From Roseicyclus sp. (GTDB taxonomy: Bacteria > Pseudomonadota > Alphaproteobacteria > Rhodobacterales > Rhodobacteraceae), in contig NZ_JAGYJN010000001.1 of assembly GCF_018402035.1 (NCBI RefSeq), forward strand, positions 496,001 to 560,000: a DNA stretch of 64,000 nt, written 5' to 3'. Positions 1 to 64,000 of the stretch are shown piece by piece. The notes beneath the pieces were generated by a model, which saw only the letters and a program-made list of their open reading frames with translations, was not told the origin of the DNA and ran no database searches. The stretch's first letter is position 1; each line of letters opens with the position of its first letter. The translations under genes were made by a program, and so were the position numbers.

Positions 1-585
1 GCCGTTGCTGGCATCGACCGACAAGACCTCGCCATAAGGGGTGGTCACGACAAGCTGCCCGCCCGCCAACGCCAGACCACCGCCCGAGGCGTTCCCGCCA
101 CGGTCAAAATCGGGCACCAAGCTGATGGTCCAGAGCGCGCCACCCGTTGCCAAATCGGTGGCTTGCACCTGCCCGCCCGCGTCAATGGTGAAAACCGCGC
201 TTGCATTGGCCACGGGATCGGTCGCGATGCGGTTGCGGCGCGTGTTGCCTTGCCCGATATCGGCGGTCCAAACCGCCACCGGCGAGGCCGACAATGCGGC
301 ATGGGGCAAGCGGTTGGCCGCGTCAAAGCCACGGCTGGGCCAAGCATCAAGACGGCTGGCCACGGGAAGCGTTATGGGACGGGACACATCGGCCATCGCG
401 ACATCAGAGGCGGCGGCGCGGCCATCTTCGCCCGGAACGCTTGCAGCCAAGGGGGTGCGCGTGTCGAAGCGTTCGCCCGGCAAGACCCGCTCACGCTCGC
501 AGCCTGCGACGATCACCATCGCACAAAGACCAAGCGCCAAGCCGATTTTGCGTTCCATTCCCGCTTTGCCCTTCGGTCCGGTCAT
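1..585 (-). CDS. bamB: Outer membrane assembly lipoprotein BamB (PQQ-like beta-propeller), 3' end cut by window
   Basis: The visible 195 codons are the N-terminal part; the C-terminus lies beyond position 1. A short basic start and hydrophobic stretch end in a lipobox (V-A-G-C), so the protein should be lipidated and anchored facing the periplasm. Downstream sequence has PQQ-propeller-like blades (A-V-W-T-A-D-I-G, G-A-L-W-T-I-S-L, T-P-Y-G-E-V-L-S-V-D-A). BamB is the propeller subunit of the BAM complex that inserts beta-barrel proteins. Two in-frame ATGs exist, at 585 and 558; the second gives the more typical signal peptide. It lies just after the yfgM-like gene on the same strand, a common alphaproteobacterial arrangement. 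The assignment rests on lipobox, repeats and neighbour. Confidence 0.85.
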   Translation of the reverse strand, partial: MTGPKGKAGMERKIGLALGLCAMVIVAGCERERVLPGERFDTRTPLAASVPGEDGRAAASDVAMADVSRPITLPVASRLDAWPSRGFDAANRLPHAALSASPVAVWTADIGQGNTRRNRIATDPVANASAVFTIDAGGQVQATDLATGGALWTISLVPDFDRGGNASGGGLALAGGQLVVTTPYGEVLSVDASNG

Positions 586-626
586 ACCCCCGGCCTTCCT
601 GTTATGCCGCCCTTGCGCGGCGGTCG

Positions 627-1304
627 TCACGGTTGCGCGCTGGGCGCGGTATCGATCAGGCTTGCGCCCGCCTCAATGGCCACAATCAACTGCGCGGCGC
701 GTTCTTGCAAGCCCGGCGTCGCGGCGGCGTTGCGCGCGATTAGCTGAAGCCGCTCGACTGCTGCCGCTGTATCACCGCCGCGCAGATCGAGAAGTGCCAG
801 CTGTTCCTCGGCCAACATTGCATAAGGTGCGCCGGGTGCAGCCAGCACATCAAAGATCATCCGTGCGGCGGTCGGCTCTGAGGGCGCCAGTAATTCAGCC
901 TTGAGCACGGCCAGATCGCGGTAGCGCCGGGGTAAATTGCCCGCCTCGGCGGCGGCGCGCAGACCTGCGGCCACATCGGCTGCATCGGCGGCACCCGGCG
1001 CGGTTTCTGCGGCGGCCAAAAGGGCCAGCAAGATCTGTGCTTCAGCATTGTCGGCTGCGATGGCCGAGAGCGCGGCCACACGCGCGCGCGCATCACTACC
1101 ATCAAGCGCCACCAACAGCGCATCGCCAAAGGCTTGCGCTTTGGCGCGCTCTTGCGCGCGGGAATACTCGAACCAAGCAGCCGTTGCGACGATGCCGATC
1201 ACCACCAGAACCGCAAGCCAGCCCCAACGGCGAAACAGCGCGAAAAGCCGATCGCGGCGGACCTCTTCGGTCACCTCATCGATGAAACTGTCGGTATTCG
1301 ACAT
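627..1304 (-). CDS. Membrane-anchored TPR-like protein (YfgM family)
   Basis: The 225-residue protein has a short cytoplasmic N-terminus, one transmembrane segment at about residues 28-46, and an alanine-rich helical periplasmic domain resembling the tetratricopeptide-like fold of YfgM. YfgM proteins associate with the Sec translocon and periplasmic chaperones. The gene lies 41 bases upstream of bamB on the same strand, the order seen in many proteobacteria (yfgM, bamB, then der), so the two are probably co-transcribed. The start has a plausible acidic cytosolic N-terminus (M-S-N-T-D-S-F-I-D-E). The family call is good; the exact role in this organism is inferred. Confidence 0.8.
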   Translation of the reverse strand: MSNTDSFIDEVTEEVRRDRLFALFRRWGWLAVLVVIGIVATAAWFEYSRAQERAKAQAFGDALLVALDGSDARARVAALSAIAADNAEAQILLALLAAAETAPGAADAADVAAGLRAAAEAGNLPRRYRDLAVLKAELLAPSEPTAARMIFDVLAAPGAPYAMLAEEQLALLDLRGGDTAAAVERLQLIARNAAATPGLQERAAQLIVAIEAGASLIDTAPSAQP

Positions 1305-1402
1305 TTGCCCCCGCGCCCCCGGTCACTGCACTGCGTGCTGCGTCTTAGCCCGACGGCCCCCATGGCCGCAAGACCTGCAGCGCCTTGGCCACAGCGGGAT
1401 TT

Positions 1403-1420
1403 CTAAACAGTACGGTTCAG
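1403..1420. promoter_or_regulatory. Candidate repressor operator, copy A (upstream of RND efflux operon)
   Basis: The 18-mer CTAAACAGTACGGTTCAG matches the reverse complement of the 18-mer at 1450-1467 at 15 of 18 positions. The half-site is CTRAACYG. Duplicated near-palindromes of this size in front of efflux operons are typical of TetR-family repressors. No regulator gene is adjacent within the window. Confidence 0.5.
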
Positions 1421-1449
1421 TCTTGCGCGGCGGTGCAGAAAAAACTAAT

Positions 1450-1467
1450 CTGAACCGGTCGGTTTAG
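1450..1467. promoter_or_regulatory. Candidate repressor operator, copy B (upstream of RND efflux operon)
   Basis: The 18-mer CTGAACCGGTCGGTTTAG is nearly palindromic, with AACCG-GT-CGGTT as a perfect core at 1453-1464. It is the inverted partner of the copy at 1403-1420, centre-to-centre distance 47 bp. A weak promoter (TTGCGC at 1424, TAATCT at 1446, 16-bp spacer) would lie between the copies with its -10 overlapping this site, so binding here should block transcription. Confidence 0.55.
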
Positions 1468-1550
1468 CGTATCTTAGCTAGTCGTCAAAACGCTTAGCCG
1501 CACCGCGATAGGCAGAGCCCGCGATACGGCCCACGGCAAAAAGGGTTAGC

Positions 1551-2798
1551 ATGCGCATCTTTCCGATCATCACCGCGACACTTGTTTGTATCGCGATCTT
1601 CTTTGCCGTTTTTCAACGCGAGACTTTGGTGAACCTCGCCGCTCGCTTTGGCCCGCAAGACACCATCCCGACCGAGGACCAAGGTGGCGTCGTTGTGCAA
1701 GAGACAGCGCAAGCTGATGCAGCCGATACGCGGGTACATGTCTTGGTGCGCCGCTCGACCGCGCAGATTACCGAGAATGCCGTGCCTTTGCGTGGCCGGA
1801 CCGAGGCGATGCGCGCCGTAACGGTGGCCGCCGAAACGGCGGGGCGGATCATCTCGACCCCGATCCGCGCCGGTGCCTATGTCGAAACGGGTACGGTCTT
1901 GTGCCAGATCGACCCCGGCACACGGCTGACCGCGCGCGAGGAGGCTTTGGCCGCCCTTGAATCCGCCCGCGCCCGCCTGCCCGAGGCCGAGGCGCAATTG
2001 GCCGGTGCGCGCGCGCAACTGACCGCAGCCGAGATCGACGCCAATGCCGCCTCACAACTCAGCGCATCCGGCTTTGCCTCTGAAACCCGCGCCGCAGGGG
2101 CCGAAGCCGTGCGCGAAGGCGCGCTGGCGGGTATCCAATCAGGCGAGGCAGGCGTGGCGCAAGCACGCTCGGGCATCCGCTCGGCCGAGGCGGCGGTGAC
2201 GCGCGCGCAAGAAGAGATTGACCGGCTGACCATCATGGCCCCTTTCGCGGGTTATCTTGAGACCGACACCGCCGAATTGGGCAGCCTCCTGCAACCCGGT
2301 AGCCCCTGTGCAAGGATCATCCAGCTCGACCCGATCAAGCTGGTTGGGTTTGTCCCCGAAGCACAGGTTGACCGCGTGACGGTCGGTGCCATCGCCGGTG
2401 CGCGGCTGGCCTCGGGGCGCGACGCGATGGGTGAGGTGAGCTTTGTCAGCCGCTCGGCCGATGAGCGCACCCGCACCTTCCGTGTCGAGATCACGGTGCC
2501 AAACCCCGATGTGGCGATCCGCGATGGCCAGACCGCGGATATCTTGATCCGCTCGGCGGGTATTCCCGCGCATCTTTTGCCCGCCTCAGCGATGACGCTT
2601 GATGATAGCGGCACTTTGGGCGTGCGCACCGTGATCGATGGCGTGGTGCAATTCGTGCCTGTCCGCATGCTACGCGACACGGCCAATGGTGTGTGGCTGA
2701 CGGGGCTTGCCGAAACGGCAGAGGTGATCGTTGTGGGCCAAGAATTCGTCACCGATGGTGTCGCGGTGCGTGTGAGTTATGACGAGGTGACGCAATGA
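1551..2798 (+). CDS. RND efflux periplasmic adaptor subunit (membrane fusion protein, HlyD/AcrA type)
   Basis: The 415-residue protein starts with a hydrophobic membrane anchor (about residues 3-22). It then shows the adaptor architecture: a first lipoyl half (A-G-A-Y-V-E-T-G-T-V-L), a long alanine/glutamate-rich helical hairpin (about residues 130-225), the second lipoyl half (I-M-A-P-F-A-G), and beta-barrel and membrane-proximal domains. It bridges the inner-membrane pump to an outer-membrane channel. Its stop overlaps the start of the permease gene by four bases (ATGA), so translation is coupled. No TolC-type channel gene is in the operon, so one encoded elsewhere must be used. The substrate cannot be read from sequence. 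Confidence 0.92.
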   Translation: MRIFPIITATLVCIAIFFAVFQRETLVNLAARFGPQDTIPTEDQGGVVVQETAQADAADTRVHVLVRRSTAQITENAVPLRGRTEAMRAVTVAAETAGRIISTPIRAGAYVETGTVLCQIDPGTRLTAREEALAALESARARLPEAEAQLAGARAQLTAAEIDANAASQLSASGFASETRAAGAEAVREGALAGIQSGEAGVAQARSGIRSAEAAVTRAQEEIDRLTIMAPFAGYLETDTAELGSLLQPGSPCARIIQLDPIKLVGFVPEAQVDRVTVGAIAGARLASGRDAMGEVSFVSRSADERTRTFRVEITVPNPDVAIRDGQTADILIRSAGIPAHLLPASAMTLDDSGTLGVRTVIDGVVQFVPVRMLRDTANGVWLTGLAETAEVIVVGQEFVTDGVAVRVSYDEVTQ

Positions 2799-5700
2799 CA
2801 GGCTTGATCGATTGGGCCGCCAGCCGTGCGCGCATGGTCGTGGCCTTCGTGGTGCTCTCGCTGGTCGTGGGCACCGCCGCCTATGTGGGCCTTCCGAAAG
2901 AGGGTGAACCCGATATCGATATTCCGGGGCTTTTCGTCTCGGTTCCCTTTCCCGGCATTTCCGCCGAGGATAGCGAGCGTCTGCTCGTCCGCCCGATGGA
3001 GGCGGAGTTTCAAGATCTCGACGGTCTGACCACCATCACCGCCACCGCCGCCGAAGGCTTTGCCGGGATTTTCGTCGAGTTCGAGTTTGGCTGGGATAAA
3101 TCGGCCACCATCGCCGATTTGCGCGACGCCATGGGCCGCGCGCAGGCGCAATTCCCCGCAGGTGCCGAAAGCTATTCCGTCAGCGAGATCAATTTCTCGG
3201 AGTTTCCGATCATCATCGTCGCCCTGTCAGGCGACGCGCCCGAGCGCACGCTGATCCGTCTGGCCACCGAGATGCAGACAGCGCTTGAGGCGCTGACGCC
3301 GGTGCTGGAAGCAGGTCTTGCCGGCACGCGCGACGAGATGCTCGAGGTCATCCTCGACCCGCTCGCGCTTGAGGCTTATGACGTCACCGCCGCCGATCTG
3401 ATCGGGGCCGTGGTCAACAATAACCAACTCATCGCCGCAGGCGAGGTGACGACCGAAGGCGGGGCGATCTCGGTCAAGATCCCCGCAAGCTTCGATGGAC
3501 CAGCCGATGTCTATAACCTGCCGATTACGGTCAATGGCGACCGCGTTGTCACCTTGGGCGAATTGGCCGAGATCAGACTAACCTATGAGGACCGCACCGG
3601 CACTGCACGTTTCAACGGCGAGCCGACCGTGGCCCTGCAAGTGGTCAAGCGCCAAGGCTTCAACATCATGGACACCGCCGCCCTTGTGCGCGCCACGGTC
3701 GATGATGTGCGCAGCACATGGCCCGAAGAGTTGCAACAATCGGTGCATGTTGACACCACGCTGGACCAATCGGTGACCGTGGCCGACATGGTGCGCCAAC
3801 TCGAAGGGTCGGTCTTGACCGCCATCGCGCTGGTCATGGTGGTGGTCTTGGCCGCCCTTGGCACGCGGTCGGCCATGTTGGTGGGCTTTGCGATCCCCAC
3901 ATCCTTCATGCTGGCCTTCGTGCTCTTGGGCATCATGGGGGTGCCGATCTCGAACATCGTGATGTTCGGCCTGATCTTGGCCGTCGGCATGCTGGTCGAT
4001 GGCGCGGTTGTGGTGGTGGAATATGCCGATAAGCGGCTGCAAGCCGGCGCGCGGCCCATGCAGGCCTATACGGATGCGGCCAAACGGATGTTCTGGCCGG
4101 TCGTGGCCTCGACCGCCACCACGCTCTGCGCCTTTTTGCCGATGCTCTTTTGGCCCGGCGTGCCGGGTGAATTCATGGGCATGCTGCCTGTGACGATGAT
4201 CTTCGTGCTCTCGGCCTCGCTGATCGTGGCCTTGGTCTATCTGCCGGTTTTGGGCGGTGTGGCCGCTCGGTTCACGCGGCTCACTGACAGGGCAAGCGCC
4301 GTGACCCTGGCGCTGGTGCCGTGGTATGCCGCGCGTGTCGCGATCACGCTTGTGGTGGCTTACCTCATGTTCATGGCCGCGATGCAGATGATCAACCCCG
4401 GTGTGCTGATCGATATGCCCGCCGATGCCGCGCCAATGATCCGCATGGCACCGGGGGCAATCTTGTTCGTACTGGCAGCGACCGCCATGTCGGCGATGAT
4501 GGGCACGCTTGCGCCCGCCACCCGCACCGCCCGTGTCGAAGCGGGCTATCGCCGCACGCCCTTTGGCCATGTGATCCATGCCATCGTCGGCAACCCGGTG
4601 ATGCCGCTGGTCTCAATCGGGGCGGTCATCGGTTTTGTGATCTGGACCTTCGCCTATTTCGGCGAGAACAATAACGGCGTCGAGTTCTTCGTCGAAAGCG
4701 AGCCTGAGAACGCCATCGTCTATGTGCGCGCGCGCGGCAACCTGTCGGTCACCGAGAAAGACGCAATCGTGCGTCAGGTCGAGGCGCTGGTCATCGATAC
4801 CGAGGGCGTGCGCGATGTCTTTGCCTTTGCGGGCGACGGCGGGTTGAACAACAACACCGGCGGTGTGGCGGCCCCCGTCGACACAATCGGCCAGATCCAG
4901 CTTGACCTCGAGCCTTGGGGCCAACGCCCCGATGGCGATCTGATCCTTGCCCGCCTGCAAGAGCGCCTTGACCAATTGCCCGGTATCGCGACCGAGATCT
5001 TTTCGCAATCGCGCGGGCCTGCCAGCGGCAAGCCGCTGCACCTGCGCCTGTCGGGCGATAATTGGGACGAGCTGCAAGCCGCAGCCCATATCGCGCGGGG
5101 CTATTTCAACACGCTGCCCGGCCTGACGCTGGTCGAAGATACCCTGCCCCTGCCCGGTATCGATTGGCAGATCGATGTCGATGTCGAGGCGGCGGGCCGT
5201 TTTGGCGCGGATGTGGCGACCGTAGGCGCGATGGTGCAGCTGGTCACGCGCGGGATCTTGCTTGATACGATGCGGGTGCCGACCTCGGATGAAGAGATCG
5301 AGATCCGCGTGCGCTTTCCCGAAGAGGCGCGCGTTCTCTCGACGCTCGACACCTTGCGCGTGCGCACCCGCGACGGGCTGGTGCCCTTGTCGAACTTCGT
5401 GCGCTACACCCCTGCCCCGCAACTGGCCGAGATCAACCGTATCGACCAAAGCCGCGTGTTGGATGTGAAAGCCGATGTGCTGACAGGGCTTTACCGCATT
5501 GAAGATGGCGATGGCACCGCGCTGGCCTATGCCTTTGACGCGGCCGATAGCACCAGCGCGGCAGCGCCCGATTTCAGCGCCACTGGCCGCGATTGGCAGA
5601 TCTTTCAGCGCTTGGGCGAGCAAACCACCGATCAGCTTGCCAATGGGCTGACACTTGGGGCCTATCTGGCGGTGCCAATCAATGCCAATGAGCGCATTGC

Positions 5701-6538
5701 CGTGGTCAGCGCATGGTTGGCCGAACAATCCCCCCTGCCCCTTTCGGTCAGTTGGGAATGGGCCGGCGATCAAGAGGAACAGGCCGAAAGCCAAGCTTTC
5801 CTTGGCCAAGCCTTCGGTGCCGCACTTGGGCTGATGTTCATCATTTTGCTCGCGCAGTTCAACTCGGTCTATAACTCTGTGCTGGTGCTTTTGGCGGTGA
5901 TCTTGTCCACCGCCGGTGTGCTGATCGGCATGTTGGTGATGGATCAATCCTTCTCCATCATCATGACCGGCACAGGCATCGTGGCGCTAGCGGGCATCGT
6001 GGTGAACAACAACATCGTCTTGATCGACACCTATCAAGAATACGCCCGCTACATGCCCCGGCTCGAGGCGATCACCCGCACGGTCGAGGCGCGTATCCGC
6101 CCTGTGCTATTGACCACCATCACCACCATGGCCGGTCTGACACCGATGATGTTCGGCATCAGCCTCGATTTCGGCAATGGCGGCTATACCGTCGATAGCC
6201 CCACGGCATTGTGGTGGAAACAACTGGCCACTGCCGTGGTCTTTGGGCTTGGGATCGCGACCGTGCTGACGCTGGTCTTTACCCCCTCGCTCTTGGCGTT
6301 GCGGATTTGGTTCTGGACGATCATGGGATGGGTCGCGCGCGCCTTGGCACGAATGGGCGCGGACAAGATGAGCCGCAGCGCACAGGATTGGGCGCTGAAC
6401 CGCCAAGCGCGCAGGCTCCACAACCCGATGATCTTTTGGGATGAAGATCCGAGGGCGGAGATGGCCACCGTCGCAGACCCGCCAAGCGGCGAAGACCAAA
6501 CCGACCCGCTTACCCCACCGCTGCGCGCCGCTGAATAA
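2795..6538 (+). CDS. RND efflux transporter permease subunit
   Basis: The 1247-residue inner-membrane pump has the twofold RND arrangement: TM1, a large periplasmic porter loop, a TM bundle including M-L-V-D-G-A-V-V-V-V-E, a second porter loop, and a second TM bundle with A-G-I-V-V-N-N-N-I-V-L-I-D. The AcrB-type Asp-Asp pair in TM4 is reduced to one Asp (V-D-G), and the AcrB TM10 Lys position is within an Asn triplet. At 1247 residues it is longer than AcrB (about 1050). The extra length is a segment with additional hydrophobic helices at about residues 500-610 and a polar C-terminal tail. It is translationally coupled to the adaptor and followed by a strong terminator. Confidence 0.93.
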   Translation: MTGLIDWAASRARMVVAFVVLSLVVGTAAYVGLPKEGEPDIDIPGLFVSVPFPGISAEDSERLLVRPMEAEFQDLDGLTTITATAAEGFAGIFVEFEFGWDKSATIADLRDAMGRAQAQFPAGAESYSVSEINFSEFPIIIVALSGDAPERTLIRLATEMQTALEALTPVLEAGLAGTRDEMLEVILDPLALEAYDVTAADLIGAVVNNNQLIAAGEVTTEGGAISVKIPASFDGPADVYNLPITVNGDRVVTLGELAEIRLTYEDRTGTARFNGEPTVALQVVKRQGFNIMDTAALVRATVDDVRSTWPEELQQSVHVDTTLDQSVTVADMVRQLEGSVLTAIALVMVVVLAALGTRSAMLVGFAIPTSFMLAFVLLGIMGVPISNIVMFGLILAVGMLVDGAVVVVEYADKRLQAGARPMQAYTDAAKRMFWPVVASTATTLCAFLPMLFWPGVPGEFMGMLPVTMIFVLSASLIVALVYLPVLGGVAARFTRLTDRASAVTLALVPWYAARVAITLVVAYLMFMAAMQMINPGVLIDMPADAAPMIRMAPGAILFVLAATAMSAMMGTLAPATRTARVEAGYRRTPFGHVIHAIVGNPVMPLVSIGAVIGFVIWTFAYFGENNNGVEFFVESEPENAIVYVRARGNLSVTEKDAIVRQVEALVIDTEGVRDVFAFAGDGGLNNNTGGVAAPVDTIGQIQLDLEPWGQRPDGDLILARLQERLDQLPGIATEIFSQSRGPASGKPLHLRLSGDNWDELQAAAHIARGYFNTLPGLTLVEDTLPLPGIDWQIDVDVEAAGRFGADVATVGAMVQLVTRGILLDTMRVPTSDEEIEIRVRFPEEARVLSTLDTLRVRTRDGLVPLSNFVRYTPAPQLAEINRIDQSRVLDVKADVLTGLYRIEDGDGTALAYAFDAADSTSAAAPDFSATGRDWQIFQRLGEQTTDQLANGLTLGAYLAVPINANERIAVVSAWLAEQSPLPLSVSWEWAGDQEEQAESQAFLGQAFGAALGLMFIILLAQFNSVYNSVLVLLAVILSTAGVLIGMLVMDQSFSIIMTGTGIVALAGIVVNNNIVLIDTYQEYARYMPRLEAITRTVEARIRPVLLTTITTMAGLTPMMFGISLDFGNGGYTVDSPTALWWKQLATAVVFGLGIATVLTLVFTPSLLALRIWFWTIMGWVARALARMGADKMSRSAQDWALNRQARRLHNPMIFWDEDPRAEMATVADPPSGEDQTDPLTPPLRAAE

Positions 6539-6570
6539 GCGAAGGGGGGGCAGATCCCCCCTTCGCTTTT
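6539..6570 (+). terminator. Rho-independent terminator of the RND operon
   Basis: An 11-bp perfect stem (GCGAAGGGGGG at 6539-6549 pairing with CCCCCCTTCGC at 6556-6566) with a 6-nt loop is followed by TTTT. It begins right at the stop codon of the permease gene. Confidence 0.9.
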
Positions 6571-6616
6571 CGTGAAATACGCACAAGACCAATAGGCACA
6601 AATGGCAAGGCTGGGC

Positions 6617-6640
6617 GCGATTTTTCGTACGAAAAATCGC
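6617..6640. repeat. 24-bp perfect palindrome between convergent genes
   Basis: GCGATTTTTCGT is followed directly by its reverse complement. It lies between the RND permease (+) and uvrA (-), 20 bases downstream of the uvrA stop. It probably forms a bidirectional terminator hairpin, chiefly for uvrA, and resembles the other A/T-armed palindromes of this window. Confidence 0.65.
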
Positions 6641-6659
6641 ATCCTTGCGCCGCGGCGCG

Positions 6660-9587
<2,928 letters not shown>

Positions 9588-9641
9588 TAACCGGTCAGTA
9601 AGAGATAGGCGAAGGTGCCCGAGTCTCCAATGAAAAAATAA

Positions 9642-9656
9642 GAACTTTTAGCGAAC
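9642..9656 (-). promoter_or_regulatory. SOS box (LexA site) of uvrA
   Basis: On the uvrA strand this reads GTTC-N7-GTTC, the LexA-binding direct repeat known from Rhodobacter and other alphaproteobacteria. It lies 54 bp upstream of the first possible uvrA start and overlaps the TAA stop (9648-9650) of the MFS gene behind it. Confidence 0.8.
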
Positions 9657-10781
9657 ATTTACCAATATGGCAGCGCGATATGCGATTGCCGTGACGAGCG
9701 CCCCGAAAACCCCCACCGCAATCGCCAAGGGTAGGCTGGCCCCCGCCCCCAAGGCCGCCAAAACCGGGGTGCCGGCGAATGTGCCGATATTGCCAAGCTG
9801 GGCCAAGGCACCATTGGCCAGCGCGCGGGTATCCTCGGTCTGGTTCAACCATGGCACGGCGGCAAAGCTACCCCCCGCCACCAAACCCGAGATGAGCATC
9901 GCCAACACCGACAAGCCCGCCGCCCCAGCAGGCCATACCAAGCCCAGGGCAAAAACCAAAGCCATCAGGCCAAAGCCACAAGCCACCAAGGCACCCGGCG
10001 CGATGAACCGCGCCAAGACGCCCGCGCCCAATGATCCGACGATGCCGACGACCGGCAGGATCGGTGCCAGCCACAAAGCCCCCAGCGCCGTAGGGAGATA
10101 GGTGACAGCGGCCAGAAACAAGAAGGCGTAGATGCCATGGCCCAACGCGGGCGCAAAAAGCCGTGGGTTGGTGTAGATCACAAGGTGATCGGAAAGTTGC
10201 GGGGGCGCGCGGCGCGCCACGGCTGCGCGCGGCAGCATCCACCACAGCAACACGCCAAAAAGCGCACAAAGCGCGCCATGCACCGCATAGACGGGGGGTG
10301 CCTGATCACCAATGACAAGGGCGGCCAGCGCGAAACCAACGCCGAAAAACGTGGCCCAAAGCCCCATGACCAAGCCACGCGCACGCGGCGCGGCCAGCCC
10401 CGCCATCAGCGTGGGGATGGCCACAACCAGCACCAGATGCCCTGCCCCCTCGACAACGCGCAGTGCCATGAGGATGGGAAAGGGCGGCAAAAGCGCCTGC
10501 GCGCCACCCGCCAGCGCCGACAGGCCCAGCGCCGCCAAGATCGCACGGCGCGGCCCTATGCTGGCCGTCAGCCCGCCCGCCATGACGCCGAAAATGATCC
10601 CCATCACCGCCACGCCCGAAACGGCGAAAGCCACGGGCCAGCCGGGATAGGCCAAGGCCAAGGGGCCAAGGGTCAGCGAGATCTTGGCAAACTGCCCGGC
10701 AGCCAGCAGCCCCGCGCCGTAAAGCGCTGCGATCAGCGCCCAAGGCGTGCGGATCGGCAGATGGGGCGCGCTCTGGTTCAT
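9648..10781 (-). CDS. Major facilitator superfamily transporter (CynX/NimT-like)
   Basis: The 377-residue protein has about twelve hydrophobic segments separated by short loops, with a basic loop after helix 2 (G-P-R-R-A) and a central loop rich in Arg/Pro between the two halves. Length and pattern match the smaller MFS permeases of the CynX/NimT type that transport small anions or act as exporters. The gene is on the same strand as uvrA. Its stop codon sits within the uvrA SOS box, so uvrA expression starts at or inside the end of this gene. Substrate unknown. Confidence 0.8.
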   Translation of the reverse strand: MNQSAPHLPIRTPWALIAALYGAGLLAAGQFAKISLTLGPLALAYPGWPVAFAVSGVAVMGIIFGVMAGGLTASIGPRRAILAALGLSALAGGAQALLPPFPILMALRVVEGAGHLVLVVAIPTLMAGLAAPRARGLVMGLWATFFGVGFALAALVIGDQAPPVYAVHGALCALFGVLLWWMLPRAAVARRAPPQLSDHLVIYTNPRLFAPALGHGIYAFLFLAAVTYLPTALGALWLAPILPVVGIVGSLGAGVLARFIAPGALVACGFGLMALVFALGLVWPAGAAGLSVLAMLISGLVAGGSFAAVPWLNQTEDTRALANGALAQLGNIGTFAGTPVLAALGAGASLPLAIAVGVFGALVTAIAYRAAILVNVR

Positions 10782-10826
10782 GGCGTCTGCTTGACCGGGC
10801 GCAAGGGCGCGGTCAAGCGCGACAGA

Positions 10827-12221
10827 TCACAGGTGGATCACGCGGCCATAGGCATCAAGCACCGATTCATGCATCATTTCCGACAGCGTCGGATGCGGGA
10901 ACACGGTTTCCATCAGATCGGCCTCGGTGGTTTCGAGCTTTTGACCGATGACATAGCCTTGGATCAACTCCGTCACCTCGGCCCCGATCATATGCGCGCC
11001 CAACAGCTCGCCTGTTTTGGCGTCGAAGACGGTCTTGATCATCCCCTCGGGCTCGCCCAGCGCGATGGCCTTGCCATTGCCGATGAAGGGGAAGCGGCCG
11101 ACCTTGACCTGATAGCCCCGTTCCTTGGCCTTGGCCTCGGTCAGGCCGACGGAGGCCACCTGCGGATGGCAATAGGTGCAGCCTGCGATTTGTTCTGGTT
11201 TCACGGGGTGCGGATGGCCGCCCGCGATCAACTCGGCCACCATCACGCCCTCATGGCTGGCCTTATGCGCAAGCCACGGGCCGTTGGTGGCGTCACCAAT
11301 AACATAAAGCCCCTCGACACCCGTGCGGCAATACTCGTCGGTAACGACAAAGCTGCGGTCGATCTTGACGCCCAGCGCCTCGAGGCCGAGGTTCTCGGTA
11401 TTGGCCACGATCCCCACGGCGGAAATGACCGTGTCGAAATCATGTGTCTCGATCTTGCCATCCACCTCGATATGCGCGGTCACCTTGTCAGCGGTGCGGT
11501 CGAGTTTCTTGACCATGGCCTTGACCATGATCTTCATCCCCTGTTTCTCAAAGGACTTCTTGGCAAAGGCCGAGATCTCGGCATCTTCCACGGGCAAGAT
11601 GCGGTCCATCACCTCGACCACGGTGGTATCAGCGCCCAGCGTGCTGTAGAAATTGGCAAATTCGATCCCGATCGCGCCTGAGCCGATCACCAGCAATTTC
11701 TTGGGCATATGCGGCGGCACAAGCGCATGCTTGTAGGTCCAGACGCGCTTGCCATCGGCCTCCAGCCCCGGCAATTCGCGCGCCCGTGCGCCGGTGGCAA
11801 GGATGATGTGCTTGGCGGTCAGATCTTCGGTGCCCTTGTCGGTCTTGACGCTGACGCGGCCCTTGGCGGGGATGGTGGCCACGCCCATGACGACGGTCAC
11901 CTTGTTTTTCTTCATCAAATGGCCGACGCCGGAATTGAGCTGCTTGGCCACATTGCGCGAGCGTTTGACAACCGCGTCGAGGTCATAGCTGATATTCTCG
12001 GCTTTGAGCCCAAACTCAGCCGCGCGGTGCATCAGGTGGAACACCTCGGACGAGCGCAGCATCGCCTTGGTCGGGATACAGCCCCAGTTGAGGCAAATGC
12101 CCCCCATATGCTCGCGCTCGACGATGGCCACTTTTAGGCCCAACTGGCTGGCGCGGATCGCGGCCACATAGCCGCCGGGGCCTGCACCGATCACGATGAC
12201 GTCGAATGTTTGAGATGCCAC
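10827..12221 (-). CDS. lpdA: Dihydrolipoyl dehydrogenase (E3)
   Basis: The 464-residue flavoprotein re-oxidises dihydrolipoyl groups of 2-oxoacid dehydrogenase complexes. Visible features are the FAD-binding G-A-G-P-G-G (residues 12-17), the redox disulfide C43-L-N-W-G-C48, the NAD-binding G-S-G-A-I-G-I-E, and the C-terminal H-P-T-L-S-E-M-M-H-E segment that contributes the catalytic His-Glu pair to the partner subunit. It is monocistronic and lies about 40 kb from pdhABC, yet both are preceded by almost the same TTTAACGTT-type palindrome at almost the same distance from the start. This suggests it serves the pyruvate dehydrogenase complex of this window. Confidence 0.95.
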   Translation of the reverse strand: MASQTFDVIVIGAGPGGYVAAIRASQLGLKVAIVEREHMGGICLNWGCIPTKAMLRSSEVFHLMHRAAEFGLKAENISYDLDAVVKRSRNVAKQLNSGVGHLMKKNKVTVVMGVATIPAKGRVSVKTDKGTEDLTAKHIILATGARARELPGLEADGKRVWTYKHALVPPHMPKKLLVIGSGAIGIEFANFYSTLGADTTVVEVMDRILPVEDAEISAFAKKSFEKQGMKIMVKAMVKKLDRTADKVTAHIEVDGKIETHDFDTVISAVGIVANTENLGLEALGVKIDRSFVVTDEYCRTGVEGLYVIGDATNGPWLAHKASHEGVMVAELIAGGHPHPVKPEQIAGCTYCHPQVASVGLTEAKAKERGYQVKVGRFPFIGNGKAIALGEPEGMIKTVFDAKTGELLGAHMIGAEVTELIQGYVIGQKLETTEADLMETVFPHPTLSEMMHESVLDAYGRVIHL

Positions 12222-12244
12222 GGGTTACTCTCCTCCGGATTCCC

Positions 12245-12266
12245 ATTTGTTCAACGTTAAACAAAT
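12245..12266. promoter_or_regulatory. LacI-type palindromic operator upstream of lpdA
   Basis: A 22-bp palindrome with a central CG and a single mismatched pair (ATTTGTTCAAC then GTTAAACAAAT) ends 23 bp upstream of the lpdA start. Its core (GTTTAACGTT on the gene strand) equals the core of the palindrome upstream of pdhA. A central CG is typical of LacI-family operators. Confidence 0.6.
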
Positions 12267-12342
12267 TTTGCGCCGCGCGACAATCGGCGTTGGGTCGCAG
12301 GCCGGTTTGCACGCAGCGCAAAGCTCACCGGCACAGGGGCCG

Positions 12343-12364
12343 GCGAAAAACCCGGGTTTTTCGC
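12343..12364. repeat. 22-bp perfect palindrome, copy 1 (terminator-like)
   Basis: GCGAAAAACCC is followed by its exact reverse complement. The identical 22-mer recurs at 44220-44241. It lies downstream of the DUF924 gene and probably contributes to its terminator. Confidence 0.7.
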
Positions 12365-12366
12365 GT

Positions 12367-12386
12367 GGGAAAACCCGGGTTTTCCC
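12367..12386. repeat. 20-bp perfect palindrome adjacent to copy 1
   Basis: GGGAAAACCC is followed by its exact reverse complement, two bases after the 22-bp palindrome and ten bases after the DUF924 stop codon. Each can form a hairpin with T-rich arms, and together they form a tandem terminator structure for the minus strand. Confidence 0.7.
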
Positions 12387-12396
12387 GCGCCTCGCC

Positions 12397-12978
12397 TCAA
12401 GCGTTCTGTAATTCTTGCACGATCGCGCCATAGCCGCCGGACGCGAGAAAGACGTCCTCCTGCGGGGTCGAGGTGCGGCCCAGCGCGGCATTGCGATAGG
12501 GAAAGCGGCCATAGCGGCGGATCACTTCGCGATGCGCGCGCGCATGCAGCAGGTTATCACCCGTGGCCATGCGCGCCTTGAACAAGCGCACACTGCGATC
12601 TTGGTCGGTCAGCATTTCGGAATGCATGAAAGGCAGGTAAAAGAATTGCCGCATCGGCTCGGCCACGCGCAGATCCCAGCCATGGTTGAGCGCGCTGGCC
12701 GCGATGCGCAGGGCGCGCGCGTCGGAGGCAAAGGCGCGCGGGCTGTCGCGGAACATGTTGCGCGGGAACTGGTCGGTCAGGACGATCAGCCCCAACGCCC
12801 CTTTTGGCCCCATCGCCCAGTGATCGCAGCCGCCTGCGCAGGCCAGATCCCATAGCGCGCCGAAACGGTCGCGGATCGTGCGGTCGAAAGGCGCATCTTG
12901 TCGATACCAGCTTTCCGGCCCGGCCTCTTGCCAGAAGGTGAGCACCTCTCCCGCCCTGTTCTGCACCGTTGTCCTCAT
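12397..12978 (-). CDS. DUF924 family protein
   Basis: The 193-residue protein has the family hallmarks: a V-L-T-F-W start motif, a central L-I-V-L-T-D-Q-F-P-R-N segment, the F-Y-L-P-F-M-H-S-E motif and a C-terminal H-R-E-V-I-R-R-Y-G-R-F-P-Y-R-N motif. DUF924 proteins are soluble, all-helical and related to TPR folds. Their biochemical function is not established. The gene is on the same strand as lpdA but is followed by tandem palindromes that probably terminate it, so it is not an obvious operon partner. Confidence 0.88.
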   Translation of the reverse strand: MRTTVQNRAGEVLTFWQEAGPESWYRQDAPFDRTIRDRFGALWDLACAGGCDHWAMGPKGALGLIVLTDQFPRNMFRDSPRAFASDARALRIAASALNHGWDLRVAEPMRQFFYLPFMHSEMLTDQDRSVRLFKARMATGDNLLHARAHREVIRRYGRFPYRNAALGRTSTPQEDVFLASGGYGAIVQELQNA

Positions 12979-13002
12979 CGGACAGATCCTTTCCTGACCG
13001 TC

Positions 13003-14292
13003 TTAGCTTTTCGTCGTCTCTGCGCGGCTTTCGGCCTCGCTGGCTTCTGTCGCCTCAACATAAAGCTCTTGCGCGGTCTCAACCGCAACAGGCGATGCGC
13101 CGGGCAAGATATTTGGATAGGAGACCGCCTCGTGATCCTTGTCGCCCGCATAGGCCGAGGGGCGGCGCGTCATGCGCCATAGCCCATAGGCCGAGGTCAG
13201 GAACAAAAACAGCGCCATGATCAGCCAATATCCCCCGGTTCCAAAATAGGACATGACCAGACCCGCCAGTGGCGGACCCGCGATTGCGCCCAAGCCATTG
13301 AGAAAGATCAACCCGCCCGAGGCCGATGGCATCTCTTCGGGAGAGAGGTAGTCATTGGTATAGGCAATCAAGAGCGCGTAAAGCGGTTGCGACAGCCCGC
13401 CGACCAAACCCGCCACCACCATCAGGAAAACAAAGCTCTCGGCAAAGGCATAGCCGCCGATACCCACGAAACCGGCCAAGGCGGCGCTGGCCACGATCAT
13501 TACACGCCGGTCGATCCGATCCGAGAGCCACCCCATTGGGTATTGCATGACGATGGCACCAAGAAAGATCACCGACATAAAGAGCGAGATCTGCCCAAGG
13601 CTCAGGCCCATTTTGGTGGCATAGACAGACCCCATGCCAAACTGCATCGCATAGACCGCCCCCATCAACAGCATGCCCACCGTGCCAAAGGGCGAGGCGC
13701 GGTAAAGCGAGAGCAAGCTCATCGGGCGCGAGGCCTGAAAGGCGGGAGCGGGCTGCACCGACAAAAGGATCGGCGCAAAGCTGATCGACACAAGGATCGA
13801 GGGGATGATGAACAGCAAAAAGCCTGACGGGTCGCCCGCCGACAAGATGCCTTGGCCCGCGACCAGCCCAAACATCTGCACCAGCACATAGGTCGAAAGC
13901 GATTGCCCCCGTGTGGTATTCGTGGAGGCATCGTTGAGCCAGCTTTCAGCGGTCACATAGACCCCCGACAGGCTGAAGCCCAAGATCACGCGCAGCACCA
14001 TCCAAGCATAGGGATCGGTCAGCACCGGGTAGCTGATCAGCGTGGCCGAAATCAGCGAGCCCAGCGCCGCAAAGACGCGCACATGACCCACCTTGGCGAT
14101 AAAGACCGGTGCAAAGCGTGATCCGCCCAAGAAACCCACGAAATAGGCCGAGGCGATAAAGGACAGCTCAAAGGTCGAGAACCCCTCGATCGCGCCGCGC
14201 ACACCCATCAACGAGCCCTGCAAGCCATTGCCGATCTGCAACAAGAACATACCCAGCAGCAGCGGCCATGACAGACGCAGAACACTGATCAT
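13003..14292 (-). CDS. Major facilitator superfamily transporter (YcaD-like)
   Basis: The 429-residue protein has twelve predicted hydrophobic helices and the MFS signature loop between helices 2 and 3 (G-G-S-R-F-A-P-V-F-I-A-K-V-G-H-V-R). A second-half loop reads G-W-L-S-D-R-I-D-R-R. The cytosolic C-terminal tail is about 50 residues long, acidic and Ala/Glu rich. The pattern fits the YcaD-like subfamily found next to unrelated genes in many Rhodobacterales. Substrate cannot be inferred. It lies 25 bases downstream of the DUF924 start on the same strand and 61 bases downstream of queA. Confidence 0.8.
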   Translation of the reverse strand: MISVLRLSWPLLLGMFLLQIGNGLQGSLMGVRGAIEGFSTFELSFIASAYFVGFLGGSRFAPVFIAKVGHVRVFAALGSLISATLISYPVLTDPYAWMVLRVILGFSLSGVYVTAESWLNDASTNTTRGQSLSTYVLVQMFGLVAGQGILSAGDPSGFLLFIIPSILVSISFAPILLSVQPAPAFQASRPMSLLSLYRASPFGTVGMLLMGAVYAMQFGMGSVYATKMGLSLGQISLFMSVIFLGAIVMQYPMGWLSDRIDRRVMIVASAALAGFVGIGGYAFAESFVFLMVVAGLVGGLSQPLYALLIAYTNDYLSPEEMPSASGGLIFLNGLGAIAGPPLAGLVMSYFGTGGYWLIMALFLFLTSAYGLWRMTRRPSAYAGDKDHEAVSYPNILPGASPVAVETAQELYVEATEASEAESRAETTKS

Positions 14293-14352
14293 TGAAACGG
14301 CCTTTCTTTTGGTCTCGCCGAAAGCTTGGCGACCGAATTGCCCCCCGGTCTG

Positions 14353-15408
14353 TCACATCTGCGACGGAATCAGGAGAGAGGCGTCACCATAGGAAAAGAA
14401 ACGGTAGCTGTCCTTGATCGCATGGGCATAGATCTCGCGCACGCGGTCTTGACCCATCAAGGCCGAGACCAGCATCATCAGCGTCGATTTGGGCAGGTGG
14501 AAATTGGTCACCAACCCATCGGTGATTTTCCAGCGGTAGCCGGGATAGATAAAGATATCGGTCTTGCCCTCATAGGCGCGCATGGTGCCATCGGCATCGG
14601 CGACGGTCTCAATGAGCCGCAGGGCCGTGGTGCCGACGGGAATGATGCGCCCACCCGCCTTGCTGGTGGCGTTCATCTCGGCGGCGGCTTGTTCGCGCAC
14701 CTCGCCCCATTCGGCATGCATGCGGTGGGTGGTGACGTCATCGACCGTCACGGGAAGAAAGGTTCCCGCCCCGACATGCAAGGTGACAAAGGTAAAATCG
14801 ACCCCCGCCTGCCCCAAGGCCGCGACCAAGGCTTCGTCGAAATGGAGGCTGGCGGTGGGGGCCGCGACCGCGCCCGCGCGCTTGGCCCAGATCGTTTGAT
14901 AATCCTCGCGGTCGCGTGCATCGGGCGCGCGCTTGCCCGCGATATAGGGTGGCAAGGGCATGGCCCCTGACGCGTTGAGCGCCGTGTCGAAATCATCGCC
15001 CGTCAGGTTGAACCGCAGCCGCAGCCCTTCATCCATCGCTGTAACTTCGGCGGATAGATCATTGGAAAAAATAATCCTTTCGCCAACAGCTAGCTTCCGC
15101 ATCGGCTTGGCCAGCGCGCTCCATGTGCCATCGGCTTGCGGCTCCATCAGCGTGACTTCGATCTTGGCGGTGACTGCGCCTTGCGCGCTTTGGCGCGTGC
15201 GATGGCCGGTCAGCCGCGCCGGGATCACGCGGGTATCGTTCAGGATCAAACGATCACCAGCCCGCAAAATCTGGGGTAGATCATAGACATGGCGGTCATG
15301 GGTCACGGCCCCATCAGCATGCAGCAGACGCGCCGATGAACGTGGCCGCGCGGGCCGTGTCGCAATCAGCGCCTCGGGCAGGTCGAAATCGAAATCTTCA
15401 AGCTTCAT
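14353..15408 (-). CDS. queA: S-adenosylmethionine:tRNA ribosyltransferase-isomerase
   Basis: The enzyme transfers and isomerises the ribosyl group of SAM onto the queuosine precursor in tRNA, forming epoxyqueuosine. The ORF is open upstream, but the family N-terminus ([11 protein letters not shown]) begins at the ATG at 15408, giving 351 residues, the usual length. Motifs visible are [23 protein letters not shown], the P-T-A-S-L-H-F segment and the C-terminal [12 protein letters not shown]. The start lies 10 bases after the stop of the AsmA-like gene, so they are probably co-transcribed. No other queuosine gene is in the window. Confidence 0.96.
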
Positions 15409-15418
15409 GAGGGCCACA

Positions 15419-18400
15419 TCAGTTCGGCGGCGGGCTGCGAAAAATCTCGCGGAACACACCGGGGGTAAGAATCGACAACGGGTTGACCGTGACCTGCGGG
15501 TCTTCGGCACTTCCCGTCAAGTTATAGGCGAAACCGAACAAGCCCTCGCGCCGCCCGCTTAGAATGGCCCCAAACAACCCGTTGACCGCGTTCAAAGGTG
15601 AGATCACCCCCGACATATCCAATTGCCGCGCGCGCAGATCATAGGTGCCATCGAGCGACAGCCCAATCGAGGGGCCGATCGCTACACCTTCGGTCAAGAT
15701 CAACTGCGTGGGTGTGATGCGAAATCGCGCCTCGACATTGCCCAGGCCCATCCCCTCGGCACCAAGCTGTTCGATCAGCCCAACGACCGAGATGATATTG
15801 AGCAATTCGGCCATGACAGGCGCGTTGCGCAGCCTTGGGCCATCGATGCGCAATTGTCCGTCGTAATTTCCCTGCGTGCCAGAGGCTTGCAAGATCAGTT
15901 CCATCGCGCCGCCGCGCGCGGATTGAAAGATCCCCGCCGCGCGCAGCACTTGGCCGCCATCATCGGCATTGATGCGCACCGCAGGGCCCGCCGCCACGCT
16001 GACCAAGGTGCCAGTAACCGGGGCCTCACCGTTGACGCGGCCACGAAACTGCCCCGAAAGCCCGCCTTGGGTGGTCAGATCGGCGATCAGCGGGCTGATG
16101 GCGATGCCTTCGGTCACTTGCAGCCGGTCAAGCGTGGCGGTGATCGGCCCCCCCTCAAGGCGCGGGCCACCTTGCGCGATTTGCGGCGCACCGCGCAGAT
16201 CGAGCGTGCCGCCGGTGATCTCGATGGCCGGTGCCTGCGCGCCCCCGCGCGGCACAAGCGCGCCTGTCACATCCAGCCATGATCCGAGCCGGAACCGATC
16301 CGCACGAAGCCGTTGAAAGCCGCCATCATCGTCCAAGGCGATCCGCCCCGAAAAATCGAGCCCATCAACCGCAATCGCCAAAAGCGTCACCGCCGGATCA
16401 GGGCCAAGCTGGACCTCGGCCACCAAGCTGCCGCTGCGATCACGCCCCTGTTGCCAGCCCAAGGGCGGCAAAGCCAGACGCGCGCCGGCCAGATCGGATG
16501 TGATACGCAAGCTGGGGGCCGCATCATCGGGCAGATCAAGGGTGATCTCGGCCACGGTTTCGCCTTGCAGCATCCAATCGGGCAGCGCGACGCCAAACCG
16601 CGCGAGGCTGTCGCGGCGCAAGCGTGTTTGCGCCACAACCTGCGAGCGGCGCGCGGCGTCAGGGCCAATATCGCGCATCCATTGGCCCGAGAGCGCGACA
16701 CCATCAAGCTGCGCGTCCCCCGCAATACGCAGGGTTGCGTCATCCAAGGTGACGTCAAGCCGGTCCGCCGTCAGCCGCCGACCGGGTATCAGCTCATCTG
16801 CCACCACATGTGTTACCTGCCCCGTCACGCTAACTTGCGCCTGACCGCGCCCCTCTTGGGCTATCAGCCGGGTCGCAATGCGGGCATTGGCCATAACTTG
16901 CCCCGTGCCCAGCCGGTCGGGCGTCATCGCCCCCTCGGCCATCAGCCGCACGGGTGGCGCGCGCAAAAGCGTCAGCACATCGCCCAAAGCCCCCGCCAGC
17001 GCCAGATCGATCACCGCCTCGGGTCCGGGCTGGCGTGTATCGGCAATCTGCATCACCGACCCCGCAAATGAGACCGCGCCGCCGGTTTCGGCCACCATCT
17101 GCCCCGCATCAAGCCGCAGGGCCAATTGCGCATCCACAAGGCTGACATACCCCGCCGCACCCGTGATGGGTGGCATCTGTGGCAACACGCGAAGATTGGC
17201 CTGCGCAAAGCTCAGCCCAAGCGCGCTCCGCACGGGCGCGTCGGGCGTGGCGCGCAAGGAAAAGGTGATATTCGATAAGACGCCATCCGCGACATTGGTT
17301 TCCAACCAGCCCCGCGTCACCGGTGCATGGATGGGCGGCCAATAGGCCAGCACCTCGGCCGTGTCGGCCGCGGGCAGCGCCAGATCAAGCGCGATATCCA
17401 GCCCGCCCGCGACCGCAGCGATATGGCCGCTGCCGCGCAAGATATGCGCGCCATAGCCAACCACGGCTTGGCCAATCTCGATGTGCAATGCCGGTGCAAG
17501 GGCCAGCCGCAAATCGATTTGCGCGGTGTCGAGGGCAACGGGGCCCGCCATCCCTTCGACCGCCGCGATGGTGATATCGGACAGGGCAAACTGGCCGGTA
17601 TAGCCGCGGCCATCGGGCAAAAGATCGGCATGGCCATTGCCCTGAAAGCGCAACAGCGATGCGGCAAGATCAAAGCGGTCAAAGGCGATGCGCGCGCGCG
17701 CCGCATCATAGCGCAACCCGATCTGAAGCGCGTCAAAAGCGATGGGCGCTGCATCATAGCTTGGGCGGAACTGGCCCGCGCCGATATCAAGGCGCACGGC
17801 AAGATCACCCACCGCGCCATCATCAGACAGCTGCCCCTCGAGCATGCCCGAGATCGGCGCGCGCATCAGATCAACCCAAGCCAGCGCCGGGCCGAATGTG
17901 GCGATATCGCGCGCGGCCAGACCATCGAAGGAAAAGACGGCGCTGGTGGTGCCGCTTTGCGCGCTGCGCGACAAGGCGATGTCGATGGTGGCATCGCGGC
18001 TGCCTTCGAGCGCGCCACCCATGCGCAAGGACAGCGCCCCATCCACCCGCTCAAGCCGCATGCGCGCATCGCTCACGCGCATCGTCTGGCCGGTCATCGC
18101 ATCATCCATTACCAATTCCAGCCCGCGCCCATTGATCGCCTCGAGCCGGGAAAAAACCGGCGAGGCCAGCATGCGATCAAGCCGTGCCAAGCTATCGCCC
18201 AGACCGATCTCGCTGGCCATGCCGCCCGCCATCAAGGCCAGATCGATCTGGCCCGTCGCGTCGCGCGCAAGCCTGAGGCCCGCGCCCTGCAGATCGACCC
18301 GCACCGGGGCGACATCGCCTTGCAACAAAGCCTCACCCGAGAGGTTGACCACCAGCGCGGGAAAGGCCGCGCGGATCGCGCCATCGAGATCGGTCATGGT

Positions 18401-18721
18401 AAGATCGCGGATCGTCATATCGAGCCCGTCATCACCCGCCGCGCGGCTGATCTGGATACGCCCGATGGTAACGGTATTGGCCAACATCGCGGCATCGATG
18501 CGCGTCGTAATGCGCTCGGTCAGCGCGGCAGGCAAGGTGACAGGCCCGCTGGCCAAGCGTAGCCAAAGCGCGCCTGCCGCGACGATGGGCAAGATCACGA
18601 CAAAGGCCAAAACAAGCATCATCGCCACAAGCCAGCGCCGCGCCCGTTTGGGCGTGGGTTTGACCTCTGCCTGCTCTGTCGCGATGCCCTGCCCGTCTTG
18701 TGTCATCGACCTCGTGCCCAT
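15419..18721 (-). CDS. Large AsmA/YhdP-family envelope protein (DUF3971 / AsmA-like C-terminal)
   Basis: The 1100-residue protein has a basic cytosolic start, one transmembrane segment at about residues 30-54, and a very long periplasmic region of repetitive beta-strand character. Its C-terminal block ([12 protein letters not shown], then [13 protein letters not shown] and [14 protein letters not shown]) is characteristic of the AsmA-like C-terminal region of YhdP/TamB-related proteins. In E. coli such proteins carry phospholipids between inner and outer membrane through a hydrophobic groove. The same role is inferred here. It is upstream of queA and divergent from bcp, with 95 bases between them. 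Confidence 0.85.
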
Positions 18722-18816
18722 GCGCCCTTTATCTTCGCCGCAAACCGCCTAGCTTGCAAATTGCCCGGCGTTACTGCGCCGATATGCCAGAACCACGCCC
18801 AAGACGAGAGGATTTC

Positions 18817-19278
18817 ATGATCGAGATCGGCACCCAAGCCCCCGACTTCACCCTGCCGCGCGATGGCGGTGAGATGCTCAGCCTATCGGCGCTGCGGCCC
18901 AAGGCGGTTGTGCTCTATTTCTATCCCAAAGATGACACATCGGGCTGCACCCGCGAGGCGGTGGATTTCACAGAGCTTGGCCCCGATTTCGCCGCCGCCG
19001 GTGCGATGGTGGTGGGCGTGTCCAAGGATAGTGCCACAAAGCATGACAAGTTTATCGCCAAGCACGCGCTTGGCGTGGCGCTCGTCTCGGACGAAGACAG
19101 CGATCTGTGCGAACGCTATGGCGTTTGGGTCGAAAAATCCATGTATGGCAAAAGCTATATGGGGATCGAGCGGGCGACATTTCTGATCGACGGGGCGGGC
19201 GTGGTGCGCGCGGTCTGGCACAAGGTCAAGGTGCCCGGCCATGCGGCAGAGGTGCTGGCGGCGGTCAAGGCGCTATAG
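18817..19278 (+). CDS. bcp: Peroxiredoxin, BCP/PrxQ type
   Basis: The ORF is open upstream, but the family N-terminus (M-I-E-I-G-T-Q-A-P-D-F-T-L-P) starts at the ATG at 18817, just after an AGAGG ribosome-binding site, giving 153 residues. The peroxidatic cysteine is Cys44 in D-T-S-G-C-T-R-E, where most relatives have T-P-G-C. The Cys49-type resolving residue of two-Cys PrxQ is absent (Phe/Thr region), and the other cysteine is in D-L-C-E-R-Y-G. It reduces peroxides with thioredoxin or another thiol donor in the cytoplasm. It is divergent from the AsmA-like gene and 52 bases ahead of the DUF455 gene. Confidence 0.93.
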   Translation: MIEIGTQAPDFTLPRDGGEMLSLSALRPKAVVLYFYPKDDTSGCTREAVDFTELGPDFAAAGAMVVGVSKDSATKHDKFIAKHALGVALVSDEDSDLCERYGVWVEKSMYGKSYMGIERATFLIDGAGVVRAVWHKVKVPGHAAEVLAAVKAL

Positions 19279-19330
19279 GCCGATGCCGGGGGCGCTTGAC
19301 CTTGCGCCCCCTTGGCCCCACACCGCCGCC

Positions 19331-20155
19331 ATGACCCAGATGCCCCCCCTTGCCCAGATGGCCGAGGCCGTGCTGCGCACCGCCGATGCCCGCGAAAAGA
19401 CCGCCCTGTCGCGCCGCTTTGCCGCCCAGTGGCAGGCCGCGCGCGCCGCAGGGCATAAGGTTGAGATTGGGCAGGCCAGCCCGCCCGACCAGCCCTCCCG
19501 CCCCGCAACCCCCGAACTGCGCGACCCGCGCGAGGTGCCGCGGCGGCGCACCGGCACGCAGGCGGGCCGGATCGCGCTGTTGCATGCGGTGGCCCATATC
19601 GAGCTGAACGCCGTCGATCTCCATTGGGACATCATCGCGCGCTTTACCGCCACGCCGATGCCGATGGGGTTCTATGATGATTGGGTCAAAGCGGCTGACG
19701 AGGAATCAAAGCATTTCAACCTGATGGCCGATTGCCTTGAAGCAATGGGCAGCCATTATGGCGCGCTTGTTGCCCATGCGGGCATGTGGCGGGCGGCGTC
19801 CGACACGGTGGATGACCTGATGGGGCGGTTGGCCGTTGTTCCCATGGTGCTTGAGGCGCGCGGCCTTGACGTCACGCCGGGGATGATCGCGATTTTTGAG
19901 AATGCGCGCGATGACACGACAGCCGCGATGGCGGTGGACGCGCTGCGCATCATCTATGCCGAAGAGGTGCATCATGTGGCCTATGGCTCCAAATGGTTCC
20001 ATTTCTTGTGCGGACGCCACGAGACCGACCCGAAAGAGGCATTTCACGCCCTTGTGCAGCGCTATTTCCACGGCGCACTCAAGCCGCCCTTCAACGAAGA
20101 AAAACGTGCCGAGGCAGGGATACCACCGGATTTCTACTGGCCCTTGGCGCAATGA
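19331..20155 (+). CDS. DUF455 family ferritin-like protein
   Basis: The 274-residue protein belongs to DUF455, a ferritin-like four-helix family with metal-ligand glutamates and histidines. Visible candidates are H-A-V-A-H-I-E-L-N-A-V-D, K-A-A-D-E-E-S-K-H-F and Y-A-E-E-V-H-H-V-A-Y-G, which are Glu/His pairs on helices typical of a di-iron site. The family start (M-T-Q-M-P-P-L-A-Q-M-A-E) is at 19331; an earlier in-frame ATG is at 19283. It follows the peroxiredoxin gene on the same strand, which would suit an iron or redox role, but the function of this family is not established. Confidence 0.85.
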   Translation: MTQMPPLAQMAEAVLRTADAREKTALSRRFAAQWQAARAAGHKVEIGQASPPDQPSRPATPELRDPREVPRRRTGTQAGRIALLHAVAHIELNAVDLHWDIIARFTATPMPMGFYDDWVKAADEESKHFNLMADCLEAMGSHYGALVAHAGMWRAASDTVDDLMGRLAVVPMVLEARGLDVTPGMIAIFENARDDTTAAMAVDALRIIYAEEVHHVAYGSKWFHFLCGRHETDPKEAFHALVQRYFHGALKPPFNEEKRAEAGIPPDFYWPLAQ

Positions 20156-20340
20156 TGGCACGCAAGGCTGCCATGGATCGGCGGATTTTTGCTCAAACTG
20201 GATAATTTCCGGCTGAAATCCCCACCACACAGCATCCTGTGTTGAGGCAGGGCGGCGGGCTGTCTATGCCTTGGCGAGGTCATAGCTGTAGCGGTGCTTT
20301 TGCGCCGTTACACTAGACGAGGGAGAAATGGGGCAGCTAC

Positions 20341-21684
20341 GTGATAGGACCGATGATCAATCGCCTCTCGGCGGCGCTGGAACGACGCCTGCCTGAGCAG
20401 CGTTTGTTCCTCAAATCCGATGATGGCACGCGCTTTATTCGGCTGCGCCCCATCACCCAAGGCACGATCCTACTCGGCCTAGCCGCGCTGTTGGGTTGGA
20501 CGGTGATCATCACATCCGTCGTGTTGATCGACACCATCTCAGCGGGCAGTGCGCGCGAACAGTCTGAACGCGAAAGCATCGACTATCAAAACCGTCTCAA
20601 CGCGCTGTCGCAGGAGGTGGAGTTGCGCACCGCCGAGGCATTGCAGGCCCAAGAGCGATTTTCCACGGCGATGGACCAAGTCGCGGTGATGCAGGTGCGC
20701 CTCCTCGATGCTGAAGAGCGCCGCCGCGAGCTGGAAACAGCGGTTGACGTCATCCAAGCCACGCTGCGTCGGACCATGGAAGACCGCGATACGGCGCGCG
20801 CGGCACTTACCGATTTGCGCGATGCGATGCAGGCCGAGACAGGCACAACCGAAACCGCGGCTGCGCGCGACGCCGATCTGCGCCGGGCCATCGCCGTACT
20901 GGCAGGCGCGCTTGATGCCACCGCGGGCCAGCGCGATGATGCAGCGGGCCTTGCAGGACAAGCCGCGCAAGAGATTGCACAGATGGAACACGCGCTTGCC
21001 TTGGCCCAAGAGCGGCAAGAACGTGTTTTCCGCCAGATCGAAGAGGCCGTGGCCATCTCGATGGAGCCGCTGGATCGTTTGCTCAGCTCCTCGGGCATCC
21101 CCCCTGATCGGCTGATCGGACAGATGCGCGCCACCTATTCCGGCCAAGGTGGCCCGCTCATGCCCATCGCGGTCTCGACCATGGGCGATGGTGAACCCGA
21201 CCCCATCTCGCTGCGCGCCAATGAATTGCTCGAACAGCTTGACGCGTTGAACCTGCGCCGGATGGCGGCCGAACAGCTCCCGTTTTCTTTACCTGTCCAA
21301 GGCGCCTTTCGCCAAACATCGGGATTTGGCTATCGCCGTGATCCCTTCAACGGTGGTCGGCGGCTTCACGCCGGTGTCGATTTCGCCGGCGCGCGCGGCA
21401 CCGATATCGTGGCAGGCGGTGATGGCACCGTCGTATTTGCTGGCCGCCACAGCGGTTATGGCCTGATGGTTGAGATCGACCACGGCTTTGGCATTGTCAC
21501 GCGCTATGCCCATATGACACGTTTGACCGTGCGCGAGGGCGAAAGGGTCTCGCGCGGGGAACATATCGGTGATATGGGCTGCACTGGACGTTGCACCGGG
21601 ACCCATCTCCATTACGAGGTGCGGCGCAATGGCGATCCGGTGAACCCTATGACCTTCATCACGGCAGGACGCGATGTTTTCTAA
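20341..21684 (+). CDS. M23 family murein endopeptidase with DUF5930-type N-terminal region
   Basis: The 447-residue protein has a cytosolic N-terminus (R-R-L-P-E-Q-R-L-F-L-K-S), one transmembrane helix at about residues 41-66, a long periplasmic coiled coil (about 70-235) and a C-terminal LytM domain. The zinc ligands of LytM are present: H-A-G-V-D for the first His/Asp and H-L-H-Y-E-V for the last pair. It should cut peptide cross-links in peptidoglycan from the inner membrane side, or, like EnvC, act as an activator. The start is GTG at 20341 or ATG at 20353. The end overlaps the bactofilin gene by 11 bases, so the two products are probably made together. Confidence 0.9.
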   Translation: MIGPMINRLSAALERRLPEQRLFLKSDDGTRFIRLRPITQGTILLGLAALLGWTVIITSVVLIDTISAGSAREQSERESIDYQNRLNALSQEVELRTAEALQAQERFSTAMDQVAVMQVRLLDAEERRRELETAVDVIQATLRRTMEDRDTARAALTDLRDAMQAETGTTETAAARDADLRRAIAVLAGALDATAGQRDDAAGLAGQAAQEIAQMEHALALAQERQERVFRQIEEAVAISMEPLDRLLSSSGIPPDRLIGQMRATYSGQGGPLMPIAVSTMGDGEPDPISLRANELLEQLDALNLRRMAAEQLPFSLPVQGAFRQTSGFGYRRDPFNGGRRLHAGVDFAGARGTDIVAGGDGTVVFAGRHSGYGLMVEIDHGFGIVTRYAHMTRLTVREGERVSRGEHIGDMGCTGRCTGTHLHYEVRRNGDPVNPMTFITAGRDVF

Positions 21685-22243
21685 ATCCAAGATCAACGAA
21701 CCCGGAGCCAAACCCTCTGCCGCTGATAGTGGCGCTGAGGGTGGTGCTTCTGCCTCAACTTCCAGCCCCAAATCGGGAGCAGACATGTCTTCGACGCCCT
21801 CTTCTTCGCCGAAATCAAAACCCACCCCCTCGCTGCTCAGCTCTGACCTGACGGTTGTGGGCAATCTGCGCACCACGGGTGACATTCAGGTCGAGGGCAC
21901 CGTGCAAGGTGACATCCGCGCCCATCTTCTGACCGTCGGCGAGACGGCCAATATCGAAGGCGAGATCGTGGCCGATGATATCGTCGTCACGGGCCGCGTT
22001 GTGGGTAAGGTGCGCGGCCTCAAGGTGCGCCTGACCTCGACCGCGCGTGTTGAGGGTGACATCATCCACAAGACCATCGCCATCGAAAGCGGCGCTCATT
22101 TCGAAGGCTCGGTGCAGCGCGCCGAAGATCCGCTGGCCCTAGGTGCAACACCGGCAGCGCCGCGCGCGGCTGCAACACCTGCCCCTGCCGTCCCGCGCCC
22201 TGCGGCGGCTGGCCCTGCCCCCACGCTCGGCGAAAATTCCTAA
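21674..22243 (+). CDS. Bactofilin (polymer-forming cytoskeletal protein)
   Basis: The 189-residue protein has a disordered Ser/Pro-rich N-terminus (about 55 residues), a central bactofilin beta-helix (S-D-L-T-V-V-G-N-L-R-T-T-G-D-I-Q-V-E-G followed by G-D-I-R-A, G-E-I-V-A-D-D-I, G-R-V-V-G-K-V repeats) and an Ala/Pro-rich C-terminus. Bactofilins self-assemble without nucleotides into membrane-associated filaments that position cell-wall enzymes. The 11-base overlap with the M23 peptidase gene upstream mirrors the bactofilin/LytM pairing seen in other bacteria. A terminator follows 30 bases after the stop. Confidence 0.93.
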   Translation: MFSKSKINEPGAKPSAADSGAEGGASASTSSPKSGADMSSTPSSSPKSKPTPSLLSSDLTVVGNLRTTGDIQVEGTVQGDIRAHLLTVGETANIEGEIVADDIVVTGRVVGKVRGLKVRLTSTARVEGDIIHKTIAIESGAHFEGSVQRAEDPLALGATPAAPRAAATPAPAVPRPAAAGPAPTLGENS

Positions 22244-22273
22244 GACCACGCCCAATCCGCGTGCCAAATGATC

Positions 22274-22300
22274 AAAGCCGGGCCAATGCCCGGCTTTTTT
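22274..22300 (+). terminator. Rho-independent terminator after the bactofilin gene
   Basis: AAAGCCGGG (22274-22282) pairs with CCCGGCTTT (22289-22297) around a 6-nt loop and is followed by more T residues. It separates the M23/bactofilin operon from the convergent DUF2189 gene and can work in both directions. Confidence 0.9.
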
Positions 22301-22310
22301 CTTGCCCTCT

Positions 22311-23114
22311 TCAATCCAGCGGTGTCAGCGCCCGGCGATACATATGCCATGTGGCATGGCCCAAGACCGGCAAGACCACGAACAACCCCAACAGCCCCGG
22401 CAACATCGCCAAAAACACCATCCCCGCAATGGTTGCCGCCCATGCCAGCATCACCCAAGGGTTGCGCCGCACCACCGCGACCGAGGTCAGCATGGCGGTG
22501 ACGAAATCCAATTCCTTATCCAATAGCAAAGGCAAAGAAACGGCTGTGAGGCAAAACAAGACATAGGCAAACACCGCCCCAAAGCCCGCGCCCACCGCCA
22601 GCATCAACAGCCCCTCAGGCTGCAACAGATAGGCATAAGAACTGGTCACATTCATCAAGGCCGATGGCCCCAGAAACAGCGCAAACAGCATATGGGCGAA
22701 GAATGACCAAAACAGGAAATAGACGATGATCACCCATGCCATGGAGGGCAATTGCCGCAAACGCTGACGCCAGATCACGCCGAAGATGTCGTTGCGCCGC
22801 CATTGGCTTTGGCCCGCCTCCAAGCGGCGCGATACCTCGTAGAGCCCAACCGCCAAAAACGGGCCCAAGAGCGGAAAACCAAGCGTGATGGGGATTGCCC
22901 ACCAAATCTGATCAGTGACGAATAAAAACAGGTAAAGCAGCCAGCCGCCCGCCACATATATATGTGAGAAAAACAGCCCCATCATGGGCTTGCGGCGAAA
23001 ATCATCCAGACCGGCGCGCAGCGCATAAGCGATATCGCCATAGCCCATATCGCGCAAAGCGGGCACCTTTGAGGGTGCAATAGGGGTCATCGCTGGATCA
23101 CTTAGCTCGCTCAT
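22311..23114 (-). CDS. DUF2189 domain-containing integral membrane protein
   Basis: The 267-residue protein has a polar N-terminus (about 40 residues) followed by six or so hydrophobic helices. Family features visible are the A-L-R-A-G-L-D-D-F-R-R-K-P segment, G-L-Y-E-V-S-R-R-L-E-A-G, and the W-H-M-Y-R-R-A-L end. It is an inner-membrane protein of unknown function. It is convergent with the bactofilin gene. No catalytic motif can be seen. Confidence 0.85.
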   Translation of the reverse strand: MSELSDPAMTPIAPSKVPALRDMGYGDIAYALRAGLDDFRRKPMMGLFFSHIYVAGGWLLYLFLFVTDQIWWAIPITLGFPLLGPFLAVGLYEVSRRLEAGQSQWRRNDIFGVIWRQRLRQLPSMAWVIIVYFLFWSFFAHMLFALFLGPSALMNVTSSYAYLLQPEGLLMLAVGAGFGAVFAYVLFCLTAVSLPLLLDKELDFVTAMLTSVAVVRRNPWVMLAWAATIAGMVFLAMLPGLLGLFVVLPVLGHATWHMYRRALTPLD

Positions 23115-23193
23115 CGCCCCTCACCTTCCCGGAACGCGGATGCTTGCCGTTCCAAGTCTAGACTGCGCAAGCGCCCCGCGCCAAGCGAAACGC

Positions 23194-24573
23194 TTACAGC
23201 ATGGGCGGGTTTTTGCCCGGCCAATCGGTCGCGTCGTGATAGGCGCGCCCCAGTGCCATCAGCATGGCATCAGCACCCGGCGCGCCGATCATCTGCACAC
23301 CGGCGGGCAGACCGCCCGCACCGAACCCCGCAGGCAGCGCCAGCGCAGGCAGGCCAGCAAGGCTGGCGGGCACCACAACCTCCATCCAGCGGTGATAGCT
23401 ATCCATCACCCGGTCGCCAATTGCCTCGGGCCAGCGCGTGTCGACCGCAAAGGGCCAAACTTGGGTCGATGGCAAGATCACCGCATCATATTGCGTAAAC
23501 ATCTCGCGCGCGGCCGCAAGCCATGCGGCACGGGTCTCGGCGGCCCATTCGACCTCGGCGACCTTGCGCGCAAATCCATGGGTAATTTCCCATTTCGCCT
23601 GCGCGGGCAAAAGCGCCTGATGTACCTCCTCGCGCCAATAGGGGCCAAGGTTCATGGCCACCGCGAATTGGCGCAAGATGCACCATGCCTCCCACAGCGC
23701 CTCGGGGGCAAAGGGCGGCGCGATGGGCGCGACATCCCAGCCCAAGCTTTCCATCACACCCAAGGCTGTCTCTGCCTGTGCCAAGATGCCGGGTTCCATG
23801 GCATAGGCCCCGCCCCAGTCGCCCAGCCAGCCGATGCGCGGGCGCGCAGGCATACGCCCCTCTCCCGCGCGGTGGGCACCATCCGACAAGATGGCAAGCA
23901 TCCGCTCCAGATCGCCGATCTCGCGCGCCATCGGCCCATCGGTGGACAGGCGATGCTGAAACACGCTATCGCGCGGCTCGCCCGGGACCAGACCGGCGGT
24001 GGGACGGAAACCATAGACATTATTCCACGCCGCCGGATTGCGCAGACTGCCCATCATGTCCGATCCATCGGCCACGCACAGCATGCGCGCGGCCAGCGCC
24101 ACCGCCGCCCCACCCGATGAGCCGCCCGCGGTCTTGCTTGGGTCATAAGGGTTGCGCGTCGCGCCATAGACTGGGTTCACGGTATGCGAGCCCAGCCCAA
24201 AAGCCGGCACATTGGTCTTGCCGATGATGATCGCGCCCGCCGCGCGCAGCCGCCGCGCCAAGCCGTCATCAACGCTTGGCACATGATCCTTCAAGATTGG
24301 CGAGCCCCAGGTCGAACGTATCCCCCGCACCCCCACCAGATCCTTCACCGCAACTGGAATACCATGCAGCCACCCCTCAGGCGGCATCGCCTCGGCCAGC
24401 CGCGCCTCGCCCATGAGCGTTTCGCGGTCGCGCAAGGCGACGATGGCATTCAATCCACCATTGACCGCATCGATCCGACCCAGCGTCTCGCGCATCAGAT
24501 CAACAGGCGAGATTTCGCGCCGCGCGATCATCGCTTGCAATGCGCCCGCCCCCAAAGCCAACAGCTCAGCCAT
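23194..24573 (-). CDS. Amidase (amidase-signature family)
   Basis: The 459-residue enzyme carries the amidase signature with its Ser-cisSer-Lys triad: the lysine in P-V-A-V-K-D-L-V-G-V, the Gly/Ser-rich core K-T-A-G-G-S-S-G-G-A-A-V-A, and the nucleophile segment D-G-S-D-M-M-G-S-L-R-N-P-A. The more common form of the last motif is D-G-S-D-T-G-G-S; the M-M variant marks a subfamily. Length is normal for stand-alone amidases that hydrolyse small amides. It is not GatA by context, because gatB/gatC are absent. The substrate is unknown. It is a single gene with 162 bases between it and prfB. Confidence 0.9.
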   Translation of the reverse strand: MAELLALGAGALQAMIARREISPVDLMRETLGRIDAVNGGLNAIVALRDRETLMGEARLAEAMPPEGWLHGIPVAVKDLVGVRGIRSTWGSPILKDHVPSVDDGLARRLRAAGAIIIGKTNVPAFGLGSHTVNPVYGATRNPYDPSKTAGGSSGGAAVALAARMLCVADGSDMMGSLRNPAAWNNVYGFRPTAGLVPGEPRDSVFQHRLSTDGPMAREIGDLERMLAILSDGAHRAGEGRMPARPRIGWLGDWGGAYAMEPGILAQAETALGVMESLGWDVAPIAPPFAPEALWEAWCILRQFAVAMNLGPYWREEVHQALLPAQAKWEITHGFARKVAEVEWAAETRAAWLAAAREMFTQYDAVILPSTQVWPFAVDTRWPEAIGDRVMDSYHRWMEVVVPASLAGLPALALPAGFGAGGLPAGVQMIGAPGADAMLMALGRAYHDATDWPGKNPPML

Positions 24574-24735
24574 GACGCGCCACCCTTTCGCTTCTTCGTT
24601 TCATAAATATCCCCGCCGGAGGCATCTTACCCGCGCCACGGCCCGGATATTGGTCAACCAGACACAGCCATCGCCACCAAGCCCCATCGCCCGACCGCGT
24701 GGCCCCAACGGGGCCCGAGGGCGGGCGACGCCCCC

Positions 24736-25860
24736 TTACCCTTCGGCGCGCGCCTCGGCGCGGGATTTGCCCGAGACATCCATCGCCAGAACGCTGGCCA
24801 TCAACCCGTCCAGCTTGCCATCCAAGACCCCGCCCGTGTCGCTGGTCTCGAACCCTGTGCGCAGGTCTTTCACCATCTGGTAGGGCTGCAACACATAAGA
24901 GCGGATCTGGTTGCCCCAGCCCGCTTCGCCCTTGGCCTCATGGGCGGCGTTAATCGCCGCATTACGGCGATCAAGCTCCATCTGGTAGAGCCGCGATTTC
25001 AGCGCCTTCATGGCGATATCGCGGTTTTGATGCTGCGACTTTTCGGAGCTCGTGGTCACGATCCCCGTGGGAAGGTGGGTGATGCGCACGGCCGAGTCGG
25101 TCGTATTCACATGCTGGCCGCCCGCGCCCGAAGAGCGATAGGTGTCGATGCGAATGTCGTTGGGGTTAATCTCGATCTCGATATTATCGTCGATCACGGG
25201 ATAGACCCAAACGCTGGCGAAACTTGTCTCGCGCGTGCCCTTGCCAAAGGGCGAGATGCGCACAAGCCGATGCACGCCGCTTTCCGATTTCAGCCAACCA
25301 TAGGCGTTTGGCCCCTTGATCTGAAAGACAACGGATTTGATCCCGGCCTCGGTGCCGGGGCTCATGTCTTGCTGATCGACCTCATAGCCACGGCTTTCGG
25401 CCCAGCGCACATACATCCGCGAGAGCATTTGCGCCCAATCGCAGGCCTCGGTGCCGCCGGCACCTGCATTGATCTCGAGGAAGGCATCATTGCCATCAGC
25501 CTCACCATCAAGCAGCGCTTCCAATTCCTTGGTCGCGGCCATTTCGACAAGTGCGCCCAGCGCCGCCTCGGCCTCGGTGACGATGTCTTGATCGCCCTCC
25601 GCCTCGCCCATTTCGATCAGTTCCAGATTGTCATTCAGGCCCCGCCGGATGCTGTCATGGGTGCCCATCCGGTCGACCAACATCTGGCGGTCGCGCATCA
25701 GCTTTTGCGCCTTGGCCGCATCATTCCACAAATTCGGGTCTTCGACGCGGGCGTTGAATTCCTCCAGCCGGTGCTGGGCGGTCTCGATCCCCAAGCGCTG
25801 ACCAAGAAGGGTCAGGGATCTGCGGATCTTTTCGATATTCGCTTGCGTCTCAGCGCGCAT
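24736..25860 (-). CDS. prfB: Peptide chain release factor 2
   Basis: The 374-residue protein recognises UGA and UAA stop codons and hydrolyses peptidyl-tRNA. The catalytic G-G-Q motif is in S-G-A-G-G-Q-H-V-N, and the stop-codon-reading tripeptide S-P-F, specific to RF2, is in V-R-I-S-P-F-G-K-G. The reading frame is continuous from the first ATG. There is no in-frame UGA with the Shine-Dalgarno-like slip site used for autoregulatory frameshifting in E. coli prfB. It lies 78 bases downstream of the PBP1A gene on the same strand. Confidence 0.97.
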   Translation of the reverse strand: MRAETQANIEKIRRSLTLLGQRLGIETAQHRLEEFNARVEDPNLWNDAAKAQKLMRDRQMLVDRMGTHDSIRRGLNDNLELIEMGEAEGDQDIVTEAEAALGALVEMAATKELEALLDGEADGNDAFLEINAGAGGTEACDWAQMLSRMYVRWAESRGYEVDQQDMSPGTEAGIKSVVFQIKGPNAYGWLKSESGVHRLVRISPFGKGTRETSFASVWVYPVIDDNIEIEINPNDIRIDTYRSSGAGGQHVNTTDSAVRITHLPTGIVTTSSEKSQHQNRDIAMKALKSRLYQMELDRRNAAINAAHEAKGEAGWGNQIRSYVLQPYQMVKDLRTGFETSDTGGVLDGKLDGLMASVLAMDVSGKSRAEARAEG

Positions 25861-25938
25861 CTGCTCGGCCTTTATGTCAATCGAAGCGCTGATATACCAC
25901 CGGGCGGGTCCGCGACAAGGCCGTGGCCCCGCCCAATC

Positions 25939-28512
25939 TCAGTACAAGCCCCCGGAACTCAAGGTGCCAAAGCCCGATTGGGTCGGCACCCTTGCCGCAT
26001 CGCCCGTGGATGTGGTGACGGTTTGCCCCTGATCGGCGGCATTATCGCCTGCTTCGCCCTCACCATAGCCATAAAGCGGCAGGTCCGAGCCCATCGCCCA
26101 GCCGCCATCGATAATCGCCTGCGCCCCAAAGAAGGGTTCTTCACCGGCGCGGAACAATTCATAGACAACATTGTCACCGGTGGCGCCCTCTGCCAAGCGC
26201 TGTCCCGTGAAGCGGTCGATGGGGAAAAATGCCCCGCCTTCGGGAACATCGAAGGGACCGCCGCCATATTCGGCGATGGCCTCAAGCATGAATTCGTTGA
26301 ACACAGGGCCACACAGCCCCCCGCCCGAGGCACCCCGCCCCAAGGCGCTGGGTTGGTCAAAGCCGATATAGCACCCCGCCGCGATGGAAGAGGTGAAGCC
26401 CACGAACCAGACATCGCGCGCATCATTGGTGGTGCCAGTCTTGCCCGCCGCAGGCACGGGAAGATTGACGGTCGAGGCAGCCGTACCGCGATCCACCACC
26501 CCTTGCATCATCGAGGTCAGCTGATAGGCCGTGACCGGGTCGATCACGCGCTGACGGTTCGACATGATCGCGGGCGCAAGCCCCGCATCCAGTGCTGCGA
26601 ATTGGCAATCAGGGCAAAGCCGCTGATCATGGCGATAGACCGTGTTGCCCCAGCGATCTTGGATACGGTCCACAAGCGTGGGCTCCACCCGTTCGCCGCC
26701 ATTGGCAAACATGGCATAAGAGGCAACCATGCGCAGCAATGTCGTCTCTTGGCTGCCCAGCGCATTGGCCAAGAATGGCTGCATATCGTCATAGACGCCA
26801 AAGCGTTCGGCGTAGCGGGCGATGGTTTCCATGCCGACATCTTGGGCCAAGCGCACGGTCATCAAGTTGCGGCTCATCTCGATCCCGGTCCTGAGCGGCG
26901 ATGGGCCGTAAAAGCGCTCCGAGGCGTTTTGCGGCCGCCAAATCCCCTCGGGGGTTTCCAACTCAATCGGGGCGTCGATGACGATGGTATTGGGGCTATA
27001 GCCGGAATCAAGTGCAGCCGCATAAACCAGCGTCTTGAAGGCCGATCCCGGCTGGCGGGTGGCCTGTGTCGCGCGGTTGAAGCTGGAATGTTGATAGGAA
27101 AAGCCGCCCTGCATCGCCAGAACACGGCCAGAATTCACATCCATCGCCATGAAACCGCCCTGCACCTCGGGCACTTGGCGCAGCGACCAGCGCGCGGCGC
27201 TGCTATCGCCCCCGCGCGGTGTGGCGCGCACATGGACCACATCACCCACTGCCAAAAGATCGTCAGGCCCGCGCGCTTGGCGCCCGCGATTACCCTCGGC
27301 ATCGACGGGGCGCGCCCATGTGACATCCTCGGCGGGGATCAGATGGGTTTCGGGGTCATGATCCAGCCCTTCGATCCCGATACGCGCGTTTTGCCCATCA
27401 ACCGCAAGCACCACCGCGACCAGCCAGCCCTCGATATCGCGCGCAACGGATGTTTCGGCCAAGGCTTGCCGCCACAAACCCTCATCGGCCAAAAGCGCGG
27501 GATCGATGCGCGCAGGCGCACCGCGCCACAAGCCAGTGCCACGGTCATAGCTTTCCAAGGCGCGGCGCAGGGCCGCCTCGGCTACGCGCTGTAGACTTTC
27601 ATCCATCGTCGCGCGCACCGCATAGCCGCCCGACAAGAACTCGCTCTCGCCATATTGCGCCGAAAGCTGGCGACGGATCTCATCGGTGAAATAATTGCGC
27701 GGCGGCATCGCGGTGCGGAAGGGCGCGATATGGCCGCTCTGCACGGTTTCCAGCGGCGTGGCCTGCGCGCGCTCCATCTCGGCGCGGGTGATGTAGCCGT
27801 TCTCATTCATCTCGCGCAGCACATAGTTGCGCCGGCTGATCGCGCGGTCGTAATCGCGCACCGGGTGGAAATTCGACGGTGCCTGCGGCAACGCGGCCAG
27901 ATAGGCGGCCTGTTCCAGTGTCAAAGCTTCGAGATTGGTGTTGAAATAGGTCTGGGCGGCTGCGGCCACGCCATAGGAATTCTGCCCGAGAAAAATCTCG
28001 TTGAGGTACAGCTCAAGGATGCGCTCCTTGCTGAGTGCTGTTTCGATCCGCGCGGCCAAGATGATCTCACGCACCTTACGCTCGATGGTGCGCGACCCGT
28101 CGAGAAGGAAGTTCTTCATCACCTGCTGGGTGATGGTCGAGGCCCCGCGCACATCGCGCCCGCGCGAACGGACAGCCTCGACAAAGGCGGCTGCAATGGC
28201 GCGCGGGTCATAGCCACCGTGCTGGTAGAAATTGCGATCTTCGGCAGAAACAAAGGCATAGGCGATCAGATCGGGAATTTCCTCGGCCGGGACAAACAAG
28301 CGCCGCTCGGCGGCGAATTCATCGACGATCATCCCCTCGCGCGAATAGATCCGGCTGATCGTGGGCGGCGCGTAATTGGCCAAGGCGTCATGGCCGGGCA
28401 GATCATGGGAATAGATGAACAGCACGCCGCCCACCGCCATGGCGATTGCGATCGCGCCAAGGGTCACGGCGCTGAAGATCGCGCCGAAAAAGCCAAAGAT
28501 GAATCGGATCAT
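25939..28512 (-). CDS. mrcA: Penicillin-binding protein 1A (bifunctional transglycosylase/transpeptidase)
   Basis: The 857-residue class A PBP has an N-terminal membrane anchor (residues 1-33) and a GT51 glycosyltransferase domain with its catalytic glutamate in S-A-E-D-R-N-F-Y and the G-A-S-T-I-T-Q-Q and R-K-V-R-E motifs. An OB-like insert follows, then a transpeptidase domain with S490-A-F-K493, the S-R-N triad and K-T-G-T-T. It polymerises and cross-links peptidoglycan. It lies 91 bases after amiC on the same strand, so synthesis and hydrolysis genes for the wall are adjacent. The C-terminal tail is Gly/Ser/Thr-rich and probably disordered. Confidence 0.96.
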   Translation of the reverse strand: MIRFIFGFFGAIFSAVTLGAIAIAMAVGGVLFIYSHDLPGHDALANYAPPTISRIYSREGMIVDEFAAERRLFVPAEEIPDLIAYAFVSAEDRNFYQHGGYDPRAIAAAFVEAVRSRGRDVRGASTITQQVMKNFLLDGSRTIERKVREIILAARIETALSKERILELYLNEIFLGQNSYGVAAAAQTYFNTNLEALTLEQAAYLAALPQAPSNFHPVRDYDRAISRRNYVLREMNENGYITRAEMERAQATPLETVQSGHIAPFRTAMPPRNYFTDEIRRQLSAQYGESEFLSGGYAVRATMDESLQRVAEAALRRALESYDRGTGLWRGAPARIDPALLADEGLWRQALAETSVARDIEGWLVAVVLAVDGQNARIGIEGLDHDPETHLIPAEDVTWARPVDAEGNRGRQARGPDDLLAVGDVVHVRATPRGGDSSAARWSLRQVPEVQGGFMAMDVNSGRVLAMQGGFSYQHSSFNRATQATRQPGSAFKTLVYAAALDSGYSPNTIVIDAPIELETPEGIWRPQNASERFYGPSPLRTGIEMSRNLMTVRLAQDVGMETIARYAERFGVYDDMQPFLANALGSQETTLLRMVASYAMFANGGERVEPTLVDRIQDRWGNTVYRHDQRLCPDCQFAALDAGLAPAIMSNRQRVIDPVTAYQLTSMMQGVVDRGTAASTVNLPVPAAGKTGTTNDARDVWFVGFTSSIAAGCYIGFDQPSALGRGASGGGLCGPVFNEFMLEAIAEYGGGPFDVPEGGAFFPIDRFTGQRLAEGATGDNVVYELFRAGEEPFFGAQAIIDGGWAMGSDLPLYGYGEGEAGDNAADQGQTVTTSTGDAARVPTQSGFGTLSSGGLY

Positions 28513-28603
28513 GCGATCAGCCTGCCTGTCATCGCCACCATATAATCGGTGCGGGGGGTCAGGTCAAAACACATGGGTGCGAGAACGATATCTTGCGACC
28601 GGC

Positions 28604-29833
28604 TCATTGCCGCACCAAGGCCATGCGCGCGGCATCGGCCTCGGCCCAATCCGTGATCGCCGCGATGATCGCGCCTTGCATCACGGCGCGCCAATCGGGG
28701 TCGAGGATATTGCGCAGATCCGCCGCATCCGAGATGAAGCCGATCTCGAGAAGGACCGAAGGGATATCGGCCGCGCGCAGCACGGTAAAGCCTGCCTCGC
28801 CCATTGGGCGGGCATGCAGCCGCAGATCGGCCGCGCCGATTTGGCCTACAAGGGCCGCAGCAAGGGCCGTGCTGCGCGGCGCGGTGTCGATGCGCGCCAA
28901 ATCCATCAGCACGCCTGCCACCACATCATCGGCCCCGTGAAGATCGATCCCGGCCAACAAATCGGCCCGGTCATGCTGTTCGGCCAAGGCCGCCGCCGCC
29001 GCATCCGAGGCGGTATCAGACAAGGTATAGACCGTGGCACCGCGCGCGCGCCCCTCGGCCAAGGCATCGGCATGGATCGAGATGAACAGATCCGCCCCCG
29101 CCGCGCGCGCCGTTGTCACCCGCGCGGGCAGCGGCACAAAGATATCGGCCTCGCGCGTCAGCACCACATCGACAAGGCCCGTCCGGCGCAGCGCATCACG
29201 CAATTCGCGCGAAAAGGTCAAAACCAGATCCGCCTCGGTATGCGCGCCGCGCACCGCACCGGGATCGACACCGCCATGTCCGGGATCAATCACCACCGTC
29301 ACCCGCCCATCATCGGGCAAGCGTGCCGCTTGCTGCACGCCACCTCGCGTCTGCGCCTCGGGCGGGGCGGCGACAGCGGCTTGAAAGTTAGCAACCGAGA
29401 CAGCGGCAAGGTCGAGTGTCACCTGCGCCTGACCCGTCAAGGGATCTGTTACCATTTCCACGCGTTGCGCCAGCATGGGGCGCGCCAGATCCAGCACCAG
29501 CCGCGACCAGCCCGCCATGCGCGCAGGCCCCGCATTTGCCCCGGCGATGGCATTGGGCCACGCAACCCCATGGGGCCAATCATCAAAGGCCACTTCGCGA
29601 AAATCGATCACGATCCGATCAGGCTCAGCGAGGTGAAAGACGCGATATGGGACAGGCTGGCTTAACCCGATGGATAGGCGCACGGCGTCGCTATTACCGC
29701 TGACCCGGCTTGCCTCGGGCAAAAGCCGGGCCAAGGCGGCCAAATCCGTCGCGCCGGTCTGCGCGCTTGCCGCCAGACCGGACAGAATAACCAGACATGC
29801 CGCGAAAAACGACCTCAAGACTGCTCGCATCAC
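28604..29833 (-). CDS. amiC: N-acetylmuramoyl-L-alanine amidase (AmiC type)
   Basis: The 409-residue protein has a Sec signal peptide (cleavage near A-S-A-Q, about residue 24), an AMIN domain (about 28-150) that targets the septum, and an Amidase_3 catalytic domain. The zinc-ligand motifs are V-V-I-D-P-G-H-G-G-V-D, a following glutamate, I-S-I-H-A-D-A, and the catalytic E in V-L-L-E-I-G-F. It removes stem peptides from peptidoglycan during daughter-cell separation and normally needs activation by a LytM factor; the M23 protein at 20341 is a possible partner. It sits upstream of mrcA, and rne is about 2.2 kb further upstream. Confidence 0.95.
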   Translation of the reverse strand: MMRAVLRSFFAACLVILSGLAASAQTGATDLAALARLLPEASRVSGNSDAVRLSIGLSQPVPYRVFHLAEPDRIVIDFREVAFDDWPHGVAWPNAIAGANAGPARMAGWSRLVLDLARPMLAQRVEMVTDPLTGQAQVTLDLAAVSVANFQAAVAAPPEAQTRGGVQQAARLPDDGRVTVVIDPGHGGVDPGAVRGAHTEADLVLTFSRELRDALRRTGLVDVVLTREADIFVPLPARVTTARAAGADLFISIHADALAEGRARGATVYTLSDTASDAAAAALAEQHDRADLLAGIDLHGADDVVAGVLMDLARIDTAPRSTALAAALVGQIGAADLRLHARPMGEAGFTVLRAADIPSVLLEIGFISDAADLRNILDPDWRAVMQGAIIAAITDWAEADAARMALVRQ

Positions 29834-29912
29834 AGGGTTTCATCCCAGAATTTGTCAATTATCGAAAGTTTAGCAGACGGGCGCGCAACACCCAAGGCCG
29901 GATCGCACTGCC

Positions 29913-31061
29913 CTAACGCCGAGCGGCAAAGAAGGCGGACAAGCGCGCCACACCTTCGGTAATCTCATCGGTTCCGCGCGCATAAGACAGCCGCAAGAAA
30001 CGCGCGCCGCGCGTCTTGTCGAAATCAAGCCCCGGTGTCACGGCAACGCCTGCCTCGGCCAGTATCTCGGCGGAAAGCGCAAGGCTGTCATCGGTATAGG
30101 CCGAAACATCGACATAGATGTAGAACGCCCCATCGGCAGGCGCGCTTTGCGTCAGCCCGGCGGCGGCAAGCCCTGCCAGCACGATGCGCCGGTTCTCGGC
30201 ATAGACCGCGCGATGGGCGTCAAGTTCGGCCCGCCCCTCGGGGCTGAGGGCTGCAAGGGCTGCGATCTGGCTGGCATGGGCGGGGCAGATGAACATGTTC
30301 TGCGCCAAGCGTTCGACCACGCGCACATGATCAGGGGGCACCACCATCCAGCCAAGCCGCCAACCCGTCATCGAGAAATACTTGGAGAATGAGTTAATCA
30401 CATAGACATCATCGGTCACTTCCAGCGCGCTGACCGCCCGCCCCTCATATTGCAGGCCGTGATAAATCTCGTCTGAGATCAGGGCGATATCATGCGCGGC
30501 GCAGCCTTCGGCCAGCGCGCCAAGGGCGTGTTTATCCAGCATCGTGCCGGTGGGATTGGCGGGGCTTGCCACGATCAACCCATCGAGATCAGCCGACAAA
30601 TGCGCGGGCGTTGGCTGATAGCGCGTGTCGATCTCGGTCGTCAGGCCAACGGGTGTCAAGCTCATCGCGGTCAGGATTTGGCGATAGGAGGGGTAGCAGG
30701 GCTCGCCCAACCCCACCCGCGCACCTGCATCGAAAAGTGCCGAAAAGGCGAGGATAAAGCCCCCTGACGCCCCCGAGGTGAGCACCACACGGGCGGGATC
30801 TAGGTCAAGATCATACCATTCGCCATAAAGTGCCGCGATGGCCGCGCGCAAATCGGGCCTGCCCAAGGCGACGGTATAACCCAAGGGGCCTGCGTCCATC
30901 TCGGCGGCAAGCCTTTGGCGCGCGACCTTGGGCGCGCCGGTGCCGGGCTGGCCCACTTCCATATGGATGATATGGCGCCCGGCCGCTTCGGCGGCGCGCG
31001 CGGCCTCCATCACATCCATCACGATGAAGGGGTCAACGGCGCTACGGCGGGAAATGCGCAT
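29913..31061 (-). CDS. Pyridoxal-phosphate-dependent aminotransferase, class I/II
   Basis: The 382-residue enzyme belongs to fold type I. The Schiff-base lysine is in I-N-S-F-S-K-Y-F-S-M-T-G-W-R-L-G, and the phosphate/pyridine motifs are S-P-A-N-P-T-G and I-S-D-E-I-Y-H-G-L. The C-terminal R-L-S-Y-A contains the carboxylate-binding Arg. The ORF is open far upstream, but the family N-terminus (M-R-I-S-R-R-S) starts at the ATG at 31061 with a GGAG ribosome-binding site; the longer frame runs across the divergent dsbA-like gene and is not coding. Specificity (aspartate-like or other amino acids) cannot be fixed from sequence. Confidence 0.92.
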   Translation of the reverse strand: MRISRRSAVDPFIVMDVMEAARAAEAAGRHIIHMEVGQPGTGAPKVARQRLAAEMDAGPLGYTVALGRPDLRAAIAALYGEWYDLDLDPARVVLTSGASGGFILAFSALFDAGARVGLGEPCYPSYRQILTAMSLTPVGLTTEIDTRYQPTPAHLSADLDGLIVASPANPTGTMLDKHALGALAEGCAAHDIALISDEIYHGLQYEGRAVSALEVTDDVYVINSFSKYFSMTGWRLGWMVVPPDHVRVVERLAQNMFICPAHASQIAALAALSPEGRAELDAHRAVYAENRRIVLAGLAAAGLTQSAPADGAFYIYVDVSAYTDDSLALSAEILAEAGVAVTPGLDFDKTRGARFLRLSYARGTDEITEGVARLSAFFAARR

Positions 31062-31226
31062 CTTGGGGCTCCGGGCTTGTGCGCCTGTCTTGAACCAGCC
31101 TGCGGCCCCCGCGTCAACGCATGCCCGCGCAAAGGGGGGTGCGGCCAAGCGCAGGTAGCGGGCTTGCGCAAATATGCTAAGCTCAACACGACATCTGCCC
31201 GACCAACGAAAGAAAGCCCAACGCCA

Positions 31227-31991
31227 GTGTTCAAACAATTTGCTGCCCTGACGCTCGCCATTGCCCTTGGCTTTGGCCATGCCGCACCCGCCGCCGCAAC
31301 CGATCTCGACAATCTCAGCGCGGCCGAGCGCGCCGCCTTTCGTGCCGAGGTGCGCGCCTATCTGTTGGAAAACCCCCAAGTGCTGATGGAGGCCATCGCC
31401 GTTTTGGAGCAACAACAGGCCGAGGCCGAAGTGAACCGCGATAGCGTGGCGGTCGCCGCCAATGCCGATGCGCTGTTCGGCTCGGCCTTCGATGTCGTCG
31501 TCGGCAATCCCGAGGGCGATATCACCATCGTCGAGTTCATGGATTACCGCTGCAGCTTTTGCCGCCGCGCCCATCCGGAAGTCATGGATCTGATCAATTT
31601 CGATGGCAATATCCGGTTGATCATCAAGGAATTTCCGATCTTGGGCGAGCAATCGGTGTTGGCCGCGCGCTTTGCCATCGCGACGCGCGTCGCCCATGGC
31701 GATGCGGCCTATTTCGCGGTGCATGATGCGCTGATGAATATGCGCGGTGATATCAGCATCCCCGCCTTCGAGGCGCTGGCGGCGGCACTTGATCTGGATG
31801 GGGCGGCGATCATCGCGGCGATGAATGACCCGCTGGTGCAGGCCACGATCGATTACAATTATGCGCTTGGCCAAGAGCTTGCGATCACCGGCACACCAAG
31901 CTTTGTCTTCGGTGATCAAATGGTGCGCGGCTATGTGCCGCTTGATGGGATGCAACAGATCGTGGCGATGCTGCGCGAGAGCGCGAACTGA
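31227..31991 (+). CDS. Exported DsbA-family thiol oxidoreductase
   Basis: The 254-residue protein starts at a GTG at 31227, chosen because it gives a clean signal peptide (F-K-Q-F-A-A-L-T-L-A to A-P-A-A-A). The mature part has a helical N-terminal extension and then a thioredoxin fold with the active site C109-S-F-C112 in D-Y-R-C-S-F-C-R-R-A-H-P and the cis-proline in G-T-P-S-F-V-F-G. The extra N-terminal helix (Y-L-L-E-N-P-Q-V-L-M-E-A) marks the Com1/ScsC-like branch of DsbA proteins. It oxidises or isomerises disulfides in the periplasm. It is divergent from the aminotransferase (165 bases between) and convergent with rne. Confidence 0.92.
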   Translation: MFKQFAALTLAIALGFGHAAPAAATDLDNLSAAERAAFRAEVRAYLLENPQVLMEAIAVLEQQQAEAEVNRDSVAVAANADALFGSAFDVVVGNPEGDITIVEFMDYRCSFCRRAHPEVMDLINFDGNIRLIIKEFPILGEQSVLAARFAIATRVAHGDAAYFAVHDALMNMRGDISIPAFEALAAALDLDGAAIIAAMNDPLVQATIDYNYALGQELAITGTPSFVFGDQMVRGYVPLDGMQQIVAMLRESAN

Positions 31992-32016
31992 CACAGGTCA
32001 CCTGTCACTGACAAAG

Positions 32017-32047
32017 AAAAAGGGCGTCCCTTGGGGACGCCCTTTTT
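32017..32047. terminator. Bidirectional terminator between the dsbA-like gene and rne
   Basis: GGGCGTCC (32022-32029) pairs with GGACGCCC (32035-32042), flanked by A5 on the left and T5 on the right. The A/T symmetry lets it terminate both converging genes. Confidence 0.92.
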
Positions 32048-32057
32048 CGTGATCATC

Positions 32058-34685
32058 TCAGCCTTTCGACCACCAACCACGGCGGCGCGGCTTATCCGGC
32101 TCGGCGGGGGCCGGTGCGCTTGGGGCGAGCGCGGCCACGGGTTCTGCCTTGGCGGGTGCCGCCTCAGCGGGTGCCGGGGCGGGTTCTGGTTCTGGGGCCG
32201 GTGCCGGCTCTGCTGCGACGACGAGGGCGTCAGATGTCGGCAAAGCCTCTGCATTGGCTGCAGGCTTGGCGCGGCTACGGCTGCGCGGCTTCGCGGCGGG
32301 CTTGGCGGGGGCCTCTGCCACCGCTGCGGCGGGCGCTGGCTCGGCCTCAGCCTCAGCCTCAGCTTTGGCTTGCGCCTCAACGACCACCGGTTCTGCCTTG
32401 GCAGCGGCGGGCTTGCGGCTGCGCCGCTTTGGCTTTTCAGCGGCAACCTCGGCCACTGTTTCGGGTGCCACTGCAACCTCTGGCGCGGCTACGGGTGACA
32501 TTTCGGCGGAAGTATCACCGTCGCCTTCGCCCTCATTCACAGCTTCGGCATCGGTCTCAAAGTCCATCTCGACACCGTTCTCGCCGATCTTCTTGCGCCG
32601 TCCACGGCCACCACGGCGGCGGCGGCGCTTTTTGCGCGGGTTGTCTTCGCCATTCTCCGCATCAGGGGCAGCGCTGACCGCGGGCTTGGTGGCGGGCGCT
32701 TCGCTTTCGTCATCCTCATCGATATCGACATCGACGATTGCCTCGTCCTCATCCTCGATATCGTCCATCAAGGTGGCGTCCATCGCAATCACGGGCGAAA
32801 CAGCCGTGATCTTGCGCGTTGCGGTCTTGAAACGCTCGAATTTGAAATCGGGCGAGACCATCGCAGCATCGGCTTCGATCCGGATAGACATGCCGTAGCG
32901 CAACTCGATGGCGACCAGATAATCGCGCTTTTCGTTCATCAAATAGTTCACGATGTCGACAGGCGCGATCACCTTGACCTCTTTGGACCGGCCCTTGCCG
33001 CCCTCTTCCTCAAGCTGGCGCAAGATCGACAAGGCAAGGCTGTCATCAGAGCGGATAAGCCCCGTGCCATGGCAATGCTTACAGGGCTGGGTCGTGGCCT
33101 CGAGCATGCCGGGGCGCAAACGTTGGCGCGACATCTCGAGCAGGCCAAAGGTCGAGATGCGGCCCACCTGTATGCGCGCGCGGTCGGTCTTGAGCTTGTC
33201 TTTCAGCCGCTTCTCGACCGCCAGATTATTGCGCCGCTCGTCCATATCGATGAAGTCGATGACGATCAGACCGGCCAAATCGCGCAGGCGCACTTGGCGG
33301 GCAACCTCTTCGGCGGCCTCAAGATTGGTCTTGAGCGCTGTCTCTTCGATCGAGCCTTCCTTGGTGGCCCGGCCCGAGTTCACATCGATGGCCACCAGTG
33401 CCTCGGTGATGCCGATCACGATATAGCCGCCCGAGCGCAGCTGCACGGTCGGGTTGAACATATCGGCCAGATAGCCCTCGACCTTGTAGCGCGCGAAAAG
33501 CGGTGTGGGATCGGTATAGGCTTTCACGTTCTTGGCATGGGACGGCATGATCATTTTCATGAAGTCCTTGGCATGGCGATAGCCTGCCTCGCCTTCGACC
33601 AGCACCTCGTCGATCTCGCGGGTGTAAAGATCGCGGATCGTGCGGTGGATCAGATCACCCTCCTCATAGATCGGGGCGGGCGCGATGGATTTCAGCGTGA
33701 GTTCGCGGATCTGTTCCCACTGACGCTGAAGATATTCGTAATCGCGCTTGATCTCGGTCTTGGTGCGCTGAGAACCTGCGGTGCGGATGATCAGCCCCGC
33801 GCCCTGCGGCACATCGATTTCTTGGGCGATTTCCTTAAGCTTCTTGCGGTCGGCGATATTGGTGATCTTGCGCGAAATGCCACCGCCCCGCGCCGTGTTG
33901 GGCATGAGCACGCAGTAGCGACCTGCAAGGCTCAGATATGTCGTCAGCGCCGCACCCTTGTTGCCGCGCTCTTCCTTGACCACCTGCACCAGCATGATCT
34001 GGCGCACTTTCACAACCTCTTGGATTTTGTATCTGCGCGCGCGCGGTTTGCGCATCGGGCGGATATCTTCCTCGGCGTCGTCATCGGTGACGGTTTCGGG
34101 CGCTTGGCCCATATCGCCGTCATCATCATGGGCATGATCGCCCTCGTCATGGCCGTTGTCGCCATGATCGCCGTTGTCGTCGCCTTCGGTATCAAAATCG
34201 GCGTCGTTGTTGCTGTCTTGATCGGGCGCATCGCCCAGATCGACCACTTCCATGCCTTCGATGGGTGTGACGTCGGCAGTGGTGACCGCGTCGCCTGTCA
34301 CGGCCTCGGCCTTGGTCTCGCCGGATTTACGGCGGCGCGGGCGGCGGGCGCGCTTGGGCTTTGCCTCTTCCTCGGCCTCATCGGCCATGGATTCGGCGTA
34401 TTCGCGCTCCTCGCGCAACAGCGCTTCGCGATCGGCCACGGGGATCTGGTAGTAATCGGGATGGATTTCCGAGAAAGCAAGGAAACCATGCCGGTTTCCG
34501 CCGTAATCCACAAAGGCGGCTTGTAACGAGGGTTCGACCCGCGTGACCTTTGCCAGATAGATATTTCCCGCAAGTTGCCGCTTGTTTAGCGACTCGAAAT
34601 CGAATTCTTCGACCTTGATTCCGTCAACCACGACAACCCGGGTTTCTTCCGGGTGGGTGGCATCGATGAGCATCTGCTTAGCCAT
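32058..34685 (-). CDS. rne: Ribonuclease E
   Basis: The 875-residue endoribonuclease organises mRNA decay and rRNA/tRNA processing. The start is the ATG at 34685 (M-A-K-Q-M-L-I-D-A-T). The S1 domain (from about residue 35) is interrupted at about residues 95-220 by an Arg/Lys patch and a long Asp/Glu/His-rich insert, then resumes at K-V-R-Q-I-M-L-V-Q-V. The catalytic Mg-binding aspartates are D434 (V-A-I-D-V-N-S-G-R) and D477 (V-I-D-F-I-D), and the zinc link is C535-K-H-C538. From about residue 680 the C-terminus is disordered, with acidic, Arg-rich and Ala/Pro/Glu-rich stretches expected to bind degradosome partners, and it ends in R-R-G-W-W. A 432-base leader precedes it. Confidence 0.96.
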   Translation of the reverse strand: MAKQMLIDATHPEETRVVVVDGIKVEEFDFESLNKRQLAGNIYLAKVTRVEPSLQAAFVDYGGNRHGFLAFSEIHPDYYQIPVADREALLREEREYAESMADEAEEEAKPKRARRPRRRKSGETKAEAVTGDAVTTADVTPIEGMEVVDLGDAPDQDSNNDADFDTEGDDNGDHGDNGHDEGDHAHDDDGDMGQAPETVTDDDAEEDIRPMRKPRARRYKIQEVVKVRQIMLVQVVKEERGNKGAALTTYLSLAGRYCVLMPNTARGGGISRKITNIADRKKLKEIAQEIDVPQGAGLIIRTAGSQRTKTEIKRDYEYLQRQWEQIRELTLKSIAPAPIYEEGDLIHRTIRDLYTREIDEVLVEGEAGYRHAKDFMKMIMPSHAKNVKAYTDPTPLFARYKVEGYLADMFNPTVQLRSGGYIVIGITEALVAIDVNSGRATKEGSIEETALKTNLEAAEEVARQVRLRDLAGLIVIDFIDMDERRNNLAVEKRLKDKLKTDRARIQVGRISTFGLLEMSRQRLRPGMLEATTQPCKHCHGTGLIRSDDSLALSILRQLEEEGGKGRSKEVKVIAPVDIVNYLMNEKRDYLVAIELRYGMSIRIEADAAMVSPDFKFERFKTATRKITAVSPVIAMDATLMDDIEDEDEAIVDVDIDEDDESEAPATKPAVSAAPDAENGEDNPRKKRRRRRGGRGRRKKIGENGVEMDFETDAEAVNEGEGDGDTSAEMSPVAAPEVAVAPETVAEVAAEKPKRRSRKPAAAKAEPVVVEAQAKAEAEAEAEPAPAAAVAEAPAKPAAKPRSRSRAKPAANAEALPTSDALVVAAEPAPAPEPEPAPAPAEAAPAKAEPVAALAPSAPAPAEPDKPRRRGWWSKG

Positions 34686-35117
34686 GATATCCTTGCCCGC
34701 GACAGGCCACGCGCGCGCCCCGGCGGTGCAATGCACCGGACGGCGGGGGCGATGTCGCGATATATGTGATGGGCGATGCCGGGGGCCGTGGCGACGGCTG
34801 AGGTTGTGACCCCTGCCCGTCTTGCCATGTCTGTGCCCTGAGCGTGCATCGCGTCTGTCTCCGGTCGTGCCGATCATCGACGCGACCATTCATGCCCCGT
34901 TGCGGGGGCGGTTCAATGTGGGACGAACCGATCCGATTCGTGCCCGAGTGACCTGCTGTCCCTGTCGCGCTCGGGATCCGGCGCGGATGGGGGATGCAGA
35001 GAAACTGGTTCAAACGGCAAGATGCCGTCCTCGCACATTAAGGGGCGCGTGATGCAAAACGCAATGGCAATTCGTGCGGACAACAAAGCGCGCTTGGGCG
35101 TCAGACAGGCCCGCGAT
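34686..35117 (-). other. Long rne leader / intergenic region without a gene
   Basis: These 432 bases separate dctD and rne. I see no convincing ORF; an open frame at 34678-35013 is Arg/Pro-rich and unlike a real protein. The part near rne can fold, for example CGGTGCA at 34724-34730 pairing with TGCACCG at 34732-34738. RNase E genes usually carry long structured 5' leaders through which the enzyme represses itself, and this region fits that. No confident promoter was found. Confidence 0.5.
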
Positions 35118-36434
35118 TTACAGGTAATCCGACCGGCTTAGCCCGTATTTGGCCATTTTCTCATTCAAGGTCCGGCGCGGCAGGCAAAGCTCATCCATCA
35201 CATTTGCAATCGCACCGCGATGGCGGCGCATGGTGTTGTCGATCAGCATCCGCTCAAAGGCTTCGACATATTCCTTGAGCGGCTTGCCCTCGCCGATGGC
35301 TTGCGGTGCGATCTCGGCATTGTCGGCCATCAAGAGCGAGGCAATCGAGCCCGAGCCGCGACGCTGTTGCAAGATCGCGCGCTCGGCGATGTTGATCAAT
35401 TGGCGCACATTGCCGGGCCATGGCGCTTGCAAAAGCTGGGCGGCTTCTTGGGCTGTGACCTGTGGTGCCTCGGTGCCGTATTCCTCGCCGAATTGTTCGC
35501 CGAACCGGGTGAAGAGCGTCAAGATATCCTCGCCGCGCTGACGCAGCGGCGGCAGGTCGATGCGCATGGCGGCCAGCCGGTAGAACAGATCCGGGCGCAG
35601 GCTGGCCTCGCAGTGTTCGGGCTCGGACGCGTTACAGATCGCCACGATGCGGGTTTCGGCGGGCACGCCTTGGGCGTTAATCACGGTCAACAGCCGCGCC
35701 TGAAGCGATTGCGGCAGGCTTTCGATATCTTCGAGCACCAAGGTGCCGCCGCGCGTTTGTTCGACCAAGGGTTTGTCTTGATCTTCACCCACGGGGCCGA
35801 ACAGGCGCGCGGCCAAGGTCTCTTCGTCATGGGCTGCGCATGACAGCGCCACGAAACTGCGGCCTGCGCGCGGGCCAACCGCGTGCAGCGCATGGGCGAC
35901 AAGGGTCTTGCCTGTGCCGGTCTCGCCCGTGATCAGCACATGACCATCGGCTTGGCCCAGATCGAGGATATCTTCGCGCAGCCGCTCCATCACGGCGCTG
36001 GTGCCGATCAGCTTACGCATCAGCACCGTGCCATCGCTGAGTTCGCGGCGCAGCGCGCGGTTATCGAGCGTCAGGCGGCGCTGTTGGCCCGCGCGCTTGG
36101 CCAGATCGGTCATCCGGTCGGGATTGAAGGGTTTTTCGAGGAAGTCATAAGCGCCGATCCGCATCGCCTCGACCGCCATGGGCACATCGCCATGGCCCGT
36201 GATCATGATCACCGGCAGACCGCTATCAATGCCCATCAAGCGCTTGAGAAAGGCCATGCCATCCATGCCCGGCATCTTGACGTCGCTGACCACGACACCC
36301 GGCCAATCAGCGCCAATCACCTTAAGCGCCTCTTCGGCCGAGGCGAAGGTTTCGGTCTCGAACCCCGAGAGCGCCAGCCATTGGCTGATCGATTGGCGCA
36401 TATCTTGTTCGTCATCCACGATCGCGATTTTCAT
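35118..36434 (-). CDS. dctD: DctD-like response regulator (AAA+ NtrC family) lacking the GAFTGA loop
   Basis: The 438-residue protein has a receiver domain (phospho-acceptor D51, K101), an AAA+ domain with Walker A G170-E-T-G-T-G-K-T177 and Walker B in T-L-V-L-E-D, and a C-terminal Fis-type helix-turn-helix (L-P-R-R-T-L-N-E-K-M). Between A-A-R-L-F-G (residues 208-213) and G-G-T-L-V-L the sequence is shortened, and the G-A-F-T-G-A loop that contacts sigma-54 is absent. Rhodobacter capsulatus NtrC also lacks this loop and works with the housekeeping sigma factor, so the same may hold here. It is paired with the kinase gene 18 bases upstream. Confidence 0.85.
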   Translation of the reverse strand: MKIAIVDDEQDMRQSISQWLALSGFETETFASAEEALKVIGADWPGVVVSDVKMPGMDGMAFLKRLMGIDSGLPVIMITGHGDVPMAVEAMRIGAYDFLEKPFNPDRMTDLAKRAGQQRRLTLDNRALRRELSDGTVLMRKLIGTSAVMERLREDILDLGQADGHVLITGETGTGKTLVAHALHAVGPRAGRSFVALSCAAHDEETLAARLFGPVGEDQDKPLVEQTRGGTLVLEDIESLPQSLQARLLTVINAQGVPAETRIVAICNASEPEHCEASLRPDLFYRLAAMRIDLPPLRQRGEDILTLFTRFGEQFGEEYGTEAPQVTAQEAAQLLQAPWPGNVRQLINIAERAILQQRRGSGSIASLLMADNAEIAPQAIGEGKPLKEYVEAFERMLIDNTMRRHRGAIANVMDELCLPRRTLNEKMAKYGLSRSDYL

Positions 36435-36452
36435 TTGCGCTTTCCTTTCCCG

Positions 36453-38222
36453 CTACTGTGCGGCCTTCGTCGTGCTAGCGGACAACGGCCGCAGACGGAT
36501 CTCGAACACTGCGCCACCCGTTTCGCCATTGCGCGCGGTCAACCGACCGCCAAAATCGGTGATGATCCCCGACGAAATCGCCAACCCAAGCCCCACCCCC
36601 TCACCGGGTTTCTTGGTGGTATAGAACGGCTCGAACAAGGCATCGAGATCGTCAATCCCCTTGCCGCTGTCGCGCACGGTCAGAACTGCCTCTTCGCCCT
36701 CGGCGATCAACAGGTCCAACTCGCGTTTCTCGACATCCTTGAGTGCGTCAAGCGCGTTGCGCAGCAAGTTGATAATCACCTGTTCCAATCGCAGCCGGTC
36801 GGCCAAGACCATGACCGGGCGGCGCGGCAGGCTTTGGTTGATCTCGACCCGCGTGGTGCGCAATTGCGGCTCCATCATCGTGAGCGCCCCCTTGAGTGCG
36901 TCACGCAGATCGACGGGTTCCAACGCATCTCCGCCCTTTCTTGCATAGGATTTCAGCTGCCGCGTGATCGCACCCATCCGGTCGATCAGATCATCGATGC
37001 GCTGAAAACTCGAGGCGGCCTCCTCCACGCGCTTGCGTTGTAACAACAGGCGCGCACCAGCCAGATAGGTTTTCATCGCCGCAAGCGGCTGGTTCAACTC
37101 ATGGCTGACCGCCGCCGACATCTCACCCAAGACGGCCAGTTTCTGGCTTTGCGCAAGGCTTTGCTCGGCCTCTTCCAGCGTGCGTTCGACGCGCTGGCGC
37201 TCGGCGATTTCCCGCTGGAGCCGCGCATTCAACCGGCGAAGCTCTGCCGATTCGCGTTGCAGTCGAAAGGTTTGCATCCGCGCGCGACGGCCAAAAACGT
37301 AAAACCCCCCCGCCAAGAGGAGCGCGAATCCCATGATCTGGAGCGAGAGAACCCCGTTCACCCGCTCGCGCACCGAGGTGAAGGTTGTATAGCTGACGAT
37401 ACGCCAGCCCCGAAACGGGATGCGACTTTCGAGCCGGATGATGTCGCCTTCGAAAAAGCCCGGTCTTACTTCGCCGAAAGCGAAATCGCCGGTGGCTTGG
37501 AGCGCGCGCTGAATGGCGGTTTGGACGGGTTGCAGCGCCAGCGCCTCGGCCTCGGTCCGGCCACGCCAGCGCGGTTCGGTCGACAAGATAATATCGCCCT
37601 CGCTATTCATCAAAAAGATCGCCTCGGTCGCACCCCGCCAGCGTTCGACAAGGCGCGAGAGGTCAACCTCGACCACGATGACCCCCAAAAGCCCGTTATC
37701 CATGCCCTGCATGGCGCGCGAAAAGGTAAAGTCGAAGCGCCCGGTTTCAGGCTCGTTGGAGGTGAATACCGTATCGGTCGAGCGGATGGCTTGGACGAAA
37801 AACGGATCATCGCTGCGGGTTTGGCCCAGTCGCTCGCGGTCGGTGGCGGCCACAACGCGCCCGTCCCCATCCAGCAGCATCAGGGAGGCCGCGCCGATTT
37901 CCTCCACATAAGAGATCAGCCGCGCGCTGGTTTCTTGAAAGCTGTCGGTCTCAAGCGAGCGGATCAGCATCGGATCGCGCGACAGCAACAGCGGCACGAC
38001 GGAATGGCGCTGTAGCTCTGATTGTAAGCTGCCCGAATAGATCGCCAAGCGCAGTTCCGCCCGGTTGCGGGTCGTTTCGGTGAAGCGCTGTGTCAAAAAG
38101 CCGTTCGACACCCAAATGATCGCGGCTGCACCCAGCACGAAGACCACCAGAATCGCGCGCTGCGCCCAGCTTGGGCGGCGCGGCTGCGGGTCTTGCGCAC
38201 CATGAGGATCGACGGTGATCAT
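36453..38222 (-). CDS. dctB: DctB-like sensor histidine kinase
   Basis: The 589-residue kinase has two transmembrane helices (about residues 22-42 and 300-318) flanking a periplasmic PDC/Cache-type sensor of about 255 residues. A coiled-coil linker follows, then a phospho-acceptor domain (A-A-V-S-H-E-L-N-Q-P-L-A-A-M) and an ATPase domain with N, D-S-G-K-G and G-L-G-L-A-I boxes. The layout matches DctB, which senses C4-dicarboxylates, and the partner regulator follows 18 bases downstream. No dicarboxylate transporter gene is adjacent within the window, so the ligand is inferred from family resemblance only. Confidence 0.85.
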   Translation of the reverse strand: MITVDPHGAQDPQPRRPSWAQRAILVVFVLGAAAIIWVSNGFLTQRFTETTRNRAELRLAIYSGSLQSELQRHSVVPLLLSRDPMLIRSLETDSFQETSARLISYVEEIGAASLMLLDGDGRVVAATDRERLGQTRSDDPFFVQAIRSTDTVFTSNEPETGRFDFTFSRAMQGMDNGLLGVIVVEVDLSRLVERWRGATEAIFLMNSEGDIILSTEPRWRGRTEAEALALQPVQTAIQRALQATGDFAFGEVRPGFFEGDIIRLESRIPFRGWRIVSYTTFTSVRERVNGVLSLQIMGFALLLAGGFYVFGRRARMQTFRLQRESAELRRLNARLQREIAERQRVERTLEEAEQSLAQSQKLAVLGEMSAAVSHELNQPLAAMKTYLAGARLLLQRKRVEEAASSFQRIDDLIDRMGAITRQLKSYARKGGDALEPVDLRDALKGALTMMEPQLRTTRVEINQSLPRRPVMVLADRLRLEQVIINLLRNALDALKDVEKRELDLLIAEGEEAVLTVRDSGKGIDDLDALFEPFYTTKKPGEGVGLGLAISSGIITDFGGRLTARNGETGGAVFEIRLRPLSASTTKAAQ

Positions 38223-38270
38223 CGCACTATCGTAGGGGCGCGCGGCCCCGCACTCAAGCCATGCGCGCGC

Positions 38271-38939
38271 TTAGGCCGCGACCAAGGCTTGGGCGAGGCT
38301 TTGGAACATGACCGCACCATCGGCGCTGCCATGGGCAGGCTCCATCGCGCGTTCGGGATGCGGCATCAAGCCCAGCACCCGGCGATTGGCGCTCAGCACG
38401 CCCGCGATATCGTCGACCGCGCCATTGGGGTTGCCCAGATAGCGAAAGGCGACCCGATCCTCGGCGGTAAGCTGGGCCAGTGTTTCGGGATCGGCGACGT
38501 AGTTGCCATCATGATGCGCAATCGGAATGGTGATTTCGGCACCCTGCGCATAGCCGTTCGTGAACAGGCTATCGGTTGTCTCGACCCGCAGTTTTTGCGG
38601 GCGACAGACGAATTTCAGCCCGGCATTGCGCATCAAGGCACCGGGCAGGATGCGGGTCTCGCACAAGACCTGAAAGCCGTTGCAAATGCCCAAGACATAG
38701 CCACCGCGCGCCGCATGGGCGCCCACGGCCTGCATGATCGGCGATTGCGCGGCAATCGCCCCGCAGCGCAGGTAGTCGCCATAGGAAAACCCACCCGGCA
38801 CGCCCACGATATCGATGCCCGCAGGCAAGGCCGCATCCTTGTGCCAGATCATCTGGGTCTCAAAGCCCGCCGCGCGAAAGGCCACGGCCAGATCGCGGTC
38901 GCAGTTGGAGCCGGGAAAAACCAGAACCGCCGCCTTCAC
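38271..38939 (-). CDS. purQ: Phosphoribosylformylglycinamidine synthase, glutaminase subunit
   Basis: The class I glutamine amidotransferase supplies ammonia for the fourth step of purine synthesis. The start is GTG at 38939, where the stop of purS overlaps (GTGA), giving 222 residues that match the family start ([15 protein letters not shown]). The nucleophile is C86 in G-I-C-N-G-F-Q, with the His/Glu pair in P-H-P-E-R. It works as a complex with PurS and PurL; purL is not in the window. The operon order is purC, purS, purQ on the minus strand. Confidence 0.96.
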
Positions 38940-39169
38940 GGATGCATCTCCACCCGGTAGCTTTCGATCACCGTATTGGCCAAGAGCTTCTCGCACATCG
39001 CGGTCACATCGGCCTGGGTCGTGCCTTGGGCCAGATCAAGCTCGATCACCTTGCCTTGGCGCACGCCTGCCACACCGTCAAAGCCAAGGCTGCCCAGCGC
39101 GGATTTCACCGCCTCGCCCTGCGGGTCGAGAACGCCCGATTTCAACATCACGGTCACGGTGGCCTTCAT
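38936..39169 (-). CDS. purS: Phosphoribosylformylglycinamidine synthase subunit PurS
   Basis: The 77-residue subunit links the glutaminase PurQ to the synthetase PurL. The sequence matches the family throughout ([20 protein letters not shown]). It overlaps purQ by four bases, indicating translational coupling and equal dosage, and follows purC by 57 bases. Confidence 0.96.
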
Positions 39170-39226
39170 CTGACCCTTCCCTTCATCTTTCGCAAAATAC
39201 GCAACCGCCGCATGCGCGGCGGGGCG

Positions 39227-39988
39227 TCAGTTGATCAGCGTGGGCTTGGTGACACCCGTCTCGCGCTGCGGCAAGACACCCAGACGGCGCGCCACCTCGG
39301 TATAGGCATCAGTCAAATTGCCCAGATCGCGACGGAACACATCCTTGTCGAGCTTTTGGCCCGTTTCCATGTCCCACAAGCGGCAGCTATCGGGGCTGAT
39401 CTCATCGGCGATGATGAGCCGCATATAATCATTGTCCCAGATGCGGCCGATCTCGATCTTGAAATCCACCAGCTTGATGCCGACGCCCAGCATGAGCCCC
39501 GACAAGAAATCATTCACGCGCAGCGCAAGGCTGATCATGTCGTCCATGTCTTGTTGGCTGGCCCAGCCGAAGGCGATGATATGCTCTTCGCTGACCATCG
39601 GATCGCCTAGCGCGTCGTTCTTGAAATAGAACTCCACGATCGGACGGGGCAGCGGTGTGCCCTCTTCGATACCGAGCCGCTTGGAAATGGAACCGGCCGC
39701 GACATTGCGCACGACCACTTCGAGCGGGATGATCTCGACTGCGCGGATCAGCTGTTCGCGCATGTTGAGTCGGCGGATGAAATGCGTGGGCACGCCCACC
39801 GCGTTCAGCCCAGTCATAAAGAACTCGGACAGGCGGTTGTTGAGCACGCCCTTACCCTCGACGGTCGCACGCTTTTCGGCGTTGAACGCAGTGGCATCAT
39901 CCTTGAAATACTGCACCAAAGTACCGGGCTCGGGGCCTTCATAGAGGATCTTGGCCTTGCCTTCGTAGACCTTTTTGCGACGTGCCAT
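39227..39988 (-). CDS. purC: Phosphoribosylaminoimidazole-succinocarboxamide synthase (SAICAR synthase)
   Basis: The 253-residue enzyme joins CAIR and aspartate in purine synthesis. Family motifs are [28 protein letters not shown] and [13 protein letters not shown] ribosome-binding site lies 6 bases before the ATG. It heads the purC-purS-purQ operon. The 171-base region upstream, shared with the divergent zeta-subunit gene, must contain the promoters. Confidence 0.97.
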
Positions 39989-40159
39989 GCTGTCTCCGGG
40001 GTCGATGGGGCGCGGCGGGTTGCTCGCCTCGCATCTTTGAGGCGGCTATAGGGCAAAGCGCGCTGTGTCGCAAGCGACGCGCCGGATCGGCGCTTGCGGC
40101 CCCTGCACACCCCCCCTTAAGATCGTGTCCAACAGCTGTGCATCGTGATGGAGAGTAAA

Positions 40160-40474
40160 ATGACCACCTTTGACGACCGCGAAAACGCCTTCGAAAACAA
40201 GTTCGCCCATGATCAAGAGATGCAGTTTCGCGCCGAGGCACGGCGCAACAAGCTGATGGGTCTGTGGGTGGCCGATATCTTGGGCAAAACGGGCGACGAC
40301 GCCGAGGCCTATGCCAAAGAGGTTGTCAAATCCGATTTCGAGGAAGCCGGCCATGAGGACGTCATGCGCAAGCTGCTGGCCGATCTGGGCGACCGCGTTC
40401 CCGAGGCCGATCTGCGCGCCAAATACGACGCGCTTTTGGCCGTGGCCAAGTCGCAGTTGATGACTGAGATCTAA
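40160..40474 (+). CDS. F1Fo-ATPase inhibitor subunit zeta (DUF1476)
   Basis: The 104-residue protein matches the alphaproteobacterial zeta subunit first described in Paracoccus denitrificans. It has an inhibitory N-terminal helix (M-T-T-F-D-D-R-E-N-A-F-E-N-K-F-A) and a four-helix body (N-K-L-M-G-L-W-V-A-D, K-S-D-F-E-E-A-G-H-E-D-V). The N-terminal helix inserts into F1 and blocks ATP hydrolysis while allowing synthesis. The ATG at 40160 follows a GGAGAG site; an earlier in-frame GTG at 40145 is less likely. It is far from the atp operon, as is usual for this gene. Confidence 0.93.
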   Translation: MTTFDDRENAFENKFAHDQEMQFRAEARRNKLMGLWVADILGKTGDDAEAYAKEVVKSDFEEAGHEDVMRKLLADLGDRVPEADLRAKYDALLAVAKSQLMTEI

Positions 40475-40497
40475 GCGCTTTTCCGCCTGCGATCATG

Positions 40498-40525
40498 CGG
40501 CCCTGCCAGAAGGCGGGGCCGATTT
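40498..40525 (+). terminator. Probable terminator after the zeta-subunit gene
   Basis: CGGCCC and GCC (40498-40507, one T bulge) pair with GGC and GGGCCG (40512-40521) around an AGAA loop, followed by ATTTG. The T-run is short, so strength is uncertain. Confidence 0.65.
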
Positions 40526-40531
40526 GCGTTT

Positions 40532-40554
40532 GATCATGAAAATGATTCATGATC
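40532..40554. promoter_or_regulatory. Perfect 9-bp inverted repeat upstream of the homocysteine methyltransferase
   Basis: GATCATGAA (40532-40540), spacer AATGA, TTCATGATC (40546-40554). It is A/T-rich compared with its surroundings and ends 84 bp before the start codon at 40639. It is a candidate binding site for a methionine/SAH-responsive regulator, but the regulator is not identified. Confidence 0.5.
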
Positions 40555-40638
40555 GTCATGCATATTTTGCGCCTTGTTCATATCGTGGCGCGGGTCCATG
40601 TGGGCCACGCGCGCGATCTTGCCCAAGGAGTGACCCCA

Positions 40639-41655
<1,017 letters not shown>

Positions 41656-41799
41656 AGCCAGACCAAAAGCGGCGCGCATGGGCCGGGGCGTCGCCCCATG
41701 TCTGGGCGATGTCGCAATTCGACATTCCGACGCTGCGATTTGCACTAGGACAAGAACGTGACGCGCAAGGCGCGGGGCAGTGCCACAGGAGACGCACCC

Positions 41800-42507
41800 A
41801 TGTCCGATGACAGTGATGACATCATCCTTTCCGAGCTCGCCGATGACGAGCTGGTCAGCCAGATGTATGACGACCTCTATGATGGCCTGAAGGAAGAGAT
41901 CGAAGAATCGGTCAATATCCTGCTGGAACGTGGTTGGACGCCTTATGACATTCTGACCAAGGCCTTGGTCGGTGGCATGACCGTGGTGGGCAACGATTTC
42001 CGCGACGGGATCTTGTTCGTGCCCGAAGTGCTGATGGCCGCCAATGCGATGAAGGGCGGGATGGCGATTCTCAAGCCGCTTCTGGTTGAGACCGGCGCGC
42101 CGCGCATCGGCAAGATGGTGATCGGCACGGTTAAGGGCGACATCCACGATATCGGCAAGAACCTTGTCGGCATGATGATGGAAGGCGCAGGCTTTGAAGT
42201 GGTTGATCTCGGCATCAACAATGCCGTTGAAAATTACCTGAATGCGTTGGAATCCGAAGGGGCCGATATCCTTGGCATGTCCGCCCTTCTGACCACGACC
42301 ATGCCCTATATGAAGGTCGTGATCGACACGATGAAGGATAAGGGCATTCGCGACGACTATATCATCTTGGTCGGTGGCGCGCCCTTGAACGAGGAATTCG
42401 GCCGCGCGATCGGTGCCGATGCCTATTGCCGCGATGCCGCCGTGGCGGTGGAAACGGCCAAGGAGTTCGTGCTGCGCCGCCATAACCAAATGGCCGCGCG
42501 CGCCTGA
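41800..42507 (+). CDS. Corrinoid (B12)-binding protein of a methyltransferase system
   Basis: The 235-residue protein has a helical cap domain (about residues 20-100) and a Rossmann-like B12 domain with the base-off/His-on motif D114-I-H116-D-I-G119; His116 ligates cobalt. G-M-S-A-L-L-T-T-T and V-G-G-A-P-L-N complete the signature. The start at 41800 follows GGAG. It carries the methyl group between a methyl donor protein and the homocysteine methyltransferase encoded just upstream. The pterin-binding and reactivation domains of normal MetH are not in this window. Confidence 0.92.
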   Translation: MSDDSDDIILSELADDELVSQMYDDLYDGLKEEIEESVNILLERGWTPYDILTKALVGGMTVVGNDFRDGILFVPEVLMAANAMKGGMAILKPLLVETGAPRIGKMVIGTVKGDIHDIGKNLVGMMMEGAGFEVVDLGINNAVENYLNALESEGADILGMSALLTTTMPYMKVVIDTMKDKGIRDDYIILVGGAPLNEEFGRAIGADAYCRDAAVAVETAKEFVLRRHNQMAARA

Positions 42508-42534
42508 TCTTGGGCGCGACCCCGCCAAAGTTTC

Positions 42535-42570
42535 ACGGCCCGGTCCAGCAGACCGGGCCGTTTCTTTTTG
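42535..42570 (+). terminator. Strong terminator after the corrinoid protein gene
   Basis: ACGGCCCGGTC (42535-42545) pairs perfectly with GACCGGGCCGT (42551-42561) around CAGCA, followed by TTCTTTTT. It ends the methyltransferase/corrinoid operon. Confidence 0.95.
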
Positions 42571-42664
42571 CACGACCGCGCGCCCCCTTGCGCTTTGTCA
42601 TGGGCCGGCGTTTGCTGCGCGCCATGACCGGCCTGATCACCCCGCCCTGCCCTATGCGTGCAAG

Positions 42665-43555
42665 ATGATGCCATCGCGCGATATCGCCCTTGTGCTGGTG
42701 GTGATCCTTGCTTGGGGGTCGAATTTCACCGGCATGAAGCTGGCGCTGGAGGAATTGCCGCCGCTTTTGTTCGTGGGTTTGCGCTTTGCAATTCTCATCC
42801 CGCTCTTGTTCCTGTTTCCCCGCCCGGCAAGCTGGCCTGCGATCATCGCCGTGGGCGCGCTGATCAACATGGGGCAATTCGCGTTTCTTTTCAGCGGATT
42901 GACGGCAGGGACCAGCGCCGGGCTTGCCTCGCTCATCATTCAAAGCCAAGTGCCAATGACGATCATCATGGCATGGGCGGCCTTTGGTGAGCGGGTGACG
43001 CTGGTGCAAGGCTTGGGGATCGGGCTTGCGGTCTTGGGTCTTGCGCTCTTTGGGCTGATCTCGGGCGGCAATATTACGCTTCTGGGTCTGGGCCTGATCT
43101 TGTGCGGGGCGCTGTGCTGGGCGATTGGCAATCTGGTGCTGCGCCGCCTGCCCGGTGTGGACATGCTGGCGCTGTTTCTTTGGGCATGTCTCGTGCCACC
43201 GCTGCCAATGCTGGGGATGTCGGTCTTGATCGAAACCGACGCACCCTTTGCGACAATTGCCGCGCTCAGCCTGAAAGGTTGGTTGGCGGTGATCTATGTG
43301 GCGCTGATCTCGACCGTGGTGGGCTATTCGATCTGGGGCACGCTGATGTCGCGCCATCGCGCGGCACAGGTCACGCCCTTTGCGCTGATGATCCCGCTGG
43401 TGGGCATGGGCACGGCGGCCATTGTTTTGGGCGAACGCATCACCGGGGCCGAGGCGCTGGCGGGCGCCGTGGTTCTGGCGGGGCTTGTGCTTGCCGTTCT
43501 GGGGCCACGCTTTGTCGCGGCAAGGGCTTTGCGCCGTGGCCCACCTCAGGCATAA
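42665..43555 (+). CDS. DMT-superfamily (EamA) transporter
   Basis: The 296-residue protein has ten hydrophobic helices in two EamA repeats. The first repeat begins V-I-L-A-W-G-S-N-F-T-G-M-K and the second has C-G-A-L-C-W-A-I-G-N-L-V-L-R-R. This is the architecture of small-metabolite exporters such as YdcZ/EamA. The start is one of two adjacent ATGs at 42665/42668. The DUF1638 gene begins 7 bases after the stop, so they form an operon separated from the corrinoid gene by a strong terminator. Substrate unknown. Confidence 0.88.
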   Translation: MMPSRDIALVLVVILAWGSNFTGMKLALEELPPLLFVGLRFAILIPLLFLFPRPASWPAIIAVGALINMGQFAFLFSGLTAGTSAGLASLIIQSQVPMTIIMAWAAFGERVTLVQGLGIGLAVLGLALFGLISGGNITLLGLGLILCGALCWAIGNLVLRRLPGVDMLALFLWACLVPPLPMLGMSVLIETDAPFATIAALSLKGWLAVIYVALISTVVGYSIWGTLMSRHRAAQVTPFALMIPLVGMGTAAIVLGERITGAEALAGAVVLAGLVLAVLGPRFVAARALRRGPPQA

Positions 43556-43562
43556 CATCGGC

Positions 43563-44192
43563 ATGACCATGATCGACGATGAAACCCTGCTTGAGACTGG
43601 CCTTGCCCCTGAGGGGCGGGGCCCTGTGCTGTTAATCGGCTGCGGGGCGTTGGCGCGCGAAATCTTGGACCTCAAATCTGCCAATGGATGGGATCATCTT
43701 GATCTGCACTGCCTGCCCGCGATCTTGCACAACCACCCCGAGCGGATCCCCGAAGCCGTTGAGACAGCCGTGACCGCGCGCAGTGCCGATTACGCGCAGG
43801 TCTTTGTGCTTTACGCCGATTGCGGCACGGGCGGGCTGTTGCAGGCCGTCTGCGAACGGCTGGGTGTTGGCATGCTGAAGGGGCCGCATTGCTACAGCTT
43901 TTTCGAGGGCAACACGGTCTTTGCCGCGCGTGACGAGATGACGGCCTTTTACCTGACCGATTTCTTGGTGCGCCAATTTGATGCTTTCGTCACCAAGCCC
44001 TTGGGCCTCGACCGCTTTCCGCAACTGCGCGACATGTATTTCGGAAACTACACCAAGCTGGTCTATCAGGCCCAGACGGATGATCCAGAACTTACAGAAA
44101 AAGCAAAGGCTTGCGCAGCGTTCTTGAAGCTTGACTTCGAGCGGCGCTTGACCGGCTACGGCGATCTGGAAGTGGCGATGTCGCAGCTTTGA
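43563..44192 (+). CDS. DUF1638 domain-containing protein
   Basis: The 209-residue soluble protein has the DUF1638 motifs: L-L-I-G-C-G-A-L-A-R-E near the start, L-P-A-I-L-H-N-H-P-E, V-L-Y-A-D-C-G-T-G-G and H-C-Y-S-F-F-E-G. Conserved Cys and His residues in these motifs suggest a metal or cofactor site. DUF1638 genes often sit with corrinoid methyltransferase genes in other bacteria, and here one lies 1 kb from such a pair. It is co-transcribed with the DMT transporter (7-base gap). A role in corrinoid protein activation is inferred, not shown. Confidence 0.85.
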   Translation: MTMIDDETLLETGLAPEGRGPVLLIGCGALAREILDLKSANGWDHLDLHCLPAILHNHPERIPEAVETAVTARSADYAQVFVLYADCGTGGLLQAVCERLGVGMLKGPHCYSFFEGNTVFAARDEMTAFYLTDFLVRQFDAFVTKPLGLDRFPQLRDMYFGNYTKLVYQAQTDDPELTEKAKACAAFLKLDFERRLTGYGDLEVAMSQL

Positions 44193-44198
44193 GGGTGA

Positions 44199-44216
44199 GG
44201 AAATCTGCAGATTTCC
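44199..44216. repeat. 18-bp perfect palindrome after DUF1638 gene
   Basis: GGAAATCTG is followed by its reverse complement, seven bases after the DUF1638 stop and three bases before the 22-bp palindrome. It is a probable part of a compound terminator between convergent genes. Confidence 0.6.
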
Positions 44217-44219
44217 CAT

Positions 44220-44241
44220 GCGAAAAACCCGGGTTTTTCGC
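44220..44241. repeat. 22-bp perfect palindrome, copy 2 (terminator-like)
   Basis: This is identical over all 22 bases to 12343-12364 (GCGAAAAACCC plus reverse complement). It lies between the converging DUF1638 and sufE genes, four bases from the sufE stop, so a bidirectional terminator role is likely. Confidence 0.75.
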
Positions 44242-44245
44242 CGCC

Positions 44246-44674
44246 CTAGCCGGAAATCGCCTCGGCGGCGACGCTGCGGATCCGCTCTACCATTGCGCGC
44301 ACCCCGTTCGAGCGCTGCGCCGACAGGTGATCGTTCAGCCCCAGCCGTGCCAGTTCTGCACCGGCATCAACGAGCAAGACCTCGGTCAAATGCAACCCAT
44401 CGTAAAGCGCATGCAAGACCGCGATCAGCCCGCGCACGATCATCGCATCGCTTTCGCCTTGGAAATGGAACACCGCGCCTGCCCCCTGCCCCTCGATCTG
44501 CGGCAAGATCCATACCTGAGAGGCGCAGCCATCGACCTTGGTCGCGGGCACCTTGAAGGCATCATCAAGCGGGGCCATCGCGCGGCCCAGATCGATGACA
44601 TGGCGATAACGCTCTTCCCAATCTTCGAGGAATTCAAAGGTTTCGGCGATCTCTTCGAAGGCGGCGCTTGCCAT
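44246..44674 (-). CDS. sufE: SufE-family sulfur acceptor protein
   Basis: The 142-residue protein accepts persulfide sulfur from a cysteine desulfurase for iron-sulfur cluster assembly. The acceptor is Cys50 in K-V-D-G-C-A-S-Q-V-W. The family end motif (L-S-A-Q-R-S-N-G-V-R-A-M) is present. The gene is alone, away from any suf operon. It is convergent with DUF1638 and divergent from the lipoprotein gene. Confidence 0.95.
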   Translation of the reverse strand: MASAAFEEIAETFEFLEDWEERYRHVIDLGRAMAPLDDAFKVPATKVDGCASQVWILPQIEGQGAGAVFHFQGESDAMIVRGLIAVLHALYDGLHLTEVLLVDAGAELARLGLNDHLSAQRSNGVRAMVERIRSVAAEAISG

Positions 44675-44805
44675 CTTTGCGCTCTCCTATTGGGTTATGC
44701 CTGCCCCCCTGACCTATGCAAGGCGCGCGCGAAGGTCCAGAGGCGGCTTTCCTTCACACCCATCCTGCGCTAGCACAGGGGCGTGACCGACCGACGGAGT
44801 GCCAC

Positions 44806-45255
44806 ATGCTGCGCGTGATCCTTGCCCTTGCCCTGCTGACAAGCCTTGCTGCCTGCGGCACGCGGCTTAACCCGTTCAACTGGTTCGGCGAGACCCGCGA
44901 AGAGCGTGTGCGCGCAGCAGAACCCGTATCTGAAAATCCGCTGGACCGTCGCTTTCTGGTGGCAGAGGTCGTGGGACTCGCCATTGACCCGACGCCGCAG
45001 GGCGCGATCCTGCGCGCCACAGGCCGCCCCCAAACCCAAGGCTATTGGGAGGCAGATCTGGTCGAGGTTGCCCGCGAAAATGGCGCCTTGATCTATGAAT
45101 TTCGCCTATTTCCGCCGCCGTCACCCACACCATCCGGCACGCCGCAATCGCGCGAAGTCATCACCGGGCTGGAATTGTCGCATTTCGCCTTGCAGGGCAT
45201 CCGCACGATCACCGTGGTGGGGGCCGAGAACCGGCAGACCGTCACCCGCCGGTAA
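44806..45255 (+). CDS. Small lipoprotein of unknown function
   Basis: The 149-residue protein starts at the ATG at 44806 (GGAG site upstream) with a signal peptide ending in the lipobox L-A-A-C, so the mature protein begins at Cys17. The rest is polar with one proline-rich stretch (P-P-P-S-P-T-P-S-G-T-P). I recognise no domain. It is convergent with rnd with a 6-base gap. Confidence 0.75.
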   Translation: MLRVILALALLTSLAACGTRLNPFNWFGETREERVRAAEPVSENPLDRRFLVAEVVGLAIDPTPQGAILRATGRPQTQGYWEADLVEVARENGALIYEFRLFPPPSPTPSGTPQSREVITGLELSHFALQGIRTITVVGAENRQTVTRR

Positions 45256-45261
45256 GCCGCA

Positions 45262-46422
45262 TTACACCTTGACGATCTTGACCCGGTCGCCCTTGGCGGA
45301 AAGCGCGATCTCACCGCGCACAAGGCGCAGCGCGTCATTGCCAAAAACTTCGCGCCGCCAGCCTGTTGCCCAGATCCCGTTGTGATCGCCGCAAGCGATA
45401 TCGTCGAGGTCGGCGGAGGAGGCGATGAGCTTGGTGGCAACGCCCGCCTCTTCGGCCTTGGCCTTGAGCAAGACGCGCAACAAATCGGCCAGCGCGCTGT
45501 TGAGGTTCGAGCGGTCGCGCCCCTCGGGCATCTCGGGCTGACGCTCGGCTGGCATCTCGAGCCCAGCCACCACCGCCGCGACCAGACCTTCGGCAATCTC
45601 GCCCTTGCGCGCATCGCGCAGCAATAGCCGCGATTTCGACAGATCGGCCAAGCTGCGCGGCTTGGTCGAAGCAAGTTCGATCAGCGCGTCATCCTTGATC
45701 ACCCGGCTTCGGGGGATGTTCTTTTGCTGGGCATAGCGCTCGCGGAAGGCGGCCAATTCCTTGGCGATGCCCAAGGTGCGCCCGGAACTCGTGCGCAGCT
45801 TCAGCCTTTGCCATGCGTCTTCAGGATCGACGATGTAACTCGAGGCATCGGTAAGCTGCGCCAATTCCTCTTCCAGCCATTGGGTGCGCCCGGTGCGCGC
45901 CAACTCGGCCCTGAGATATTCGTAGATCTGGCGCAGATGGGTCACATCGGCCAGCGCATAGGTCTTTTGCGCGTCACTCAAGGGGCGGCGTGACCAATCC
46001 GTAAAGCGCGAGGATTTGTCGAGATTGGCGCGCGCGATCTTGCGCACCAATGTCTCGTATCCCACCTGATCGCCAAAGCCACAGACCATCGCCGCGACCT
46101 GCGTGTCGAACAGCGGGCTTGGCACAACACCCCCCTCGACATGAAAGATTTCAAGGTCTTGGCGTGCGGCGTGGAACACCTTGATGACATTGGGATTGCG
46201 AAACAGCGCGTAAAGCGGATCGAGCGAGAGCCCCTCGGCCAGCGGGTCGACCAAGACGGCCTCGCCGTCGCCTTGCCCCGGCAACGCAAGCTGCACCAAG
46301 CAAAGCTGTGCAAAATAGGTCCGCTCGCGCAGGAATTCCGTATCGACGGTGACATAGGGCGCATGTTCAGCCTTGGAACAAAACGCCGCCAGCGCCTCGG
46401 TGGTTGTCAAGATCTCGGTCAA
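45262..46422 (-). CDS. rnd: Ribonuclease D
   Basis: This 3'-5' exoribonuclease trims tRNA and other small RNAs. The DEDDy catalytic residues are visible: D and E in V-D-T-E-F-L-R-E-R, D in A-A-R-Q-D-L-E-I-F, and the Y...D pair in Y-A-L-A-D-V-T-H-L-R. An HRDC domain follows from about residue 200. The frame is open to 46509, with an ATG at 46470 and a farther one at 46509. A TTG at 46422 gives 386 residues, the normal length, so I prefer it, but the start is uncertain. Confidence 0.9.
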   Translation of the reverse strand: MTEILTTTEALAAFCSKAEHAPYVTVDTEFLRERTYFAQLCLVQLALPGQGDGEAVLVDPLAEGLSLDPLYALFRNPNVIKVFHAARQDLEIFHVEGGVVPSPLFDTQVAAMVCGFGDQVGYETLVRKIARANLDKSSRFTDWSRRPLSDAQKTYALADVTHLRQIYEYLRAELARTGRTQWLEEELAQLTDASSYIVDPEDAWQRLKLRTSSGRTLGIAKELAAFRERYAQQKNIPRSRVIKDDALIELASTKPRSLADLSKSRLLLRDARKGEIAEGLVAAVVAGLEMPAERQPEMPEGRDRSNLNSALADLLRVLLKAKAEEAGVATKLIASSADLDDIACGDHNGIWATGWRREVFGNDALRLVRGEIALSAKGDRVKIVKV

Positions 46423-46563
46423 TGCAGTGGTCTTTTTCGCCACCCGCCATGGCACGGGCCAAATCCGCATAGGCGAGGCGCGCGGGAAAGAAAAGGGGCC
46501 GCGTGCCACCGCCCTGCGCGCGTTTGGCCCTGCCGGCCCCGGTCCGACAGCGCCTAGGCTGCC

Positions 46564-46992
46564 TTAATCGGCGAAAAGCGCGCGGATATCGCGGGTCATT
46601 TGCCCGCGCAGTTGCGCCATCTCTCCGGGTGAGAGGCGGGCATCGAGCACATCGAAGACCCCGCTGATTGCGCCTGCGATATCCTCGGGCGGCTCGGGGC
46701 CGAAGATCGCCACGACACGGGCGATGAAGTCATCCTTGTCGCGGATCGCGGCAGGCATGCTTGAGGGGTTGTAGCCCTCGTAAAAAATGCCGCGCACAAA
46801 GATCGGCAATTGCGCCGACAGATGCGCGGCGCTGTCGGGGGTCAACTGATCGCGCAGCGCATGCAACACCGCGCGCAACAGGCGATAGGCGCGCTGCTTG
46901 TTGACCAGCCCCACACGGTAATCGACCTCGTTGATCCAGATATTGGCCTGTTGCACGGATTCGTCGATGATCTTTAACCCAAGCGCGCTCAT
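46564..46992 (-). CDS. DUF2267 domain-containing protein
   Basis: The 142-residue protein is all-helical and matches DUF2267: a tandem of similar halves with A-Y-R-L-L-R-A-V-L-H-A-L-R-D-Q-L and V-F-D-V-L-D-A-R-L-S-P-G-E-M. The L-P-I-F-V-R-G-I-F-Y-E-G-Y segment is typical. The function of the family is unknown. It is divergent from the first gap gene with a 236-base intergenic region that holds LacI-type sites. Confidence 0.87.
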   Translation of the reverse strand: MSALGLKIIDESVQQANIWINEVDYRVGLVNKQRAYRLLRAVLHALRDQLTPDSAAHLSAQLPIFVRGIFYEGYNPSSMPAAIRDKDDFIARVVAIFGPEPPEDIAGAISGVFDVLDARLSPGEMAQLRGQMTRDIRALFAD

Positions 46993-47094
46993 CTGCCTTG
47001 CTCCTTCATGTCGGTGCGATCATGCCGCCGGGGACAGGAAATCATGGCCATCGCATGCGCGCCTTGATCTTGATCACTGGGCCATTGCGGGGCG

Positions 47095-47139
47095 TGTTAG
47101 CGCAAACCCGCGATGTTGACGCTAACGGTTACGCTAACA
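47095..47139. promoter_or_regulatory. Cluster of LacI-type (CceR-like) sites upstream of the first gap gene
   Basis: Three overlapping or adjacent matches to TGTTAnCGnTAACA occur at 47095-47108, 47114-47127 and 47126-47139, with two or three mismatches each. The second and third contain the direct repeat ACGCTAAC. The region lies about 90-130 bp before the gap start. LacI-family CceR controls central carbon genes in Rhodobacter, and this resembles its site as I recall it. Confidence 0.5.
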
Positions 47140-47228
47140 TCCGGAATTGCGACGATTTTTCCTTGGCCAATGCGGCATGCTTGGGTATGCGAAGCAAAGA
47201 CTTCGCGCGACAAACCATGAGGCTTGGC

Positions 47229-48233
47229 ATGACGATCACCCTTGGGATCAACGGTTTCGGACGGATCGGGCGCTGTACGCTCGCCCATATCACGGAAGCC
47301 GCGCGCAACGATGTGCAGGTGGTCAAGATCAACGCCACCGGCCCGATTGAGACCACCGCCCATCTTCTGCGCTATGACAGCGTGCATGGCCGTTTTCCCG
47401 GCGAGGTGCGCGTGCAGGGCGACACCATGGATCTGGGCCGTGGCCCGATGAAGGTGTTTTCAACCTATGATCCGGCCGAATTGGATTGGGAAGGCTGCGA
47501 TGTGGTGCTGGAATGCACCGGAAAGTTCAACAGCCGCGACGCCGCCGCCGTCCATCTGACGCGCGGGGCCAAGCGTGTGCTGGTCTCGGCACCCGCCAAG
47601 AATGCCGACAAGACCATCGTCTATGGTGTGAACCACCGCGAGCTTTTGGCCGAGCATCATGTCGTCTCGAACGGGTCTTGCACGACCAATTGCTTGGCCC
47701 CGATTGCCAAGGTTCTCAATGACGCGATTGGCATTGAGCGCGGGATTATGACAACGATCCACAGCTACACGGGCGACCAGCCCACGCTGGACCGCCGCCA
47801 TGACGATCTTTATCGCGCGCGCGCTGCCGCGATGGCGATGATCCCCACCTCGACCGGGGCGGCCAAAGCTCTCAAAGAGGTGCTGCCCGAGTTGGAAGGC
47901 CGCCTTGACGGCACATCGCTGCGCGTGCCCACACCCAATGTTTCTTGTGTCGATCTGACCTTCGAGGCCGGGCGCAGCGTGACGGTGCAAGATGTGAACG
48001 AGATCATGCGCGAAGCCGCCGAGGGACATATGCGCAGCGTCTTGTCCTATGACACCGAGCCCAAGGTCTCGATCGATTTCAACCATACGACATTCTCAGC
48101 CATCTTCGCCCCCGATCAGACCAAGGTCGTGGGCGGGCGCACCGTGCGCGTCTTGGCGTGGTACGATAACGAATGGGGCTTTTCGGCGCGCATGGCCGAT
48201 GTCTCGGCGGCGATGGGGCGTTTGCTGCACTGA
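47229..48233 (+). CDS. gap: Glyceraldehyde-3-phosphate dehydrogenase, paralogue 1 (Ala at the NAD-specificity position)
   Basis: The 334-residue enzyme oxidises glyceraldehyde 3-phosphate or works in reverse. The start at 47229 follows a GAGG site. The NAD fold begins [10 protein letters not shown], the catalytic cysteine is in S-N-G-S-C-T-T-N-C, and [10 protein letters not shown] follows. At the residue that selects NAD over NADP (usually Asp, in I-N-D) it has Ala36 (I-N-A-T-G-P), as in gluconeogenic NADP-using GapB of Bacillus. So it may use NADP and act mainly in gluconeogenesis. It heads the gap-smORF-gap-pgk-fba block. Confidence 0.95.
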   Translation: MTITLGINGFGRIGRCTLAHITEAARNDVQVVKINATGPIETTAHLLRYDSVHGRFPGEVRVQGDTMDLGRGPMKVFSTYDPAELDWEGCDVVLECTGKFNSRDAAAVHLTRGAKRVLVSAPAKNADKTIVYGVNHRELLAEHHVVSNGSCTTNCLAPIAKVLNDAIGIERGIMTTIHSYTGDQPTLDRRHDDLYRARAAAMAMIPTSTGAAKALKEVLPELEGRLDGTSLRVPTPNVSCVDLTFEAGRSVTVQDVNEIMREAAEGHMRSVLSYDTEPKVSIDFNHTTFSAIFAPDQTKVVGGRTVRVLAWYDNEWGFSARMADVSAAMGRLLH

Positions 48234-48256
48234 CCGCGCGGTGACGGCTGACCAAG

Positions 48257-48296
48257 ACCCGCGCGCTGCTTGATCGGTGGCGCGCGGGTTTTCTTT
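48257..48296 (+). terminator. Terminator after the first gap gene
   Basis: ACCCGCGCG (48257-48265) pairs with CGCGCGGGT (48281-48289) and is followed by TTTCTTTT. It implies the first gap gene is transcribed separately from the rest of the block. Confidence 0.85.
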
Positions 48297-48341
48297 TGCG
48301 CGCGCCCGTGCAAGGTTGCGCCCAGTGTAACGAGGGCGGTC

Positions 48342-48485
48342 ATGACCAACGGTTTGGCGATTTTCTTTGCAATCTCTATCGCGGTGTTCTTGGCCATCGA
48401 TGCCAGCCTCTTTGGCTGGGATGTATCACTCTCGCTGGCGCGGCGCTTTGCCGGTCTGCTCAACTGGATGGCCTTTTGGCGCTAA
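48342..48485 (+). CDS. Small single-pass membrane protein between the two gap genes
   Basis: The 47-residue ORF starts at an ATG preceded by GAGGG and encodes M-T-N-G, then a hydrophobic helix (about residues 5-24, I-F-F-A-I-S-I-A-V-F-L-A-I), then an amphipathic part with L-A-R-R-F and a C-terminal W-M-A-F-W-R. Such a composition is not expected by chance in a GC-rich spacer. It lies between a terminator and the operator of the second gap gene. Function is unknown; it may be a small inner-membrane regulator. Confidence 0.65.
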   Translation: MTNGLAIFFAISIAVFLAIDASLFGWDVSLSLARRFAGLLNWMAFWR

Positions 48486-48523
48486 CCCCTTCCCTTTTTT
48501 CCCGGTCTTGGTTAAAAGGTTTA

Positions 48524-48537
48524 TGTTAGCGGTAACA
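48524..48537. promoter_or_regulatory. LacI-type (CceR-like) operator upstream of the second gap gene
   Basis: TGTTAGCGGTAACA matches TGTTAnCGnTAACA at every fixed position and is extended by A/T on each side. It lies 67 bp before the start codon of the second gap gene. Confidence 0.65.
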
Positions 48538-48604
48538 TTTCAACCTGTGCTGGCCTTTGGCGGCAGTGCCGCACCAGCCACCGAGACAGACGGGAGAGCG
48601 TGCC

Positions 48605-49609
48605 ATGGCCGTAAAGGTCGCCATCAACGGGTTTGGTCGGATCGGGCGCAATGTGCTGCGCGCCATCATCGAAAGCGGACGCACCGATATCGAGGTGGTC
48701 GCGATCAATGATCTAGGCCCGGTCGAGACGAACGCCCATCTGTTGCGCTTTGACAGCGTGCATGGTCGCTTTCCGGCCACGGTGACGACAACGGCCAATT
48801 CCATTGATGTCGGGCGCGGCCCCATCGCGGTGACAGCAATCCGCAACCCGGCCGAGTTGCCTTGGGCGGGTATCGATATCGTGCTGGAATGTACCGGCAT
48901 CTTCACCGACCGCGACCGCGCCGCGATCCATCTGGAAAACGGCGCAAAGCGGGTGCTTGTCTCGGCCCCATCGAAAGGTGCCGACAAGACCATCGTTTAT
49001 GGTGTGAACCACAAGACGCTGACGCGCGATGATGTGATCGTCTCGAACGCATCATGCACGACCAATTGCTTGGCCCCCGTGGCCCATGTGCTGCATCAAG
49101 CCATCGGCATCACGCGCGGCTTCATGACCACGATCCACAGCTATACGGGCGACCAGCCGACACTCGATACAATGCACAGCGATCTTTACCGCGCGCGTGC
49201 CGCCGCACTGAGCATGATCCCCACCTCCACGGGTGCGGCCAAGGCGGTGGGGCTGGTGCTGCCGGAGCTCGACGGCAAGCTTGACGGTGTGGCGATCCGG
49301 GTGCCGACGCCCAATGTCTCGGTCGTCGATCTGACATTCGAGGCCGCGCGCGACACATCCACCGCTGAGATCAACGCCGCCATCCATGCCGCCGCCGCGC
49401 ATGGCCCGCTCAAGGGCATCTTGGGCGCGACCGATGACAAGCTGGTCAGCCAAGATTTCAACCATGATCCCCATTCCTCGATCTTTGCCACCGACCAGAC
49501 CAAGGTGATGGATGGCAATCTGTGCCGGGTGCTAAGTTGGTATGACAATGAATGGGGCTTTTCCAACCGCATGGCCGATACGGCGGTCGAGATGGGCAAG
49601 CATCTGTAA
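48605..49609 (+). CDS. gap: Glyceraldehyde-3-phosphate dehydrogenase, paralogue 2 (NAD-type)
   Basis: The 334-residue protein is a paralogue of the gene 0.4 kb upstream, with the same core motifs: [16 protein letters not shown] and W-Y-D-N-E-W-G-F. It keeps Asp36 in I-N-D-L-G-P, the usual NAD-binding residue, so it is likely the glycolytic NAD enzyme. Its own operator (48524-48537) and the pgk gene 160 bases downstream suggest a separately regulated unit. Start is the ATG at 48605. Confidence 0.95.
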
Positions 49610-49769
49610 CGGCGGGCGCGATGTGGGGATGGGCGCGAAATTTTGCCCCCGCCCCCGTGCCTGTGATTTTCTGCTTTCGTAAAATAGGCCCGCCAAAGCT
49701 GTCGAAGTCTCTGGCGTGTCACAAAACGCATGCTAAGACCGCGGCGCGAAAGCGATGACGGAGGGTAAG

Positions 49770-50954
49770 ATGCGCTGGAAAACACTCGATGACATGGAGA
49801 TGGGCGGCAAGACCGTGCTGGTCCGTGTCGATATCAATGTGCCGCTCCAAGATGGTCAGGTCAGCGACGATACCCGCATCAGGCGCATCGCGCCGACAAT
49901 CCACGACATCTTGGCCAAGGGCGGCAAGCCCGTGCTGTTGGCCCATTTCGGTCGGCCAAAGGGCAAGCCCGTGGCCGAGATGTCGCTCCGCGTGACACTG
50001 CCCGCGCTCGAGGCTGCCTTGGGCCGCCCCGTCACCTTTGTCGAGACACCCAGCCGTGCCGGATTAGACGCCCTACCCGCCGATGCGGTGGTGCTGGTCG
50101 AAAACACCCGCTTCACCCCGATGGAGGAAGCCAACGATCCCCAGATGGCGCAGTTCCTTGCCAGCTTGGGCGATATCTATTGCAACGACGCCTTTTCGGC
50201 CGCGCACCGCGCCCATGCCTCGACCGAAGGGGTGGCGCGGCTGTTGCCCGCTTGCGCCGGGCGGCTGATGGCCGCCGAACTGGCCGCGCTTGAGGCGGCC
50301 TTGGGCCGCCCTGCCCGCCCCGTGGTGGCGGTTGTGGGCGGTGCCAAGATTTCCACCAAGCTTGATCTCTTGGCAAATCTAACCCGCAAGGTCGATCAGC
50401 TGATCATCGGCGGCGGCATGGCCAATACCTTTCTTGCCGCACAAGGGCATGGCGTAGGAAAATCGCTCTGCGAGCATGATCTGGCCGACACCGCGCGCGC
50501 GATCATGGCGGGTGCCGCTGCGGCGGGCTGTGAGATCATCTTGCCCAGCGATGTGGTGGTGGCTGAAGCCTTTGCCGCCCATGCCCCCCATCAGGTGATG
50601 GCAATCGACGCTGTGCCAGAGGGGGGGATGATCCTTGACGCTGGCCCCGAGACCGTGGCGCGGATCACCGCCGCATTTGCACAGGCCAAAACGCTGATCT
50701 GGAACGGCCCCTTGGGTGCCTTTGAGATTGCGCCTTTTGATGCTGCCACCGTCGCTGCCGCGCGCGCTGCGGCAAAGCTGACGCAATCGGGCAATCTGAT
50801 TTCGGTCGCGGGTGGCGGGGATACGGTGGCCGCACTGAACCAAGCAGGCGTGGCTGATGATTTCAGCTATGTCTCGACGGCGGGTGGCGCATTCCTTGAA
50901 TGGATGGAGGGCAAGACATTGCCCGGTGTCGCGGCACTTGAAATCACGGATTAA
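49770..50954 (+). CDS. pgk: Phosphoglycerate kinase
   Basis: The 394-residue enzyme transfers phosphate between 1,3-bisphosphoglycerate and ADP. The start ATG at 49770 follows GGAGG; the ATG at 49755 is upstream of that site and is less likely. Motifs are V-R-V-D-I-N-V-P, the substrate loop [26 protein letters not shown] and the nucleotide loop [10 protein letters not shown]. It follows the second gap gene and precedes fba. Confidence 0.97.
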
Positions 50955-51039
50955 GCGACTGTTTGCGCCACCATGATGGACAGGCGCCAAGCGCTTTGGC
51001 ATGGAGTGGAAATTGCCCAACGCCATAAGGAGTGCGCCA

Positions 51040-51930
51040 ATGTCGCGTGATGCCATGACCCGCCAAATGCAGACCGGACAAGGGTTCATCGCGGCACTTG
51101 ATCAATCGGGCGGCTCCACCCCTAAAGCGCTCAAGCTTTATGGCGTGCCAGAGGCGGCCTATGCCACCGAGGTTGAGATGTTCGACCTGATCCACGCCAT
51201 GCGTGCGCGCATCGCCACCGCCCCGGCCTTTCGCGGTGACAAGGTCATCGGTGCGATCTTGTTCGAAATGACCATGGAGCGCGAGATCGCGGGCCAACCC
51301 GCCGCAAGCTATCTATGGGCGGAAAAGGGCGTTGTCCCCTTCCTCAAGATCGACAAGGGGCTAGAGGCTGCGGCCAATGGCGTGCAGATGCTCAAACCCA
51401 TCCCCGGCCTTGACGCGCTGCTTGATCGCGCCGTGGCGCATGGGATTTTCGGCACCAAGGAACGCTCGGTCATTCTTGGGGCCGATGCAGGCGGCATTGC
51501 CGATATCGTGGCCCAACAGATCGATCTGGGCCTTAAGGTGCTGGCCAAGGGGCTGATCCCGATCCTAGAGCCCGAAGTTGATATCAACGCCCCCGACAAA
51601 CCCGCCGCCGAAGAGATGCTTTTGGCCGCCCTGCTCAAGGGGCTTGATGCGGTGCCGGATGGCGCGCAGGTGATGCTCAAGCTGACCATCCCCAACCATC
51701 CTGGCCTTTACGCGCCCTTGATGGCGCATCCAAAGGTGATGCGCGTTGTGGCGCTATCGGGCGGCTATCACCGCGATGACGCCTGTGCGCGGCTGGCCCA
51801 AAACCCCGGCATGATCGCAAGCTTCTCGCGCGCCCTAACCGAGGGGTTATCGGCCGATCAATCCGATGCGGATTTCAACGCCACACTCGGCGCGGCCATC
51901 GACGCGATCCATGCAGCCTCGATAAGCTAG
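51040..51930 (+). CDS. fba: Class I fructose-bisphosphate aldolase
   Basis: The 296-residue protein is a metal-independent aldolase of the short bacterial class I type. The start at 51040 follows AAGGAG. Visible features are A-A-L-D-Q-S-G-G-S-T-P-K near the start, the conserved Lys in P-F-L-K-I-D-K-G, the Glu in I-L-E-P-E-V-D, and the Schiff-base Lys in V-M-L-K-L-T-I-P-N. It cleaves fructose 1,6-bisphosphate. It follows pgk by 85 bases, in the glycolytic cluster, and is followed by a hairpin and then the ftsB promoter region. Confidence 0.93.
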   Translation: MSRDAMTRQMQTGQGFIAALDQSGGSTPKALKLYGVPEAAYATEVEMFDLIHAMRARIATAPAFRGDKVIGAILFEMTMEREIAGQPAASYLWAEKGVVPFLKIDKGLEAAANGVQMLKPIPGLDALLDRAVAHGIFGTKERSVILGADAGGIADIVAQQIDLGLKVLAKGLIPILEPEVDINAPDKPAAEEMLLAALLKGLDAVPDGAQVMLKLTIPNHPGLYAPLMAHPKVMRVVALSGGYHRDDACARLAQNPGMIASFSRALTEGLSADQSDADFNATLGAAIDAIHAASIS

Positions 51931-51954
51931 GCGCACGCTATACGGCGAAAAAAC

Positions 51955-52006
51955 GAATCATTTTCGCGAAATGGGGGATTCCCTTTCGCGAATCATTGTG
52001 CGATTC
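51955..52006. promoter_or_regulatory. Cluster of four CcrM methylation sites (GANTC) upstream of ftsB
   Basis: GAATC at 51955, GATTC at 51977, GAATC at 51990 and GATTC at 52002 lie within 52 bp, 52 bp before the ftsB start. GANTC is the target of the cell-cycle methyltransferase CcrM in alphaproteobacteria, and the chance density at this GC content would be roughly one per 300 bp. A hairpin GCGAAAA/TTTTCGC (51945-51967) at the end of fba overlaps the first site. Confidence 0.6.
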
Positions 52007-52057
52007 TCCCCCTAACGCACCGGAACAGGTGCGGGGAAAAGGCAGCGCAGCACGGTC

Positions 52058-52351
52058 ATGACACGTACGAAATCTCTTGGTGGTTTGATCCTGCCCGTCG
52101 TGCTGCTGTTTATCGGGGCGCATTTCACCTTTACTGCGGTGCAAGGCGACTATGGGCTTTTCCAGCGCGTCCAGATCGAGGCCGAGGCCGCACGGCTTGA
52201 GGTGCAGCTGGCCGCGATCAGCCAAGATGTCGCCCGGATCGAGCTTTTGACCCGCCGCCTGTCGGATGACTATCTCGATCTCGACTTGCTCGATCAGCAA
52301 TTGCGCGATGTTTTGGGCTATATCCGCGCCGATGAGATCGTCTTGCCCTGA
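52058..52351 (+). CDS. ftsB: FtsB/DivIC-family septum formation initiator
   Basis: The 97-residue bitopic protein has a basic N-terminus, one transmembrane helix (about residues 9-25) and a periplasmic coiled coil (about 35-65, E-A-E-A-A-R-L-E-V-Q-L-A). This is the layout of FtsB, which links FtsL and FtsQ in the divisome and helps activate septal wall synthesis. It lies between fba and pdhA on the same strand but has its own upstream region rich in GANTC sites. Identity rests on topology, size and its usual position near pdhA in alphaproteobacteria. Confidence 0.87.
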   Translation: MTRTKSLGGLILPVVLLFIGAHFTFTAVQGDYGLFQRVQIEAEAARLEVQLAAISQDVARIELLTRRLSDDYLDLDLLDQQLRDVLGYIRADEIVLP

Positions 52352-52357
52352 TCTAAA

Positions 52358-52405
52358 GCGTGTCGCGTTCGCCTGTTGCGGTGAATGCGATAGAACGCGA
52401 CACGC
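52358..52405. repeat. Inverted repeat after ftsB (13-bp perfect arms)
   Basis: GCGTGTCGCGTTC (52358-52370) pairs with GAACGCGACACGC (52393-52405) around a 22-nt loop, seven bases after the ftsB stop. No T-run follows. It looks like a dispersed REP-type or attenuator hairpin rather than an ordinary terminator. Confidence 0.7.
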
Positions 52406-52556
52406 GCTAGGCTGTGACGCGCCCCTTTGCCTTTCCAAAAATTCGCAAAACAGACCAATCCGCCACGGGCATGGCGGCTGAGTAGCCTTGCATCTATTGC
52501 AACCCCCTGCGTCAGGATTGCCGGGTGCAATCTGTCATTGCCTATGATAGGGAACT

Positions 52557-52570
52557 GTTTAACGTTAAAC
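52557..52570. promoter_or_regulatory. LacI-type palindromic operator upstream of pdhA
   Basis: GTTTAACGTTAAAC is a perfect 14-bp palindrome with a central CG, 31 bp before the pdhA start (22 bp before an alternative upstream ATG). The core matches the site upstream of lpdA, consistent with joint control of all four PDH genes. Confidence 0.6.
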
Positions 52571-52601
52571 TATCTTTGCGATCCGGGGGAGGATGACCCG
52601 C

Positions 52602-53606
52602 ATGCCACCACGCAAAACCGCGGCAACAACCGAGGCGGCAAGGCCGAATATTTCGGCTGATGACCTCAAACGCTATTACCGCGATATGCTTTTGATCCGC
52701 CGCTTCGAGGAAAAGGCGGGCCAGCTTTATGGCATGGGCCTGATCGGCGGCTTTTGTCACCTCTATATCGGCCAAGAAGCGGTCGTCGTGGGCCTTGAGG
52801 CTGCGGCCTCCGAGGGGGACAAGCGCGTCACCTCCTACCGCGACCATGGCCATATGCTGGCCTGCGGCATGGACCCCAAGGGTGTGATGGCCGAGTTGAC
52901 CGGCCGCATTGGGGGCTATTCCAAGGGCAAAGGCGGCTCGATGCATATGTTCTCCAAGGAAAAGCATTTCTACGGCGGGCATGGGATCGTGGGCGCGCAG
53001 GTGCCGATTGGGGCGGGTTTGGCATTTGCCGACAAGTATCTTGGCAATGACCGCGTGACCTTCGCCTATTTTGGCGATGGGGCCGCCAACCAGGGCCAGG
53101 TCTATGAGACCTACAATATGGCCCAGCTTTGGGATTTGCCCGTCATCTTCGTGATCGAGAATAACCATTATGCGATGGGCACCTCCGTCACCCGCGCCAC
53201 CAAATCCCCCGCGCTGTGGAAGCGTGGCGAGGCTTATGGCATCGCGGGCGAAGAGGTGAACGGGATGGATGTGCTGGCCGTCAAGGGTGCAGGCGAGCGC
53301 GCGGTCGCGCACTGCCGCGCGGGCAAGGGCCCCTATATCCTCGAGGTGATGACCTATCGCTATCGCGGCCATTCCATGTCGGACCCCGCGAAATACCGCA
53401 CCCGCGAAGAGGTGCAGGAGATGCGCGAAAAGCGCGACGCCATCGAACAAGTGCGCCAGATGTTGCTGACGGGCGGCCATGCCTCTGAGGACGATCTGAA
53501 AAAGATCGACAAGGAGATCAAGGATATCGTCAATGACGCCGCCGAATTCTCCAAGGAAAGCCCAGAGCCGCCGCTCGAAGAGCTTTGGACAGACATCTAC
53601 GCCTGA
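52602..53606 (+). CDS. pdhA: Pyruvate dehydrogenase E1 component, alpha subunit
   Basis: The 334-residue subunit contributes the thiamine-diphosphate site, with the G-D-G-A-A-N-Q-G...N-N motif (residues 153-182) and the phosphorylation-loop-like Y-R-Y-R-G-H-S-M-S-D-P. The start at 52602 is favoured because GGGGGAGG (52585-52592) lies 9 bases before it; the ATG at 52593 is directly against that site. It heads the operon pdhA-pdhB-pdhC. Regulation probably acts at the palindrome 31 bp upstream. Confidence 0.97.
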   Translation: MPPRKTAATTEAARPNISADDLKRYYRDMLLIRRFEEKAGQLYGMGLIGGFCHLYIGQEAVVVGLEAAASEGDKRVTSYRDHGHMLACGMDPKGVMAELTGRIGGYSKGKGGSMHMFSKEKHFYGGHGIVGAQVPIGAGLAFADKYLGNDRVTFAYFGDGAANQGQVYETYNMAQLWDLPVIFVIENNHYAMGTSVTRATKSPALWKRGEAYGIAGEEVNGMDVLAVKGAGERAVAHCRAGKGPYILEVMTYRYRGHSMSDPAKYRTREEVQEMREKRDAIEQVRQMLLTGGHASEDDLKKIDKEIKDIVNDAAEFSKESPEPPLEELWTDIYA

Positions 53607-53621
53607 GAGGACGACACAGAT

Positions 53622-54977
53622 ATGGCAACCGAGATTTTGATGCCCGCCCTCTCCCCCACGATGGAAGAAGGCACGCTGGCCAAATGGCTGGTGAAAGAAG
53701 GCGATACCGTGAAAGCGGGCGATATCATCGCCGAGATCGAAACCGACAAGGCGACGATGGAATTCGAAGCTGTCGATGAGGGTGTGATCGGCAAGATCCT
53801 GATCGCCGAAGGCACCGAAGGGGTGAAGGTCAACACCGCCATCGCCATCATCGGCGAGGCGGGCGAGGCGATGACAGCACCCGCTGCCCAAGCCGCCGAG
53901 GCGCCGCAGGCCGCCGAGAAGGTGCCCGCCGCTGTTGCGGCCGCACCTGCCGCGCCGGTGGTTGATCGCAGCCCCGATTGGCCCGCTGGCACGCCGATGA
54001 AAACCCAGACCGTGCGCGAAGCCTTGCGCGACGCCATGGCCGAGGAGATGCGCGCCGACCCCACCGTCTTTGTGATGGGTGAAGAGGTCGCGGAATACCA
54101 AGGCGCCTACAAGGTGACGCAAGGTCTGCTTGATGAGTTCGGGGCCAAGCGCGTCATCGACACGCCGATCACCGAACATGGCTTTGCCGGTATCGGCGTT
54201 GGCGCGGCATTCGGCGGGCTGAAGCCCATCGTCGAGTTCATGACCTTCAACTTCTCGATGCAGGCGATTGACCATGTGATCAATTCGGCCGCCAAGACGC
54301 TCTACATGTCGGGCGGCCAAATGGGCGCGCCGATGGTGTTTCGCGGCCCCAACGGGGCTGCTGCTCGCGTGGCCGCCCAACACAGCCAAGATTTCGCGGC
54401 ATGGTATGCCCATATTCCGGGCCTGAAAGTGGTACAGCCCTACTCGGCGGCGGATGCCAAGGGCTTGCTCAAAACCGCGATCCGTGACCCGAACCCGGTC
54501 ATCTTCCTTGAAAACGAGATCCTTTATGGCCGTTCCTTCGAGGTGCCCGATATTGCCGATTTCACCATCCCCTTCGGCAAGGCCCGCATCTGGCGTGAAG
54601 GCAGCGATGTCACCCTGATCAGCTGGGGCATCGGCATGACCTATACGCTTGAGGCGGCAGAGATCCTCGCCAAGGAAGGGATTAGCGCCGAGGTGATCGA
54701 CCTGCGCACGCTGCGCCCGCTTGATTACGATACGGTGCTGGCCTCGGTGATGAAAACCAACCGCTGCGTGACCATCGAAGAGGGCTTTCCCGTCGCCTCT
54801 ATCGGCAATCACTTGGGCGCATGGATCATGCAAAACGCCTTTGATTATCTCGATGCGCCGGTGATCAACTGCACGGGCAAGGATGTGCCGATGCCCTATG
54901 CAGCCAATCTTGAAAAGCTGGCACTCGTCACCACCGCCGAGGTGGTCGAAGCCGCACGCAAAGTCACCTATCGCTAA
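53622..54977 (+). CDS. pdhB: Pyruvate dehydrogenase E1 component, beta subunit with N-terminal lipoyl domain
   Basis: The 451-residue protein has a full lipoyl domain at residues 1-78 (lipoyl-lysine K43 in E-T-D-K-A-T-M-E-F), an Ala/Pro linker to about residue 125, and then the E1-beta transketolase-like domains with [12 protein letters not shown] and [10 protein letters not shown] lipoyl domain on E1-beta is known in alphaproteobacteria. The domain is almost identical to that of PdhC 1.4 kb downstream. It follows pdhA by 15 bases. Confidence 0.97.
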
Positions 54978-54988
54978 GGAGCGCGGAT

Positions 54989-56290
54989 ATGCCTACGGAA
55001 ATCCTGATGCCCGCGCTCTCCCCCACGATGGAGGAGGGCACGCTGGCCAAATGGCTGGTGAAAGAGGGCGATAGCGTCAAATCCGGCGACATCATCGCCG
55101 AGATCGAGACCGACAAGGCGACGATGGAATTCGAAGCCGTCGATGAAGGTGTGATCGGTAAGCTTTTGGTCGCCGAAGGGACCGAAGGGGTAAAGGTCAA
55201 CGCCCCCATAGCTGTGCTTTTGGCCGATGGCGAAACGGCCGGCGATATGGCCAGCGCAGCCCCCAAAGCGAAAGCTGCCCCTGCCCCGGTTGCCGCCGCC
55301 CCGGCACCGGTTGCCGCTGCTGCACCTGCCGCTTCTGCACCGAAAGCCGCCGATGGCGCACGGCTCTTTGCCACGCCCTTGGCGCGGCGCATCGCGGCCG
55401 AGAAAGGGCTCGATCTAGCCGGGATCAAAGGCTCTGGCCCGCATGGCCGGATCGTCAAGGCCGATGTCGCGGGGGCCACGGCCAGCGCCGCACCGCAAGC
55501 CGCCGCCACGACAGCGCAAGCCCCGGCCCCTGCCGCCAAGGCCGCATCCATGCCGACCGGCCCCGATGCCGCGCAAGTCATCCGCATGTATGAGGGCCGC
55601 ACCTTTGAAGAGGTCAAGCTTGACGGTATGCGCAAGACGGTCGCCGCCCGACTGACCGAGGCCAAGCAGACGATCCCGCATTTCTACCTGCGCCGGGATA
55701 TCCGGCTTGACGCGCTGATGTCTTTCCGTGGGCAACTCAACAAGCAGCTCGAGGCCCGTGGCGTAAAGCTGTCGGTCAACGACTTCATCATCAAGGCCTG
55801 CGCATTGGCACTGCAACAGGTGCCTGCCGCCAATGCCGTTTGGGCGGGCGACCGGATCTTGCGCCTGAAACCTTCGGATGTGGCCGTGGCCGTCGCCATC
55901 GATGGCGGGTTGTTCACGCCGGTTCTGAAAGATGCCGATCAAAAAAGCCTCTCGGCGCTGTCGTCCGAAATGAAGGATCTGGCTAAGCGCGCGCGCGACC
56001 GCAAACTGGCCCCGCATGAATATGTCGGCGGCACATTCGCGATCAGCAATCTGGGCATGTATGGGATCGATAATTTCGACGCGGTCATCAATCCGCCCCA
56101 TGGCGCGATCTTGGCCGTGGGTGCGGGCGTCAAGAAACCCGTGGTGGGTGCCGATGGCGGGCTGAGCGTCGCGACCGTCATGTCGGTCACGCTTTCGGTC
56201 GATCACCGCGTGATCGACGGCGCACTTGGGGCAGAGCTGTTGCAAGCAATTGTTGACAATCTCGAGAATCCCATGGCTATGCTTGCATAA
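54989..56290 (+). CDS. pdhC: Pyruvate dehydrogenase complex, dihydrolipoamide acetyltransferase (E2)
   Basis: The 433-residue core subunit has one lipoyl domain (K43), an Ala/Pro linker, a peripheral-subunit-binding domain (about residues 130-165: [12 protein letters not shown] to [10 protein letters not shown]) and a C-terminal acetyltransferase domain with the catalytic His in S-V-D-H-R-V-I-D-G. It passes acetyl groups to CoA, and E3 (lpdA, 10827-12221) reoxidises the lipoyl arm. The gene is 11 bases after pdhB. Inverted repeats at 56301-56326 and 56333-56365 follow. Confidence 0.97.
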
Positions 56291-56300
56291 GCAAGTAATA

Positions 56301-56365
56301 GCGGTGCCGGGGAGGAGCGGCACCGCGAAAGCACGGGGCCGCGATCTGCGTATCGGCGGCCCCGT
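56301..56365 (+). terminator. Two GC-rich hairpins after pdhC (possible terminator)
   Basis: GCGGTGCC (56301-56308) pairs with GGCACCGC (56319-56326). ACGGGGCCG (56333-56341) pairs with CGGCCCCGT (56357-56365). Neither has a T-run, so they may slow RNA polymerase or protect the mRNA 3' end rather than terminate by the usual mechanism. Confidence 0.45.
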
Positions 56366-56413
56366 CGCCTGTCTGGGACAACCCGCCTTGCAAGATCTTC
56401 TATCAGAACTGCC

Positions 56414-57001
56414 TTAAGGCTGCAGCGCCTTCCACGTGCCGGGGGACAAGCCCTCGAGCGTGTGATCGCCCACCGACCAACGGATCAGCCGCAGAACCGG
56501 CAGGCCCACATGGGCGCACATGCGCCGCACTTGGCGATTGCGCCCCTCGGTAATGGTCAGTTGCAGCCAAGCCTCGGGCACATTCAGCCGAAACCGCACG
56601 GGTGGATCGCGCGGCCATAGCCAATCGGGGGCCGTGACCTCCGCGACCTTTGCAGGTCTTGTCGGCCCGTCCTTCAAGGTCACACCCTGACGGAGTGCGG
56701 CAAGCGCTTCGGGCGTTGGGGTGCCTTCGACCAGCACGAAGTATGTCTTGGGCGTGGCCGATCTCGGATCGGTTAGCCGTGCCTGCAAGATGCCATCATT
56801 GGTCAAGAGCAACAGCCCCTCGCTATCGCGGTCAAGCCGGCCCGCAGGGTAAAGCCCCGGCATGTCCAGATAGCGCTTCAGCCCCGGCCAATGCCCGTCA
56901 TCGGTGAACTGGCTTAAGACATCCATCGGTTTGTTGAAACCGATCAGCCGCGTCTCGCTGCGCGGAAGCGCGGGTTTGGCGCGCGGGCGCGGGCGGCTCA
57001 T
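56414..57001 (-). CDS. rRNA pseudouridine synthase, RluE-like
   Basis: The 195-residue enzyme belongs to the RsuA/RluB/RluE group. The catalytic Asp57 is in [10 protein letters not shown], and L-L-L-L-T-N-D-G and R-N-R-Q-V-R-R-M complete the signature. There is no N-terminal S4 RNA-binding domain, as in RluE, which modifies 23S rRNA. The ATG at 57001 overlaps the stop of the YjbR gene by four bases, so translation is coupled. The basic Arg/Pro start is typical for the family. Confidence 0.9.
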
Positions 57002-57357
57002 GCTTGGCCGGCCTTCCATGTCGCAAGCCAACGTTTCGGGGCCATGTCTTCCCATGTGCGACGCAGCCGCGCCTCGGCCCAGCCCCGATCGATCCGGCCC
57101 GCTGCGACCAAGATCAGGGCATGATTGGCGTAATGGTCATGGTGCAAGAAGGCGGTGGGGTCGGCGGCTTGCAAGATCTCGCGCTCGGGGATGGCGCATT
57201 TGAACACTGCCGCATCAACATAGGGCGACCACCAACACCACATCTTGCCATGCGCTTTCAGGTTGGGATTGCCCCAGCTGACCGCGTCTTCGACCTGCGG
57301 CAGGTCCAGCGACAGGGCAAGCGCGCGCAACTCGGGCCATGTCGCGATACCGGCCAT
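56998..57357 (-). CDS. MmcQ/YjbR family DNA-binding-like protein
   Basis: The 119-residue protein has the YjbR fold motifs: A-L-A-L-S-L-P-type start, [17 protein letters not shown], and the C-terminal W-E-D-M-A-P-K-R-W. The family resembles the C-terminal domain of transcription factors and has been called DNA-binding, but its function is unclear. The ATG at 57357 overlaps the polA stop (TGATG). The next gene overlaps by ATGA, so three genes are translationally linked. Confidence 0.85.
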
Positions 57358-60161
57358 CAATGCGCCACCGCCCAGTTCGGCCCCTGCCCTGCATCGACGA
57401 TGATCGGCACATCAAGATGCACGGCGGGCAAGGCCGCCCCCTCCATCACGTCGCGCGCGCGGGTGATGAGGGTGTCGACAGCAGCCTCATCCACCTCGAA
57501 GAGCAATTCGTCATGGACCTGCAACAGCATGCGCGCGGGCAGATCGCGGGTGGCATCCTCCATGCGGATCATCGCGCGGCGGATGATATCGGCGGCCGTG
57601 CCTTGAATGGGCGCGTTGATCGCGGCGCGCGCGGCAAAGCCCGCACCCGGCCCCTTGGCGTTGATCTCGGGCGTATGGATCTTGCGGCCGAACAGGGTTT
57701 GCACATAACCATTTGATTTCGCGAAGGCTTTGGTCGCGTCCATATAGGCGCGGATGCCGGGGAAACGCTCGAAATAGCGGTCGATAAAACCCTGCGCCTC
57801 GGCGCGCGGGATGCGCAGGTTGCGCGCCAGGCCAAAGCCCGAGATGCCGTAGATCACGCCGAAGTTGATCGCCTTGGCCTGACGGCGCACATCGGGCGTC
57901 ATCTGGTCCAGCGGCACGCCGAACATCTCGGAGGCGGTGGCGGCGTGAATATCCTGCCCCTCGCGAAAGGCCTGTTTCAGCGCATCGATCCCTGCGATAT
58001 GCGCCAAGATGCGCAATTCGATCTGGGAATAGTCCAAGGATACCAGAACCTTGCCCGTGTCAGCCACGAAGGCTTCGCGGATGCGGCGGCCATCTTCGGT
58101 GCGGACGGGGATATTTTGCAGGTTCGGATCGGTCGAGGCCAAACGCCCGGTATTGGCACCCGCGATGACGTAGGAGGTATGCACCCGCCCCGTGTCGCGG
58201 TTGATGTGTTCTTGCAAGGCGTCGGTATAGGTGGATTTCAGCTTTTGGATCTGGCGATAGTCCAGCACGCGGGCGGCAAAATCATGGGTGGCGGCGAGGT
58301 CTTCCAACACCTCGGCGGGTGTCGACCATTGGCCGGTCTTGGTCTTTTCGCCGCCCGCAAGCCCCATCTCTTCGAAGAGGATCTGGCCCACCTGCGCGGG
58401 GGATTGCACGTTGAAGGGGTGGCCCGCGAGGTCAAACAATTCCGCCTCAAGCCCGGCCATTTTCTGGGCAAAAGCGTTGGACATACGGCTGAGCACATCG
58501 CGGTCAACTTTGATACCCGTCATCTCCATCCGCGCGAGAACCGGCACCAGCGGGCGCTCCATCGTCTCGTAGACCGTGGTGACTTGGGCGCGGTGCAGTT
58601 GCGGCTTGAAGGTCTGCCACAGCCGCCATGTCACATCGGCATCCTCGGCGGCATAGGGGGCGGCTTGATCAAGCGGCACCCGGTCGAATGTGATCTGCGA
58701 TTTGCCCGCGCCGATCAATTCCTTGATCGGGATCGGCGTGTGGCCAAGGTAGCGTTCCGATAGCGCATCCATCCCATGGCCGTGCAGCCCGGCGTTCAGC
58801 GCGTAGGACATCAGCATCGTGTCATCGATGGGCGCGACTGCGATCCCGTAACGGGCAAGGATCTTCACATCATATTTGGCGTTTTGCAGGATTTTCAGAA
58901 CCGATGCATCCTCGAGCATCGGTTTGAGCAGGGCCAGCGCCGCATCAAGGCCCATCTGCCCCTCGGCCAGCGCGGTCGAGCCAAAAAGCCCCTCGCCGCC
59001 CTCGGCGCGGTGGGCCAGCGGGATATAGCAGGCCTCATTCGGGCCGGTAGCGAGCGAAATGCCGACCAGATCGGCGGTCATCTCATCAAGGCCGGTGGTT
59101 TCGGTGTCGATGGCGATGGCACCCGTGGCATGGGCCCGCGCGATCCATTGGGCCAGCGCAGCGGCATCGCCGACGATCTGATAGGTGCTGCGGTCGATGG
59201 GCGGCATGGCGGGGGCCGCGTCATGCGCCGGATCGGCCCCGCGCGGGTCGGTATCGATGATGGCGGGTGCGGCCACGCCGAAGCCATCTGCGATGCGCTT
59301 GGTCAGGGTGCGAAACTCCATCTTGGCAAGGAATTCGAGCAAGACCGCCGCCTCGGGTTCGCGCACTTCCAGATCGTCGAGGGTGACATCGATGGGTGTC
59401 TGGTCATCCAAGGTCACAAGCAGCTTGGACAGGCGGATCTGGTCGGCGAAATCGATCAAGGTCTGGCGGCGCTTGGGCTGTGGCACTTCATCTGCCCGTT
59501 CAAGAAGCGCCTCCAAACTCCCGAATTCATTTATAAGAAGTGCGGCGGTCTTGATCCCGATACCGGGCGCGCCGGGGATATTGTCGACACTGTCACCGGC
59601 CAAGGCCTGCACATCGACCACACGGTCGGGGCGGACGCCAAACTTGGCCTCGACCCCCTCGCTGTCGATGCGCAGATTCTTCATCGCGTCAAACATCTCC
59701 ACCCCGCCGCCGACAAGCTGCATCAGATCCTTGTCAGAGGAAATGATCGTGCAGCGCCCCCCCGCCTCGCGGGCTTGGCGGGCAAGGGTGGCGATGATGT
59801 CGTCGGCCTCGTAATTCTCCAGCTCAAGACAGGCGATGTTGAAGGCGCGCGTGGCCTCCCGCGTCAGCGGGATCTGGGGGCGCAAATCCTCGGGCATGGC
59901 CTCGCGGTTGGCCTTGTAGAGGTCGTACATATCGTTGCGAAACGTATGGCTGCCCTTGTCGAACACCACGGCGGCATGGGTGGGCGCATCCGGGCCGGTA
60001 TTGGCCTCGATCATGCGGTGGATCATGTTGCAAAAACCCGAGACCGCCCCGATGGGCAGCCCGTCGGATTTCCGCGTCAGCGGCGGCAGCGCATGATAGG
60101 CGCGGAAGATAAAGGCCGAGCCATCGACGAGATGCAGGTGATGTCCCTTGCCGAATCCCAT
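57357..60161 (-). CDS. polA: DNA polymerase I
   Basis: The 934-residue enzyme has all three domains. The 5' nuclease starts H-L-V-D-G-S-A-F-I-F-R-A-Y-H. The 3'-5' exonuclease keeps the Asp-Glu pair (I-D-T-E-T-T-G-L-D), so proofreading is expected. The polymerase has D-Y-S-Q-I-E-L-R, A-K-A-I-N-F-G-V-I-Y-G and V-H-D-E-L-L-F-E. The start ATG at 60161 has GGGGGAG 9 bases ahead; a GTG at 60170 is also in frame. It fills repair and Okazaki gaps and completes UvrABC excision repair (uvrA is also in this window). Confidence 0.97.
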   Translation of the reverse strand: MGFGKGHHLHLVDGSAFIFRAYHALPPLTRKSDGLPIGAVSGFCNMIHRMIEANTGPDAPTHAAVVFDKGSHTFRNDMYDLYKANREAMPEDLRPQIPLTREATRAFNIACLELENYEADDIIATLARQAREAGGRCTIISSDKDLMQLVGGGVEMFDAMKNLRIDSEGVEAKFGVRPDRVVDVQALAGDSVDNIPGAPGIGIKTAALLINEFGSLEALLERADEVPQPKRRQTLIDFADQIRLSKLLVTLDDQTPIDVTLDDLEVREPEAAVLLEFLAKMEFRTLTKRIADGFGVAAPAIIDTDPRGADPAHDAAPAMPPIDRSTYQIVGDAAALAQWIARAHATGAIAIDTETTGLDEMTADLVGISLATGPNEACYIPLAHRAEGGEGLFGSTALAEGQMGLDAALALLKPMLEDASVLKILQNAKYDVKILARYGIAVAPIDDTMLMSYALNAGLHGHGMDALSERYLGHTPIPIKELIGAGKSQITFDRVPLDQAAPYAAEDADVTWRLWQTFKPQLHRAQVTTVYETMERPLVPVLARMEMTGIKVDRDVLSRMSNAFAQKMAGLEAELFDLAGHPFNVQSPAQVGQILFEEMGLAGGEKTKTGQWSTPAEVLEDLAATHDFAARVLDYRQIQKLKSTYTDALQEHINRDTGRVHTSYVIAGANTGRLASTDPNLQNIPVRTEDGRRIREAFVADTGKVLVSLDYSQIELRILAHIAGIDALKQAFREGQDIHAATASEMFGVPLDQMTPDVRRQAKAINFGVIYGISGFGLARNLRIPRAEAQGFIDRYFERFPGIRAYMDATKAFAKSNGYVQTLFGRKIHTPEINAKGPGAGFAARAAINAPIQGTAADIIRRAMIRMEDATRDLPARMLLQVHDELLFEVDEAAVDTLITRARDVMEGAALPAVHLDVPIIVDAGQGPNWAVAH

Positions 60162-60239
60162 AGGTGCCACTCCCCCGTTACGATGTGATGGGGCGTGTTT
60201 AGCGCGCGGGCGCGGCAGGCGCGACCCCGGTTTTCCCGA

Positions 60240-60431
60240 TCAATCGGTCGATTTCAGGGTTTCGGCGACATCGGCATGGATGAATTTCTTGTCGCAATAG
60301 CCGCATTCGACCCAGCCGCGCTCGGGCGGGATCGACAGCCAGACCCGTGGATGGCCCAAGGCCCCCTCGCCGCCGTCACAGGCGACACGGGTGGTGGTGA
60401 CGATCTCGGTCTCGGGCGGGGCGATGGGCAT
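60240..60431 (-). CDS. CHCC zinc-finger protein (NDUFS6-like)
   Basis: The 63-residue protein has one zinc-binding set C18, H27, C43, C46 ([15 protein letters not shown] then E-C-G-Y-C), the zf-CHCC motif of the complex I accessory subunit NDUFS6. In alphaproteobacteria this small protein is linked to NADH dehydrogenase assembly. The ATG at 60431 gives the family start. It lies 78 bases upstream of polA on the same strand. Confidence 0.88.
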
Positions 60432-60521
60432 GGTCGGTGTCCTCGGCTGCGATCTACCTGTGCGATATGGCAGCAAGATCGCGCACGGGCAAGACCATCG
60501 CCCTGTCCCGTCACGCGCGTG

Positions 60522-60902
60522 TCAGGCCGGTTGCAGCATGCGCCCCAAGGGGCGGCCCGACAGAATATGCACATGGTAATGCGGCACCTCTTGGGCGGCG
60601 ACGTCACCGGCATTGGAGATGGTGCGATAGCCCTGCCCGCCCTCGCCCGGCTGAAGCGCAAGCTTTGCGCAGATCTGGGCGATGGTGCGGTTGAAATCGA
60701 CGATCTCGGCATCGGTGGCGGCAAGGCCGAAATGATCGGCGCAGACATAAGGCCCCTTGGGGATCACCAGCACATGCACGGGCGCTTGCGGGTAGATATC
60801 GGCAAAGGCCAGCGTGTGGTCAGTTTCCATCACGGTGTTGTTGGGAATTTCCCCGCGCAAGATGCGCGCAAAGATGTTCTGCGGGTCATAGGAATAGGCC
60901 AT
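60522..60902 (-). CDS. HIT family nucleotide-binding protein
   Basis: The 126-residue protein has the catalytic histidine triad H108-Y-H110-V-H112 and the family start I-F-A-R-I-L-R-G-E-I-P. It is a HINT-type nucleotide hydrolase, likely acting on adenosine phosphoramidates. It is near the glycosyltransferase gene by 12 bases, on the same strand, so co-transcription is possible but functional linkage is doubtful. Confidence 0.93.
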   Translation of the reverse strand: MAYSYDPQNIFARILRGEIPNNTVMETDHTLAFADIYPQAPVHVLVIPKGPYVCADHFGLAATDAEIVDFNRTIAQICAKLALQPGEGGQGYRTISNAGDVAAQEVPHYHVHILSGRPLGRMLQPA

Positions 60903-60914
60903 CTCGCTCCCCTG

Positions 60915-62492
60915 TCAGTCTGCGAACAGATATGGGGTTTCAGCCAGCTCTTGCGCGGTGTCTAGATCAATATTGAAAAACTCGGCCAAAACTTGGGCGT
61001 TTTCGGCTGGGCGGCGGTCTTGGCGCATGCGCCAATGGCGCGGAAACTCGGCGTCGCGGATGCGCACGGATTCATCGTCGAACTCATGGCGCAGCGTCGG
61101 TAACATGCGCCCGATCACATCGCTTGAGGTCTCGGCGGTGGCAAGCCCCACACGCATCGCATGCCCAACCAGATATTGGTCGTCAAAGACGCATTGCAGT
61201 TCGAGAATGCGCGCATTGGCCCGGTCGGTCATGAAATCTTGCATCAAGTCGACATTGGCCGGGTCCAGACAGATCACCAGCTGGTCGGTGCGGTAATAAT
61301 CAAACAACATCCGCATCAGGGCGCGGCGGTGGCGATTGCGCTTTTCCAAGGTCCGTTCGATCCCGCCCAGATGCGGCACGGCACAGGTCGCCTCATCAAA
61401 GAGATACTCCATCCCCCGTAGCTCAAGCCGATGCGCGCTGGCATGCAGCAAACGCTTGGCCACATGCCATTTTTTGCACACGATCATGTAAAGATCGCGG
61501 TCCACGCCCAGCGTGCTTTCACGCTCCCAAAATCGGGTGCCATAGCGTTTGCCGATCCTGCCCCGCCCGGTCAGGAAAGCGTGAAGCTTTTCCCCCTCTT
61601 GGCTGGTCGCGAAATCGACACGGTCCGATTGCCATAGCGCGCCCAGCTGATCCTTGAGCAGCGCCGCCTCGGGGCTGATTTTGCGCGCAAAAAGATAGTC
61701 TTGGCTGATCAAGAGGTTGTATTGATCATTATAAAAGGTCACCGGCATGCCATAGTCGCTGAACAGTTTGAAGGTCAGCGTGCGGCTTTCAATCTCGCGC
61801 TCTGGCACAAGATGGCGGGCGAGTGTTTGAAAAAACGTCTCGTCCGGGATCCATGTGGTTGCGAAAAAGCGCACCACATCGGGGCGCTCGCGGCAAAACG
61901 CGAGCATCCGCTCAATCGTGCGTCGGCGCAGGCACCACCACTGGCTACCGATCTGCACCTCGATATCGGCGGGGATGCGGCGGGTCAGCTTGAACCGCTT
62001 TTGGAAGTTGTAGCTGCGATAAAAAAGCTGTTTTTGCGTGCGCTCGTTGAACCAATGGCGATAGATCAGGCGTTCTTCCTTGAGGCCCGTCTTGATCCAA
62101 TCCGAGGTGAAGAAATTGAACGCCTCGATATAGTCGCGGTCGGTCGCATCGAGAAAGCGATGCGCATAGGCGGCGGATTTGACCGGCAAGCAATCGCCCG
62201 AAAGCATGTAGAAATGCGTGGCGGCGGGGAATGCAGCTTCGGCCGCTTCAACCGCGTTGAGCGTGGCGCGTACCAAGCTCCAACCGCCCCAGCCGCATTT
62301 GACCCGCTTCTTGGCAAAAACCACCCCGGGATTGTCGGCAAGCGCCTGTGTGATGGCGGCATAATCGGCGGGTTTTGCGCGGGCATCGAAATGGATGGCC
62401 ACAAAATCACCTGTCGCGGTCAGCCGCTCGGCCTGTTTGATGATGGCGGGCGCATCTTTGTGACACAGCAAGATGAACGCGATTTTTGCCAT
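60915..62492 (-). CDS. Core-2/I-branching-like glycosyltransferase (DUF5928-type)
   Basis: The 525-residue protein has a GT14-like catalytic region (about residues 1-270) related to eukaryotic core-2 N-acetylglucosaminyltransferases and xylosyltransferase: I-A-F-I-L-L-C-H-K-D near the start, the V-K-C-G-W-G-G-W-S-L-V segment, F-Y-M-L-S-G-D-C-L-P-V-K-S, and S-Q-W-W-C-L-R-R. The C-terminal half (about 300-525) has no catalytic motif I recognise and may bind acceptor. It adds a sugar to some surface glycan. The divergent neighbour is a carbohydrate sulfotransferase, so the two may build a sulfated glycan. Confidence 0.8.
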   Translation of the reverse strand: MAKIAFILLCHKDAPAIIKQAERLTATGDFVAIHFDARAKPADYAAITQALADNPGVVFAKKRVKCGWGGWSLVRATLNAVEAAEAAFPAATHFYMLSGDCLPVKSAAYAHRFLDATDRDYIEAFNFFTSDWIKTGLKEERLIYRHWFNERTQKQLFYRSYNFQKRFKLTRRIPADIEVQIGSQWWCLRRRTIERMLAFCRERPDVVRFFATTWIPDETFFQTLARHLVPEREIESRTLTFKLFSDYGMPVTFYNDQYNLLISQDYLFARKISPEAALLKDQLGALWQSDRVDFATSQEGEKLHAFLTGRGRIGKRYGTRFWERESTLGVDRDLYMIVCKKWHVAKRLLHASAHRLELRGMEYLFDEATCAVPHLGGIERTLEKRNRHRRALMRMLFDYYRTDQLVICLDPANVDLMQDFMTDRANARILELQCVFDDQYLVGHAMRVGLATAETSSDVIGRMLPTLRHEFDDESVRIRDAEFPRHWRMRQDRRPAENAQVLAEFFNIDLDTAQELAETPYLFAD

Positions 62493-62636
62493 GCCACAAA
62501 CAACTCACCAGAAAATGTCCCTATTGGTTTCATAGCAGCAACGAACGGAAGTTGAAGAGATAGATCTTTTTACGCAATATAGGCCCACCCGCCCCGATGC
62601 TGGGGCGCAACAGAACAGAATCACGAGGGGCAGCAC

Positions 62637-63455
62637 ATGGGTTTCCCAGGAACCTGGATGACACAAAGCGAAAGCGTGATTTACCGGGTGGTCCCCAAAT
62701 GCGCCTGTTCGACCATCGGCCAGATCATGTTCTATTCCGATCATGCGGAATATTTCGACGGTGACATCCATGATGCCACTTACGGCCTGCACAAATGGTC
62801 GATCGAGGCGAGCCAACCCGTGATCGAGGCGGCTGTGAAGGGGCAAAAATCTTTTACCTTCACCTGCGTGCGCAACCCCTATACCCGCGTCCTTTCGAGC
62901 TTTTTCGACAAGATCTGCGGCATTCAGCGCAACGGCAAACGCTATCGCGGCAACCTTGTGCCGCTGTTGATCCAGAAATACGGGATCGAGGTCGGTGGCG
63001 ATGACGGCAAGGGCGAGTTCGACCAGATCGCCTCGTTCCGACGGTTCCTCCTGTTCGTGCGCGACACGATCCGCTGGCTTCGCCCGATGGAGCCTGACAT
63101 CCATTGGTCGGCCATGTCGGGCCATGTCTCGACGCTGATTGCCAATGGTGGGCGCTACAACCAGATCTTTTGGACTGAAAAGTTCAACGAGGGCATGCAA
63201 AGCGTGCTCGACGGGATCGAGACACGCCACCCCGTCGATCTTTCACAGGTGCCGCGCTTCAACGAAAGCGAGGGGCATGGCCCCAAGCGGCTGCACCCGG
63301 TTGAGGATTACTTTGACGATCTCTCCATGCACCTCATGCGCGAGATTTATCACCGCGATTTCGCGCTGTTTCGCTATGATTTCGACAATCCCGCCAACAA
63401 GATGCCCACAGGCGAGATCGATCTGGACGAGGTGCATGCCAAGCTGGGTGATTAA
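62637..63455 (+). CDS. Sulfotransferase family 2 protein (carbohydrate sulfotransferase)
   Basis: The 272-residue protein has the 5'-phosphosulfate loop (V-P-K-C-A-C-S-T-I, residues 19-27) and the 3'-phosphate motif (R79-N-P-Y-T-R-V-L-S-S) of PAPS-dependent sulfotransferases. The Cys-rich P-K-C-A-C form is typical of the carbohydrate sulfotransferase branch. No signal peptide is seen, so it would act in the cytosol. The ATG at 62637 follows GAGGGG. It is divergent from the glycosyltransferase (144 bases of AT-rich DNA between) and convergent with the kinase gene. Confidence 0.85.
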   Translation: MGFPGTWMTQSESVIYRVVPKCACSTIGQIMFYSDHAEYFDGDIHDATYGLHKWSIEASQPVIEAAVKGQKSFTFTCVRNPYTRVLSSFFDKICGIQRNGKRYRGNLVPLLIQKYGIEVGGDDGKGEFDQIASFRRFLLFVRDTIRWLRPMEPDIHWSAMSGHVSTLIANGGRYNQIFWTEKFNEGMQSVLDGIETRHPVDLSQVPRFNESEGHGPKRLHPVEDYFDDLSMHLMREIYHRDFALFRYDFDNPANKMPTGEIDLDEVHAKLGD

Positions 63456-63467
63456 GCGGACAAGGCG

Positions 63468-64000
63468 CTAGGCAAGCCCCGCCTCGGCAAAGACTTCGGA
63501 CAGGGGGCGCTGGGGGCGCGGGCCGATATGGCGGATCACCTCGGCGGCGGCGGCAACACCCATGCGGCCCGCAGTTTCAAGGTCGCGGCCCATGGCCATG
63601 CCCGCCAAAAAGCCAGCGGCGAATTGATCGCCTGCGCCGGTTGCATCGACCGGGGTGATGCGGGTCACTGGCACCTCGACCCGCTCGGCCCCGCGCAGAA
63701 TCTTCACCGGCTCGCCCGAATGGGTGCAAACGACCAGATCGCAGATCGCGGCCGCGCGGCCCAGCGCATCATCCAAATCGTCGGTCTGGTAAAGCGCCAG
63801 CCATTCCTCGTGGTTGCCGATGACGTAATCCATCTGGCCTTCGATCAGCGCCAGAAAATCGGCCCGGTGACGGTCGACGCAGAAGGGATCGGACAGCGTG
63901 ATCCCCACCTTGCCGCCGCCTGCCCGGCAGTGATCGGCGGCGGCGTGAAAGGCTGATTTCCCCTCGGGCTTGTCGTAAAGATACCCCTCAAGAAATAGCC
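63468..64000 (-). CDS. PfkB-family sugar/adenosine kinase, 5' end cut by window
   Basis: Only the C-terminal 177 residues are visible; the gene continues past position 64000. The PfkB signature D-A-T-G-A-G-D-Q-F-A-A-G-F with its catalytic Asp and anion hole, and the upstream L-E-G-Y-L-Y-D-K-P-E segment, match the adenosine/ribokinase family common in Rhodobacterales. The G-N-H-E-E-W motif in the middle is also usual. Its stop is 12 bases from the stop of the convergent sulfotransferase. Substrate is not certain. Confidence 0.88.
   Translation of the reverse strand, partial: LFLEGYLYDKPEGKSAFHAAADHCRAGGGKVGITLSDPFCVDRHRADFLALIEGQMDYVIGNHEEWLALYQTDDLDDALGRAAAICDLVVCTHSGEPVKILRGAERVEVPVTRITPVDATGAGDQFAAGFLAGMAMGRDLETAGRMGVAAAAEVIRHIGPRPQRPLSEVFAEAGLA

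Follow-up and report, generated by a model that had tools for sequence, protein, structure and literature searches.

CcrM methylation sites on the predicted promoter of ftsB in Roseicyclus and other Rhodobacterales suggest control of a late division gene by the GcrA/CcrM system

In Caulobacter crescentus, promoters under the control of GcrA and CcrM, such as those of mipZ, podJ and ctrA P1, are σ70 promoters with a GANTC site between the −35 and −10 elements, where it takes the form YGAKTCK/TGATTCG. A review describes GcrA as bound to σ70, directing RNA polymerase to promoters that are methylated and accelerating open-complex formation (PMC7403470). Binding of GcrA is reported to be strongest on fully methylated DNA (PMC3667746). 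In Caulobacter, activation at 40–60 min of the cycle is described for transcription starts that have a GANTC between the −35 and −10 elements, and usually one site is present; 11 of 96 cell-cycle-regulated starts with GANTC have more than one (PMC4287350). The CcrM-dependent promoter of the Caulobacter divisome gene ftsZ contains a conserved GANTC in the form CGACTC (PMC3708114). At the IS10 transposase promoter and at promoters affected by MamA, which depend on other methyltransferases, an m6A site overlaps the −10 element at a fixed position (PMC3701705). In Agrobacterium tumefaciens, three and six GANTC sites per promoter have been described in the repABC and gcrA regions, that is, at replication and regulator genes, and methylation represses gcrA there (PMC11514494).

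The ftsB promoter region of Roseicyclus shares features with each of these systems. Like the Caulobacter GcrA/CcrM promoters, it combines predicted σ70 elements with a spacer site in YGAKTCK/TGATTCG form in a genome that encodes both proteins, but it carries four sites, some of which lie on the −35 and −10 elements, and the target is ftsB. It resembles Caulobacter ftsZ as a divisome gene with a conserved promoter GANTC and differs from it by a register-exact set of −35, spacer and −10 sites. As in IS10, a methylatable adenine overlaps the −10 element; in ftsB this adenine is −11A, and the layout extends across many Rhodobacterales genera. The multiplicity of sites recalls Agrobacterium. In the text of the open-access literature searched, ftsB was not found paired with GcrA or CcrM. 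The main text of PMC7987155 contains neither FtsB nor DivIC nor septum, and ftsB may be listed in its ranked supplement under another name. The three-position layout, the −11A site and a leader shared by ftsB and ccrM were likewise not met in this literature, which was covered for them mostly without name-specific queries. Promoters of the GcrA/CcrM kind as such are known.

We analyzed a stretch of 64,000 nucleotides from a Roseicyclus genome (the window), in which an intergenic stretch of 127 bases separates ftsB from the upstream gene:

51001–51930, plus strand: fructose-bisphosphate aldolase gene, upstream of ftsB (NF003784, 461.6 bits)
52058–52351, plus strand: ftsB, 97 aa, DivIC/FtsB family (PF04977, 32.5 bits with a cut-off of 28.9, E 7.5e-08)
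52593–53606, plus strand: pdhA, pyruvate dehydrogenase E1 alpha, downstream of ftsB (TIGR03182, 509.1 bits)

The ftsB product gave no NCBIfam match up to an E-value of 0.01. Further upstream, a tandem pair of glyceraldehyde-3-phosphate dehydrogenase genes (47250–49609) lies ahead of pgk and the aldolase gene. Just upstream of pdhA, the palindrome GTTTAACGTTAAAC at 52557–52570 resembles an operator; it recurs, exactly or with one or two changes, in several of the relatives' stretches that cover this region. An Rfam search of positions 46000–58000 yielded as its sole match up to E 1 a lncRNA family at 48378–48470 (E 0.71, below cut-off).

Matches to ftsB were present in 52 of 61 genomes. The 30 best loci, from the source genome and 29 relatives, were pooled with 80 loci from named public genomes (the best 80 of at least 570 confirmed), whose records include Roseicyclus, Roseovarius, Yoonia, Loktanella, Ruegeria and Paracoccus. 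Removal of six duplicates from these 110 loci left 104, among which both members of the pair L015/L101, probably one contig, were kept. The record of L101 is titled Enemella evansiae, an actinobacterial name, and carries a Rhodobacteraceae-type ftsB; it is probably mislabelled or a mixed assembly. In 91 of the 104 loci pdhA was found downstream on the same strand (contig ends clip some loci), and these 91 were used for the tree. Gap-free alignment on the −35 GATTC resulted in an anchored set of 87 loci, 78 of which are on the tree; the other 17 of the 104, which lacked GATTC in the form chosen, were excluded. A second set of 84 loci was found from the −10 side, where GATTC did not serve as anchor. 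Alignments A2 (49 of the 87 loci) and A3 (40 of the 87) were chosen by eye. Alignment A4 contains 29 of 45 loci preselected from the 87 for at least five of six paired positions, which inflates its percentage of pairing, and A5, the basis of model R2, contains 23 ftsB leaders.

The 160 bp upstream of ftsB contained 14.06 GANTC per kb (234 in 16,640 bases; 104 loci), which is 19.7 times denser than the rest of the same loci (0.715 per kb; 278 in 389,016 bases). At least one site was present in this region in 99 of the 104 loci. Two or more were found in 70 of the 104, compared with 20 of 2351 other tiles. The most frequent spacings between sites were 12, 25 and 13 bp. In the window, a sequence-only reading had noted four GANTC sites in front of ftsB, and all of them are present: GAATC at 51955, GATTC at 51977, GAATC at 51990 and GATTC at 52002. 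That reading also placed the cluster at promoter distance from a divisome gene. This agrees with our alignment, in which three of the four sites sit on predicted ftsB promoter elements conserved in many Rhodobacterales. The consensus of the 87 anchored loci reads GGGATTCMCW, spacer, TRTGNSATNNT, followed by an A six bases later. We read this as a predicted extended −10 σ70 promoter with a 17-bp spacer and the off-consensus −35 sequence TTCMCW. Its parts in the window, with conservation in the relatives, are as follows:

51955–51959, no strand assigned: upstream GANTC, TGATTCG on the minus strand; weakly conserved; in 22 of 87 loci a GANTC precedes the −35 site at a distance of up to 30 bp
51977–51981, no strand assigned: GANTC site 1, overlapping the −35 element; kept as GATTC in 81 of the 84 loci found from the −10 side
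51979–51984, plus strand: −35 hexamer TTCCCT, 17 bp from the −10 element; TTCCCT in 41, TTCACA in 31 and others in 15 of 87 loci
51985–52001: spacer of 17 bp, holding the 51990 site
51990–51994, no strand assigned: GANTC site 2, in the spacer, TGATTCG on the minus strand; register 11–13 in 48 of 87 loci
51999–52000, plus strand: TG of the extended −10 element; in 87 of 87 anchored loci
52002–52006: GANTC site 3, within the −10 element; this register in 31 of 87 loci; the methylatable A of the non-template strand is −11A (52003)
52002–52007, plus strand: −10 hexamer GATTCT; A2 and T6 in 84 of 87 loci
52014, plus strand: predicted transcription start; A at this column in 61 of 87 loci; prediction only
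52016–52033, plus strand: 5′ leader hairpin CGCACC-GGAACA-GGTGCG, proposed from folding z, compensatory changes and likeness to ccrM
52039–52045, plus strand: Shine-Dalgarno-like AAGGCAG; GAGGCAG in most aligned relatives (A3, 40 leaders)

When the −10 register was slid by 1–6 bases, A2 and T6 coincided in at most 3 of 87 loci. A generic promoter and terminator scan of 51800–52650 returned nothing, which we attribute to the off-consensus −35 element. Promoter model R1 matched ftsB alone in the source genome (150 of 514 first-look candidates scored). A dyad, TTTCGCGAAA ... TTTCGCGAA, surrounds the −35 element (51962–51992); in L003 it reads TTTCGTGAAA ... TTTCACGAA with compensating changes, and L002 has no dyad.

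Conservation of the cluster in relatives, a check suggested by the sequence-only reading, differed in extent among the −35, spacer and −10 sites and was weak for the site at 51955. Site 1 was nearly invariant. Searched from the −10 side, none of ten other registers had a GANTC in more than 4 loci, and on the tree site 1 was present in 72 of the 74 rows found in this way, with 2 changes. Its middle base was fixed (always GATTC from the −10 side), a G preceded it in all anchored loci, and the form YGAKTCK was found in none of the 87. As site 1 lacks the GcrA form, its near-perfect conservation could serve σ or another factor. Site 2 followed another pattern: 44 of the 48 sites had the form YGAKTCK and 32 of the 48 the form TGATTCG, compared with 72 and 8 of 186 background sites of the source genome. 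Three of the four window sites match YGAKTCK. On the tree, site 2 was gained or lost often (23 changes). Besides the 31 loci with site 3, another 15 of 87 had a GANTC two or three bases past its register, and a GANTC covering −11A was present in 11 of 12 ftsB loci of the source genus. The middle base of site 3 was T in 13, A in 13, C in 3 and G in 2 of the 31 loci. On the 78-row tree the presence of site 3 changed 4 times, compared with 10 changes of the free N within the 29 rows that have it. A free N with GA and TC kept would be expected under selection for GANTC, because the −10 element itself has no requirement here beyond A2 and T6. Tests on the tree gave no significant link between the first base of the −10 element and its TC, with few independent events, and no association of sites 2 and 3. 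Spacer and −10 sites (registers 25, 28) occurred together in 31 of 87 loci; 27 of 87 had neither, only the −35 site.

Both proteins of the system are predicted in the source genome, GcrA by PF07750 (159.2 bits) and a CcrM-type enzyme by its RAMA domain (64.6 bits) and a methyltransferase-like N terminus. We compared 51 genomes, taking a match with E up to 0.001 as presence, so that GcrA of G037 and RAMA of G052 were counted below their curated cut-offs; G055 (match at a contig end) and the second hit of G050 were left out. Of the 40 genomes with both proteins, 27 had a pair of GANTC sites 11–14 bp apart upstream of ftsB, as did 1 of 6 with neither, 2 of 3 with RAMA only and none of the 2 with GcrA only. 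The difference between 27 of 40 and 1 of 6 gives a Fisher p of 0.028, a value that ignores kinship and rests on small numbers. The exception is G060, a genome of 86% completeness with five GANTC sites at ftsB in which neither protein was found; conversely, four genomes with both proteins have no GANTC at ftsB. Among 17 genomes from other families, 8 carry TTGAC ahead of such a GANTC pair upstream of ftsB. The pair therefore seems to be old and the −35 site a feature of Rhodobacterales, a direction of change that we infer from these sequences. No GANTC was present within 500 bp upstream of the assumed starts of ftsZ, mipZ and gcrA of the source genome, so that the set of targets known from Caulobacter does not simply carry over.

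A published comparison counts CcrM itself among the likely core targets of GcrA in the class, with loss in part of the class (PMC7987155). The ccrM promoter of the source genome has a layout like that of ftsB, with TTGACT, 17 bp containing GAATC, and GATTCT. Promoter and leader (G000:C12:96915-97003; L032, L143, L185) contain three GANTC sites, and the ccrM leader carries an ftsB-like hairpin and AGAGGCAG. TTGAC, a spacer GANTC and a second GANTC 14–20 bases further on were found in 24 of 30 ccrM loci (L163 not read). In 8 of 10 ccrM promoters of the source genus the second GANTC starts the −10 element after a 17-bp spacer.

The hairpin at the start of the predicted ftsB transcript was examined separately. 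In the 87 loci, the first 30 nt from the predicted start had a mean folding z of −1.5 relative to shuffled sequences, with z below −1 in 58 of 87, compared with means of −0.07 to −0.78 at five control offsets. Among the 45 loci preselected for pairing, the hairpin starts 0–4 nt past the predicted start in 43. RNAalifold returned four pairs for 40 of the 87 leaders that were not preselected for pairing, with two-sided changes in some sequences and broken pairs in others; in the preselected subset, two-sided changes occurred at all seven pairs. Model R2, built from 23 ftsB leaders and no ccrM leader, had the ccrM leader as its top match in the source genome (25.4 bits), followed by two matches inside open reading frames and then ftsB (19.6 bits), which was not in the training set. 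The best two matches were ftsB (in the training set) and ccrM in G006, G002 and G009, and ccrM and ftsB, neither of them in the training set, in G011. These searches scored 150 candidates per genome and gave weak E-values of 0.003 to 1.6. At lower scores, the hairpin and GAGGCAG also precede a gene in G006, G009 and G011 (L200, L202, L203) whose N terminus reads like that of a D-alanyl-D-alanine carboxypeptidase. The leaders of ftsB, ccrM and this third gene possibly belong to a wider family.

The predicted promoter elements, their fixed spacing and the conserved placement of CcrM sites on −35, spacer and −10 can be read directly from the aligned loci. We consider it likely that the ftsB cluster is a σ70 promoter controlled by the GcrA/CcrM system as a whole. 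CcrM would methylate the promoter sites, and GcrA, carried by σ70 RNA polymerase, would read mainly the spacer site in its TGATTCG form and activate transcription. The imperfect −35 element (TTCMCW instead of TTGACA) would make the promoter dependent on GcrA. In the source genus, the −10 site would place the methylated base on −11A and may thereby also affect melting directly. The ftsB transcript would start with a stable hairpin resembling that of the ccrM mRNA. Activation by GcrA through the spacer site is the most likely route, given the published recruitment by GcrA, its preference for full methylation and the timing of Caulobacter starts. Several observations count against control by GcrA and CcrM: the 27 loci without spacer or −10 site, the −35 site that never takes the GcrA form, the exceptions in the comparison of genomes (G060 and the four genomes that have both proteins but no GANTC at ftsB) and the lack of GANTC ahead of ftsZ, mipZ and gcrA, as well as published data. 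The YGAKTCK preference reported for Caulobacter was not seen in a study of Brevundimonas (PMC7987155), and FtsB is missing from Table 1 of a ccrM study in Caulobacter, where FtsZ, FtsN, MipZ and FtsW appear as essential genes that have GANTC and are misregulated (PMC3973325).

Intergenic GANTC enrichment is known for this bacterial class (PMC3973325), so that sites might have gathered in an intergenic stretch by chance. The window contains 36 GANTC, compared with 260.6 ± 15.7 expected from dinucleotide shuffles, a seven-fold depletion over positions 1–64000. When 36 sites were placed at random, four fell within the observed span in 0.0105% of trials; weighting intergenic sequence 20 times, an extreme bias, raised this to 1.1%. 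The 190 GANTC in 364 kb of the source genome form no second cluster of four sites within 60 bp, confirming the earlier impression of a density beyond expectation. Two further groups have three sites each, one at the ccrM promoter and the other at L148:14262-14309 (G000:C12:374262-374309), about 70 bases upstream of a minus-strand reading frame of 359 aa. With these frequencies and the exact register across 87 loci, chance clustering is extremely improbable and was rejected. Scarcely any weight remains for a cruciform or RNA fold of GGGGGA (51973) with TCCCCC (52007), which the sequence-only reading had also raised. Both strings exist in the window, but TCCCCC occurs in only 4 of 87 loci including that of the window, the two are not paired with each other in the predicted minimum-energy fold of the 127-base intergenic stretch, and the predicted start lies downstream of both arms. 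This fold was discarded; the conserved hairpin lies further downstream, at 52016–52033. The −35 GATTC might instead be kept as part of a σ70 or activator sequence, GGGGATTCMC, with CcrM recognition incidental. This would suit site 1, with its invariant GATTC, the G before it and its lack of the GcrA form, but it explains neither why sites 2 and 3 keep GA and TC while N varies nor the co-occurrence with CcrM and GcrA, and we regard it as improbable.

A different possibility is a direct switch independent of GcrA, in which m6A on −11A, together with that at −9 of the template strand, hinders recognition by σ and melting. The base −11A is flipped into σ during promoter melting. The promoter would then fire mainly on the sister with the newly made non-template strand, as proposed for the IS10 transposase, and the same layout at ccrM would mean negative autoregulation of CcrM. 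Methylation of a Dam site at the −10 element of IS10 transposase inhibits transcription, with a hemimethylated intermediate (PMC3701705). With this precedent, a GANTC that places A at −11 in 31 of 87 ftsB loci and nearly all those of the genus, and the equivalent layout of the ccrM promoters, a direct effect of methylation is possible. As the main explanation we hold it to be rather unlikely: 56 of 87 ftsB loci have no −11A site, and more loci have the spacer site in GcrA form, for which a direct switch would have no need. Moreover, methylation activates ftsZ and mipZ in Caulobacter (PMC3708114), and MamA sites overlapping the −10 element act in the opposite way to IS10 (PMC3701705). A narrower proposal, which we put forward as doubtful, concerns the source genus and some of its neighbors. 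There the CcrM site would be the −10 element of both ftsB and ccrM, m6A at −11A would make the sister promoters unequal after passage of the fork, and the two genes, sharing a leader hairpin, would be co-regulated.

The sequence-only reading had suggested that ftsB could be timed to the cell cycle by the change of methylation state as the fork passes. Taking dnaA as origin and the opposite point as terminus, and assuming circular and complete contigs, ftsB lies at 72% (G006), 72% (G015), 65% (G021) and 76% (G025) of the replichore. According to the rule described for Caulobacter, such loci are hemimethylated only briefly (PMC3708114). At 65–76% of the way to the presumed terminus, the hemimethylated period of ftsB would thus be short. 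A strong fork-timed switch is not indicated by these positions, and control by full methylation, as at Caulobacter ftsZ, would fit at least as well.

The free variation of the middle base of the −10 site, with GA and TC kept, makes an effect of m6A at −11A directly testable. If the co-regulation of ftsB and ccrM proposed for the genus is true, a small set of genes would link the methyltransferase to the late divisome. With methylation sites on the predicted ftsB promoter, and much of their arrangement kept in many relatives, control of a late division gene by the cell-cycle methylation system is suggested. A system studied mainly at ftsZ, mipZ and ctrA of Caulobacter would thereby gain a target in the late divisome.
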